This document shows positions 1-40,721 of a DNA stretch of 40,721 nt, piece by piece. The translations under genes and the position numbers were made by a program. Location of the stretch: contig JARLHL010000025.1 of assembly GCA_031292275.1 (NCBI GenBank), positions 1 to 40,721 on the forward strand. The letters run 5' to 3'. The DNA is from Desulfocapsaceae bacterium (GTDB lineage: Bacteria; Desulfobacterota; Desulfobulbia; Desulfobulbales; Desulfocapsaceae). A model generated the notes under the pieces. That model was not told the origin of the DNA. It was given only the letters and a program-made list of their open reading frames with translations, and did no database searches. Position 1 is the stretch's first letter, and every line of letters starts with the position of its first letter.

Positions 1-90
1 GAAGATCCGGGTCAGGAGCGGATAGATATTCTCCGCCTCATTCAGGGTGGGAACCACAATTGAAACGGCAGGCGTTGCAGACTGAATCAT
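1..90 (-). CDS. Family 2 glycosyltransferase, N-terminal fragment (runs off left edge)
   Basis: The reverse strand from the ATG at 90 reads about 30 codons without a stop to the window edge. The peptide contains VSIVVPTLNEAENI, the opening beta-strand and nucleotide-binding N-x-E segment of GT-A glycosyltransferases of the dolichyl-phosphate mannosyltransferase / polyprenol-phosphate sugar transferase type. Only the first 30 residues are present, so the acceptor and any membrane domain cannot be seen. A GTG five codons upstream (105) is an alternative start, and no clear Shine-Dalgarno sequence supports either. It is divergent from proC. Confidence 0.75.
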   Translation of the reverse strand, partial: MIQSATPAVSIVVPTLNEAENIYPLLTRIF

Positions 91-498
91 AGGGGAATTG
101 AACACACGTAAAGAGCAGATGACTTCTTGTCCACTACCGCACCAGGAAACGTATCGGACAAAATCTATAGCCTTTTTTCCATCCGGTGTCAACTGAACCA
201 GGCTCGCCATTCCCCCCTATCCTGCAAAATTATGCCGGATCAGGATGCTTACACATACAGCGATACGACGAAACTCGGCCCTCTTCACCATGACATGGGC
301 TGTGGACTGTCCGCCGATTTCATGGTAGACTGCAGGCTTCTATACAAGCTCGTCCAAAAGCTGCAGTTTTTCCATACCGGGATGACGAGCTTCCATATAT
401 TTATTACAGCCGGCCGGCATGATCCGGAGACCTTCCATTTATTCATTGCTCTCCTCCCCGGCGCAAATTCAATCAAGACAATATCGAGAAGGGGCATC
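91..498. other. Divergent intergenic region between GT2 gene and proC
   Basis: These 408 bases separate the divergent glycosyltransferase and proC. The proC frame stays open upstream to 127, but that extension resembles no pyrroline-5-carboxylate reductase and is not taken as coding. On the reverse strand a 32-codon reading frame begins at 438 and ends at a TAG at 340-342. Its frame stays protein-like for 40 further codons (see findings). No promoter is assigned. Confidence 0.5.
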
Positions 499-1305
499 AT
501 GACGAAAGACATTGGTTTTATAGGCGGCGGCCAGATGGGCGAGGCCCTGGTTAAAGGGCTGCTGAAGGCTGGGCTGTGTCCGGCAGAGGCCCTGCTTGTG
601 GCCGAGCCCCATGCCCAGCGCAGGAGTGATCTCGAGACAAGCTACGGTATCGAGACCACAAATTCGTCCGCTGCCGTCTGGCAAAGCTGCCGGACCGTTG
701 TCCTGGCCGTCAAGCCCCAGGCCATGGCCGATGTCCTTGCCACAGCCAGCCCCAGGGACAGCCAGCTGATCATCACCATTGCCGCGGGCCTGCCAATAGC
801 CGCCTATGAAGACCTGCTGAACAGAAAAGACCTCCGCATCATCAGGGTCATGCCCAATACCCCCGCCCTGGTTCTGGAGGCCGCATCGGCGCTCTGCTGC
901 AACACCAACGTCACCACCGACGATCTGCAGAGGGCAACAGACATCTTCAATGCGGTGGGGACGGCGGTAGTGCTGGACGAGCGTTATCTGGATGCGGTGA
1001 CCGGGCTCAGCGGCTCGGGGCCGGCCTACGTCTTCACCTTTATCGAGGCCCTGATCGATGCCGGGGTCAAGACCGGACTGGCCAGGGATGTAGCCGAGAC
1101 GCTGGCCGTGCAGACGGTTCTGGGCTCGGTAAAACTGATGCAGGCAGGCAGGGAGCATCCGGCGGTCCTCAGATCCAGGGTAACCTCCCCCGGCGGCACC
1201 ACCATTGCCGGTCTGCACATCCTGGAAAAAAATGCGTTCCGGGGCACTATTATGGATGCCGTCGAGGCCGCAACCAACCGGTCAATGGAATTGGGCAGGA
1301 AATAA
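499..1305 (+). CDS. proC: Pyrroline-5-carboxylate reductase
   Basis: Catalyses the NAD(P)H-dependent last step of proline synthesis in the cytoplasm. The 268-residue product has the usual family length. It opens with the dinucleotide-binding stretch IGFIGGGQMGEALVKG, continues with RVMPNTPALV, and carries the C-terminal dimerisation-domain signature around GLSGSGPAYVF and RVTSPGGTTIAGL. The ATG at 499 was chosen because it is preceded by an AAGG-type ribosome-binding site and starts exactly at the Rossmann strand. The same frame is open further upstream, but that extension has no family similarity. The stop codon is directly followed by the nadK start codon, so the two are probably translationally coupled. 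Confidence 0.95.
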   Translation: MTKDIGFIGGGQMGEALVKGLLKAGLCPAEALLVAEPHAQRRSDLETSYGIETTNSSAAVWQSCRTVVLAVKPQAMADVLATASPRDSQLIITIAAGLPIAAYEDLLNRKDLRIIRVMPNTPALVLEAASALCCNTNVTTDDLQRATDIFNAVGTAVVLDERYLDAVTGLSGSGPAYVFTFIEALIDAGVKTGLARDVAETLAVQTVLGSVKLMQAGREHPAVLRSRVTSPGGTTIAGLHILEKNAFRGTIMDAVEAATNRSMELGRK

Positions 1306-2178
1306 ATGCAGACCGAACCCTTTCAGTTTCGCACCGCATCGGGCTTTTCGGTCCGAACCGCCGGCATTATCACCAAGAAAGGCGACCAGCCAGCTGCAAA
1401 CTACGCCGATTTGCTGGGACAATGGCTCAAGGGAAAGGGCATCGCCATCAGTCTGAACCATATCGCCCCGGATATGGACATCCTGATCATCCTGGGCGGG
1501 GACGGAACACTCCTGCATATCGCCGCCGAGGCTGCGCGGTATTCTATACCGGTGATCGGCATCAATCTGGGGCATCTGGGATTTTTGACCGAACTGACCA
1601 AGGATGAGACGGAAGAGGCGCTGGAGCGGATCATCTCAGGCTCGCTGGTTGTAGAAAACCGCCTGATGCTGAAGGCCGGTCTGGTTAAAAACGGGGTCAG
1701 CCAGGGATACCGTTATGCCCTGAACGACGTGGTGATCAACAAGAACTCTCTGGACAGGGTGCTTCGTCTCTCAGCCTGGGCGGATGAGGAGTTCATTACC
1801 ACCTACAAGGCCGACGGGCTGATCATTTCAACACCCACCGGCTCCACGGCCTACAATCTGTCGGCCGGCGGACCGCTTGTCTATCCCGGGCTTTCCTCGA
1901 TCCTGGTGACCCCCATCTGCCCCTTCATGCTCAGCTCGCGGCCCATCCTTCTGCCTGCCAACAGGACAATCACCATCAGGTTCGACGCCCAGGATTTCAC
2001 AGGCCAGGCCAACATCATCATCGACGGGCAGGCCAGCTGGAGCCTGCGCAAGGAGGACATCCTGGAGATTCGACCGGCGGAAAATCCGCTTCAGCTCATC
2101 GTCTCTCCGCATAAGGACTACTTCGCAATCCTGAGAAACAAGCTCCGCTGGGGCATCCAGGATAACCACAAGGAATAA
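1306..2178 (+). CDS. nadK: NAD kinase
   Basis: Phosphorylates NAD to NADP. The 290-residue protein has the GGDGT ATP-binding motif at residues 64-68 (ILGGDGTLLH), then GINLGHLGFLTEL, an ALNDVVI segment matching the conserved NE/D motif, and TPTGSTAYNLSAGGPL, the NAD-binding signature. Its ATG abuts the proC stop with no spacer, suggesting one transcript. That pairing fits supply of NADPH to a reductase, although co-transcription is inferred only from spacing. The gene ends three bases before the convergent response-regulator gene, leaving no room for a separate terminator. Confidence 0.95.
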   Translation: MQTEPFQFRTASGFSVRTAGIITKKGDQPAANYADLLGQWLKGKGIAISLNHIAPDMDILIILGGDGTLLHIAAEAARYSIPVIGINLGHLGFLTELTKDETEEALERIISGSLVVENRLMLKAGLVKNGVSQGYRYALNDVVINKNSLDRVLRLSAWADEEFITTYKADGLIISTPTGSTAYNLSAGGPLVYPGLSSILVTPICPFMLSSRPILLPANRTITIRFDAQDFTGQANIIIDGQASWSLRKEDILEIRPAENPLQLIVSPHKDYFAILRNKLRWGIQDNHKE

Positions 2179-2181
2179 TTC

Positions 2182-3576
2182 TTATTTCTTCTTTCTGATC
2201 CTGTACTTTTTCATCTTATACTGGAGCAGGCTTTTGGTGATGCCCAGCCTCTCCGCCGCCCGGGACTGGACATGCCCGGTTTCATCCAGGGCCTGCCGCA
2301 GCATTTTCTCTTCAATGGCGTAGAGGACATCATTGAGGCCCACCGAATCCGGGATCAGCTGACTGAGATCCATATCCTGACTCCAGGGGGCCTGATTTTC
2401 CAGATCCATGGATTCAGGCTGGACATCACCCGGTTGGATACAGTCGTTGTCACAAAGGATAGCGGCCCGCTCGATGGTATTTTCCAGTTCACGGATATTT
2501 CCCTCCCAGGGCAGGGTCATCAGCAGGCGGATGGCCTCCTGAGAGATGGTCAGATCCTTTTTACCGAGGCGCTCTGCAAATTTCTGGATAAAGAAATTCA
2601 CCATCAGCGGCATATCGTCCATCCGCTCCCTGAGCGCCGGAAGCGAGATGTGAATGACATTGAGCCGGTAAAAGAGATCTTCACGAAAACGCCCGAGGAG
2701 GACTTCCTCCTTCAGGTCCTTGTTGGTTGCGCTGATGATCCGCACATCCACGTCCAGGGTCTTGCTGCCCCCCACCCGCTCAAAATTCTTTTCCTGCAGG
2801 ACCCTGAGCAGTTTGGCCTGCAGAGGCAGCGGGATCTCCCCCACCTCATCCAGAAATATCGTGCCATGATCCGCCAGTTCGAACCTGCCCTTGCGCATGC
2901 CGACGGCACCGGTGAAGGCACCCTTCTCATGCCCGAACAACTCGCTCTCCAGTAAATTTTCGGCAAGGGCAGCGCAGTTCACCGCTATAAAGGGGTGCGA
3001 CTCACGCGGACTGTTGAGGTGAATCGCCTTGGCAACCAGTTCCTTGCCGGTGCCGCTCTCACCCGTTATCAGCACCGAGGCAGGCGTGGGTGCCACCTTT
3101 TCTATCATCTCATAGACCTGGAGCATCCTTACGTTTTTTCCGACCATGCCGCAGAAATTACTCCGGGTCCGGATCTCCTTGCGCAGCCGGGTATTCTCCT
3201 TGACCAGGGCATAGTGACCGATCGCCTTGTTGATATTGACGATCAGCTCATCGTTGGAGAAGGGTTTGGCCAGATAGCTGAAGGCACCGGCCTGCATGGC
3301 CACCACCGCCTTCTCCACCTCGGCAAAGGCTGTAATCATGATAATGGGAATATCGTTGTTTTTCTTTTTTACCTCCTTAAGCAGCTGCAGCCCGTCCATG
3401 CCCGGCATCTGCATGTCGGTGATGATCAGATCAAGATCGACCTCACTGACAAGGGCAAGCCCTTCCTCTCCCGAAGGGGCGGTGAAGACCTCAAAATTTT
3501 CATCACGGAGGAGTTCGGACAGGACAATCAGATAATTCGGCTCGTCATCAACGACCAGGATTGAATGCATGCTCAT
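2182..3576 (-). CDS. Sigma-54-dependent response regulator (NtrC family)
   Basis: The 464-residue protein is a three-domain enhancer-binding activator. An N-terminal receiver domain has DD at 10-11, phospho-acceptor Asp54 ([11 protein letters not shown]) and Lys104 (LAKPF). A central AAA+ domain has Walker A GESGTGKE at about 172-179, the sigma-54 contact loop GAFTGA at about 219-224 and Walker B DEVG at about 243-246. A C-terminal Fis-type helix-turn-helix ([19 protein letters not shown]) completes it. The ATG at 3576 is preferred to an upstream TTG at 3591 because the receiver strand starts immediately after it. It lies 17 bases after the PHP gene and is probably co-transcribed. No histidine kinase is adjacent, so its signal is unknown. 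Confidence 0.92.
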
Positions 3577-3593
3577 ATCGGGTTTTCTCAACG

Positions 3594-4436
3594 TTATATT
3601 TTTTTGAGCCTTTTGCGTATGTCAACAAGCAGGTCAGCAGGAACGGAGACGTTCTTGCCTCCGGCCAGGTGCGTCCCGGGCCGGATGTCTCCATGATAAT
3701 CGCTTCCGCCCGTATAGAGAAGCTGATATTTGTCGGCCAGCGACCTGATTTTTTTTCTGGTGCGTGCCGACTGGGTCGGATAGTAGAGCTCGACCCCGTC
3801 AAGCCCCAGGCTGGCAAGCTCGGCCAGCACCCCCGGCAGGCCTCCCAGACTCGGGTCAATCTGGATGGGATGGGCGAGCACGGCAAGACCGCCTGCCCGT
3901 TTGATCAGGGCTATGGCATTTTCCGCATCATAGACGAAGCGGGAAACATAGGCAGGAGCGCCTTTTTTTAAAAACTTTTCAAAGGCCTCCGGCATGTTTT
4001 TCACCACACCGCGGGCCATCAGGGTCTTGGCGATGTGCGGCCTCCCCGTCTGACCGACACGGGAGCAACGCCGCACCTCTTCGAGACTGACGGCGTGGCC
4101 CATCTCTACAAGCTTCTGGACAATCTTCCGGTTGCGCTCATCCCGTGCGCCCTGCAGCTGGCTGAGGCCCGCCACCAGGCCGGGATCATCCGGTCGCATG
4201 CCATAGCCCAGTATATGCAGGTAGGTCTGGCCGAGATGAGCGCTGATCTCAAGTCCCGGCAAGACCTCGACTCCATGCGCACGGCCTGCCTGCAGGGCCT
4301 CATCTGTTCCCGCCATGGTATCATGGTCGGTGATGGAGATCGCCGTAAGGCCTCTTGCAGCGGCGAGGGCGACAAGTTCCGTTGGTGATTGCGACCCATC
4401 GGAAAAAACAGAATGCACATGGAGATCGATAGTCAT
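3594..4436 (-). CDS. PHP-domain metal-dependent phosphoesterase (YciV/TrpH, RNase AM-like)
   Basis: The 280-residue protein carries the whole PHP metal-ligand series: DLHVHSVFSDGS at the N-terminus, ITDHDTMAG, LPGLEISA, a middle RPHIAKTLM segment, VLAHPIQID and C-terminal YTGGSDYHG. This arrangement and length match the YciV/TrpH group. Characterised members of that group act on 3',5'-nucleotide bisphosphates and trim RNA 5' ends, so a role in nucleotide salvage or RNA 5' maturation is inferred from family. The ATG at 4436 starts three codons before the first His motif; an in-frame TTG at 4451 is a weaker option. It is the first gene of a two-gene unit with the sigma-54 response regulator. 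Confidence 0.85.
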   Translation of the reverse strand: MTIDLHVHSVFSDGSQSPTELVALAAARGLTAISITDHDTMAGTDEALQAGRAHGVEVLPGLEISAHLGQTYLHILGYGMRPDDPGLVAGLSQLQGARDERNRKIVQKLVEMGHAVSLEEVRRCSRVGQTGRPHIAKTLMARGVVKNMPEAFEKFLKKGAPAYVSRFVYDAENAIALIKRAGGLAVLAHPIQIDPSLGGLPGVLAELASLGLDGVELYYPTQSARTRKKIRSLADKYQLLYTGGSDYHGDIRPGTHLAGGKNVSVPADLLVDIRKRLKKI

Positions 4437-4691
4437 AATGCGGGAGTCCAAACCAATACAGTCAAAAAAATCTCAGATACGTCGAATTACTCATTTCCAG
4501 GGAAGCAATCGCTTCTCCTCTTCCCGCACCTATCGGCACGACCCGTCGGGATATATCGACAAGGACTCTCTGAAGGAATTTCAGCTCGAAATTGAATGTC
4601 GGAACACTCTCAGGCAACTTTTCCCTTCAGCTTGCGGATTTTCAACCGATACAGAGTGCAGACACCATCATTTTCTCAAGGAATTCGACAC

Positions 4692-5399
4692 ATGCGTCTA
4701 CTCACTTGTCTTGTCACACACTCTCTGATCGGCCTGTCGCTGCTCTGCGGCTGCAGCCGGATCCCCGAACCGGCAGGATTTGAATACAGCAGCCAGAGCA
4801 AGATGCAGGCAGCCCATCACTGGGACGTTCTGGCTCAGGATGTCGCCGATCAGATCAATAAGGAGCTGATCAAAGACAACCTCCTCAACACTGCAGTGTA
4901 TGTAAAGACCACCTGCGGCAAGGACGACGCCCCCTGCAAGCCCAATGAAACAAGCCAGTTCGGGGAGGCATTCCACGATCTGCTCGTGACCCGGCTGGTG
5001 CAATACGGTGTCCCCACCAGCACCCAGGCGGAACACGGAGCCTTAACCGTCAACTATAAGGTCCAGACAGTGTACCATCGGGCAAACCGGAGCCGTACCC
5101 TGGCCCCCGGTGTGATCACCGTACTGGCCACCGGCGTGGAGGTCCTCCGCAATGCCCCGCCCCAGCTCCTGGTCATCGCCACGGCCGGCGCCATCGATAT
5201 CGCCAACACGGCCTATGTGCAGGCCGGACACTACGAAATCATCATCACTATTTCCATGGTAAGTGCCAGAAAGTACATCTTTCGAACCTCCAGCATCTAC
5301 TATATTAACGATGAAGACTTTTGGCAGTATCAATTAAGCAGCGGCAAGGCAAAAGAAATCCGGATGACGAATTCCACCCTGCCATCCTCTCCTCGGTAA
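4692..5399 (+). CDS. Predicted lipoprotein, distantly FlgO-like, function unknown
   Basis: The 235-residue product begins with a hydrophobic segment ending in LLCGC, a plausible lipobox with the lipidated Cys at about residue 18. The ATG at 4692 has AAGGA nine bases upstream, which decides the start. The middle part (FGEAFHDLLVTRLVQYGVP followed by strand-rich ALTVNYKVQTVYHR) resembles the FlgO-type fold and parallels FGRILQEHIASRLVQLGY in the next gene, so the two look like distant paralogues. It contains a hydrophobic Ala/Val-rich stretch around residues 150-180. It is separated from the FlgO-like gene by 71 bases, so they probably form one unit. No function can be assigned beyond an envelope lipoprotein. 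Confidence 0.7.
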   Translation: MRLLTCLVTHSLIGLSLLCGCSRIPEPAGFEYSSQSKMQAAHHWDVLAQDVADQINKELIKDNLLNTAVYVKTTCGKDDAPCKPNETSQFGEAFHDLLVTRLVQYGVPTSTQAEHGALTVNYKVQTVYHRANRSRTLAPGVITVLATGVEVLRNAPPQLLVIATAGAIDIANTAYVQAGHYEIIITISMVSARKYIFRTSSIYYINDEDFWQYQLSSGKAKEIRMTNSTLPSSPR

Positions 5400-5470
5400 A
5401 GCCCGGAGGCAAGGCCGATGCAACAATCCGCCCCGACCCAAAAGGTCCGTCCCGAACCCATTAGAGACAT

Positions 5471-6091
5471 ATGAAAACACAAATATTAGCCCTGATCCTG
5501 ATTCCGTTTTTCCTCACCGGCTGCTCCTATTTCAATGGTACGCGGCTGGAAGGCGTGCTTGGCGCCGATGAAAACCTCATCTCCCTGTCCTACGAACTCA
5601 CGCAGAAACTTGAGCAAAGCGCCCTTCCCCCTCTCCAGCCGAGGAACCCTGATCAACCGATACTGATAACCACATTTGTCGACAACAACGATCTGACCAA
5701 GGCCTCCCGGTTCGGCAGGATCCTGCAGGAGCATATTGCATCACGGCTTGTCCAGCTCGGCTATACCGTTAAAGAGATCAAAATGAGAAACGAGCTGCTG
5801 ATCAAACCGAAGGCGGGCGAAACCATCCTGACCCGGGATCTGAGGCTGCTCAACCCCTCTCTGTCCGCCCAGGCGATTCTGGTCGGCACATACTCCCATA
5901 CGGGCAGGACCATGTACATCTCGGCCCGACTGATAAACCCCGAAACCTCCAGCATCATTTCATCCATCGACTACCGGCTTATCATGGACGCCAACGTCAT
6001 GGCCATGTTCGGCGTCACACCGGCAGGAGCCGATCCCTTCGGCCCCATCGACGCACCGAAGGCCTCGCTTTTCGACAGGATCTTCTACTGA
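5471..6091 (+). CDS. FlgO-like outer-membrane lipoprotein
   Basis: The 206-residue protein starts with a lipoprotein signal peptide (LILIPFFLTGC, lipidation at Cys18). The mature part contains ILITTFVDNNDLTKASRFG, RILQEHIASRLVQLGY and a strand-rich C-terminal half with AILVGTYSHTGRTMYISARL. This pattern matches the FlgO family. In Vibrio, FlgO is an outer-membrane flagellar-associated protein, but no flagellar gene occurs in this window, so that role is not implied here. An alternative is a generic envelope-stability lipoprotein of the same fold. The gene is convergent with the downstream Crp-type regulator, 33 bases away. Confidence 0.75.
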   Translation: MKTQILALILIPFFLTGCSYFNGTRLEGVLGADENLISLSYELTQKLEQSALPPLQPRNPDQPILITTFVDNNDLTKASRFGRILQEHIASRLVQLGYTVKEIKMRNELLIKPKAGETILTRDLRLLNPSLSAQAILVGTYSHTGRTMYISARLINPETSSIISSIDYRLIMDANVMAMFGVTPAGADPFGPIDAPKASLFDRIFY

Positions 6092-6124
6092 TACCTACCG
6101 ATCAATCCGTCCGGCAAGGGACAT

Positions 6125-6799
6125 TCAGCGATCAGCCAGACTCTCACGGTCCAGGATCCGAATGTTTCTGCCCTCCACGACAATAAGCCCTTCTTCGCTC
6201 ATCTTCGCAAAGATCCTGGAAAGCGTTTCAGGAATAGTACCCAGAAGACTTGCCAGCTGTCCCTTTGAGATCTCCAGCGCAACAGTATCCGTACCGCCCT
6301 GCTCCTCGGAAAGATACAGGAGATAGCCCGCCAGTCTTGCGGGGACTTCCTTCAACGAGAGGCTCTCGATCTGGCTGGCAAAACGCCTGAGCCTCATGGA
6401 CAGCACAGCCAGCATATTCAAGGCAATGGAAGGCATATCATGGACAAGCTGGATAAATTTATCCCGGGGAAAGAACAGCAACGAGCTTTTCACCAGCACT
6501 TCCGCCGTGGCAGGAAAGGGCTGTCCGTGGAAGACGGGGACTTCACCAAAAGGCTCACCAGGACCGAAGATATGGAGAATCTGTTCTTTTCCGGAAAAGG
6601 ACATTTTATAAATTTTGACCTTGCCGCTGTCCACCATATAAAACCCAGAGCCCTTATCACCTTCAAAAAATATGGTTTCTCCACGGTTATACTGTTTTCT
6701 GACAATAATCCCGACAATGAGATCAATCTGTTCCGGAGGTAAACCGTAAAACAGCGAACTCTTGCCAATTGTTTCTTTCAGGGTGGAATTTTCCATCAT
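6125..6799 (-). CDS. Crp/Fnr-family transcriptional regulator
   Basis: The 224-residue protein has an N-terminal cyclic-nucleotide-binding-type beta barrel (residues about 20-125; YNRGETIFFEGDKGSGFYMV and FGPGEPFGEVPVF), a dimerisation helix, and a C-terminal winged helix-turn-helix (LEISKGQLASLLGTIPETLSRIFAKM). It contains no cysteine, so it cannot hold an FNR-type iron-sulfur cluster. The phosphate-binding cassette lacks the Arg that binds cAMP, so the effector is unlikely to be cAMP. Two consecutive Met codons (6799 and 6796) are possible starts. It is divergent from sppA, sharing a 282-base intergenic region, but regulation of sppA is only a possibility. Confidence 0.9.
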   Translation of the reverse strand: MMENSTLKETIGKSSLFYGLPPEQIDLIVGIIVRKQYNRGETIFFEGDKGSGFYMVDSGKVKIYKMSFSGKEQILHIFGPGEPFGEVPVFHGQPFPATAEVLVKSSLLFFPRDKFIQLVHDMPSIALNMLAVLSMRLRRFASQIESLSLKEVPARLAGYLLYLSEEQGGTDTVALEISKGQLASLLGTIPETLSRIFAKMSEEGLIVVEGRNIRILDRESLADR

Positions 6800-6992
6800 T
6801 CACCAATTGCATATTGACCGCAGAGACAGGCCGGGCGCCATAATTTTGGCTGATATTTCTCTCCCCTATAATATAAAATGCCCGCTCTCACCAGCCTTTT
6901 CTCCTTTTTTACAAACCCGTTTTCGCTCGTCAGGGAGTATCCGTCCCCGTTTTTTTTGAATATGTTTTTTGCTGTATACAGCCAATAGATTG

Positions 6993-7021
6993 TTTACTTC
7001 CCAGTCGATGACAGATATTAT
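6993..7021 (+). promoter_or_regulatory. Sigma-70-type promoter for sppA
   Basis: TTTACT (6993-6998) and TATTAT (7016-7021) are separated by 17 bases, matching four and five of six consensus positions. Transcription would begin near 7028 and give a leader of about 55 bases to the ATG at 7082. The evidence is motif only. Confidence 0.45.
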
Positions 7022-7081
7022 TATCGGACTCCAAAATATTTGATTCCGAATAATTTTTTCCCCAGCAGGTCATACGTTCCT

Positions 7082-8926
7082 ATGAAAGGTCTCTTTCGCG
7101 CGATTTTCGCTGTTTTCCGTTTTCTTGCCAGACTGCTCTCCATACTGCGCAGTACCCTTTTCAACCTGCTGCTGCTGGCATGTATCCTGCTCATAATCTC
7201 ATCATTTTTCACCACCACCAAGGAATCCGTTCTGCGCGACAGAAGTGCCCTGGTGCTGGCCATCTCGGGGAACATCGTCGAAGAAAAACGCATTACCGAC
7301 CCCATAAATGAGTTGCTCAGCGAATCAATAGGCTTAAAGGATATCCCCAGAGAAACCCTGCTCCAGGATGTCGTCGACGCAATCCGCGCCGCCGCAATCG
7401 ATCCCCGCATATCGTGTCTGGTGCTCAACCTGGAAAACATGGGAAAGGCCGGAATCGATCAGCTGCAGACCATCGGCAACGAGTTGAACGAGTTCAAGAA
7501 ACACGGGAAAAAAGTGATTGCTGCCGAAGATTTCTTCACCCAGAAAAAATACTACCTGGCTTCCTATGCCGACACGATTATTCTCAACCCCATGGGAGGC
7601 GTTGATCTGCATGGATTCGGCGTTTACAGCCTCTATTTCAAGGATGCGCTGGATAAACTCCGGGTGCATTATCATATCTTTCGTGTAGGACAATACAAAT
7701 CGGCAGTAGAACCATTGATGGGTAATGCCATGTCGCCGGAGGTCAGAGATCAGAACCAGCAATGGCTCTCCTCTCTCTGGCAGACCTTTTCTGCCGATAT
7801 TTGCAAAAATCGCTCCCTGCCCGCAGGAGCCGTGGATGATTATATCAATACCATCCCGCAGAAACTTGCAGAGGCGGACGGTGACACGGCGGTCCTGGCC
7901 AAGGCCCGAGGGCTGGTCGATGAATTAAAAACCCATGGAGAGCTGCGGGATTACCTTATTGAAATGACCGCGACCGACGCAGCGACGGACTACAGGCAGA
8001 TCTCGTACAGGGACTACCTGAAGACGCTCTCCTCCTCTGAAGGCGGCAGCAAGGATAAAATCGGCATCATCGTAGCGGAGGGAACCATCCTCAACGGGGA
8101 CCAGCCCGCCGGCGCCATCGGCAGCGATTCGCTGGCAACCCTGATCCGGGAGGCCCGAACGGACAGCCAGGTAAAGGCCGTGGTCCTGCGGATAAATTCC
8201 GGGGGCGGATCGGTCTTTGCTTCCGAGGCCATCCGCCAGGAACTCCTGGAGCTGAAAAAAAGCGGTAAACCTTATGTCGTCTCCATGGGCACCGTCGCTG
8301 CCTCCGGTGGTTACTGGATTGCCGCCCAGGCTGACGAGATATGGGCTGCCCCCACTACCATCACAGGATCGATAGGCATCTTCGGCGCCATCCCGACCTT
8401 TGAGGACAGCCTGGACAGCCTGGGAATTCATCATGACGGAACAGGGACAAGCACGCTGGCAGCGGGCCTGGATCTGACGCAACCTCTCCCCCCCATGCTG
8501 GCAAAAACCATCCAGCTCTCCGTTGAACGGGGATACAGGCAATTTCTGTCAATCGTCTCGGAGGGAAGAAAACTGGATCCGTCAGCCATGGACAGCATCG
8601 GACAGGGCCGGGTCTTTGACGGCAAGAAGGCCCAGCAACTGGGCCTGGTCGATAAGCTTGGGAGTCTGCAGGATGCCGTGGGGGCTGCGGCGCGAATCGC
8701 CGGTGTGACCAGCTACTCCACAGAATACCTCCGTAAGCCGATGTCGATAAAGACCAAATTCCTGCAGCAGATCTCCGGACACATCGCAACCATGCTCAAT
8801 GCCTCGTTTTCTCCGGGAAAAGACACACTGGCTCGGCTATACCGCCTCTTAAGCCCGATCCATCAGTCCTTGCAGCTCAACGACCCCCAAGGCATCTATG
8901 CACAATGCGCGATAGATTATTTCTGA
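7082..8926 (+). CDS. sppA: Signal peptide peptidase SppA, 67-kDa type
   Basis: An inner-membrane serine-lysine protease that degrades remnant signal peptides. The 614-residue length is that of the long, tandem-domain SppA. An N-terminal membrane anchor (NLLLLACILLIISSFF) is followed by an N-domain carrying the general-base Lys206 (VGQYKSAVEPLM). The C-domain carries the nucleophile Ser408 (GTVAASGGYW), nearly the same positions as Lys209/Ser409 in E. coli. The ATG at 7082 has an AGCAGG-type site upstream; an in-frame TTG 42 bases earlier is less likely because it lengthens the cytoplasmic tail without support. It is monocistronic, with its own promoter and divergent from the Crp-type regulator. 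Confidence 0.95.
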   Translation: MKGLFRAIFAVFRFLARLLSILRSTLFNLLLLACILLIISSFFTTTKESVLRDRSALVLAISGNIVEEKRITDPINELLSESIGLKDIPRETLLQDVVDAIRAAAIDPRISCLVLNLENMGKAGIDQLQTIGNELNEFKKHGKKVIAAEDFFTQKKYYLASYADTIILNPMGGVDLHGFGVYSLYFKDALDKLRVHYHIFRVGQYKSAVEPLMGNAMSPEVRDQNQQWLSSLWQTFSADICKNRSLPAGAVDDYINTIPQKLAEADGDTAVLAKARGLVDELKTHGELRDYLIEMTATDAATDYRQISYRDYLKTLSSSEGGSKDKIGIIVAEGTILNGDQPAGAIGSDSLATLIREARTDSQVKAVVLRINSGGGSVFASEAIRQELLELKKSGKPYVVSMGTVAASGGYWIAAQADEIWAAPTTITGSIGIFGAIPTFEDSLDSLGIHHDGTGTSTLAAGLDLTQPLPPMLAKTIQLSVERGYRQFLSIVSEGRKLDPSAMDSIGQGRVFDGKKAQQLGLVDKLGSLQDAVGAAARIAGVTSYSTEYLRKPMSIKTKFLQQISGHIATMLNASFSPGKDTLARLYRLLSPIHQSLQLNDPQGIYAQCAIDYF

Positions 8927-8928
8927 CG

Positions 8929-8951
8929 CGCACCCCGATGCAGCAGGTGCG
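8929..8951 (+). terminator. Weak hairpin after sppA
   Basis: A 6-bp perfect stem CGCACC/GGTGCG (8929-8934 and 8946-8951) with an 11-base loop lies immediately after the sppA stop. There is no T-run, so any termination role is uncertain. Confidence 0.25.
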
Positions 8952-9005
8952 GTGGGATCCTGCTCAGGTCTCGGGGAAGTCCTCTGCTCAATCCGAAGCA
9001 GGTCC

Positions 9006-9408
9006 TTAAATCCGACTGGAGCAGCGGGGCCGGAGCCCATTCACAAGGCCGGCATCGAGAACGAATTCAGTCCACTCCCATGGTGCCTCGATAATCTTGA
9101 AACCTGCATCCATATAACGGTTATCGTCCGTACTTTCAATCCAGCATGGTGTCGCGACGAGTCTGAAATGCCTTCGCTCCGCAGATATGACAGTTGTGTA
9201 ATTTCTGGGCCCAGCGGTAAAATGAGAAGGCAGATCAGATATCCTGAATCCATTGGAGGAGATATTCCTGACCCTGCCCCCTAAAAAAAAATTACCGTCT
9301 GCTATGTCGCCTGTAAGACCCTGCCACATCGAAACGAGGATCTTTTCGTTTGAAATAAAGAGAACCTCTGCCGATCGACTGGTTGCAGCCTCCTTTTGCC
9401 TTCCACAT
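9006..9408 (-). pseudogene. PilZ-domain (c-di-GMP receptor) gene with apparent +1 frameshift
   Basis: An ATG at 9408 follows a strong CAGGAGG site. It encodes 38 residues including RKDPR-FDVAG, a PilZ RxxxR motif, then stops at TAA 9292-9294. The rest of the domain lies one base out of frame: GGRVRNISSNGFRISDLP (NxSxxG motif), then PCWIE and DAGFKII. Joining the frames near 9325-9310 gives about 133 residues with RxxxR and NxSxxG about 28 residues apart, as in intact PilZ domains. The downstream frame alone stays open to 9497, but its upstream part has no Shine-Dalgarno and puts its only RxxxR about 60 residues from NxSxxG. Read as sequenced, the gene is broken; a one-base sequencing error or real decay would look the same. 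Confidence 0.65.
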
Positions 9409-9482
9409 AACCTTCGGTCCTCCTGTAAAGAATATATATCCTGACTTACCGACAGAACTGGAATAGCCTTCTTCCGCTTATA

Positions 9483-9511
9483 ATAATCATAACACAAAAA
9501 AACCCCATCAA
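9483..9511 (-). promoter_or_regulatory. Sigma-70-type promoter for the PilZ gene
   Basis: On the reverse strand TTGATG (9511-9506) and GATTAT (9488-9483) are spaced 17 bases apart. Transcription would start near 9476, downstream of the TTG at 9497. This supports the ATG at 9408 as the real start of the PilZ gene. Confidence 0.4.
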
Positions 9512-9594
9512 ATCAAGGGAATTTTCTGAATCAGACGAGAATCAGCTCCGCTAATCCTTGACAAGATCCCCCCTAAACGGTATGTAAGCGTGCA

Positions 9595-9790
9595 GTAGCT
9601 CAGGTACTTGGAAATTTCATTTTTTCGTTTTCAAGTTTAATAGGGAACTTCGTGTAAATCGAAGACGGGCCCGCCGCTGTAACCGGGGACGAACCCAGCA
9701 CTTTGCCACTGTTTGCAGGTCCTTGAAAAGGACCGCAGATGGGAAGGCGCAGGGGGAGGAAGAGCCGGGAGTCAGAAGACCTGCCTGGGT
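9595..9790 (+). promoter_or_regulatory. Cobalamin riboswitch
   Basis: The segment carries the conserved core of a class-I cobalamin riboswitch in order: TTTAATAGGGAAC near 9636, GGGCCCGCCGCTGTAACCGG near 9667-9686, GCCACTG near 9706, GGGAAGGCGC near 9741, and the 3' box GCCGGGAGTCAGAAGACC ending near 9781. CAGGT at 9601-9605 can pair with ACCTG at 9779-9783 to close the P1 stem. About 130 bases separate it from the cbiK start and could hold the expression platform. It should repress the downstream cbiK-ABC transporter-cbiL genes when cobalamin is plentiful. Confidence 0.93.
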
Positions 9791-9916
9791 GGAAGTGTCA
9801 TATTTTCGTGGACGGATTATATGATGCAGATTTTCGGATAGCTTGGGAAATCCCGGATCGATTCTTTTTATTGGTCCGGAACTTTTTCTCCGGGCCCGAA
9901 ATAAGGAAGATGCCCC

Positions 9917-10903
9917 ATGAACTCAGTACTCCGCAGTATACCTCTGACATTTCTCTGCCTGTTCCTCTTCATCTCAAGTCTTCACGCTCAGGAAACCGCT
10001 GAAAAGGACACCAACGCCATCGTTATCGCCACCTTCGGCACGACCGTTCCCAGCGCCCTGCCGGGGATTCTGCATATCAGGGACCGGATGCAGAAACGCT
10101 TTCCGGGAACTGAGGTGCGTATCGCCTTCACCTCCAATATGATCCGGAAGGTCTGGCATAAGCGGCAGCATGACGAGGCCTTTAAAAAAGCCAACCCCAC
10201 GATCACCGATGACATATTCTATGTGAAGGGACCCCTGGCAACCATAGCCGATCTCCAGGACGAGGGATTCAGCACCATCCTGGTGCAGCCCGGACATATC
10301 AGTCTGGGCGAGGAGTATATGGATCTGGTCTCCTACATCAATGGACTGAACGCAATCACCACCATCAAGGAGAAGAACCGTCCCTTCCTCAGGCTGGCCA
10401 TCAGCCGGCCGGCTCTGGGGACCATGGGGCCGAAACACCCCTATAGTGACGATATCAACGAAGTTGCCAAATCGCTGGCAGCAGACATCGGCAAGGCCAG
10501 GGAGGCCGGAGCCGCCCTGCTCTATATGGCCCACGGCAATGATTTTTTTCCCTCCAGCGGCGCTTATCTCCAGCTGGTCGACGTGCTGCGGATGCAGCAT
10601 CCGGAGACGAAGACCTATATTGCCTCTGTAGAGGGTTTTCCGTCTCTTGAAACCACCATCAGAGAGATGAAGGAGGATAAAGTTCAAAAGGTCATCCTCA
10701 AGCCCCTCATGGATGTCGCAGGCGACCATGCCCATAATGACATGGCGGGAGGCGGACCTGACAGCATGAAGTCCATCCTCATCAAAAACGGGTTTCAGGT
10801 AACCACCGTAATCGAAGGCATGGGAGAGCAGGACGGATTTGCCGATGTCTTTGTCAACCATCTCGCCCAGACGGCCGTCGATTTCGGCGTCACGCTGAAA
10901 TAG
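9917..10903 (+). CDS. cbiK: Periplasmic sirohydrochlorin cobaltochelatase, CbiK-type
   Basis: Inserts cobalt into sirohydrochlorin in the anaerobic B12 pathway. The 328-residue protein is longer than cytoplasmic CbiK because it starts with a signal peptide (FLCLFLFISSLHA, cleavage predicted after Ala24), as in the periplasmic CbiKP of Desulfovibrio vulgaris. The chelatase fold is recognisable from AIVIATFGTTVPSAL, QPGHISLGEEY, MAHGNDFFP (His206) and DVAGDHAHNDMAGG (His271/273). His206 and His271 are spaced like the two active-site His residues of CbiK. It follows the cobalamin riboswitch, and the ABC permease starts six bases after its stop. The ATG has GGAAG upstream. Because cytoplasmic B12 synthesis needs no exported chelatase, a role in metal or tetrapyrrole uptake is possible. 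Confidence 0.92.
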   Translation: MNSVLRSIPLTFLCLFLFISSLHAQETAEKDTNAIVIATFGTTVPSALPGILHIRDRMQKRFPGTEVRIAFTSNMIRKVWHKRQHDEAFKKANPTITDDIFYVKGPLATIADLQDEGFSTILVQPGHISLGEEYMDLVSYINGLNAITTIKEKNRPFLRLAISRPALGTMGPKHPYSDDINEVAKSLAADIGKAREAGAALLYMAHGNDFFPSSGAYLQLVDVLRMQHPETKTYIASVEGFPSLETTIREMKEDKVQKVILKPLMDVAGDHAHNDMAGGGPDSMKSILIKNGFQVTTVIEGMGEQDGFADVFVNHLAQTAVDFGVTLK

Positions 10904-10909
10904 GCAGTC

Positions 10910-11935
10910 ATGAGACCGGCCCTGCTTTTCCCCCTTCTGAGCACCCTGCTGGCCGCAGCCATAGTGCTGGCCACAGGGATGGGATTTCTGCGCATCACCC
11001 CGGCCGAGGTCCTGCAGGTCTTTCTGGCCAGGATCACGGGAAGGGCCCTGCCGGAGGCATTCAACACCGTCTTTCCGCTGGTGATCATGGATGTCAGGCT
11101 GCCCCGGATCCTGACCTCTGCCCTGGTGGGCGGAGGCCTGGCCGTGGCCGGCGGGGTCTTTCAGGCCATTCTTCTCAATCCGCTGGCCGATCCCTACACC
11201 CTGGGAATCTCTTCCGGGGCTGCCTTCGGCGCCTCCCTGGTCCTGATACTGACAATCTTCGGCATCAGTCTGCCCGCATGGGTCTCTGTCCCCCTCTTCG
11301 CCTTTCTCGGTGCCGTAGGAACGCTCATTGCGGTCTTCATCCTGGCTTCGCCGTACGATAATTACTCGTCGAACACCCTGATCCTCTCCGGCGTTATCGT
11401 GGCCTCAATCCTCTCGGCCGGCATCGGCTTCATCAAATATCTGGCGAATGAGAAGGTTGGAATCATTATCTTCTGGCTAATGGGCAGCTTTGTCGGGAAA
11501 TCCTGGACCGATGTGGCCCTGACCTTGGCCATCACTATCCCCGGCCTGCTCTTCATCCTCTACTTCAGCCGTGACCTGAACATCATGGCACTGGGTCCGA
11601 GGACCGCGGCCTCGCTGGGGATAGAGACAGCAAAAACCAGGAAGGTCCTGCTGGTCTGGGCCTCACTGATTACCGCCATCTGCGTATCGGTTTCAGGGAT
11701 CATCGGTTTTGTCGGCCTCATCGTCCCTCACTTTCTGCGGCTGCTGCTGGGGCCGGACAACCGTATCCTGATCCCGGCCTGCTTTTTCGGCGGGGCCATC
11801 CTACTGCTCTTTGCAGACACCATCACCAGGGCCGTCCTGCCCTCGGAACTCCCCATTGGAGTTCTGACCTCCCTGATCGGCGGCCCCTTTTTCTGCTACA
11901 TCTTCAAGAAGAGACAGCAGGGAGGGCGAGGGTGA
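10910..11935 (+). CDS. FecCD/BtuC-family ABC transporter permease
   Basis: The 341-residue integral membrane subunit belongs to the family importing iron-siderophores, heme and cobalamin. Family landmarks are visible: DVRLPRILTSALVGGGLAVAG near residue 60, NPLADPYTLGISSGAAFGA near 90, and SGIIGFVGLIVPHFLRLLLG near 265-285, the loop that couples to the ATPase. About nine or ten membrane helices are expected. Its stop overlaps the ATPase start by one base (TGATG). No periplasmic binding protein is encoded nearby, while a periplasmic chelatase is directly upstream. The substrate is most likely a corrinoid or metal chelate, given the riboswitch. Confidence 0.9.
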   Translation: MRPALLFPLLSTLLAAAIVLATGMGFLRITPAEVLQVFLARITGRALPEAFNTVFPLVIMDVRLPRILTSALVGGGLAVAGGVFQAILLNPLADPYTLGISSGAAFGASLVLILTIFGISLPAWVSVPLFAFLGAVGTLIAVFILASPYDNYSSNTLILSGVIVASILSAGIGFIKYLANEKVGIIIFWLMGSFVGKSWTDVALTLAITIPGLLFILYFSRDLNIMALGPRTAASLGIETAKTRKVLLVWASLITAICVSVSGIIGFVGLIVPHFLRLLLGPDNRILIPACFFGGAILLLFADTITRAVLPSELPIGVLTSLIGGPFFCYIFKKRQQGGRG

Positions 11936-12735
11936 TGGCCACGCCCCAGTCAGTATTTTCCATCCGGGACGGCTGGTACGGCTACAGGGGACCCCCTGTA
12001 CTCGCCGATATTAACCTTACCATGGAAGCTGGGAGATTCTACGGACTTATCGGCCCCAACGGCAGCGGTAAAACCACACTTCTCGATCTGCTGGCCGCCA
12101 CAAGCCAACCGGACACGGGAATAGTGTTATTTAAAGGAAGACCTGTCCGGTCGTATCGCAGGCAGGAACTCGCCCGACAGCTGGCCTTAGTGCCGCAGGA
12201 TTTCGCCCTGGGGTTTGATTATACGGTCTTCGATGTGGTCCTGATGGGGCGCCATCCTCATATTCCCCGCTTCTCGAATCCCACGGCAAAGGATCTTGAT
12301 CTGGTGGAGGAGGCACTTGCGCTTATGGATATCAAACATCTCCGGGACCGGGTTGTGACCAGGCTTTCCGGCGGAGAGAAGCAGCGTACCATCGTTGCCA
12401 GGGCCCTGGCCCAGGACCCTCAGGTTCTGATCCTCGACGAGGCGACCTCCAGTCTCGATATCAAACATACCATTGAGATCATGCGCGCCGTCTCCGACCG
12501 CGTCCGCTTCAAGGCGCTGACCGTCATAGCCGCCATTCATGATCTCAACCTGGCTGCAGCCTTCTGCGACGAACTGGTCGTCCTCAAGGCGGGCAGAATC
12601 GTCGCAAAAGGCCCGGTGGAGGATGTGTTGACAAGCCGGCTTATACAAGAGGTCTTCTCTGTAGAAGGCCATATCCATATCCATGCACAGACCCTGGGGA
12701 TCGAATATGCGTTCAGAAAAAACACCGCCTCCTGA
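11935..12735 (+). CDS. ABC transporter ATPase (FecE/BtuD-type)
   Basis: The 266-residue nucleotide-binding subunit partners the preceding permease. Walker A GPNGSGKTT lies near residue 40, the signature LSGGEKQ near 143, Walker B VLILDEATSSLD near 163, and the switch His in AIHDLNLAA near 202. The ATG at 11935 overlaps the permease stop, indicating translational coupling; a GTG one codon earlier is possible. The C-terminus ends in an HIHIHAQ stretch of unknown meaning. The 176-base gap to cbiL contains no recognised gene, and the same transcript may continue. Confidence 0.93.
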   Translation: MATPQSVFSIRDGWYGYRGPPVLADINLTMEAGRFYGLIGPNGSGKTTLLDLLAATSQPDTGIVLFKGRPVRSYRRQELARQLALVPQDFALGFDYTVFDVVLMGRHPHIPRFSNPTAKDLDLVEEALALMDIKHLRDRVVTRLSGGEKQRTIVARALAQDPQVLILDEATSSLDIKHTIEIMRAVSDRVRFKALTVIAAIHDLNLAAAFCDELVVLKAGRIVAKGPVEDVLTSRLIQEVFSVEGHIHIHAQTLGIEYAFRKNTAS

Positions 12736-12911
12736 TCGCCCTGCCAGGTGCCGGCCCGCCTGCAGACAGGGCGTTTGGCATATTCAGATCTCTGCCGTCT
12801 GCCCGGACGTCCCCGCAGTTCGGCACAAACCAGCGACCGCCCCTCGCAATCCACCCGTCAAACCGGCAATATTAGCTCCCATCCTATAAATTCTACCCAG
12901 ATGATACGATA

Positions 12912-13637
12912 ATGCAAGCGACTCTCTACATCATAGGAACAGGCCCCGGCGATCCGGAACAGCTCACTCTCAAGGCAATGAAGGCCTTAAACACGTGCTC
13001 GGTCCTGGTCACGCCCAAAGGCTCCGTCAACGGGAACTCCACCGCTCTGGCCATCGTCAGCCAGGCGGTTGATACATCGGCCAAGGAAATACTTGAGCTC
13101 TATTTTCCGATGAAAAAGATCCACATCGGCGCCGAGCCGGAAGCCGAGGTGCGCGACGCCTGGCAGCATGCAGCCCGCACGGTCCTCGCCCGTATGGAGC
13201 AGGGGAAAGATGTCGCATTCCCTACCCTGGGAGATCCTGCCGTCTACTCAACCGGGTATTATCTCTACGAAAACATTATGGCCATCAACCCTGCGGCCAC
13301 GGTAAAATTTATCTCCGGTATCACTGCCATGAGCAGCTGTTCGGCAGCCACGGCCATTCCCGTCTGCCTGGGCGATGAAATGCTTGCCGTCATTCCGGCG
13401 ACATTCAAGGATAATCGTTTACGGAAAATCCTGGAGATGTTTGACACCATCGTCCTGATGAAGGTCCACAAGGTCATTCCCCATCTTTGCCAGTTGCTGG
13501 GCGAGCTCGGTCTTTTGGATAAATCCGTTCTGGTCGAACGGGCAGGTATGGATGACGAACGCGTCTTCACCGACCTGACCGCGATCACGGCTCCCCCGCA
13601 CTACTTCTCGACTATTATCATCCGGAAGAAGCAGTAA
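12912..13637 (+). CDS. cbiL: Precorrin-2/cobalt-factor II C20-methyltransferase
   Basis: A SAM-dependent methyltransferase that methylates C20 of the corrin precursor, the step right after cobalt insertion by CbiK in the anaerobic route. The 241-residue protein opens with the tetrapyrrole methylase P-loop-like motif YIIGTGPGDPEQLTLKA, has the mid-domain GDPAVYSTGYY and SGITAMSSCSAATAIP segments and the C-terminal LVERAGMDDERV, all typical of CobI/CbiL rather than other corrin methylases. The name cbiL is used because cbiK implies the anaerobic pathway. It shares a strand with the riboswitch-controlled unit, although its own ribosome-binding site is weak. Confidence 0.9.
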   Translation: MQATLYIIGTGPGDPEQLTLKAMKALNTCSVLVTPKGSVNGNSTALAIVSQAVDTSAKEILELYFPMKKIHIGAEPEAEVRDAWQHAARTVLARMEQGKDVAFPTLGDPAVYSTGYYLYENIMAINPAATVKFISGITAMSSCSAATAIPVCLGDEMLAVIPATFKDNRLRKILEMFDTIVLMKVHKVIPHLCQLLGELGLLDKSVLVERAGMDDERVFTDLTAITAPPHYFSTIIIRKKQ

Positions 13638-13666
13638 GGGTTTTCTGCTTACACATAAAAGATTCG

Positions 13667-13695
13667 TTGACAAGGGGGGCAATTTCTTTTTAAAA
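13667..13695 (+). promoter_or_regulatory. Sigma-70-type promoter for the large membrane protein
   Basis: A perfect TTGACA (13667-13672) is followed after 17 bases by TTAAAA (13690-13695). It lies between cbiL and the 1430-residue gene and would produce a leader of about 75 bases. It suggests that the next genes are transcribed separately from the cobalamin unit. Confidence 0.5.
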
Positions 13696-13778
13696 GTGTC
13701 ATTATATCTGGTATCACTACAATAAAAACAACTAACTGCCATTCCTATCAGGGATTCTTGATTACCAGGGAGCCTCCA

Positions 13779-16700
13779 ATGACACCGAACAACAAGCGAT
13801 CAGGTTTATTACGATTGGTCTTTACCTTTCTTTTCCTGATTGTTCTCACACCCCCTCCGCCGCCTCTCTTCGCCCTCACGGCCGAGCAGGCCGGGATTCC
13901 AAAACCGCTGCAGGAGTGGATCCCCTGGGTGACTCACAATCAGGAGGAGCGGACATGCACCCTGCAGTCCGACAACGTATCCGCCCGCTATTGTGCCTGG
14001 CCCACACGGCTGCTCTTCGAGGTTGCAGAAAAAGGGGCCTCGTTCAGGCAGGAATGGTTTATTGAGACTAAAAGCCTGGTCCTCCTGCCGGGCGGAGAGA
14101 AGCTGTGGCCGACATCCGTCAAGGATGCCGGCAGGGATATTGCCGTCATTGAACATGAGGGCAGCCCCGCCGTCTGGCTGGACCGTGGCGCACATGTCCT
14201 CACTGGCACGTACAGCTGGAATCAATCGCCGGAGTCCATAGACATTCCAAAGGAATCCGGACTCGTCACCTTAAAGAGAAACGGCACCTCCATCGACAAC
14301 CCCGATCTTGATTCAGAAGGCAAGCTCTGGCTCAAGGCCCACGGCGAAGAGCAGAGCAGCCAGATGGACCAGGCAACGCTCCAGGTCTTCAGAAAGATTC
14401 AGGATAAAATTCCGCTAGTTGAAGAGGTCAATATCCGGATGACGGTCTCGGGAGCCCCCCGGGAAATATGCCTGGGGATGATCATAAAGGATGATTTTCT
14501 TCCCCTGCAGATTCGCTCCCCGCTGCCGGTGCGGATGGACCAGGACGGACGGCTCTGCATTCAGGTCCGTCCGGGACAATGGCAGATCGGTATGACTCTT
14601 CGCAGTACCGCCCAGGCTCCTCTGGAAAAGCTGGGTATCGGGACGATCAGCGGGCTCTGGCCGGACAGCGAGGTATGGGTCTTTGAGGCCGCACCTGATT
14701 TCCGGCAGGTAGCGGTTGAAAATGTCCAGTCCGTCGATCCTTCCCAGACCGGCCTTCCCAGGGAATGGATCACCCTTCCGGCCTATCTTATCGGTCATGA
14801 GGACACGATGGTCCTGACCGAAAAAAGCAGAGGGATCGTCAAGACCAATCCCGACAATCTGACCCTGGCACGTACCCTCTGGCTTGATGAAAAGGGGACC
14901 GGGCTCACGACCCAGGATTCGATCAACGGCACCATGACCGACGGCTGGCGCCTCAATACCGTTCCGCAACAGCACCTCGGCAAGGCAACGGTGGCGGGGG
15001 TGAACCAACTCATTACCAAGCTCCCCGATTCAGACCTGGTCGGAATCGAAGTCCGCAAAGGGAGCATATCGCTCTCGGCCGACTCGCGGATCGAGCAGCC
15101 GGTGCAAGGCGGGGTCTTGATTTTTCCGGCGCTTGGCTGGAGTCATTCTTTTCAGGAGCTGTCCGCGCAGCTGAATCTCCCGCCAGGCTGGAAACTCCTT
15201 ACAGCAACAGGCATCGACAAGGTTTCCACCTGGTTGAACCGCTGGACATTGCTTGATATCTTTCTGGTCCTGATTATATCTCTGGCCTCCGGCCGGATAC
15301 TTGGCTGGGGCTGGGGCATGCTCGCCCTTGTCACCTTGGGCCTGATGTACCATCAGCCCGCTTCCCCGCAGCACCTCTGGCTGCCTCTGCTGGCGCTGTT
15401 GGCCATCGGCCGCAAGATTGTCTCCGCAAAGGGCAGGGTCCTTATCAGGATAGCCCTCTGCATCGTCCTGGTGCTGCTGCTTTTCCAATCTGTCCCGTTC
15501 ATGATCCGGGAGGTCCGGGTCGGCCTTTTCCCGCAGCTGGATACGGCAACGAATTTCCAGGTGACGAATGCGGGAAATATGCGGGAGTATCCGGCAGACG
15601 AAATACTCAGTGACGCCAGGGAAGAGCAAAGGCCTTCCATGGCGCCTGCCCCTGGTGCTGCTCCCACCCATCTTCGATCGAAGATGCGGAGCTTGAAGGC
15701 AGAGGCATCCTCTGCGGCCAAAAATACCCTGGAGCAACAATCCAACTCCCAGCTCCAGATTGACCCGCAGGCCCGGGTCCAGACCGGTCCGGGCCTGCCC
15801 AACTGGCGATGGCAGACTATTCCCCTCACCTGGAACGGCCCAGTGGATCCCTCCCAGAAGATCCGCCTGGTCCTGCTCTCGCCCAAGGTCAACTGTTTCC
15901 TCAGTTTCCTGAGGGTTGTTCTCCTGACCCTGATGCTGTTGGTCTTTGTGCACCGGTCATCGCATTTTCTTCCCTCCGATAAAGCGAGAGGAAAAATCTT
16001 CGGCAGGTCCCTCTTCGGCCTTCTTCTTCCCCTTCTGATCCTGCTGGGTGCGTCTCATTCCTCCTCTGCAGCTGATATCCCTCCGGCAAGTATGCTGAAC
16101 GAGATGCAGGAAAGGCTGTTTCAACCTCCAGCCTGCGGTGATGCCTGCGCAAGTATTGATGCTGGACTGATGACAATCGAGGGAGATGCCTTCCGCATGG
16201 ACCTGACTGTTCATGTCTATGCCGACTCTGCGGTCTCCCTGCCCGGAGACAGCACGACATTTTCACAGATACTGGTCGATAATATACCGGCTACGGCCAT
16301 TCGCTCGGATGGGGATAAACTGCTGGTCCGTATCCCCCAGGGAATTCATCATGTGACGTTTATAAAAAATGTAAAGGACCTCAACGAATTCAACTTGACC
16401 TTTCCCTTATCGCCCCATCATATGCAGGCAGCAAAAAAAGGATGGGACATCACCGGGATCCATCCGGACGGGACCCTGGAAAGACAGATTGCCCTCATTC
16501 GCCAGGACCAAAAGGACACAAGACAGCAGGTCCCGGCGGAAACCGCTTCAGGGGAAGTCAAGATCCCAGCCTTTTTTCAAATCGACCGCACTCTCCATAT
16601 GGGCCTGAAATGGACGGTTGAAACCCGTATCACCAGGAAAAGCAGCGGCAATATCATCACCGCCGAGATACCTCTTCTCCCCGGAGAGATGCCGACCAGC

Positions 16701-18071
16701 GAGTCACTGTACATCACGGACAAGAAGGTGCAGATCAACCTTGGTCCGCAGGATGACTCATTTTCCTGGCAGTCCGCCCTGCCGGTCGGCCAGTCCATCA
16801 CCCTGACGGCCGCCCGGACCAGCCAGTGGACCGAGTCATGGAATCTCGACATCAGCTCCATCTGGCATGCGACCACCTCAGGCATGCCGGAAGTAAGCCA
16901 GCTGGATCCTGCGGGGCTTCGTTTTCCCCAGTTCCGCCCTTATCCGGGAGAATCCCTGACCGTATCCGTGAGCCGTCCGGAGGCAGTTCCCGGTCCGACC
17001 ATGACCATAGACGCAAGCCAGCTCACCCTTAAACCCGGGTTGAGGGCCACCGATTTCAGTTTGCAGTTTTCCCTGATCGCCAGTCAGGGGGCTCGTCACA
17101 CCATCACTCTGCCGCCTGACTCCGACCTGCAGAGTGTCCTGATAAACGGTGCTGTCTCCTCCCTGCATCTCAACGGCCGCCAGCTCACCCTCCCCATTCA
17201 GCCAGGCAGTCAGCAGATCACTGTAAACTGGCAGAGCAGGAGCGGGGTTACCACCATGCTGCATACTCCCCCCGTTGATCTCGGTCTGGATAATGTCAAT
17301 TCCACATTGCATGTGGATGTGCCGATCTCCCGATGGATATTGATGACCGGTGGCCCCAGGGTCGGTCCGGCGGTCCTTTTCTGGGGAGAGTTTCTGGTCA
17401 TGGTGCTGCTGGCCTTCCTGCTCGGGCGAACGCGGATGACACCTCTTTCAACTCTGAGCTGGCTTCTCCTGGGTATTGGACTGAGTCAGGTCAGTGTGGT
17501 TTTGGGGGCCCTGGTCGTCGGCTGGCTGTTTCTTCTGGCTATCCGCAAAAAAAGCGGGGAGGCTCTCTCATCTGCAACCACATTCAACCTGCTGCAGATG
17601 ACCATTGTCGTCGTCACCCTGCTGGCCTGTCTGGCCCTGCTCTTTACAGTCAAACAGGGATTGCTGGGCCACCCGGATATGCAGATCGACGGCAACGGCT
17701 CCTATAACCACTCGCTGAACTGGTATCAGGACCGAAATGCTCAGATCCTGCCGCAGGCCTGGGTCCTGACCGTCCCGCTTCTCAGTTACAGGATCCTTAT
17801 GCTTTTCTGGGCCCTCTGGCTGGCCTTTGCCCTCCTGAAATGGCTGAGTTGGGGCTGGGACTGTTTCGGCACCGGCGGGATCTGGAAAAAAATAGAACCG
17901 AAGGCGGTATTTCAAGAAACCATTCCCCTGACAGAAGACAGGGAGGAAGCAGAACAGACTGCCCCGGAGTTGCGGGAACAAGGCGGTATCCCAGACCCGC
18001 AACCCTGGGAGGAAGGTCCGAAAAAGTCCTGGTTCCGGCGCTTTTCCAAAAAAGGACGGGAGAAGACATGA
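13779..18071 (+). CDS. Large multi-pass exported membrane protein, unknown function
   Basis: The 1430-residue protein matches no family I recognise. An N-terminal signal sequence (LVFTFLFLIVLT, then a run of five Pro) precedes a long, strand-rich, probably periplasmic region to about residue 485. Hydrophobic helices follow at about 490-575 and 705-725, then about 742-765 ending in GASHSSSAADIP, which resembles an internal signal-peptide cleavage region. A second large extracytoplasmic, strand-rich domain runs from about 770 to 1190. Four or more helices lie at about 1195-1360, with a charged cytoplasmic tail at 1361-1430. The repeated plan suggests two exported modules fused in one chain. The ATG at 13779 has AGGGAG eight bases upstream. 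It is followed by a coupled 14-codon frame and a Usp gene. Confidence 0.8.
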   Translation: MTPNNKRSGLLRLVFTFLFLIVLTPPPPPLFALTAEQAGIPKPLQEWIPWVTHNQEERTCTLQSDNVSARYCAWPTRLLFEVAEKGASFRQEWFIETKSLVLLPGGEKLWPTSVKDAGRDIAVIEHEGSPAVWLDRGAHVLTGTYSWNQSPESIDIPKESGLVTLKRNGTSIDNPDLDSEGKLWLKAHGEEQSSQMDQATLQVFRKIQDKIPLVEEVNIRMTVSGAPREICLGMIIKDDFLPLQIRSPLPVRMDQDGRLCIQVRPGQWQIGMTLRSTAQAPLEKLGIGTISGLWPDSEVWVFEAAPDFRQVAVENVQSVDPSQTGLPREWITLPAYLIGHEDTMVLTEKSRGIVKTNPDNLTLARTLWLDEKGTGLTTQDSINGTMTDGWRLNTVPQQHLGKATVAGVNQLITKLPDSDLVGIEVRKGSISLSADSRIEQPVQGGVLIFPALGWSHSFQELSAQLNLPPGWKLLTATGIDKVSTWLNRWTLLDIFLVLIISLASGRILGWGWGMLALVTLGLMYHQPASPQHLWLPLLALLAIGRKIVSAKGRVLIRIALCIVLVLLLFQSVPFMIREVRVGLFPQLDTATNFQVTNAGNMREYPADEILSDAREEQRPSMAPAPGAAPTHLRSKMRSLKAEASSAAKNTLEQQSNSQLQIDPQARVQTGPGLPNWRWQTIPLTWNGPVDPSQKIRLVLLSPKVNCFLSFLRVVLLTLMLLVFVHRSSHFLPSDKARGKIFGRSLFGLLLPLLILLGASHSSSAADIPPASMLNEMQERLFQPPACGDACASIDAGLMTIEGDAFRMDLTVHVYADSAVSLPGDSTTFSQILVDNIPATAIRSDGDKLLVRIPQGIHHVTFIKNVKDLNEFNLTFPLSPHHMQAAKKGWDITGIHPDGTLERQIALIRQDQKDTRQQVPAETASGEVKIPAFFQIDRTLHMGLKWTVETRITRKSSGNIITAEIPLLPGEMPTSESLYITDKKVQINLGPQDDSFSWQSALPVGQSITLTAARTSQWTESWNLDISSIWHATTSGMPEVSQLDPAGLRFPQFRPYPGESLTVSVSRPEAVPGPTMTIDASQLTLKPGLRATDFSLQFSLIASQGARHTITLPPDSDLQSVLINGAVSSLHLNGRQLTLPIQPGSQQITVNWQSRSGVTTMLHTPPVDLGLDNVNSTLHVDVPISRWILMTGGPRVGPAVLFWGEFLVMVLLAFLLGRTRMTPLSTLSWLLLGIGLSQVSVVLGALVVGWLFLLAIRKKSGEALSSATTFNLLQMTIVVVTLLACLALLFTVKQGLLGHPDMQIDGNGSYNHSLNWYQDRNAQILPQAWVLTVPLLSYRILMLFWALWLAFALLKWLSWGWDCFGTGGIWKKIEPKAVFQETIPLTEDREEAEQTAPELREQGGIPDPQPWEEGPKKSWFRRFSKKGREKT

Positions 18072-18112
18072 AAAACGGAATGAGACGTCACGCCACATCG
18101 GGAGCCTGTTGA
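18068..18112 (+). CDS. Possible 14-codon bridging peptide
   Basis: An ATG overlaps the stop of the large membrane protein (ATGA) and opens a 14-codon frame, MKNGMRRHATSGAC. Its TGA in turn overlaps the usp start (TGATG). It has no independent ribosome-binding site, so it would depend on translational reinitiation. It may simply carry terminating ribosomes across the junction; a functional peptide is not claimed. Confidence 0.3.
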   Translation: MKNGMRRHATSGAC

Positions 18113-19041
18113 TGATCAGACAGATTCTTATAGCCACCGATGGCTCCACCTTCAGCAATCAGGCCCTGATCTACGCGGCAAGGCTGTTTGGCGGTCAACC
18201 GGAAATAACGTTCCATCTGCTGAACTGTACCCCGCCGGGCCATGGTTCCTTGCCCGAACCGGCCGACAGCCAGAACACGCTTTTCCCGAGCTCGACTGAA
18301 GGCGTCAGCAAATCCATTGCCGCCAACAGCTGCCTGCGGCAGGCAAAAGAACGCCTTTGCAGACTGGGAATTGCGGCGGAGCGCATTACCGCTTCAGTTG
18401 TCTCGGCAGGAAGGATCGCCCAGGCAATCCAGAATGAAGCGGAACGCCTGCTGGTGGATTGCATCCTGGTTGCCAGACGCGGCATCGGCTTTGTCGGTGA
18501 AATGCTCCTCGGATCGGTCTCTGCCGATCTCTTCAAAAAGTGCCACCTGATACCGCTCTGGATCATCGACGGAGAGACTGTCGCCAACAACGTTCTCATC
18601 TCCGTCGATGGTACCTGCCAGTCCCTCATGGCTGTTGATCATGCAGCCCATATCCTGTCTGCAAGGGATGACATCCAGATTTTTCTCTTTTACAGCCGAC
18701 CGCTCTTTCAGCGCAAGGCCGAGTTCAAAAAGGAACAGACGCATCCCCGCTGGGGCAAGCAATGGTGCGAGACCTATCTGAAAGGAGAAAATGCCATCCT
18801 GGATGGACCTCGCCAGCTCCTGCTCGAGGCTGACATCCCCAGCGACCGGATCACCCTCCTGCCCATGACAACCCACATTGACGGCAGCAGCAGCATAATA
18901 AGCCGGGCTCGCCAGCACCATTGCGGCACCATCGTCATGGGCAGGGTCAGCAGGGCCATGATGCGGCAGCAGCTCTGGGGACAAACCGCCGACCGCACCA
19001 TCAAAAACACCCAGAATATGGCCTTATGGGTTGTCGGGTAG
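18112..19041 (+). CDS. Tandem universal stress protein (UspA family)
   Basis: The 309-residue protein contains two Usp domains. The first begins IRQILIATDGSTFSNQALIYA and ends around GEMLLGSVSADLFKKCHLIPLWI; the second begins NNVLISVDGTCQSLMAVDHA and ends with GTIVMGRVSRAMMRQQLWG. The first has a G-x-x-G-type nucleotide loop (RRGIGFVGEMLLGS). The second is more diverged. GGGAG precedes the ATG, which overlaps the stop of the 14-codon frame, so it is probably translated from the same message as the large membrane protein. The last 18 bases overlap the end of the convergent M16 protease gene. Confidence 0.88.
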   Translation: MIRQILIATDGSTFSNQALIYAARLFGGQPEITFHLLNCTPPGHGSLPEPADSQNTLFPSSTEGVSKSIAANSCLRQAKERLCRLGIAAERITASVVSAGRIAQAIQNEAERLLVDCILVARRGIGFVGEMLLGSVSADLFKKCHLIPLWIIDGETVANNVLISVDGTCQSLMAVDHAAHILSARDDIQIFLFYSRPLFQRKAEFKKEQTHPRWGKQWCETYLKGENAILDGPRQLLLEADIPSDRITLLPMTTHIDGSSSIISRARQHHCGTIVMGRVSRAMMRQQLWGQTADRTIKNTQNMALWVVG

Positions 19042-21909
19042 CGCAGATTGTCTGTTTTTTTGGTCCTTAACAGGCGTCACCAGGGCCACGGCCGCACGGG
19101 CCCTTGGCAGATATATATTGGCCAATGAGTTGATATCCTTACTGGTTATCGACTCGTAATCGCTTACAATAGACTGGGGCCAGACAAGCTGCTGCGGATA
19201 TCTGGCAGAAAGCGACAGGACCGTATTCAGCCAGTAGCGGTTGGTCCGGAGCATATCTTTTAAGGAGGTCATAATCGGGGCCTTGGCCCGCTCCAACTCC
19301 TCGTCGGTGCAGCCGTTTTTCTGCAGCTCCTCCCCAAGAGCCAGCACAACTTCACTGATCCGATCGACGGCCCCCGGCTCGACGATGATCTGTGCCTGCA
19401 TCAGGCCGTAGCCCGGAAAAATTCGGCTGGAGGCATTAAAGACCACCGGTGAGTAGCTTGCTCCCAGTTCCTCCCTGACCTTTTTTCTCAACCTGTCATC
19501 CAAGACAGAGGCCAGCAGTCCCAGCCTCCTGGTTCTGGAGATATCCCAGAAATCCTCCGTAGGCCAGGCCACCACAACCATGGCCTTATCGATGGATGAA
19601 TCCACTGTGGTCAGCAGCCGCTTCCCCTGAGGGAAGGTGACCGGGACGCCGTCAGCAGCAGGCAGGCCCGATCGTACGGCCAGACCGCCAAAATAGCGGC
19701 CTGCCAGAGCAACAATCTGCTGCCGGTCAAAATCACCGACAACCGATATCTCCAGAGGGCTGTCCGCTATTGCAGGGAGCAGCCATTCCCTGAGTTGTGC
19801 CATGCGTAATTTCTCAAAATCCTGCCAGAGCGGCATTCCCGCATGGGGATAGCCGCCAGCCAGGAAGGTCTTGACATGCAGGGCCAGCCCCCCTTTAATA
19901 TCCCCGCTCAGACGTTTATACATTTGTTTGAAATTTTCCATGGCAACCTGATAGGCTTCATCCCGAATCCCCGGGTCAAGCAGCTCGACTTGAAGGATCT
20001 GGAACAGCAGTTCCATATCCTTGGGAGCGGAATTTCCTTCCCAGCTGAAGGACGACTCGTTGACATGAAAGGATAAATCTACGCTGCTTCCCGTCAGGAC
20101 CCGCCCCAGATCCGTGGCCGTCAAGCGACCGCTGCCTGAGCCATTGACCACCGCCTGGGCCAACAGCCCCATTCCGGGTGCGGGCTCGTCCCGGCTGCCG
20201 TTACCGAAATCCACCCGAACGGAAACAGTATCTCTATCAAAATCCGTCTTTTTCAGGTTCAAAACCAAGCCGTTGGCAAAGACCAGCCTTTCAGCACCAA
20301 TCGCTGCAAGCGGCGTGACGCTCACTGGTTCAGCGGGGGTATTCGGCAGCTGCAGATAGGGGAACTGCACCTTTTCCTCAATTAATGGAGGTGCGACCGC
20401 CTCCTGTTGCGTTTGCGCATAGACCTCCCTGATCAGGGCATCAGGGTCTTCAGAAGAAATTTTTGCGTTTCCAGTGACCATGACGAGACGGGAGGGATGC
20501 GCCCAGACCGCCGTGAATGCCTCCTGCACCTCCTGCAGCTGCATCTTCTGTATTGCTGCCGTCAACAGGTCCTTCTTCTGGAGAGGAGACTGCGATACCC
20601 TGTTGGCGTTGAGGTCCCTGATAATCTGATCTGCCAGATCCATAGAGCTGCGGGTGGAAACAGTTTGCACAGACCGGTCGCAATCAGCCAGGGCCTCCTT
20701 CTTTACCCGCTCGAATTCCGCAGCGGAAAACCCGTACTGAAGGGCCTGCCTCAGGGTTCGTTCAACAAGCCGCAGGGCCGCCTGCCATCGCTTTGAATCC
20801 GCCGATACCGAAAGGGAAGCCTGGCCGGCATGGCCAAAGACCGTGTTTTCAGAATAGGAACTGTCAGTGAAGGGGGTGTCGGGATCCTCCTCCAACTTTT
20901 CGAGACGATGGGAGATCATGGCCACAAGGAGATTTTTTTTCAGCTCCTGGACCTGGAAGGCCAAGGAATCGTTCTTTGGCCTTTCATCCCAGACCGTCCC
21001 TATCTCAACCCTGGCTGCCCCCAGCTCCGGCTCAAAATGATACAATGTCTCGAGACCGGAGTGCCGGATATGCCCGAAATCGGGGCAATCAAGCCTGGGG
21101 CCTTTTGCGGACAATTGAGAAAAATGCTTGCTTATAAGGCCCTTGACTGCCTGTGGATCAAATTCACCAACCATCACCAGAATCATGTTTTCCGGTCTGT
21201 ACCAGGCATCGTAATAGGCCTGCAGACGGCTATGATCAGCCTGTTCCAGCGTTTTCTGCACGCCTATGGGAAACCGTTCGGGAAGGCGTGTCCCTCTGAA
21301 GGCAAAACTCAAGGTCGCAACCATCTGGCGGTAGGCAGCGGAATCCCGGGCCCTCTTTTCGGAGAAAATCACCCCGCGCTCCCTGTTTATCTCGGAATCC
21401 AGCAGCAGGGCGCCTCGGGCATAATCAGAGAAGACAAGCAGCCCCTTGTCAATTTCCTGCACGTCTCCTTTTGGCAGGAGGATATCATAAACAGTCTCGT
21501 TATATCCCGTATGGGCATTGGTATCCCCGCCGAAGCTCATCCCTAGGGACTGAAAATAGCCGACAAGCTGGCCCGGTTCGAAATGGGTGGAGCCGTTAAA
21601 GACCATATGCTCAAGAAAATGGGCGAGACCTCGCTGTTCATCCGTCTCATTCAGCGAACCCGTCCTGACATCCAGGTACATCGCCACCCGGTCCCGGGGT
21701 TCTGCATTCTTCATCAACACATAGCGAAATCCATTGGCCAGTCTGCCAAATACCAGACGGGGATCAGGTTTCAGGACGCTGGTCTCATGGGGCCAGGTCT
21801 CTGCAGGGCAGGTATCCCTGCCGGACGGCAGCGGCTGACTGCAGAGGGTATGGGGGAGAAAGGCAAGGAAAAATACGATGATTGCAAGCAGAGATTGTCT
21901 GTTCTTCAT
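19024..21909 (-). CDS. M16-family zinc metalloprotease (pitrilysin/PqqL-like), exported
   Basis: The 961-residue protein has a signal sequence (LLAIIVFFLAFLPHTLC) and the inverted zinc motif HFLEH at residues 97-101 (GLAHFLEHMVFNG). The distal Glu is in the downstream EINRERGVIFSEK segment. The length matches two pairs of M16 domains in one chain, with the second, inactive half covering the C-terminal 400 residues. The ATG at 21909 was chosen because the signal peptide follows at once; a longer open frame to 22107 lacks support. It probably degrades peptides in the periplasm. It is convergent with usp (18-base overlap) and divergent from the SDR gene. Confidence 0.92.
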   Translation of the reverse strand: MKNRQSLLAIIVFFLAFLPHTLCSQPLPSGRDTCPAETWPHETSVLKPDPRLVFGRLANGFRYVLMKNAEPRDRVAMYLDVRTGSLNETDEQRGLAHFLEHMVFNGSTHFEPGQLVGYFQSLGMSFGGDTNAHTGYNETVYDILLPKGDVQEIDKGLLVFSDYARGALLLDSEINRERGVIFSEKRARDSAAYRQMVATLSFAFRGTRLPERFPIGVQKTLEQADHSRLQAYYDAWYRPENMILVMVGEFDPQAVKGLISKHFSQLSAKGPRLDCPDFGHIRHSGLETLYHFEPELGAARVEIGTVWDERPKNDSLAFQVQELKKNLLVAMISHRLEKLEEDPDTPFTDSSYSENTVFGHAGQASLSVSADSKRWQAALRLVERTLRQALQYGFSAAEFERVKKEALADCDRSVQTVSTRSSMDLADQIIRDLNANRVSQSPLQKKDLLTAAIQKMQLQEVQEAFTAVWAHPSRLVMVTGNAKISSEDPDALIREVYAQTQQEAVAPPLIEEKVQFPYLQLPNTPAEPVSVTPLAAIGAERLVFANGLVLNLKKTDFDRDTVSVRVDFGNGSRDEPAPGMGLLAQAVVNGSGSGRLTATDLGRVLTGSSVDLSFHVNESSFSWEGNSAPKDMELLFQILQVELLDPGIRDEAYQVAMENFKQMYKRLSGDIKGGLALHVKTFLAGGYPHAGMPLWQDFEKLRMAQLREWLLPAIADSPLEISVVGDFDRQQIVALAGRYFGGLAVRSGLPAADGVPVTFPQGKRLLTTVDSSIDKAMVVVAWPTEDFWDISRTRRLGLLASVLDDRLRKKVREELGASYSPVVFNASSRIFPGYGLMQAQIIVEPGAVDRISEVVLALGEELQKNGCTDEELERAKAPIMTSLKDMLRTNRYWLNTVLSLSARYPQQLVWPQSIVSDYESITSKDINSLANIYLPRARAAVALVTPVKDQKNRQSALPDNP

Positions 21910-22121
21910 TGATATCCGATAGAATGTCAGATTATATTGGCAAGTTGGGAAGTTCATAACGGCAAAGCGTGCACACAGAATACACGATAACTCCATAAAT
22001 ACAAGAGACTGGCCATCCTGATCGGGCGAGAGTTCGCAGGTCTGCCCGGACTGGCATGCCTGGAGAGACCTGGGGGGCGCTAAGCCGGAAGAAGAGCAGG
22101 TTGGCATGCCGGGAGCGATAA

Positions 22122-22958
22122 ATGCAATTACGCGGAAAAACGGTTATTATTCCAGGAGCTTCACGACCTATCGGCAGGGCGATCGCCAGAAAATTCGCCT
22201 TGGAGGGTGCCAATCTGGTCCTCCCCTGTTTCGACTGGCCTGAATCCACTCAGGCCATGCAGAAGGAGTTCAGCGGCCTCGACATCCCCTATCTTGCCCT
22301 CCCTGCCGATCTCAGGGACCCCGATCAGGTAAAGGCCCTGATGGCTGCCGTCCTTGACACCTACGGGGGGCTCCATATCCTCGTCAACAATATTGAGCGC
22401 GGCGGGATGCCTGTGGTGCACGGCTCCTATGATCTGGCCCACAACAAAGACCAATGGGAACTGGAGATGGCCACATGCATGAAGGCCAAATGGCTTCTCT
22501 TCAGACACTGTCTGCCTCTGCTGAAAAAATCAGACCGGGGCTCCGTCGTCAACATCACCTCCATTGCCGGTCTTGTCGGCAGAAGCGGACCGGCGGCACA
22601 GATCTTCAATGATGGCTATAGCGCCGCCAACAGGGCCATTTCGTCCCTGACCGAGACATGGGCACGGGAAGGCGCCCCTGAGATCCGGGTCAACGAACTG
22701 ATGCTCGGTCTGATCAGAGGCAGGCACGGCGAAGAGACACGAGGGTGGGCTGTTATGACGCAGGAGCAGCGGGATCAGCTCCTGGGCCATAGTCTTCTTG
22801 GCCGGACCGGGACTGCAGAGGAGGTTGCGGAAGCAGTTTTTTTTCTGGCTCATCAGGCCGGATATATGACCGGCGCCGTCCTGCGCCTGGACGGAGGATA
22901 TGTCCTGGGAGGAGACGGAGCCCTTCCGATGCCACCCGGGATATTAGATCAAGAATAA
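22122..22958 (+). CDS. SDR-family protein lacking the catalytic lysine
   Basis: The 278-residue protein has a short-chain dehydrogenase/reductase fold. The cofactor loop is PGASRPIG (residues 11-18) instead of TGxxxGIG, the NNAG segment is NNIERGG, and the C-terminal GAVLRLDGGYVLGG is typical. Ser147 (NITSIAG) and Tyr166 are present, but the YxxxK motif reads YSAAN, with Asn170 in place of Lys. Such a change usually lowers or removes oxidoreductase activity, so it may be a binding protein or have altered chemistry. GGGAG precedes the ATG. It stands alone, convergent with the HEAT-repeat gene. The substrate is unknown. Confidence 0.85.
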   Translation: MQLRGKTVIIPGASRPIGRAIARKFALEGANLVLPCFDWPESTQAMQKEFSGLDIPYLALPADLRDPDQVKALMAAVLDTYGGLHILVNNIERGGMPVVHGSYDLAHNKDQWELEMATCMKAKWLLFRHCLPLLKKSDRGSVVNITSIAGLVGRSGPAAQIFNDGYSAANRAISSLTETWAREGAPEIRVNELMLGLIRGRHGEETRGWAVMTQEQRDQLLGHSLLGRTGTAEEVAEAVFFLAHQAGYMTGAVLRLDGGYVLGGDGALPMPPGILDQE

Positions 22959-22964
22959 AACGAT

Positions 22965-22984
22965 GCCGATCATTTGAGATCGGC
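22965..22984. terminator. Short hairpin at the SDR/HEAT convergent junction
   Basis: A 7-bp perfect stem GCCGATC/GATCGGC with a six-base loop (22972-22977) spans the 11-base gap and the end of the HEAT gene. It has no T-run on either strand, so a bidirectional terminator role is tentative. Confidence 0.3.
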
Positions 22985-23674
22985 GATGGCCTGCGAGGCT
23001 AGCCGGGAAACCGTAGTTGGAATAATCTGCCCCTGCCAGTAGAGACTGACCGGACACGCATCCGAGAGGAGATGCCGCATCTGCCGTCCGGCGGCTGCGG
23101 CCCGCAGATTCCCGAGCGACCAGGCGGCAAGCCCGCGGACGGGGCCGTCGGGAGAATGGAGATAGGGCAACAGTGCCTGAGCGACGCCCGCCTCGAGCAG
23201 CTTTTGTCTCTGCCTGCCGGCAAGCCGTCCTACTCCCCAGATGACCCCTCGCTGCAAGGGGGGCAGTTCCAGATAGTTGCCATCCTGGAACAGCTCCGGG
23301 CCATCTTCCTGCATATAGGACAGCAGCATATGAAAATAGTCCCGGAATAATGTATCGTTGACGGCCATGATCTCGGCCATGGCCTCCGGCGCCCCCCACC
23401 CTATACCACCGGACTCGTCATTCAGGCTCCAGAGAAAACGGCGCATGACGACCCTGGCAGACTCCAGGTCCTCGCGTGCCATGGCATCCATCACCCGGCC
23501 GAAAACACTCACCGCATGCCAGCGGATCCTCTCTTCAAAATGGCAGATTGCCGAAAAAAGGGGATTGAGGAGCTCAGCTTCGCCATACCCGCTCAGGGCG
23601 CTGAAAATGCCAGTCAGGTCATCCAGCCTCAGGGCGCTGATAAGGTCTTTTTTAATCTGGCTTCGGCGCGACAC
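22970..23674 (-). CDS. HEAT-repeat protein (DVU0298-like)
   Basis: The 234-residue protein is almost entirely helical and shows HEAT/PBS-lyase-type repeats, for example ERIRWHAVSVFGRVMDAMA, ELPPLQRGVIWGVGRLAG and SPDGPVRGLAAWSLGNLRAA. Repeats of this sort form protein-binding solenoids, and no catalytic motif is visible. It recalls the family annotated DVU0298 in Desulfovibrio; this is from memory. The start is a GTG at 23674 with AGAGGGG upstream; an overlapping ATG there opens only a short out-of-frame peptide. It lies 93 bases after the cNMP-binding gene on the same strand. Confidence 0.75.
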   Translation of the reverse strand: MSRRSQIKKDLISALRLDDLTGIFSALSGYGEAELLNPLFSAICHFEERIRWHAVSVFGRVMDAMAREDLESARVVMRRFLWSLNDESGGIGWGAPEAMAEIMAVNDTLFRDYFHMLLSYMQEDGPELFQDGNYLELPPLQRGVIWGVGRLAGRQRQKLLEAGVAQALLPYLHSPDGPVRGLAAWSLGNLRAAAAGRQMRHLLSDACPVSLYWQGQIIPTTVSRLASQAIADLK

Positions 23675-23767
23675 AGCCTCATCCCCTCTTTGCCTTTCTT
23701 CTCATCATCATCTTGCGCCCGATGAAACTCTGCAGTCCGAACGCATCGGCTAGTCCCTGCTTCCGCC

Positions 23768-24838
23768 CTAGCCCTTGTCATCGATACGCCGCATCCCTTC
23801 CATGAGCATTGCCATAAAACCGCCGATAACATCCCTCTTTTTCTCAGCCGCAGTCAGTCCCTGGACAAATTTAAACCGTCCTCTGGTCATGGCCATGATC
23901 TTATAAAACGCTTCTTTTCCATCAAATTCGTTGTAAAAAGCCTGGAGGACCTCTCCTTCGTAAAAAAGGAGGAAAGCCTTTGTCTCGTTGGTGTCAATGG
24001 CAAGCCGGCCGCTCTTCTGGAGAGAATTAATCATCTGACAGAGCTCAACCGGAGGGATATCTGAAAGCTGCCCAACCATGCCCGAACTCAGTTCTTCGGC
24101 ACGCTTCAGATTTATGGCAGTGATCCGGCTTACGAGCAGCTTATAGAAAAACACCTGCAGGGTAGGAAACCTATTAAGGATGTGCCGGAAATTTTTCTGG
24201 CTCATCTTCGCAATTTTACAAGGTTCAGCAGCAACAATGGTTGCCGTGACCTTGTCGCCGGTAAGAAGACTCATCTCGCCGAAGACATCGCCGTCCCTCA
24301 TTTCCGCCAAGGTGACTCCGTCTTCATCGACAACTTCGACGCGTCCTGAAACAATGATAAAGAGGTTTGTCCCCGGGTCCCCTTTCTGGGCAATGGGAAA
24401 GCCCCACTCGTAGCGTTCCAAGACCAGCAGGGCTGCAAGGTCGAGAAGGTCATCGTCGGTCAGAGTCTTAAAAAGATCAATTGTCCTCAGAAGTCCTGCA
24501 AACTCCGTCACCCGTTTGATTTTATCCTTGCGATCCGTGAGGGCCAGGAGTTTCATCTGCAGCGTAGCAAATTCCTTCTCTTTTTTAAATTCGAACCGAA
24601 TAATACCGCTGCATCCACCGCATTCAAATTTGGCTCGCTGGACCTCCCCTTTGCTGAATTTTTCAAAGGCCTGTCCCTCAGAGGCGATCATAAAGATATC
24701 ATGGGCTAAAATGAGGCAGGTTGGTTTTCCTTCCGGAAACTTCAAGGAAATTTCATCGACGACAAGCTCTTCCCCGACATTGTAGAGAGGACAATGGCTT
24801 TCCTCAGTGATTATGAAGACCCCCTTTCGAAATTCCAT
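23768..24838 (-). CDS. Cyclic-nucleotide-binding-domain protein with C-terminal DUF4388/PATAN-like domain
   Basis: The 356-residue protein has three parts. The first about 85 residues contain CPLYNVGEELVVDE and a CGGCSGIIRFEF Cys pair, recalling the small TIGR04076-type domain. The middle (about 110-235) is a cNMP-binding barrel with GDPGTNLFIIVSGRVEVV and DGDVFGEMSLLTGDKVTAT; the Arg expected for cAMP binding is absent. The C-terminal 100 residues (SGRLAIDTNETKAFLLFYEGEVLQA, DGKEAFYKIMAMTRGRFKF) match the DUF4388/PATAN pattern found in signalling proteins. There is no DNA-binding domain, so it probably acts through protein contacts. The ATG at 24838 was chosen by family start. Confidence 0.8.
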   Translation of the reverse strand: MEFRKGVFIITEESHCPLYNVGEELVVDEISLKFPEGKPTCLILAHDIFMIASEGQAFEKFSKGEVQRAKFECGGCSGIIRFEFKKEKEFATLQMKLLALTDRKDKIKRVTEFAGLLRTIDLFKTLTDDDLLDLAALLVLERYEWGFPIAQKGDPGTNLFIIVSGRVEVVDEDGVTLAEMRDGDVFGEMSLLTGDKVTATIVAAEPCKIAKMSQKNFRHILNRFPTLQVFFYKLLVSRITAINLKRAEELSSGMVGQLSDIPPVELCQMINSLQKSGRLAIDTNETKAFLLFYEGEVLQAFYNEFDGKEAFYKIMAMTRGRFKFVQGLTAAEKKRDVIGGFMAMLMEGMRRIDDKG

Positions 24839-24946
24839 CTCTTTCGACCTGTCCCTGTAAGAACGAATCACCTTGTCAGGGGAGCATCAAGCACCGCTGC
24901 TCCCCTCCGACAAGGCCAATACTTCCTTCAGAAGCAACCGACACAA

Positions 24947-25282
24947 TCAGTCAGATCGCCCGAAGAAAAGATAAATCACGACACCCACAACCACTGCCCC
25001 TCCGCCAAGGACCGGAAGGATTTTATCAATGCTTATCTCTCCTTTCACGATCAGGGATTGCATGTAGTTGGTGCCGCTGAACCACCAGCAACCGAGTATG
25101 ATCGCCAATATAGCAATATCTCTCCACGACTTTTTAAATATGAGATAGCCGATAAGGCAGAAGAACGGGACCATGGCCCAGGGATTGGTGGACAGTCCGA
25201 CGATATCCACGGTCCTGAATTGCTCAACTACGTGGGTCTGGTGAAAAAAATCGACTATTTTCTGCCAAAAATCACTTCCCAT
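24947..25282 (-). CDS. Small three-helix membrane protein, unknown
   Basis: The 111-residue protein has an amphipathic N-terminus (WQKIVDFFHQTHVVEQF) followed by three hydrophobic segments, roughly PWAMVPFFCLIGYLIF, DIAILAIILGCWWFSG and ILPVLGGGAVVVGVVIYLFF. It ends in FGRSD. I recognise no family. The ATG at 25282 lies inside the last codons of the thiC-family gene (an 11-base overlap), so it is likely co-translated with it; a GTG at 25294 is an alternative. The tight linkage suggests a partner of that enzyme or simple co-expression. Confidence 0.65.
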   Translation of the reverse strand: MGSDFWQKIVDFFHQTHVVEQFRTVDIVGLSTNPWAMVPFFCLIGYLIFKKSWRDIAILAIILGCWWFSGTNYMQSLIVKGEISIDKILPVLGGGAVVVGVVIYLFFGRSD

Positions 25283-26600
25283 GAGTGCACTCACTTTGCA
25301 GGCCGGTTTTAATGAAATTTTCCTGCGATCTATTGAACACCTTTATTGCACAGTACGAGCCGCACATCGAACAGGCATCAGTTTTCTCGCTGCCGCCCTC
25401 ATGACGAAAACGTGCAGATTTGGCAGGATCCAGAGAGAGCTCGATTTGTCCCTTCCAGTCAAGTTTATTGCGGCTGATGGCCATCTGGTTGTCGCGGTCC
25501 ATAGCGCCGGGCAGTTTTTTGGCAATATCTGCGGCATGGGCGGCAATCTTTGATGCGATTACGCCTTCGTGCACATCATCACTATTGGGGAGTTTCAGGT
25601 GTTCGGCAGGTGTCACATAACAGAGATAATCCGCCCCGGCAGCACCTGCAATGGCGCCGCCGATGGCGCCTGTAATATGATCATAGCCCGGCGCAATATC
25701 CGTGACTAAAGGACCGAGGACATAGAACGGGGCGTTTTTGCAAATCTTTTTCTGCAGCATAACATTTGCGGTAATCTGATCCATGGGCATATGTCCCGGC
25801 CCCTCGATGATGACCTGCACCCCTGCATCCCAGGCACGTTCCGTCAGCTCTCCCAGGATCAGCAGTTCCTGAATCTGATTCCTGTCGGTGGCGTCGGCAA
25901 GGCAGCCGGGGCGAATACCGTCCCCCAGGCTCAGCGTCACCTCATGTTCCTTTAAAATAGCCAGGAGGTCATCGAAATGCTCAAACATGGGATTCTCTTT
26001 ATTGTGATAACTCATCCATTCAAGGGTGAAAGATCCGCCCCTGCTCACAACCCCCATAATCCGTTTCTGCCGCTGCAGCCGCTGGACGATTTCCCGATTG
26101 ATTCCACAGTGGATGGTCATAAAATCAACGCCATCGATGGCCTGCTTCTCAATGACCTTGAACATCTGGTCCACGGTTATGTCGGTAATCTCCTTTCCTT
26201 TCTGGTCAACCGCTTCCGCAACAGCCTGATATATCGGCACAGTACCCAACGGGACGGGACAATTTTTCAGGATTCCCCTGCGGACCTGATCCAGGTCTCC
26301 CCCCATCGAAAGATCCATCACGGTATCGGTACCGGCCCGGACGGCCACCTGCAGTTTTTTAATCTCGTCATCCAGGCTGTTGATATCCTTCGATGAGCCG
26401 ATATTTGCGTTCACCTTGGTGCTCGTATGCCTGCCGATAGCAATTATCTTGTCAAAATTATGATGAATATTTTTAGTGATGGCAAGAGTTCCATCAGACA
26501 CACCGGCCATCAACTGGGCTACTGAAATATTTTCGTTTTTTGCGCATTTTTCAAACAGGGGAGTGACACGACCTCCCTGAGCATCTTCTTTAATTGACAT
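25272..26600 (-). CDS. thiC: ThiC-family radical SAM enzyme (HMP-P synthase, or BzaF-type HBI synthase)
   Basis: The 442-residue protein contains the ThiC core: TKVNANIGSSKD, GTDTVMDLSMGGD, VPLGTVPIYQA, EGPGHMPMDQI, LVTDIAPGYDHITGAIGGA, and the C-terminal cluster motif CSMCGSYC (CX2CX3C). ThiC converts aminoimidazole ribotide to the thiamine pyrimidine. The close paralogue BzaF makes 5-hydroxybenzimidazole for anaerobic B12, and short anaerobe-type proteins like this are hard to separate by eye. No TPP riboswitch is visible upstream. The ATG has CAGGAG nine bases before it. The symbol thiC is the default and not certain. Confidence 0.85.
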   Translation of the reverse strand: MSIKEDAQGGRVTPLFEKCAKNENISVAQLMAGVSDGTLAITKNIHHNFDKIIAIGRHTSTKVNANIGSSKDINSLDDEIKKLQVAVRAGTDTVMDLSMGGDLDQVRRGILKNCPVPLGTVPIYQAVAEAVDQKGKEITDITVDQMFKVIEKQAIDGVDFMTIHCGINREIVQRLQRQKRIMGVVSRGGSFTLEWMSYHNKENPMFEHFDDLLAILKEHEVTLSLGDGIRPGCLADATDRNQIQELLILGELTERAWDAGVQVIIEGPGHMPMDQITANVMLQKKICKNAPFYVLGPLVTDIAPGYDHITGAIGGAIAGAAGADYLCYVTPAEHLKLPNSDDVHEGVIASKIAAHAADIAKKLPGAMDRDNQMAISRNKLDWKGQIELSLDPAKSARFRHEGGSEKTDACSMCGSYCAIKVFNRSQENFIKTGLQSECTHGK

Positions 26601-27291
26601 TCCGTATTCTCCTGCAGCGATCTCGTCCTGAGCTGCTTTGATAACCGGTCAGTGAGATCAGGGTTTAAAAGTATATACACGCCGAACCAAGAACATCCTA
26701 TCGCAAATGATGGGATTTCACACCATACATTTTCCTCTGATATCTTTCATCAAAAACCCGATTAAATTCCGATGCAGGATCAATCAATCCGTGATTACAA
26801 AAAAAATCATTCAGCGCCGACGCGATGGAAAATCACCCGGCATACTTTTTTTCTGACCGGATTTCATTTCTGCTAACTGTCTGCACTTTGGGCATCAGAA
26901 AGACACTGGGCCAATCCCTCCCTCTGCCGTGCGCATCCCGGCAGAGCAGAGTGCACTTCGGGCACGGAAAAACCGCACCGCCTAACAGGAGTTTTAGTAA
27001 GATTATACTTATAAAATCAGTGTGATGTCAATGGAACAATCATTCAGCCTGACTTTCCGCGCCGGCAACTTGCAATTAATTTTTCAAATTTGTAATCCTA
27101 TTTAATTATTTACAACATATATGTTATTTATTTGCCGGCACGCCCGTTTCACTCTTTTTGCAAAACCAATTAAAATCATTCTAATTTCAAACAATAATGG
27201 AATTTCCAGACCAATTTTCCCCACCTGGCATGCATCGTGAAATGTCTCTGATATATGTTCGCACAAGGCTGAAGACAGCATCGAGGCCGAT
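26601..27291. other. Divergent intergenic region between thiC-family and P-II genes
   Basis: These 691 bases contain no convincing gene. The thiC-proximal half holds a perfect 8-bp inverted repeat CTCTGCCG/CGGCAGAG (26922-26929 and 26939-26946), flanked by imperfect direct repeats TGCACTTTGGGCA and TGCACTTCGGGCA, suggesting a structured leader. The P-II-proximal half is AT-rich and holds a sigma-54-like promoter. No TPP riboswitch was found. Confidence 0.5.
27136..27151 (+). promoter_or_regulatory. Sigma-54-like promoter for the P-II gene
   Basis: CGGCACGCCCGTTTCA (27136-27151) matches the sigma-54 consensus TGGCACG-N4-TTGCA except at the first T and at the G of the -12 box. It lies about 140 bases before the P-II start in an AT-rich region. 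Sigma-54 control is usual for nitrogen-regulated glnB/glnK genes. The evidence is motif only. Confidence 0.4.
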
Positions 27292-27624
27292 ATGAAAAGA
27301 ATTGAAGCAATCATAAAGCCTTACAAGCTTGAAACTTTAAAAGCCGGTCTTGATGAACTGGGAATCACAGGCATGACGATTGGCGAGGTGCAAGGCTTGG
27401 CTGGGGGGCGGGACGTCTTTGTTCGCGGCAGCCACAGCACTGTCAGTCTCGTCCCAAGAATTCAGGTTACTCTTGTGGTCACAGCCGACCTGGCAGATCT
27501 CGTGGTACAGAAGATACTCTCAAGCGTCAGGACAGGCTCACCAGGAGACGGCATTGTCTGTATTCAACCCGTGGAAAAGGTTTATCGGATCAGAACCGGT
27601 GAAACCGACGGCGAAGCTCTTTGA
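27292..27624 (+). CDS. P-II family nitrogen regulator, divergent
   Basis: The 110-residue protein is a P-II trimer subunit by its N-terminus (MKRIEAIIKPYKLETLKAGL) and its C-terminus (VEKVYRIRTGE, the Arg pair near the ATP site). The T-loop (residues about 36-54) is two residues shorter than in GlnB. At the Tyr51 uridylylation site it has Ser49 (RGSHSTVSLVP), and the Lys after GDG that contacts ATP phosphate is Ile. It therefore cannot be uridylylated in the usual way and may bind effectors differently. GAGG precedes the ATG. It has its own terminator and no amtB or glnA neighbour, so its target is unknown. Confidence 0.88.
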   Translation: MKRIEAIIKPYKLETLKAGLDELGITGMTIGEVQGLAGGRDVFVRGSHSTVSLVPRIQVTLVVTADLADLVVQKILSSVRTGSPGDGIVCIQPVEKVYRIRTGETDGEAL

Positions 27625-27676
27625 GAACAGGCAGTATCGAGAGTATTTCGCTTTCTTTCCGCAAATCCAGCTCCTC

Positions 27677-27726
27677 CGGTCGTCCCTGCATTCTCCCAGC
27701 TTTTCGTGCAGGGATGACCGTTTTTT
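27677..27726 (+). terminator. Intrinsic terminator of the P-II gene
   Basis: A 14-bp stem (left arm 27677-27690, right arm 27707-27720, one G-T wobble) with a 16-base loop is followed directly by six T. It is a textbook rho-independent terminator about 50 bases after the P-II stop. Confidence 0.9.
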
Positions 27727-27799
27727 CGTAAACCGGCCAATCCGAAAAATAAGAAGAAAGTCTTTCTCTTCCAGAAAGCAGAGAGAAAACCAACGGGCA

Positions 27800-28681
27800 T
27801 CACACCTGGACGATCAGGGCATCCTGGAGACAGCTTCCGTCCTTCACCGTGGCGCCATCCCAGAGCACGACACGGGCCAGCCTGACGTCATTCCCTATTG
27901 CAGCCCGCCCGGCACAGACCCAATCCTGCATATGTACCGTGCTGCTGCAATGCGTCTCAGGGGCCAGATAAAACGAGGATCCGGGATATGGCCCCAATTC
28001 AGGCCACCAGGGAACCGTGCCGGTGAGCAGTCCCGCGTGCAGAGACAGATAATCCTCCAGGGTCCCCATGTCCGTCCAGTAGCAGCCGTCCGCCCGCAGG
28101 CACCGGATAGTCTTGTTCTCCAGCAGCAATCTCCTGTACAGATCAATAATCGATGCAGGCTGCAGCAGAGGAAGCGCTGTCAGGATTTCAGGATCCAAGA
28201 CATGCAGACCGGTAAAGGCCAACAGACCCTGCCCGCCATCAAATCCCACAACCCGATCATCCTGAACCGAGACGGTGTTGAAGCGGGGAAAATCATGCAT
28301 GACCAGAGTTACAGGAACCGTATCACGGCAATGGGATTCATACACAAACCGCAGATCGACCGTATGATAAATGTCACCGTTGGTCACCAGGACCGGTTCA
28401 TCTCGCAGCGATTGTACCGCCAGCCGCAGCCCTCCCCCCGTCCCCAGAATCACATCCTCCTCCTGAACCACAACCCCCTGCCGTCCCTGGAGGAGGTCGG
28501 CGATCTGGGCCCGCAGATGATGACAGTTGACCACGATGTGATCAAACCCGGCCTTCTGCAGGTGTTCGATAGTCAACAGAAGAAGGGGTTTGTTCAACAG
28601 AGGGAAAAGAGGTTTGGGACGAAATCCGGTATAGGGAAGCAGGCGTGTACCAAACCCCGCTGCCAATATCATTGCCTGCAT
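27800..28681 (-). CDS. Sugar-1-phosphate nucleotidyltransferase
   Basis: The 293-residue protein begins with the signature MILAAGFGTRLLPYTGFRPKPLFPLLNKPLL, shown here as separate parts: the nucleotide loop GFGTR and the RPKPL lysine. It continues with GTGGGLRLA, VTNGDIYHTVD (metal-binding Asp) and YWTDMGTLEDY. It is like MurNAc-1-phosphate uridylyltransferase (MurU), HddC and mannose-1-phosphate guanylyltransferase; the sequence alone does not fix the sugar. MurU usually neighbours an AmgK kinase, which is not visible here. The C-terminal part looks like a short left-handed-helix fragment (AAIGNDVRLARVVLWDGATVKDG). GGGAG precedes the ATG at 28681. Confidence 0.82.
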   Translation of the reverse strand: MQAMILAAGFGTRLLPYTGFRPKPLFPLLNKPLLLLTIEHLQKAGFDHIVVNCHHLRAQIADLLQGRQGVVVQEEDVILGTGGGLRLAVQSLRDEPVLVTNGDIYHTVDLRFVYESHCRDTVPVTLVMHDFPRFNTVSVQDDRVVGFDGGQGLLAFTGLHVLDPEILTALPLLQPASIIDLYRRLLLENKTIRCLRADGCYWTDMGTLEDYLSLHAGLLTGTVPWWPELGPYPGSSFYLAPETHCSSTVHMQDWVCAGRAAIGNDVRLARVVLWDGATVKDGSCLQDALIVQV

Positions 28682-29198
28682 TTTCTGTCTCCCGAGGGGA
28701 ATAGGCCAAAACAATCCTGAGAAATATCTCTGATCCGATGATCGCGAATGAAGGTTTTCAGCAATGTATACAATTCCCCCCTGCCGCCATCAAGGAATAA
28801 TCCATGTATTTCACCGGGCAGCCCACTCTGCCGGACCGGCCAGCCACGACCTGATTTGCAAACTCATTTCTCCGGCATGGTGTGGCCACTGGTCCTGGAA
28901 GGCTTTCCTCTACACCTTTTATCTACAGACCCGTTCTCTCTTAAGACCATCGCAAGCCCAACCCAAATCCCCTCCCAGCCCCAGATACTGTTGCGCTTTA
29001 TTGAATACCTGTATATTCTGCTGTAAAATTCCTGCGTCCGGCCCCAAATCCTCATCGTCCGGCCGCCGCATTCCCCGGCGGGGCCTGCTGTTATCCGGCC
29101 GGCGAGATCGGTTCTTTTAGAACAGATCAGGACATGCAGCTTCCCCGAACAGGGGAAATTTTCATTTTCACAATTTATTCTGACATTATACAATACAC
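28682..29198. other. Divergent intergenic region upstream of mscS-type gene
   Basis: These 517 bases contain no reading frame resembling a protein. Near 29141-29157 a 6-bp stem TTCCCC/GGGGAA with loop GAACA precedes ATTTTCATTTTC. It lies about 10 bases before the -35 box of the following gene and looks like a small terminator on the forward strand. Nothing else was identified. Confidence 0.5.
29167..29194 (+). promoter_or_regulatory. Promoter placing transcription start at the mscS-type ATG
   Basis: TTCACA (29167-29172) and TACAAT (29189-29194), each five of six consensus positions, are separated by 16 bases. The expected transcription start is within a few bases of the A of the ATG at 29199, and no Shine-Dalgarno sequence precedes it. 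Confidence 0.45.
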
Positions 29199-31565
29199 AT
29201 GATCTCCTTCATTACCGATTCGGACAGAACCCGCCCAAAGGCCTTCACCATAGCCTTCTGCATATTTCTGCTCTCTTTTCTGTCTGTGTCCCCTGCTTAT
29301 TCCGCCGAATCCGAGATGCCGGACTTCGACTTCGACCAGACCCATACCACACTCCAGGAAATCTCCAACCAGATAAAAAATGGTCCGATCTCGCCGCAAA
29401 AGCTGGAAAAGGCAAAACAGCAGGTTGATCAGTTTGCCAAGTCAACCACTGCCTGCATTGACACGTCAACGGCCCAGATTGCCACTGTGGACCAGGAAAT
29501 AGCGACCCTCGGCCCCAAAGCCGAAAACGAAACGCCGGAAATAGGAAAGGAGCGAAAACGGCTCACCAAAGAAAAGCAGGTGCTTCAACTCAGCCTGTCT
29601 GAGTGCAAACTCATCGCAATCCTGACATCCAGGATACAAAACGACCTGACCGATCAGAATAAGGCCCTGCAGGCTGCCGCTTTTTTCTCGAAGTCCCCGA
29701 ATACCTTCAGCAAAATGATAAACAGCCTTCCGACGCCGGCTGATCTTGAGACATTATCCCTGCAATACCTCAGCAATCAATCAGGCCTGCAGGCAATGAC
29801 TCCGCTGAATATTTCAATTTTCGTCATCCTCATGGCAGCGGGCTGGTGGCTGGGATTGAAGATTTTTCAGATCCTTATCCTGTACCTCAGATTCATGCGG
29901 ACCGACAACCAGGAGAATCCGGAACCTCCTCTCTCGCTGAGACAACGGCTGGCCCTGCCGGTCACGCTGGCTACGGCGATGTGCGGATGCTATCTGTACT
30001 ATGTGAATATGGCCTCGCCCAGTCTTGTCTATAGCCCGTGGCTGTTGTTTTCCATCAGCCTCTATTTTCTCTGCCTGTTTATTTTCCGCTTCCGGATTCA
30101 CAAGAAGAAGAACACTAACCCGGAGTCATCGGCTCGCCCTCCGGCCATACGTTTCAAGATACTGGTCTCACTCTGTGCACTGATGTTTTTTGTCTCCCGC
30201 CTCGACCTGAGCGATTACAACGGCCTCGCTTCACTTCTGATCCTTATCCAGTCTGCCCTCGTATTCGGCATTTGCCTGGCCACCTGGTGTCTGTTATGGA
30301 CAGTCAAACTTCCCGAACGAATTTCCCGATTTAAAAAACTGCTGCATACGGGGATCTCGGCAGTGGCACTGATCGTCATGATCATTGAGATCTCAGGCTA
30401 CAAGAACCTGTCCACCTTTCTGCTCCTGGGCTTTCTGGCGACGTTTTTCCTCTGCAACCTTCTCTGGCTGACTCTTTTCGCCATCGATGAAATTTTCGGC
30501 GGTATCTTTCTGGGAAAATATCAATGGCAGAAGAATGTCCGTATCTGGCTCGGGTTTTCACCACAGGAAAAGCCCGCAAGCATTATGTGGATACGGCTTA
30601 TCTTCAGGCTCCTGTCCTGGTCCGTCGCCCTGCTGCTGCTTTTGCGCGTCTGGGGGTGCTCCGACGCCCAGAACAAGATCATCATGTCATACCTGCTCAA
30701 TGGATTTGATTTTGGAGGCCTGATTTTTGCGCCGGCACGCATCCTTTTGGGATTTTTCATTTTTGCCTGCGGCTGGATCCTGATCTCGTGGATCAAGAGG
30801 GAGATGGAACAAAAATGGCTGCAGCAGTCCTACTTTTCCCAAAGCGAGAAAGACAACCTGGTGACCATGACGGGATATGTCGGTTTTGCCCTGATCCTGC
30901 TCATCGGCATCTCAGCTGCCGGGGTCAGCTTCTCCAATCTGGCAGTGATCGCAGGGGCCCTGTCTGTCGGCATCGGTTTTGGCCTGCAGAACATCGTCAA
31001 CAACTTCGTTTCCGGCCTCATCATCCTCTTCGAGCGGCCGATCAAACGGGGAGACTGGATCAGCGTCGGCAACACCCAGGGATATGTGCAGAAGATCAGC
31101 GTTCGCTCAACAGTGATTCAGACCTTCGATCGTTCCGACGTCATCGTCCCCAATTCCGAGCTGATCTCCCATCAGGTCACAAATATGATGCTCAATGACA
31201 ACCATGGCCGCCTTATCATTCCAATCGGAGTTGCCTATGGAAGCGATACAGATCTAGTCAGCAATATTCTGCTGGATATCGCCAGGGCCAACGACAAGGT
31301 CATTAAAGATGGTTCTGCCCCAGCACCCCAGGTCCTGTTTCTGGCCTTCGGCGATAACTCGCTGAATTTTGAGCTGCGCTGCTATCTAACCAATATTGAC
31401 CAGGGCATGAAGGTCAAGAGCACCATCAACTATGAGATAGACCGGGCCTTCAGGAAACATGGCATTTCCATCCCGTTCCCGCAGCGCGATCTCTATATTA
31501 AGGAATTCCCTGCAACAACCATTCGGCCGGCAGCGGAGGAAAAAACCCCGGAAAAAGACATATGA
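29199..31565 (+). CDS. Large MscS-family mechanosensitive channel (MscK/MscM-like)
   Basis: The 788-residue protein starts with a signal peptide (AFCIFLLSFLSVSPAYSA). A charged, helical, coiled-coil-like periplasmic region follows (about residues 45-190). About ten membrane helices lie between 205 and 600. The pore helix and beta domain carry the MscS signature: NLAVIAGALSVGIGFGLQN, NFVSGLIILFERPIKRGDW and DRSDVIVPNSELISHQVTN. The cytoplasmic tail is short. It should open under membrane tension to release solutes during osmotic downshock. No Shine-Dalgarno precedes the ATG, and no alternative start fits the signal peptide. Confidence 0.9.
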   Translation: MISFITDSDRTRPKAFTIAFCIFLLSFLSVSPAYSAESEMPDFDFDQTHTTLQEISNQIKNGPISPQKLEKAKQQVDQFAKSTTACIDTSTAQIATVDQEIATLGPKAENETPEIGKERKRLTKEKQVLQLSLSECKLIAILTSRIQNDLTDQNKALQAAAFFSKSPNTFSKMINSLPTPADLETLSLQYLSNQSGLQAMTPLNISIFVILMAAGWWLGLKIFQILILYLRFMRTDNQENPEPPLSLRQRLALPVTLATAMCGCYLYYVNMASPSLVYSPWLLFSISLYFLCLFIFRFRIHKKKNTNPESSARPPAIRFKILVSLCALMFFVSRLDLSDYNGLASLLILIQSALVFGICLATWCLLWTVKLPERISRFKKLLHTGISAVALIVMIIEISGYKNLSTFLLLGFLATFFLCNLLWLTLFAIDEIFGGIFLGKYQWQKNVRIWLGFSPQEKPASIMWIRLIFRLLSWSVALLLLLRVWGCSDAQNKIIMSYLLNGFDFGGLIFAPARILLGFFIFACGWILISWIKREMEQKWLQQSYFSQSEKDNLVTMTGYVGFALILLIGISAAGVSFSNLAVIAGALSVGIGFGLQNIVNNFVSGLIILFERPIKRGDWISVGNTQGYVQKISVRSTVIQTFDRSDVIVPNSELISHQVTNMMLNDNHGRLIIPIGVAYGSDTDLVSNILLDIARANDKVIKDGSAPAPQVLFLAFGDNSLNFELRCYLTNIDQGMKVKSTINYEIDRAFRKHGISIPFPQRDLYIKEFPATTIRPAAEEKTPEKDI

Positions 31566-31662
31566 ACCGGTCATAAAGAGCACACATGCTGCGGGTAAGA
31601 GGTGAAATGCAACGCCGGCACCGACTGTGAGTGTCTTTCTTCACTTCGCCGGCCAGGATGGC

Positions 31663-32547
31663 CTAAAAGGGATAGACGTACTCGCTCTTCGGCGTATCGG
31701 TCTCGACAACGCTGTCAGCCACGACTATCGGCACCTTCGTTCCCTTGTAGGTGATGATCCTGATCGTCCCCGTGACCTTTACCCAGCTGTCGCCTGCAAG
31801 GCTCTTCGCCTTATCATACCGGCAGAGCATACCGACCACCTGCAGGTCAGCCGTGCAGCAGATCATCAGCAGTCGGGCAGGGACAAATTCATTGCCCTTG
31901 ACCTGCTTGCCCCTGAACACAAATCCAACCATCTGTATCTTTTTACCCCGATATATCTCCTGATTATCATAGATTTCCTTCAGCCACCGAAAGTAATTGC
32001 CATCATCTACGATCACCATATTATCCTGCAGTTTCAGCCTGCGGTCGGCTGGACTGGTTGCCAGAGAGGCCAGGGCCTCATAGTTTGAACTGTTGACCTC
32101 AACTGCACCGGGGTTATCGGAACTCAACGATTTTTTTTCATCATTCTGTCCACTTTCATCTGTATAGTCGCCCTCGGTCCCCCTGGGAACGACAGCGGCC
32201 GGAAGGCCCTTGACCTGACGGCCAATCGCAATATCACCCAGCGGCATCGACGCTGAGTTCATTGACTGCGCCGGCAATGAAAAGGCAAGAATCAACGGAA
32301 CGATGAAAAAGAAATACGGTGCAACTCGAGCCCGGCGCCGGGGCCTGAAGACCTCCCTGAGGGTAAACAGGGCGATCAGGACCATTGCCAGAACACCGAA
32401 TTTCAAGGATGGGACAAGCCGGGGATTGACATAGAGCTGCACCCGCCCCGACTGAATGAGATACGAGAAAAACAGCGCAAAGCCCAGGAGAATGCCAATC
32501 TTCAGGGTCGCCTCGATATTAATCTTTCGCCATTCCAGAAAACGCAT
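31663..32547 (-). CDS. YcgQ/DUF1980 (TIGR03943)-family membrane protein
   Basis: The 294-residue protein has three or so N-terminal membrane helices (LKIGILLGFALFFSYLIQSG, LKFGVLAMVLIALFTL, PYFFFIVPLILAFSLP). A polar linker rich in Ser/Asp/Glu follows, then a C-terminal soluble domain containing VGFVFRGKQVKGNEFVPARL, LMICCTADLQVVGMLCRY and SWVKVTGTI. This matches the family typified by B. subtilis YcgQ, whose partner is the YcgR/YraQ permease encoded here directly upstream. The CC pair in the soluble domain could bind metal. The ATG at 32547 has GAGGCAGG upstream; a GTG at 32559 overlapping the previous stop is possible. It is the last gene of the metal unit. Confidence 0.82.
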   Translation of the reverse strand: MRFLEWRKINIEATLKIGILLGFALFFSYLIQSGRVQLYVNPRLVPSLKFGVLAMVLIALFTLREVFRPRRRARVAPYFFFIVPLILAFSLPAQSMNSASMPLGDIAIGRQVKGLPAAVVPRGTEGDYTDESGQNDEKKSLSSDNPGAVEVNSSNYEALASLATSPADRRLKLQDNMVIVDDGNYFRWLKEIYDNQEIYRGKKIQMVGFVFRGKQVKGNEFVPARLLMICCTADLQVVGMLCRYDKAKSLAGDSWVKVTGTIRIITYKGTKVPIVVADSVVETDTPKSEYVYPF

Positions 32548-32555
32548 ATCCTGCC

Positions 32556-34142
32556 TCACAGGTGAATGGTGGACAACAGCAAAACAAATGACACCCCGAA
32601 GACCAACAGCACCAGCCTGACCACAAATCCCTTTCTGAAGCGTCCCAGCAGCATCAGAAGATTTTTCATATCTATCATCGGCCCCAAGACCATAAAACCC
32701 ATGACGGCCCCCAGAGGAAACTGATTGACAAAGGTCCTGGCAATAAAGGCATCCGATGTAGAGCAGACCGAAAGGACAAAGGCGAAGAGCATCATGATCA
32801 GCAGGGACAGGACGAATCCGCCGCCTGAATTGACGATGATATCCTTTGGTATCATCGTCTGCATGATACTGGAGAGAAGCGCCCCGGTAATCAGATAGCG
32901 GCCGACATCGAAAAATTCGGTGCCCGCATGACTGAATATTGCCTCCATCTTTCTCCAGACCCCAGCCTCAACCGTCCTCTCTCCACAACAACCACAACTG
33001 CAGGAAATATCCGTAAGACCATAAAGAAGCACAGCTTTTTCAGAAAAGGTCCGTGATATCTGTCCTGCCGCAAGAGCGATTGCCGCCCCCAGACAGAGCC
33101 GGTACAAGACCACCTCGTGCTGGCCGGGAAAGGCGTAAACAGTGGAGACGATGACCAGAGGATTGACAATGGGGGCCGCCAGCATGAAGGTGACCACCGT
33201 CGGCAAGGGAACTCCTTTTTTCAAAAGCCGGGCCGCCACGGGAATGACAGCGCAGTCACAGACAGGAAAAAACAGACCAGCCAGGAGGGCGACTATACAC
33301 CCGGCCCCCTTTCTCCTCGGAAAGAGCCGGACGACGGTCTCGCTGGAGACCAGGACCTGAAGCGCTGCAGAAATAATCACCCCGAACAGGATGAAGGGAA
33401 AGGCCTCGATCAGAATGCTGATGAATACGGTATTCAGCCCCCGCAACCGGGCCACGACCGCATCCAGGCGGCCGGCATTGAAGGCATGGATCAGGATTGC
33501 CGTAAGACAGACCGTAATCACCACCATAAAACCGGCGAGGATCAGACTGGAGGGCCTGCCGTCCGCCGGCCCTGAATGGCCCAACAGTCCGCCTTGAGGC
33601 CGCCCGCCCTCCCCGGCCTTTACAGCCCCGGTAATCCTGGCCGAAGAGTTGATCTCTCTCAGGGTCTTTTGCAGGACCATCTGTTTTTCTCTGCTTAAGG
33701 TCTCGGACTTATTTACCACAACCATATCACTGCAGGAAATCTGCTCCTGCAGGATTCCTCTCATATTGGCCATGAAGATATCGAAGGTGGCCGCATCAAC
33801 GGCAGTGATGATCCGTTGAATTTTCCAGGTCCTGTCTGAAGTTGCTCCTTCCAGGGCCTCCAGCACATCCCCGGTCCTTCCCATTCCGTTCAGTTCAATA
33901 ATTATCCTGGCCGGATGATGATCCTCGATTATCTGGTCAAGGCGCCCGGCATCAATTTTTTCATCCTTCGCCACCTGTTCGGCGACAACCAGGCCGTCTT
34001 CAGGCGGCACAAGGTCCTGTTCACCGTATTCGCCCTGAATAACGACAGTTCTGCCCTTCACTGTCTTTTGCAGCATGGAATTAATAAGGGTGGTCTTGCC
34101 CGACCCTAAAAAACCGGAGACAATATCGACCTGCACCTTCAT
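32556..34142 (-). CDS. COG0523 (G3E) GTPase fused to UPF0718/YraQ-type permease
   Basis: One 528-residue frame joins two normally separate proteins. Residues 1-about 185 are a COG0523 GTPase domain: Walker A GFLGSGKTT (10-18), EYGEQD (38-43), Walker-B-like IIIELNG (80-86) and NKSE (144-147). It lacks the GCxCC metal motif and the CobW C-terminal domain. A Gly/Pro-rich linker (about 177-198) leads to a permease (200-528). The permease has FPVCDCAVIPVAARLL (Cys295, Cys297), LAAPIVNP (322-328), a Cys cluster SCSCGCC (380-386) and SVCSTSDAF (458-466), as in the YcgR/YraQ permeases. AAGGGG precedes the ATG. It starts 16 bases after the stand-alone GTPase. Metal transport powered or gated by the GTPase is inferred. 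Confidence 0.9.
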   Translation of the reverse strand: MKVQVDIVSGFLGSGKTTLINSMLQKTVKGRTVVIQGEYGEQDLVPPEDGLVVAEQVAKDEKIDAGRLDQIIEDHHPARIIIELNGMGRTGDVLEALEGATSDRTWKIQRIITAVDAATFDIFMANMRGILQEQISCSDMVVVNKSETLSREKQMVLQKTLREINSSARITGAVKAGEGGRPQGGLLGHSGPADGRPSSLILAGFMVVITVCLTAILIHAFNAGRLDAVVARLRGLNTVFISILIEAFPFILFGVIISAALQVLVSSETVVRLFPRRKGAGCIVALLAGLFFPVCDCAVIPVAARLLKKGVPLPTVVTFMLAAPIVNPLVIVSTVYAFPGQHEVVLYRLCLGAAIALAAGQISRTFSEKAVLLYGLTDISCSCGCCGERTVEAGVWRKMEAIFSHAGTEFFDVGRYLITGALLSSIMQTMIPKDIIVNSGGGFVLSLLIMMLFAFVLSVCSTSDAFIARTFVNQFPLGAVMGFMVLGPMIDMKNLLMLLGRFRKGFVVRLVLLVFGVSFVLLLSTIHL

Positions 34143-34158
34143 AAACGCCCAACCCCTT

Positions 34159-35136
34159 TTATACTGTTATGCCGAAATGCCGGCAAAGCCCGGTACGGTC
34201 GAGATCTTTCCCGATAATGCAGAGCCTTCCCGTATACTCTGCAGGGCTTGGCTGCATGCCGCACTCACCGGGAACATAATCAAACTGCACCCAGTTGCCC
34301 TCCCGGGTCTGCACGATTCCTTTCCCCCTGAGGACCATGCCGAATCTCTTTTCTTCCAGGGCATTCAGCCGCGCTGCGAGTTCCTCCGGGGTAAATACCA
34401 GCGGTGTTTCAACGCCCCATACATCGAATGTCCCCGAGGCATCGCCTGCATGGGGCAGATCCCCTTCACAGCAGCAGTCCTTTTGATACAGGGGCAAAAT
34501 CGACTGCAATCCCGCAGCCTGCTCAGGAAACAAAAGACGTTTACCCTCAGCAGCAGCAATGATGCGTCCGGCGGCAAGACTCTCCCAGGGGGTTGTTATG
34601 ATGGCAGCGGCAGGATTTGATCTTCTGATTGAACCGACAAGCAATTCAAGGTCAATTGCATCGATTTCCTGCGTCCTGCTGAGCACGAGTGTTGTTGCAT
34701 GCTTAATCTGATCATCAAAGAATTCCCCGAAATTCATACTGTAGAGTCGATACCTGCATGCATCAATAACGGTAATGAGCATAGTTAGATCAAGTATCTC
34801 CCGCAGCTTCTCACCTTTACAGACCGCTTTGATCTCCGACAGCTTCCCGACACCCGACGGTTCGATAATGATCCTGTCCGGCCTGTAGGTAGAGATTATC
34901 TCCTCAATGGCCCCGCTGAAATCCCCCGTCAGGGAACAGCAGATGCAGCCGGAGGTGATTTCCCTGACCTTGACACCCGTATTTTGCAGGATGCTGCCGT
35001 CTATACCGATCTCACCAAATTCATTTTCCAGTATGACCAGATTATGACCGGAAAATTCCTCCTTGATAAATTTCTTTATCAGTGTCGTTTTTCCGGCCCC
35101 TAAAAATCCGGAAATTATATCCACTTTTGTCCTCAT
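34159..35136 (-). CDS. COG0523 (CobW-type) metallochaperone GTPase
   Basis: The 325-residue protein is a full-length G3E GTPase. It has Walker A GFLGAGKTT (10-18), ENEFGEIGID (37-46), the metal-binding GCICCS (63-68), IIIEPSGVG (89-97), a tri-Cys insert CCC at 221-223 near acidic and His residues, and a C-terminal CobW domain (residues about 235-325, EKRFGMVLRGKGIVQ). The guanine-specificity motif NKxD is replaced by SRTQ (153-156). Such proteins deliver Zn, Co or Ni to targets. The ATG at 35136 starts at the P-loop strand; a GTG at 35148 is an alternative. The 100-bp tandem repeat begins 23 bases before it, so its promoter must lie in or beyond the repeat. Confidence 0.9.
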   Translation of the reverse strand: MRTKVDIISGFLGAGKTTLIKKFIKEEFSGHNLVILENEFGEIGIDGSILQNTGVKVREITSGCICCSLTGDFSGAIEEIISTYRPDRIIIEPSGVGKLSEIKAVCKGEKLREILDLTMLITVIDACRYRLYSMNFGEFFDDQIKHATTLVLSRTQEIDAIDLELLVGSIRRSNPAAAIITTPWESLAAGRIIAAAEGKRLLFPEQAAGLQSILPLYQKDCCCEGDLPHAGDASGTFDVWGVETPLVFTPEELAARLNALEEKRFGMVLRGKGIVQTREGNWVQFDYVPGECGMQPSPAEYTGRLCIIGKDLDRTGLCRHFGITV

Positions 35137-35159
35137 ATCGATCCACACATCAAATCAGA

Positions 35160-35359
35160 GAAACCAGCAGGGCTGGACCAGACTGGCCAATCTCGGCAAA
35201 TTATGAAAACCCGTCACTTCGGCAAGGCAATGCCGTCGCTCTGACGAGACATTCATATAGAAACCAGCAGGGCTGGACCAGGCTGGCCAATCTCGGCAAA
35301 TTATGAAAACCCGTCACTTCGGCAAGGCAATGCCGTCGCTCTGACGAGACATTCATATA
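35160..35359. repeat. 100-bp tandem duplication
   Basis: Copy 1 (35160-35259) and copy 2 (35260-35359) are directly adjacent and identical except at 35182 (A) versus 35282 (G). Each starts GAAACCAGCAGGGCTGGACC and ends GACGAGACATTCATATA. A CCAGC/GCTGG mini-hairpin lies at the left end. A diverged third copy lies at 40404-40504. The following 161 bases to the NicO stop (35360-35520) hold no identified gene. The repeat sits directly upstream of the COG0523 gene. Confidence 0.95.
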
Positions 35360-35520
35360 AAAAAACGATTTCCGAAAAACTCGGCCGGAAAGTTCCGCCT
35401 TAAATCTCAACTCTCCGTGCTCATACCCCTCGGTGAGCTGAAGAGCAAGAAAAAGTTGTAAAAGAGCCATATGGCCCTCCGAGCGGCAAGGACGAAAAAA
35501 AGAGCAAAACGGATCGGAAA

Positions 35521-36939
35521 TCAGATATGGAGGGTCAGGATACCAGCCTGAAAAAGGGCGCTGGTCCCGATGCAGAGGCCGAGCACCATGATGATCCCGG
35601 CGCTGAAAACCGGCAACCGCCTGATCCATCCCGCGGTCGAACGAAAACCGCGGACATGCCTGGAGGCCGTAACCGTCAGGATACCGATGAGGACGAGCAC
35701 GGAGGCAAGCCCCAGACTGAAACTCAGAATTACAAGAATTCCTGTCGGAATCCGATTGACGGCAATGGCAAAAAGCAGGATGACAAGAGCGCTGGGACAG
35801 GGAACAAGGCCTCCGGCGATGCCTAAGGAAAAAATCTCTTTCAGCGTGGGAGAGGAGGCCTCACCATGGGGCCGGCAATCGTGATGGTGAGGATGATGGT
35901 GATCCTCGCCCGCCAGGGCGCGCCTGACCAGCATGGCATAGCCGGTCAAACATATCAGGGTGCCGGAGGCAAGCCCCAGCCAGGGGAAAAAATCTTTAGA
36001 GAGGGTGTAATGGGAGGCGATAAGGGCCAGCGCCCCGAGGACAAGCACCGAAAAGACATGGGTCAGGGTGACAATGACACCTAATTTGACGGCATCCGCA
36101 ATCCGTCCCTGAGCACCAACCAGATATGCCGCCACCATCGCTTTGCCGTGCCCCGGCCCCAGCGCATGAAAGGCCCCGAGGATTAAGGCAGTGGCAAAAC
36201 CCATCAGACGCAGACCGAGAGATCCCGATCCCAAGGCGAATTTCAGGGTTTCGGTCTCGGATTTTTCTTCCTGGCCCTTAATGCCTGCGATACCCGCCAC
36301 GGCAACCTGCTGCCCACCGGAAACCGCCGTGCTGCCGGATAACTCCACTGTCAGTTCACGTCCGCCATCGGCAAGGTGCATGGGGCCGGTCTCCCCCATG
36401 ACGTTGACGGCATAGCTCAGCTGGTCCAGCTCACCGCTCCTGAAATTATTGTCCCTGATGCTGAATACCCCCTGGCTGCCACGGGGCAGAGAGAGGCGCC
36501 AGACGAACTGCGTATTCAGCCCCTTGGTATAATCTCCGGCATCCTCCAGGACCACCTTCCTGTCAACTTCCTCAAGAGGCAGTTCTCTGGTCCCCAGCCT
36601 GCAGATGATGTTCGGGACAACGAGCCCATGGATACGCTCAAGAAATCCGGCCTTTTCGCCATCGTCAAGCACGCCATTGAAGTCGGTATCCGGATGGAGG
36701 GTCAGCAATACATCCGGTCCGATATGGGTATTGTATTCGATCAGAATACTTGTTGTGAGATTGGAAATCACAGTCTTCTGCAGCACCCCGCCCAGAGGAT
36801 GAGCGTCAAGGGGCAGAACGCCTGTGCAGAAGGAAACTACCAGCGCCAGAAAGAGCGGCCGGCGGCAAAACAGGGCGGTCCGCAGAGATGCCGCCACGCC
36901 TCTTTCCCGCTCCCCCTTAATTGCAGCCGTTTTCATCAT
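35521..36939 (-). CDS. NicO-type nickel/cobalt transporter with periplasmic EF-hand-like domain
   Basis: The 472-residue protein has two parts. An exported N-terminal region (signal segment LFLALVVSFCTGVLPLDA, then about residues 48-235) holds an EF-hand-like loop DTDFNGVLDDGE at 84-95 with all ligand positions. The C-terminal six-helix part is an RcnA/NicO transporter with FHALGPGHGKAM (257-268), a His-rich cytoplasmic loop DHHHPHHHDC (346-355) and GGLVPCPSALVILLFAIAVN (376-395). The family moves Ni or Co, usually outward in RcnA. The ATG pair at 36939/36936 has AGGAA upstream. The gene follows the Usp gene by 44 bases in the Nramp-Usp-NicO series. Confidence 0.88.
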   Translation of the reverse strand: MMKTAAIKGERERGVAASLRTALFCRRPLFLALVVSFCTGVLPLDAHPLGGVLQKTVISNLTTSILIEYNTHIGPDVLLTLHPDTDFNGVLDDGEKAGFLERIHGLVVPNIICRLGTRELPLEEVDRKVVLEDAGDYTKGLNTQFVWRLSLPRGSQGVFSIRDNNFRSGELDQLSYAVNVMGETGPMHLADGGRELTVELSGSTAVSGGQQVAVAGIAGIKGQEEKSETETLKFALGSGSLGLRLMGFATALILGAFHALGPGHGKAMVAAYLVGAQGRIADAVKLGVIVTLTHVFSVLVLGALALIASHYTLSKDFFPWLGLASGTLICLTGYAMLVRRALAGEDHHHPHHHDCRPHGEASSPTLKEIFSLGIAGGLVPCPSALVILLFAIAVNRIPTGILVILSFSLGLASVLVLIGILTVTASRHVRGFRSTAGWIRRLPVFSAGIIMVLGLCIGTSALFQAGILTLHI

Positions 36940-36983
36940 CGGGTCATTTCCTGTCCCCGCAATCCATCCGGCAGACACGGTTT

Positions 36984-37904
36984 TCACGATACGCGGTCCT
37001 GCGGCTCAGATATTTCCGGTGTTGCAGGTACCAGCAGCAGCGGAACAGGAGAACGGCTGGCCACGTCAGGTGTGGCACTCCCCGACCAAAAGGCATCCAA
37101 CCCCGTTTTACCGTGGGTTGCCAGGACAACGAGGTCCGCCCCTGTCCGGTCCGCGGTGCTGCCGATGATCTTGGCCGGATTGCCCCGACGGACAGCGGCG
37201 GTGGCCGTAAAACCCGAGGCCTGCAGATCCGTTAGATGGCGCTGCAGATATTGCCTTGCATCCTCTTCAGCCAGGTCAAGGAGAGCTCGGGTCACCCGGG
37301 GCAGCATCTTGGCCGTCACAGCCTTCTCGCCCGAGAGGGTGCTGGAGGTATGAACAACCATAATCAGATGCAGCTCAGCCCGATAGATTTCCGCAAGCCT
37401 TTTCCCGAAACGAAGCCCCTCCTCATGATCAGGGTTGCCGTCCAGGGGCACCACAATCTTTCTGCAGGTAAACCCCTCTGACGCCGGCGGCACCAGAAAC
37501 AACGGCGTTGAGACGAGACTCATCACCTGCTGGGCTATCCTGCCGAAGAGGAAACCCCGCAGACCGCCGCTGCCGTGCGTGCACATACTGATGAGATCGG
37601 GACCGAACTCCTGAACATGCCCGGCAATACTGAGGGCGACATCCCGCACCTCATTGGCATGGACATGCAGGTCTATCAGCACGCCGGAAGAAATAAAGCG
37701 GGCGGCCACCTCATCGAGATAGCCCTGGGCCTCATCGGGGCTGGTCAGATGCCTCTGGCCATGGACCTCCCGGGGGGCGCCTCGCTCAATGACATGCAGC
37801 AGGGTGAGCCTGGCTCCCTGCCCGCCTGCAAGATAGACTGCAGCCGGCAGCGCAGCCTCAGCCATCTTCGATCCATCAAGGGGGACCAGCAGATGTTTAA
37901 ACAT
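36984..37904 (-). CDS. Tandem universal stress protein (UspA family)
   Basis: The 306-residue protein has two Usp domains: MFKHLLVPLDGSKMAEAAL to about STPLFLVPPAS (residues 1-150), and CRKIVVPLDGNPDHEEG to PVPLLLVPATPE (about 155-300). Both keep a nucleotide-binding-type loop, THGSGGLRGFLFGR and THGKTGLDAFWSGS. It starts four bases after the Nramp gene, so it is probably co-expressed with it. Coupling of a Usp protein to a metal transporter is common in such genomes, but the partner role is unknown. It differs clearly from the other tandem Usp protein in this window. Confidence 0.9.
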   Translation of the reverse strand: MFKHLLVPLDGSKMAEAALPAAVYLAGGQGARLTLLHVIERGAPREVHGQRHLTSPDEAQGYLDEVAARFISSGVLIDLHVHANEVRDVALSIAGHVQEFGPDLISMCTHGSGGLRGFLFGRIAQQVMSLVSTPLFLVPPASEGFTCRKIVVPLDGNPDHEEGLRFGKRLAEIYRAELHLIMVVHTSSTLSGEKAVTAKMLPRVTRALLDLAEEDARQYLQRHLTDLQASGFTATAAVRRGNPAKIIGSTADRTGADLVVLATHGKTGLDAFWSGSATPDVASRSPVPLLLVPATPEISEPQDRVS

Positions 37905-37908
37905 AGTA

Positions 37909-39213
37909 TTACCCCGTTACAAAAACCTGATAGACCAGATACACGTTTAGCATCAATATCAAGGCCGCCACCATACAGGTAACGGCTGTGGTCAGAACAT
38001 GGTTTACCAATACACCCATCAGGGATTTACGTCTGGTAAACAGAATCAAGGGTATGATCGCAAATGGAAGGCCGAAACTGAGAACAACCTGGCTGATGAC
38101 CAGGGTGCGGGTCGGATCGAGACCGATGAGGATGACGACCAGTGACGGGACAATGGTGATCAACCGACGGATCCAGACAGGGATGCGACGCTTGAGGAAT
38201 CCCTGCATCATGACCTGTCCGGCCATGGTCCCGACAGCGGATGAGGACAAACCTGAAGCAAGCAGCGAAACGGCGAAAATCCAGCTTGAGGCCTTCCCCA
38301 ACAGGGGCTCCAAGGTCTGATGCGCGGTCTCAAGAGTTGCGACATCGGTGAATCCGTGCCTGAAGAAGGTCGATGCCGCCATGATAAGCATGGCCATGTT
38401 GACAAGACTGGCCAGCCCCATGGCGACAATGACATCCGCCATCTCATAGCTGAAGAGCCGTTTGAGCTGCCGCGGCTCCTTTACGACAATACGCCCCTGG
38501 GTCAGGGCTGAGTGCAGATAAATAGCGTGAGGCATGACCGTTGCACCAACGATGCCCGTCGCCAGCAGGACGCTCTCCGTTCCGGAAAACTGGGGCACGA
38601 CGGAATGAAGGATCACATCGCCCCAGTCAGGCTTATCCAAAACGGTCTCTATCAGGTAACTGAACGAAACAACACCGACCAGCGCCGCGATCACGGCTTC
38701 CAGCGGCCGGAACCCGTATCGTTCAAGCCCCAGAATAAGAAAGGTGGTGATTGCAGTTAATATGCCGGCCAGCCAGAGAGGAATGTGGAAGAGGAGATTA
38801 AAACCGACCGCAGCGCCTATAAACTCGGCCAGATCCGTCGCCATGGCGACAATCTCCATCACTGCCCACATCAACACAACCGTCGGACGGGAGAAATTGT
38901 CCCGGCAGTGTTCGGCAAGATTCAGCCCGGTGGCAATCCCGAGTTTGGCAGAGAGCCCCTGAACCAGCATGGCCATCAGATTACTGGCGACGATGACCCA
39001 GAGAAGCAGATAACCAAACTGGGCCCCACCCTGGATATTGGTCGCAAAGTTTCCCGGATCAATATAGGCGACACTGGCGATGAAGGCCGGTCCCATAAAG
39101 GGAAGAAACCGCGACAGCCCTCCCTTCCCGCCTCCATCCGATAAAATCTCCATGGCAGAATCGACTGTTCCCCGATGATTATCAGACCTCTGTTTCGGTG
39201 TAGTCTCATTCAT
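37909..39213 (-). CDS. mntH: Nramp-family divalent metal (Mn/Fe) transporter
   Basis: Imports Mn2+ or Fe2+ by proton symport across the inner membrane. The 434-residue protein has about eleven membrane helices. Helix 1 carries the metal-binding DPGN at 52-55 (YIDPGNFATNIQGG), and helix 6 carries the ATVMPHAIYLHSAL motif that holds the metal-binding Met and the MPH signature. The N-terminal 30 residues are polar. The ATG at 39213 has only a weak ribosome-binding site, and a Met at residue 21 is an alternative. It heads the six-gene same-strand unit and is separated from HU by a 13-bp-stem hairpin. The symbol is a family guess. Confidence 0.88.
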   Translation of the reverse strand: MNETTPKQRSDNHRGTVDSAMEILSDGGGKGGLSRFLPFMGPAFIASVAYIDPGNFATNIQGGAQFGYLLLWVIVASNLMAMLVQGLSAKLGIATGLNLAEHCRDNFSRPTVVLMWAVMEIVAMATDLAEFIGAAVGFNLLFHIPLWLAGILTAITTFLILGLERYGFRPLEAVIAALVGVVSFSYLIETVLDKPDWGDVILHSVVPQFSGTESVLLATGIVGATVMPHAIYLHSALTQGRIVVKEPRQLKRLFSYEMADVIVAMGLASLVNMAMLIMAASTFFRHGFTDVATLETAHQTLEPLLGKASSWIFAVSLLASGLSSSAVGTMAGQVMMQGFLKRRIPVWIRRLITIVPSLVVILIGLDPTRTLVISQVVLSFGLPFAIIPLILFTRRKSLMGVLVNHVLTTAVTCMVAALILMLNVYLVYQVFVTG

Positions 39214-39296
39214 GACAGCAGTTCAGGAGAAATGACGGAGTTTATGAGAGGAAGAGGAAATCGCAATCCGGAACGCATATCGTACTGCCGGCGCCC

Positions 39297-39337
39297 TGAA
39301 GGAAAAGCCCGGCAATGCGCATCAGGCTTTCCCTTCA
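39297..39337 (-). terminator. Hairpin between HU and Nramp genes
   Basis: A 13-bp stem (39297-39309 with 39325-39337, one mismatch) and a 15-base loop lie about 30 bases after the HU stop. There is no strong T-run, so termination may be partial. Confidence 0.5.
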
Positions 39338-39365
39338 ATGGCAGCACAATCACCTCAGAGGACCC

Positions 39366-39638
39366 TTAATTGATTGCTTCCGACAGCTTGCTTCCCGCCT
39401 TGAACCGGGCTACCTTCTTTGCCGGAATTTTTATGGTCTCGCCGGTCTTGGGGTTTCTCCCCTCACGCGACTCGCGTTTTGACACTGAAAAAGTACCAAA
39501 GCCGACAAGAGTTACCGTGTCGCCTTTTCCAAGGGTCTCTGATATGGCCTTCAAAAGACCGTTCAAAGCCTTCTCGGCAGAAGTGATATTTATTTCAGCC
39601 GCACCAGCAATACTTTCAACCAATTCTTTCTTATTCAA
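39366..39638 (-). CDS. hup: HU-family DNA-binding protein
   Basis: A small nucleoid protein that binds and bends DNA. The 90-residue product has the HU/IHF dimer fold: NKKELVESIAGAAEI at the N-terminus, GDTVTLVGFGTFSVSKR and the DNA-arm GRNPKTGETIKIPAKKVARFKAG. This is the normal length. The initiation codon is TTG at 39638, placed seven bases after AGGAGG. The only nearby ATG, directly after that site, opens a four-codon out-of-frame peptide. It is likely monocistronic, with its own promoter and a following hairpin. Confidence 0.93.
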   Translation of the reverse strand: MNKKELVESIAGAAEINITSAEKALNGLLKAISETLGKGDTVTLVGFGTFSVSKRESREGRNPKTGETIKIPAKKVARFKAGSKLSEAIN

Positions 39639-39664
39639 AATACATCCTCCTCAATAGATTTTTC

Positions 39665-39693
39665 AATATCACTGATAAATAACATTTTCTCAA
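39665..39693 (-). promoter_or_regulatory. Sigma-70-type promoter for hup
   Basis: On the reverse strand TTGAGA (39693-39688) and GATATT (39670-39665) are spaced 17 bases apart. The predicted start is about 20 bases before the TTG codon. Confidence 0.4.
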
Positions 39694-39774
39694 CCATACC
39701 CCGGACCACATTCATGCGGACCGGCAACACGACACGTTGAGTCTTTGACACATCATAAGGAATTCCGAAAAGCC

Positions 39775-39794
39775 CTGCAGAGGCCTTTCTGCAG
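39775..39794 (-). terminator. Hairpin after the DUF3795-like gene
   Basis: A perfect 7-bp stem CTGCAGA/TCTGCAG with loop AAGGCC lies about 23 bases after the stop and is followed on the reverse strand by GGGCTTTTC. This is a weak intrinsic terminator. Confidence 0.4.
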
Positions 39795-39816
39795 ACTACA
39801 GCAAGAGAAAAATCAT

Positions 39817-40209
39817 CTACTTATCGGCTTCACCCGGCAAATCAGGGGAACTGCCCCCCGCCCCGTACTGCTGTTTCATGAGTTTGCTGATATTTTCCCG
39901 GGCCTCAGGCGTTGAGGCATGGAATCGATTCAGGTGTTCGCACGGCCTTTTGTTGCAGACCGAACAATTTGCGAGATTTTTGTTACTGCAGCATTTTCTG
40001 ATAAAACAAACATTACAATAACCGATCAGTCTCCCTCCCTCAGAGAGACATCCATCGCAATTGATATCCTCCGGACGTATGCTAAAGCCGAATTTTTTTG
40101 AATAAAGAGCGGCGGTCTTCGCCCTGGCCTCATCGTCATCACTCCGAGTGGCCAGATAGGTCGGGCAATTAGAGCAGACGAGACCGCAATACGCTATCAT
40201 TTTTACCAT
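39817..40209 (-). CDS. Cys-rich DUF3795-like protein
   Basis: The 130-residue protein starts IAYCGLVCSNCPTYLATR, the typical DUF3795 opening with Cys8, Cys12 and Cys15. It continues with further Cys pairs, NCDGC, YCNVC, KCC and NCSVCNKRPCEHL, which could bind one or more zinc ions or an iron-sulfur cluster. The C-terminus is polar and probably disordered. Function is unknown, and the family is common in anaerobes. GAGGAAAA lies before the ATG. It stands alone between HU and the outer-membrane gene. Confidence 0.8.
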   Translation of the reverse strand: MVKMIAYCGLVCSNCPTYLATRSDDDEARAKTAALYSKKFGFSIRPEDINCDGCLSEGGRLIGYCNVCFIRKCCSNKNLANCSVCNKRPCEHLNRFHASTPEARENISKLMKQQYGAGGSSPDLPGEADK

Positions 40210-40403
40210 ATCTTCGTTTTTCCTCTTTCATAGCAGATACTGCAGGCAGGCAAGGCCACCCCGCATCCCGTTTCTTAAGCAGCATACGGTTTCGCAGGGT
40301 CATCCCTGTACCGGACTGAAAAAAAACGTCACCGGACAGAATTCGAGAATATACTTATTCTAAAAAAAGGTCAACGCCTGGTACTTTCCGGCGCTAAAAT
40401 CCT

Positions 40404-40504
40404 CTGACCGGCATGGCTGGACCAGACAGACCAGCCGCAGGCGAAACATGAAATCCCGTCATTTCAGTTTGGCAAGACCAGCATCAAAACGAGACCTTCA
40501 TATA
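40404..40504. repeat. Diverged third copy of the 100-bp repeat
   Basis: It aligns along its whole length, in the same orientation, with the tandem pair at 35160-35359. Shared blocks are GGCTGGACCAG, ATGAAA, CCCGTCA, GGCAA and ACGAGAC-TTCATATA. Here GGCTGG and CCAGCC form a perfect 6-bp inverted repeat. It lies between two same-strand genes, as the tandem pair does. Confidence 0.85.
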
Positions 40505-40580
40505 AACATCCCGCAACCACTTCGTACCCGGCCCTGGGCATCTCGAAGGAGAAAAGGGAGCGGTCTCCATCGAGGACGTA

Positions 40581-40609
40581 CCCATGCCGGCCGTCTAGGC
40601 CGGCATGGG
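40581..40609 (-). terminator. Strong hairpin after the outer-membrane protein gene
   Basis: A perfect 12-bp stem CCCATGCCGGCC/GGCCGGCATGGG (40581-40592, 40598-40609) with loop GTCTA begins 10 bases after the stop codon. No T-run follows, so it is either a terminator lacking the U-tract or a 3'-end stabilising hairpin. Confidence 0.6.
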
Positions 40610-40618
40610 ATTGCCCGG

Positions 40619-40721
40619 CTAGAATTGATATTTCACCAGGAAACTGCCGGTAATGCCTTCATATCTTCCGGCATAGCCCTGGACCACAAAATCCACGGCC
40701 AGACGATCCTCGGCCACTGAC
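40619..40721 (-). CDS. Outer-membrane beta-barrel protein, C-terminal fragment (runs off right edge)
   Basis: The reverse strand reads 33 codons from the window edge to a TAG at 40619-40621. The peptide shows alternating hydrophobic and polar residues (RLAVDFVVQGYAGRYE, GSFLVKYQF) and ends in Phe. A terminal aromatic after alternating residues is the C-terminal signal recognised by the BAM complex, so this is the last strands of a beta-barrel. The barrel type cannot be told from so short a piece. Confidence 0.65.
   Translation of the reverse strand, partial: SVAEDRLAVDFVVQGYAGRYEGITGSFLVKYQF

Follow-up and report, generated by a model that had tools for sequence, protein, structure and literature searches.

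The fusion gene and its neighbours

In the 40,721-nt stretch of DNA analysed here (the window; contig JARLHL010000025.1 of a Desulfocapsaceae bacterium), one reading frame fuses a CobW-type GTPase domain with an ArsP_1 permease, raising the question of whether such a fusion is genuine and of what a G domain could do on a permease. A previous reading of the letters and reading frames (hereafter the sequence-only reading) had placed the fusion at the coordinates given in Table 1 and had left the strand unstated. Indeed, the frame runs on the minus strand for 528 residues without any stop, and the Pfam families cobW and ArsP_1 (PF03773) were matched at residues 5–170 (E 4e-20, 72.6 bits, cut-off 20.7) and 233–521 (E 3e-58, 197.7 bits, cut-off 32.3), respectively. 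The motifs GFLGSGKT and CDC (Table 1), together with NKSE at residues 144–147 and APIVNP at residues 323–328, were all found where that reading had put them; CSCGCC occupies residues 381–386, and the Gly/Pro linker is of low confidence in the model. An AlphaFold2 model of the whole fusion, computed from 35 sequences, reached a pLDDT of 83.9 and a pTM of 0.62, a value that leaves the relative placing of the two halves uncertain. Full-length homologous fusions in other organisms argue against a frameshift or stop near the linker, which the sequence-only reading had named as the possible undoing of the fusion; since these homologues align over residues 1–523, with up to 49–50% identity, a sequencing error, a frameshift or a chance join is ruled out.

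Table 1. Features of the gene set in the window (nucleotide positions are those of the window; residues are those of the fusion protein)
Feature	Position (nt)	Strand	Evidence
Fusion gene, CobW-type GTPase / ArsP_1 permease, 528 aa	32556..34142	minus	ORF and Pfam
G3E-type GTPase domain, residues 1–175, without CxCC and CobW_C	33618..34142	minus	Pfam, Foldseek, motif table
Walker A GFLGSGKT, residues 10–17	34092..34115	minus	motif table
Gly/Pro-rich linker, residues 176–196	33555..33617	minus	pLDDT under 50 at residues 176–195
Permease, residues 197–528, predicted elevator-type fold	32559..33554	minus	Pfam ArsP_1, permease-only model, VIA-align
CDC, residues 295–297, break between two helices, candidate metal site	33252..33260	minus	conservation and model
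SVCSTSD, residues 458–464, second helix break, candidate metal site	32751..32771	minus	conservation and model
CSCGCC cluster, residues 381–386, loop cytoplasmic by topology counting	32985..33002	minus	sequence, topology counting
COG0523 partner (soluble, 329 aa), carrying CICC and CobW_C	34159..35148	minus	ORF, Pfam, motif table
DUF1980 / TIGR03943 (YcgQ-type) partner subunit, 298 aa, conserved R..CC.AD	31663..32559	minus	Pfam, NCBIfam
Tandem duplication of 100 bp (99% identity of the copies), separating the NicO and COG0523 genes	35159..35358	no strand	

The fusion is the middle one of three tightly packed minus-strand genes spanning nt 31663–35148. Directly upstream lies a true COG0523 gene with a CICC motif, absent from the sequence-only reading, whose start is likely the ATG at nt 35136 and which is separated from the fusion gene by 16 bases; downstream, the stop codon of the fusion overlaps by 4 bases the GTG of the DUF1980 gene. 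The overlap, along with the short gap preceding the fusion, suggests that translation is coupled. The latter passes the cut-off of TIGR03943, a putative permease subunit (150.1 bits vs 88.8), and its PDB hits by sequence were all at E 0.7–0.8. Genes matching NicO, Usp and NRAMP (Pfam) are located upstream of the trio on the same strand, the NicO-matching one also matching, below cut-off, a nickel/cobalt efflux model (NCBIfam). The region occupied by these three genes (nt 35521–39213; the NicO protein has 488 aa and a non-NicO N-terminal part) could represent a metal island. No Rfam family was found in nt 29000–40721.

Occurrence of the fusion in other genomes

The sequence-only reading had proposed an architecture search across genomes; scans of other genomes revealed that such fusions recur outside the present one. 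One scan of genome contigs retrieved 30 relatives, comprising 22 single-frame fusions, all from Bacillota, one split fusion and seven stand-alone permeases. In the class to which the Clostridium algoriphilum genome belongs, the permease was found at E<=1e-25 in 28 of 391 genomes, and 19 of these 28 carry the fusion, 14 with a near full-length alignment (one of them, G572, having a stop inside the match) and five with a G half too diverged for the search, which were checked separately. The phylum of a second fusion-bearing genome yielded the permease in 28 of 398 genomes, with five full-length fusions, and the window's own phylum in 20 of 395 genomes at E<=1e-25, with the fusion in the window's genome alone. 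No match spanning both halves was found in 57 other close relatives, and a tblastn search against plasmids gave 95 records, none covering 80% of the query.

The set of 28 fusions used below for motifs left out L072 (split), L095 (the same as L058) and L100 (broken). The split fusion, from Tissierella sp. P1 (L072, 5995–7601), is divided into frames of 144 and 288 aa, and L126 (G1219) contains the same genes as L063. Some long frames of relatives were rejected as fusions, namely those of L041 and L039, on checking, and the 627-aa frame of G946, corresponding to a 600-aa protein with no G-domain match and with an N-terminal part that is PKD-like by eye. At L124 (1020–2822, minus strand), a 600-aa permease of the ArsP_1 family was seen to carry a PKD-like N-terminal part (by eye) in place of the GTPase. 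The second ArsP_1 gene of the window genome (L002; G000:C114:166117–166983) has one in-frame TGA, as several relatives do, possibly coding for selenocysteine.

Origin of the window copy

In the permease tree, the window permease belongs to a supported group of 24 rows that includes 22 fusions, the other side of the branch holding the remaining 6 of the 28 fusion rows and 29 stand-alones. The tree needs three changes of state, and L092, one of the two stand-alones in the 24-row set, has a very long branch. The window permease is closest to fusions from Clostridia, sharing 59% identity with L099, rather than to the stand-alones of its own family; L046 is the nearest in identity for the fused G domain (44%) as well as for the COG0523 partner (61%), and the DUF1980 protein shares 45% identity with L099 and 39% with L046. 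On these comparisons the window copy looks horizontally acquired, and its genes were probably transferred jointly out of a clostridial-type source, with no single donor indicated. Vertical inheritance in the host phylum is unsupported, given the tree placement and the presence of the fusion in one only of the 20 permease-bearing genomes (395 searched). A contaminating contig is unlikely too, since the ThiC encoded on the same contig shares 90% identity with its counterpart in the congener G001 and 82–83% with those of the family members G006 and G011; within the 19 genomes compared, other family members showed 44–61% identity and four gave no match at E<=1e-50. The operon resembles the host in base composition (GC3 of 0.56–0.65 for the operon and of 0.57–0.65 for NicO, NRAMP and ThiC), so that either the transfer is not recent or the donor was of similar composition.

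The fused G domain compared with COG0523 proteins

Foldseek with the fusion model retrieved as top match, through the G domain, the COG0523 GTPase YjiA (4ixm, E 3.2e-06), and the window fusion carries a P-loop and a Walker-B glutamate (IIIELNG) as in the G3E class. The P-loop/Walker A (motif table) and, by eye, the E-x-N-[G/S] motif are kept in 28/28 fusions. According to the available text of Haas 2009 (PMC2770081), all COG0523 members have CXCC. The motif was present in 0/28 distinct fusions (residues 31–130 scanned), and the Pfam family CobW_C was not found in the fusion and was found in the neighbouring protein encoded at nt 34159–35148. Because CxCC and CobW_C are both missing, the fused G domain, judged by its sequence, is not a COG0523 metallochaperone as the sequence-only reading had assumed, and the permease is unlikely to be "chaperone-fed" by its own fused domain.

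The G4 motif of the fusions is varied, being NKSE in the window, TKx[DE] in L060, L070 and L071 (Peptostreptococcus) and altered in the rest (23 aligned, by eye). The soluble COG0523 neighbour has SRT at its G4 site, a reading found in 16 of 29 partners. In a quick tree including just two other COG0523 rows (L040 and L043, the cut-off partner of L063 being left out), the 28 rows of fused G domains formed one side of a branch with an SH-aLRT support of 96, a grouping that makes a single origin of the fused G domain likely. COG0523-type proteins were also observed in 615–628 aa frames of relatives (L038 1652–3520, L040 and L043), that of L038 having an N-terminal extension of about 300 residues.

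Predicted fold of the permease half

A model of the permease only (residues 201–528) reached a pLDDT of 88.4 and a pTM of 0.84. Its alignment by VIA-align gave Z values as high as 14.3, with 289 of 328 residues aligned, a level often attained by helical models through their shared arrangement; more weight is therefore given to the agreement in kind among the 42 listed entries with Z>=7.5, covering INDY, Pho90, NaDC, NaS1, ArsB, YdaH/MtrF, CNT, TRAP and MleN, all of which we take to be elevator or IT-superfamily transporter types, and to the gap below them, the next entry having a Z of 4.2. Foldseek of the same model against the PDB returned no significant match (E 0.45), and no PDB relative of the permease half was found by sequence at E<=0.01. 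Seven residues invariant in 35 sequences (P293, C295, C297, P324, C460, G487 and D491) sit, in the model, at or beside four helix breaks, arranged as in a fold with a pair of hairpins and a pair of broken helices. At the CDC break one helix ends at residue 291 and the next starts at 296; at the SVCSTSD break the corresponding residues are 457 and 461. From the model, the permease is predicted to be an elevator-type transporter of the ArsP_1 (UPF0718, YcgR-like) family, and the metal site would probably be formed by CDC and SVCSTSD at two of the helix breaks.

Under an N-in topology, 13 Lys and Arg residues were counted in inside loops vs 3 in outside loops, which fits a cytosolic location of both the G domain and the CSCGCC loop. 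Cys pairs in the region of this loop occur in 15/28 fusions and in 25/28 stand-alones with the PxC[DE]C motif (31 stand-alones in all), and being common in the latter they are not fusion-specific. The scores against the SO_0444 Cu/Zn efflux (NF033936) and SaoE (NF040736) models, 81.4 of 300 and 76.1 of 325 bits respectively, remained below the cut-offs.

Association with COG0523 and DUF1980 genes

A COG0523 gene was located within 1.4 kb in 26/27 fusion loci vs 0/27 stand-alone permease loci (window excluded; Fisher p 3e-14, a value that is too small, as the test treats related loci as independent), many of the stand-alone loci having flanks of at most 1.5 kb. Adding four further stand-alones (L034–L037) brought the count to 1/31, the one case being L034; by reading, L035–L037 have no COG0523 among ORFs of at least 150 aa. 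DUF1980 was present within 1.4 kb of 27/27 fusion loci counted, in agreement with the link to the downstream YcgQ-type protein drawn by the sequence-only reading. On the fusions' side of the supported branch of the permease tree there is also a stand-alone permease, L055 (Syntrophomonas), in whose genome no match to the window's COG0523 partner was found at E<=1e-10; this pattern, a single case, is as expected if the G domain and the COG0523 partner had been lost jointly.

Metal context

ZnuA-like genes were detected in 13/22 fusion loci, the other nine showing none, and Fur-family genes in 9/22. In L049 the genes form a one-strand run, znuA-znuC-znuB-Fur-COG0523-fusion-DUF1980, with gaps of at most 23 bp and with the Pfam families ZnuA, ABC-3 and FUR present, and L050, L051 and L072 are similar. 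A His-rich stretch (at least 5 His in 30 residues), a zinc-type trait in ZnuA-like proteins, was found in 8/13 of them, four being without it (L044, L045, L047 and L063) and one being a fragment. The three ZnuA-like proteins scanned scored best with the zinc AdcA model, below cut-off, and matched manganese models too. The Fur-family proteins of L049 and L058 had their highest scores with PerR/Fur models and weak ones with Zur, none of them reaching the cut-off; these results make zinc, and Zur, less sure.

The palindrome ATGCAAATG-N5-CATTTGCAT, derived from palindromes upstream of several clostridial operons, was searched in 34 clostridial-type loci (403,629 bases) at <=3 mismatches, and 14 sites were found in 12 loci, 22/34 having none; Markov shuffles gave a mean of 0.64 sites and at most 4. 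All 14 sites are near the start of a znuA, znuC or COG0523 frame, from 52 bases inside to 231 bases upstream, and seven of them are in loci unused for motif finding, some of which are closely related to those used. The palindrome heads the run holding the fusion in seven loci (L044, L047, L049, L050, L051, L072 and L099), and in the other five it precedes znu genes nearby. A metal context, as the sequence-only reading had suggested for the fusion, is supported.

Neither the clostridial palindrome nor a box resembling the one upstream of the genome's own znuA was found in the window. That genome has a strong Zur-type palindrome of its own (contig C16; L114 5735–5872), between znuA and a divergent 517-aa ORF, and the Fur-family protein beside this znu operon scored best with Zur, below cut-off. 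Except for L069 (Oceanobacillus), where a Bacillus-type Zur box with 2 mismatches lies upstream of a stand-alone permease, this type of box was not found at <=3 mismatches in the loci scanned. According to PMC6336718, Zur of B. anthracis binds DNA upstream of BAS1632, an operon with an ArsP_1 permease, and the authors read the boxes as positive regulation, inferred from box position; such regulation would suit export. The ycgRQ genes of B. subtilis are controlled by ECF sigma factors, as given in the accessible part of PMC5584981. Zinc would be the most likely substrate, and the presence of znu-type genes in the clostridial runs would favour uptake, or metal handling during starvation, over export.

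Discussion

The fusion is real, conserved and, as far as the literature was searched, uncharacterised, and it represents known parts in a new combination and not a new category. The sequence-only reading knew of no described system of this kind, and indeed no account of a COG0523–permease fusion was found in the literature searched; an earlier mention is possible and domain databases may list the architecture. That reading stands as regards the genuine fusion, its metal context and its linkage with the YcgQ-type protein, and fails in taking the fused domain for a COG0523 metallochaperone.

Tentatively, and with somewhat less than an even chance of being right, the best model is a metal permease of the elevator type, with a tethered G domain to which the soluble COG0523 protein docks. 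To what was directly computed, that is the fusion, its recurrence, the absence of CxCC, the co-occurrence of the partner and the operator shared with znu genes in Clostridia, it adds features that we infer, namely zinc as substrate, the direction of uptake, the use of nucleotide, the docking and the metal site. The protein would be a two-domain metal permease, in Clostridia belonging with zinc-type uptake genes, with a membrane half acting as an elevator-type permease together with the DUF1980 subunit. Its cytosolic N-terminal G3E-type domain, lacking CxCC and keeping the P-loop and the Walker-B glutamate, would most likely be a module that, depending on nucleotide, docks the neighbouring soluble COG0523 GTPase (CICC) or provides gating for it, and the metal, most likely zinc, would pass between permease and chaperone at the membrane. 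Against this model count the absence of a matching operator from the window, the 22/34 loci without the palindrome, the 9/22 fusion loci without a ZnuA-like gene, the manganese and PerR/Fur matches, the four ZnuA-like proteins with no His-rich stretch, the positive regulation read from the BAS1632 boxes and the ECF control of ycgRQ. A GTPase-gated permease, as the sequence-only reading had suggested, is possible. By analogy with Ffh–FtsY, the tethered domain without CxCC might more specifically act as the receptor that meets the metal-carrying COG0523 GTPase at the membrane, both G domains forming a GTP-dependent pair, with zinc handed directly between transporter and chaperone and release following GTP hydrolysis; we regard this as rather doubtful, and if true it would amount to a targeting cycle for a metal ion.

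The G domain could also act without the COG0523 partner. FeoB has the same domain order as the fusion, a cytosolic N-terminal G domain and a metal permease in one chain, and the fused domain might likewise gate, or sense for, its own permease, with the COG0523 neighbour merely distributing metal in the cytosol and making no contact with the permease. The P-loop kept in 28/28 fusions and the NKSE of the window would agree with this, but we hold it fairly unlikely, as a COG0523 gene accompanies the fused G domain (26/27 vs 0/27), G domain and COG0523 are both missing in L055, a stand-alone among fusions, and most of the 23 fusions aligned have a changed G4. The altered NKxD, with the absence of CxCC in 28/28, could instead indicate a dead pseudo-GTPase, a mere scaffold for the partner or for the DUF1980 subunit; this seems very unlikely to us, because a dead domain would not need the Walker A and the E-x-N-[G/S] that are conserved in 28/28.

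Direction of transport and identity of the metal may be questioned as well. That the permease exports a metal or organometal in detoxification, as named for some ArsP_1 relatives, is clearly unlikely: the SO_0444 Cu/Zn efflux and SaoE models do match, yet far under their cut-offs, and the upstream gene matching NicO and, below cut-off, nickel/cobalt efflux, together with the positive regulation read from the BAS1632 boxes (PMC6336718, available text), would be in line with export, but the gene runs and the palindrome are common with znu-type genes in Clostridia. An identical machine working on manganese or iron instead of zinc appears highly improbable, even if the ZnuA-like proteins match Mn binding-protein models too, the Fur-family neighbours score best as PerR/Fur and an NRAMP gene lies upstream in the window; against it stand the zinc AdcA model as top match for 3/3 ZnuA-like proteins scanned, the His-rich stretches in 8/13 and the COG0523 neighbours.

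Among known systems, docking of a COG0523 partner by a tethered G domain may be likened to the SRP–SRP receptor pair (Ffh–FtsY), an analogy resting on a soluble GTPase and a related one located at the membrane, and structures of the Ffh/FtsY type were distant fold hits of the fusion model (Foldseek). In contrast to Ffh–FtsY, the cargo of a putative heterodimer here would be a metal ion. FeoB belongs to a GTPase class other than that of the fused domain and differs in having a permease of another family than ArsP_1; no FeoB family was present among the Pfam hits of the fusion at E<=1. With the COG0523 proteins (YciC/ZagA, YjiA and CobW) the fused domain has in common the G3E fold, the P-loop and the Walker-B glutamate; unlike them, it has neither CxCC nor CobW_C and forms one chain with a membrane transporter. 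According to PMC9164220, a metal-carrying role is assumed for COG0523 GTPases, many of which are uncharacterised. The gene set described here, which recurs near zinc-type uptake genes of other anaerobes, points to a definite candidate partner and offers a simple way of testing how GTPases of this kind come together with a transporter.

The YcgR-YcgQ, ScfA-ScfB and SMU.746-747 pairs (ArsP_1 and DUF1980) likewise consist of a permease and an adjacent small partner gene. In the available text of PMC5584981, ScfA has 8 predicted membrane segments and ScfB 2, and the S. mutans homologs of ScfA-ScfB matter for acid stress and biofilm; these pairs differ from the fusion in that the same text describes no GTPase domain on the permease and names no metal role. 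Going by the YcgR/YcgQ naming alone, ScfA-ScfB and SMU.746-747 would be of the same families as the window pair, and the fusion could help to assign a function to the uncharacterised YcgR/YcgQ (ScfAB) pairs.
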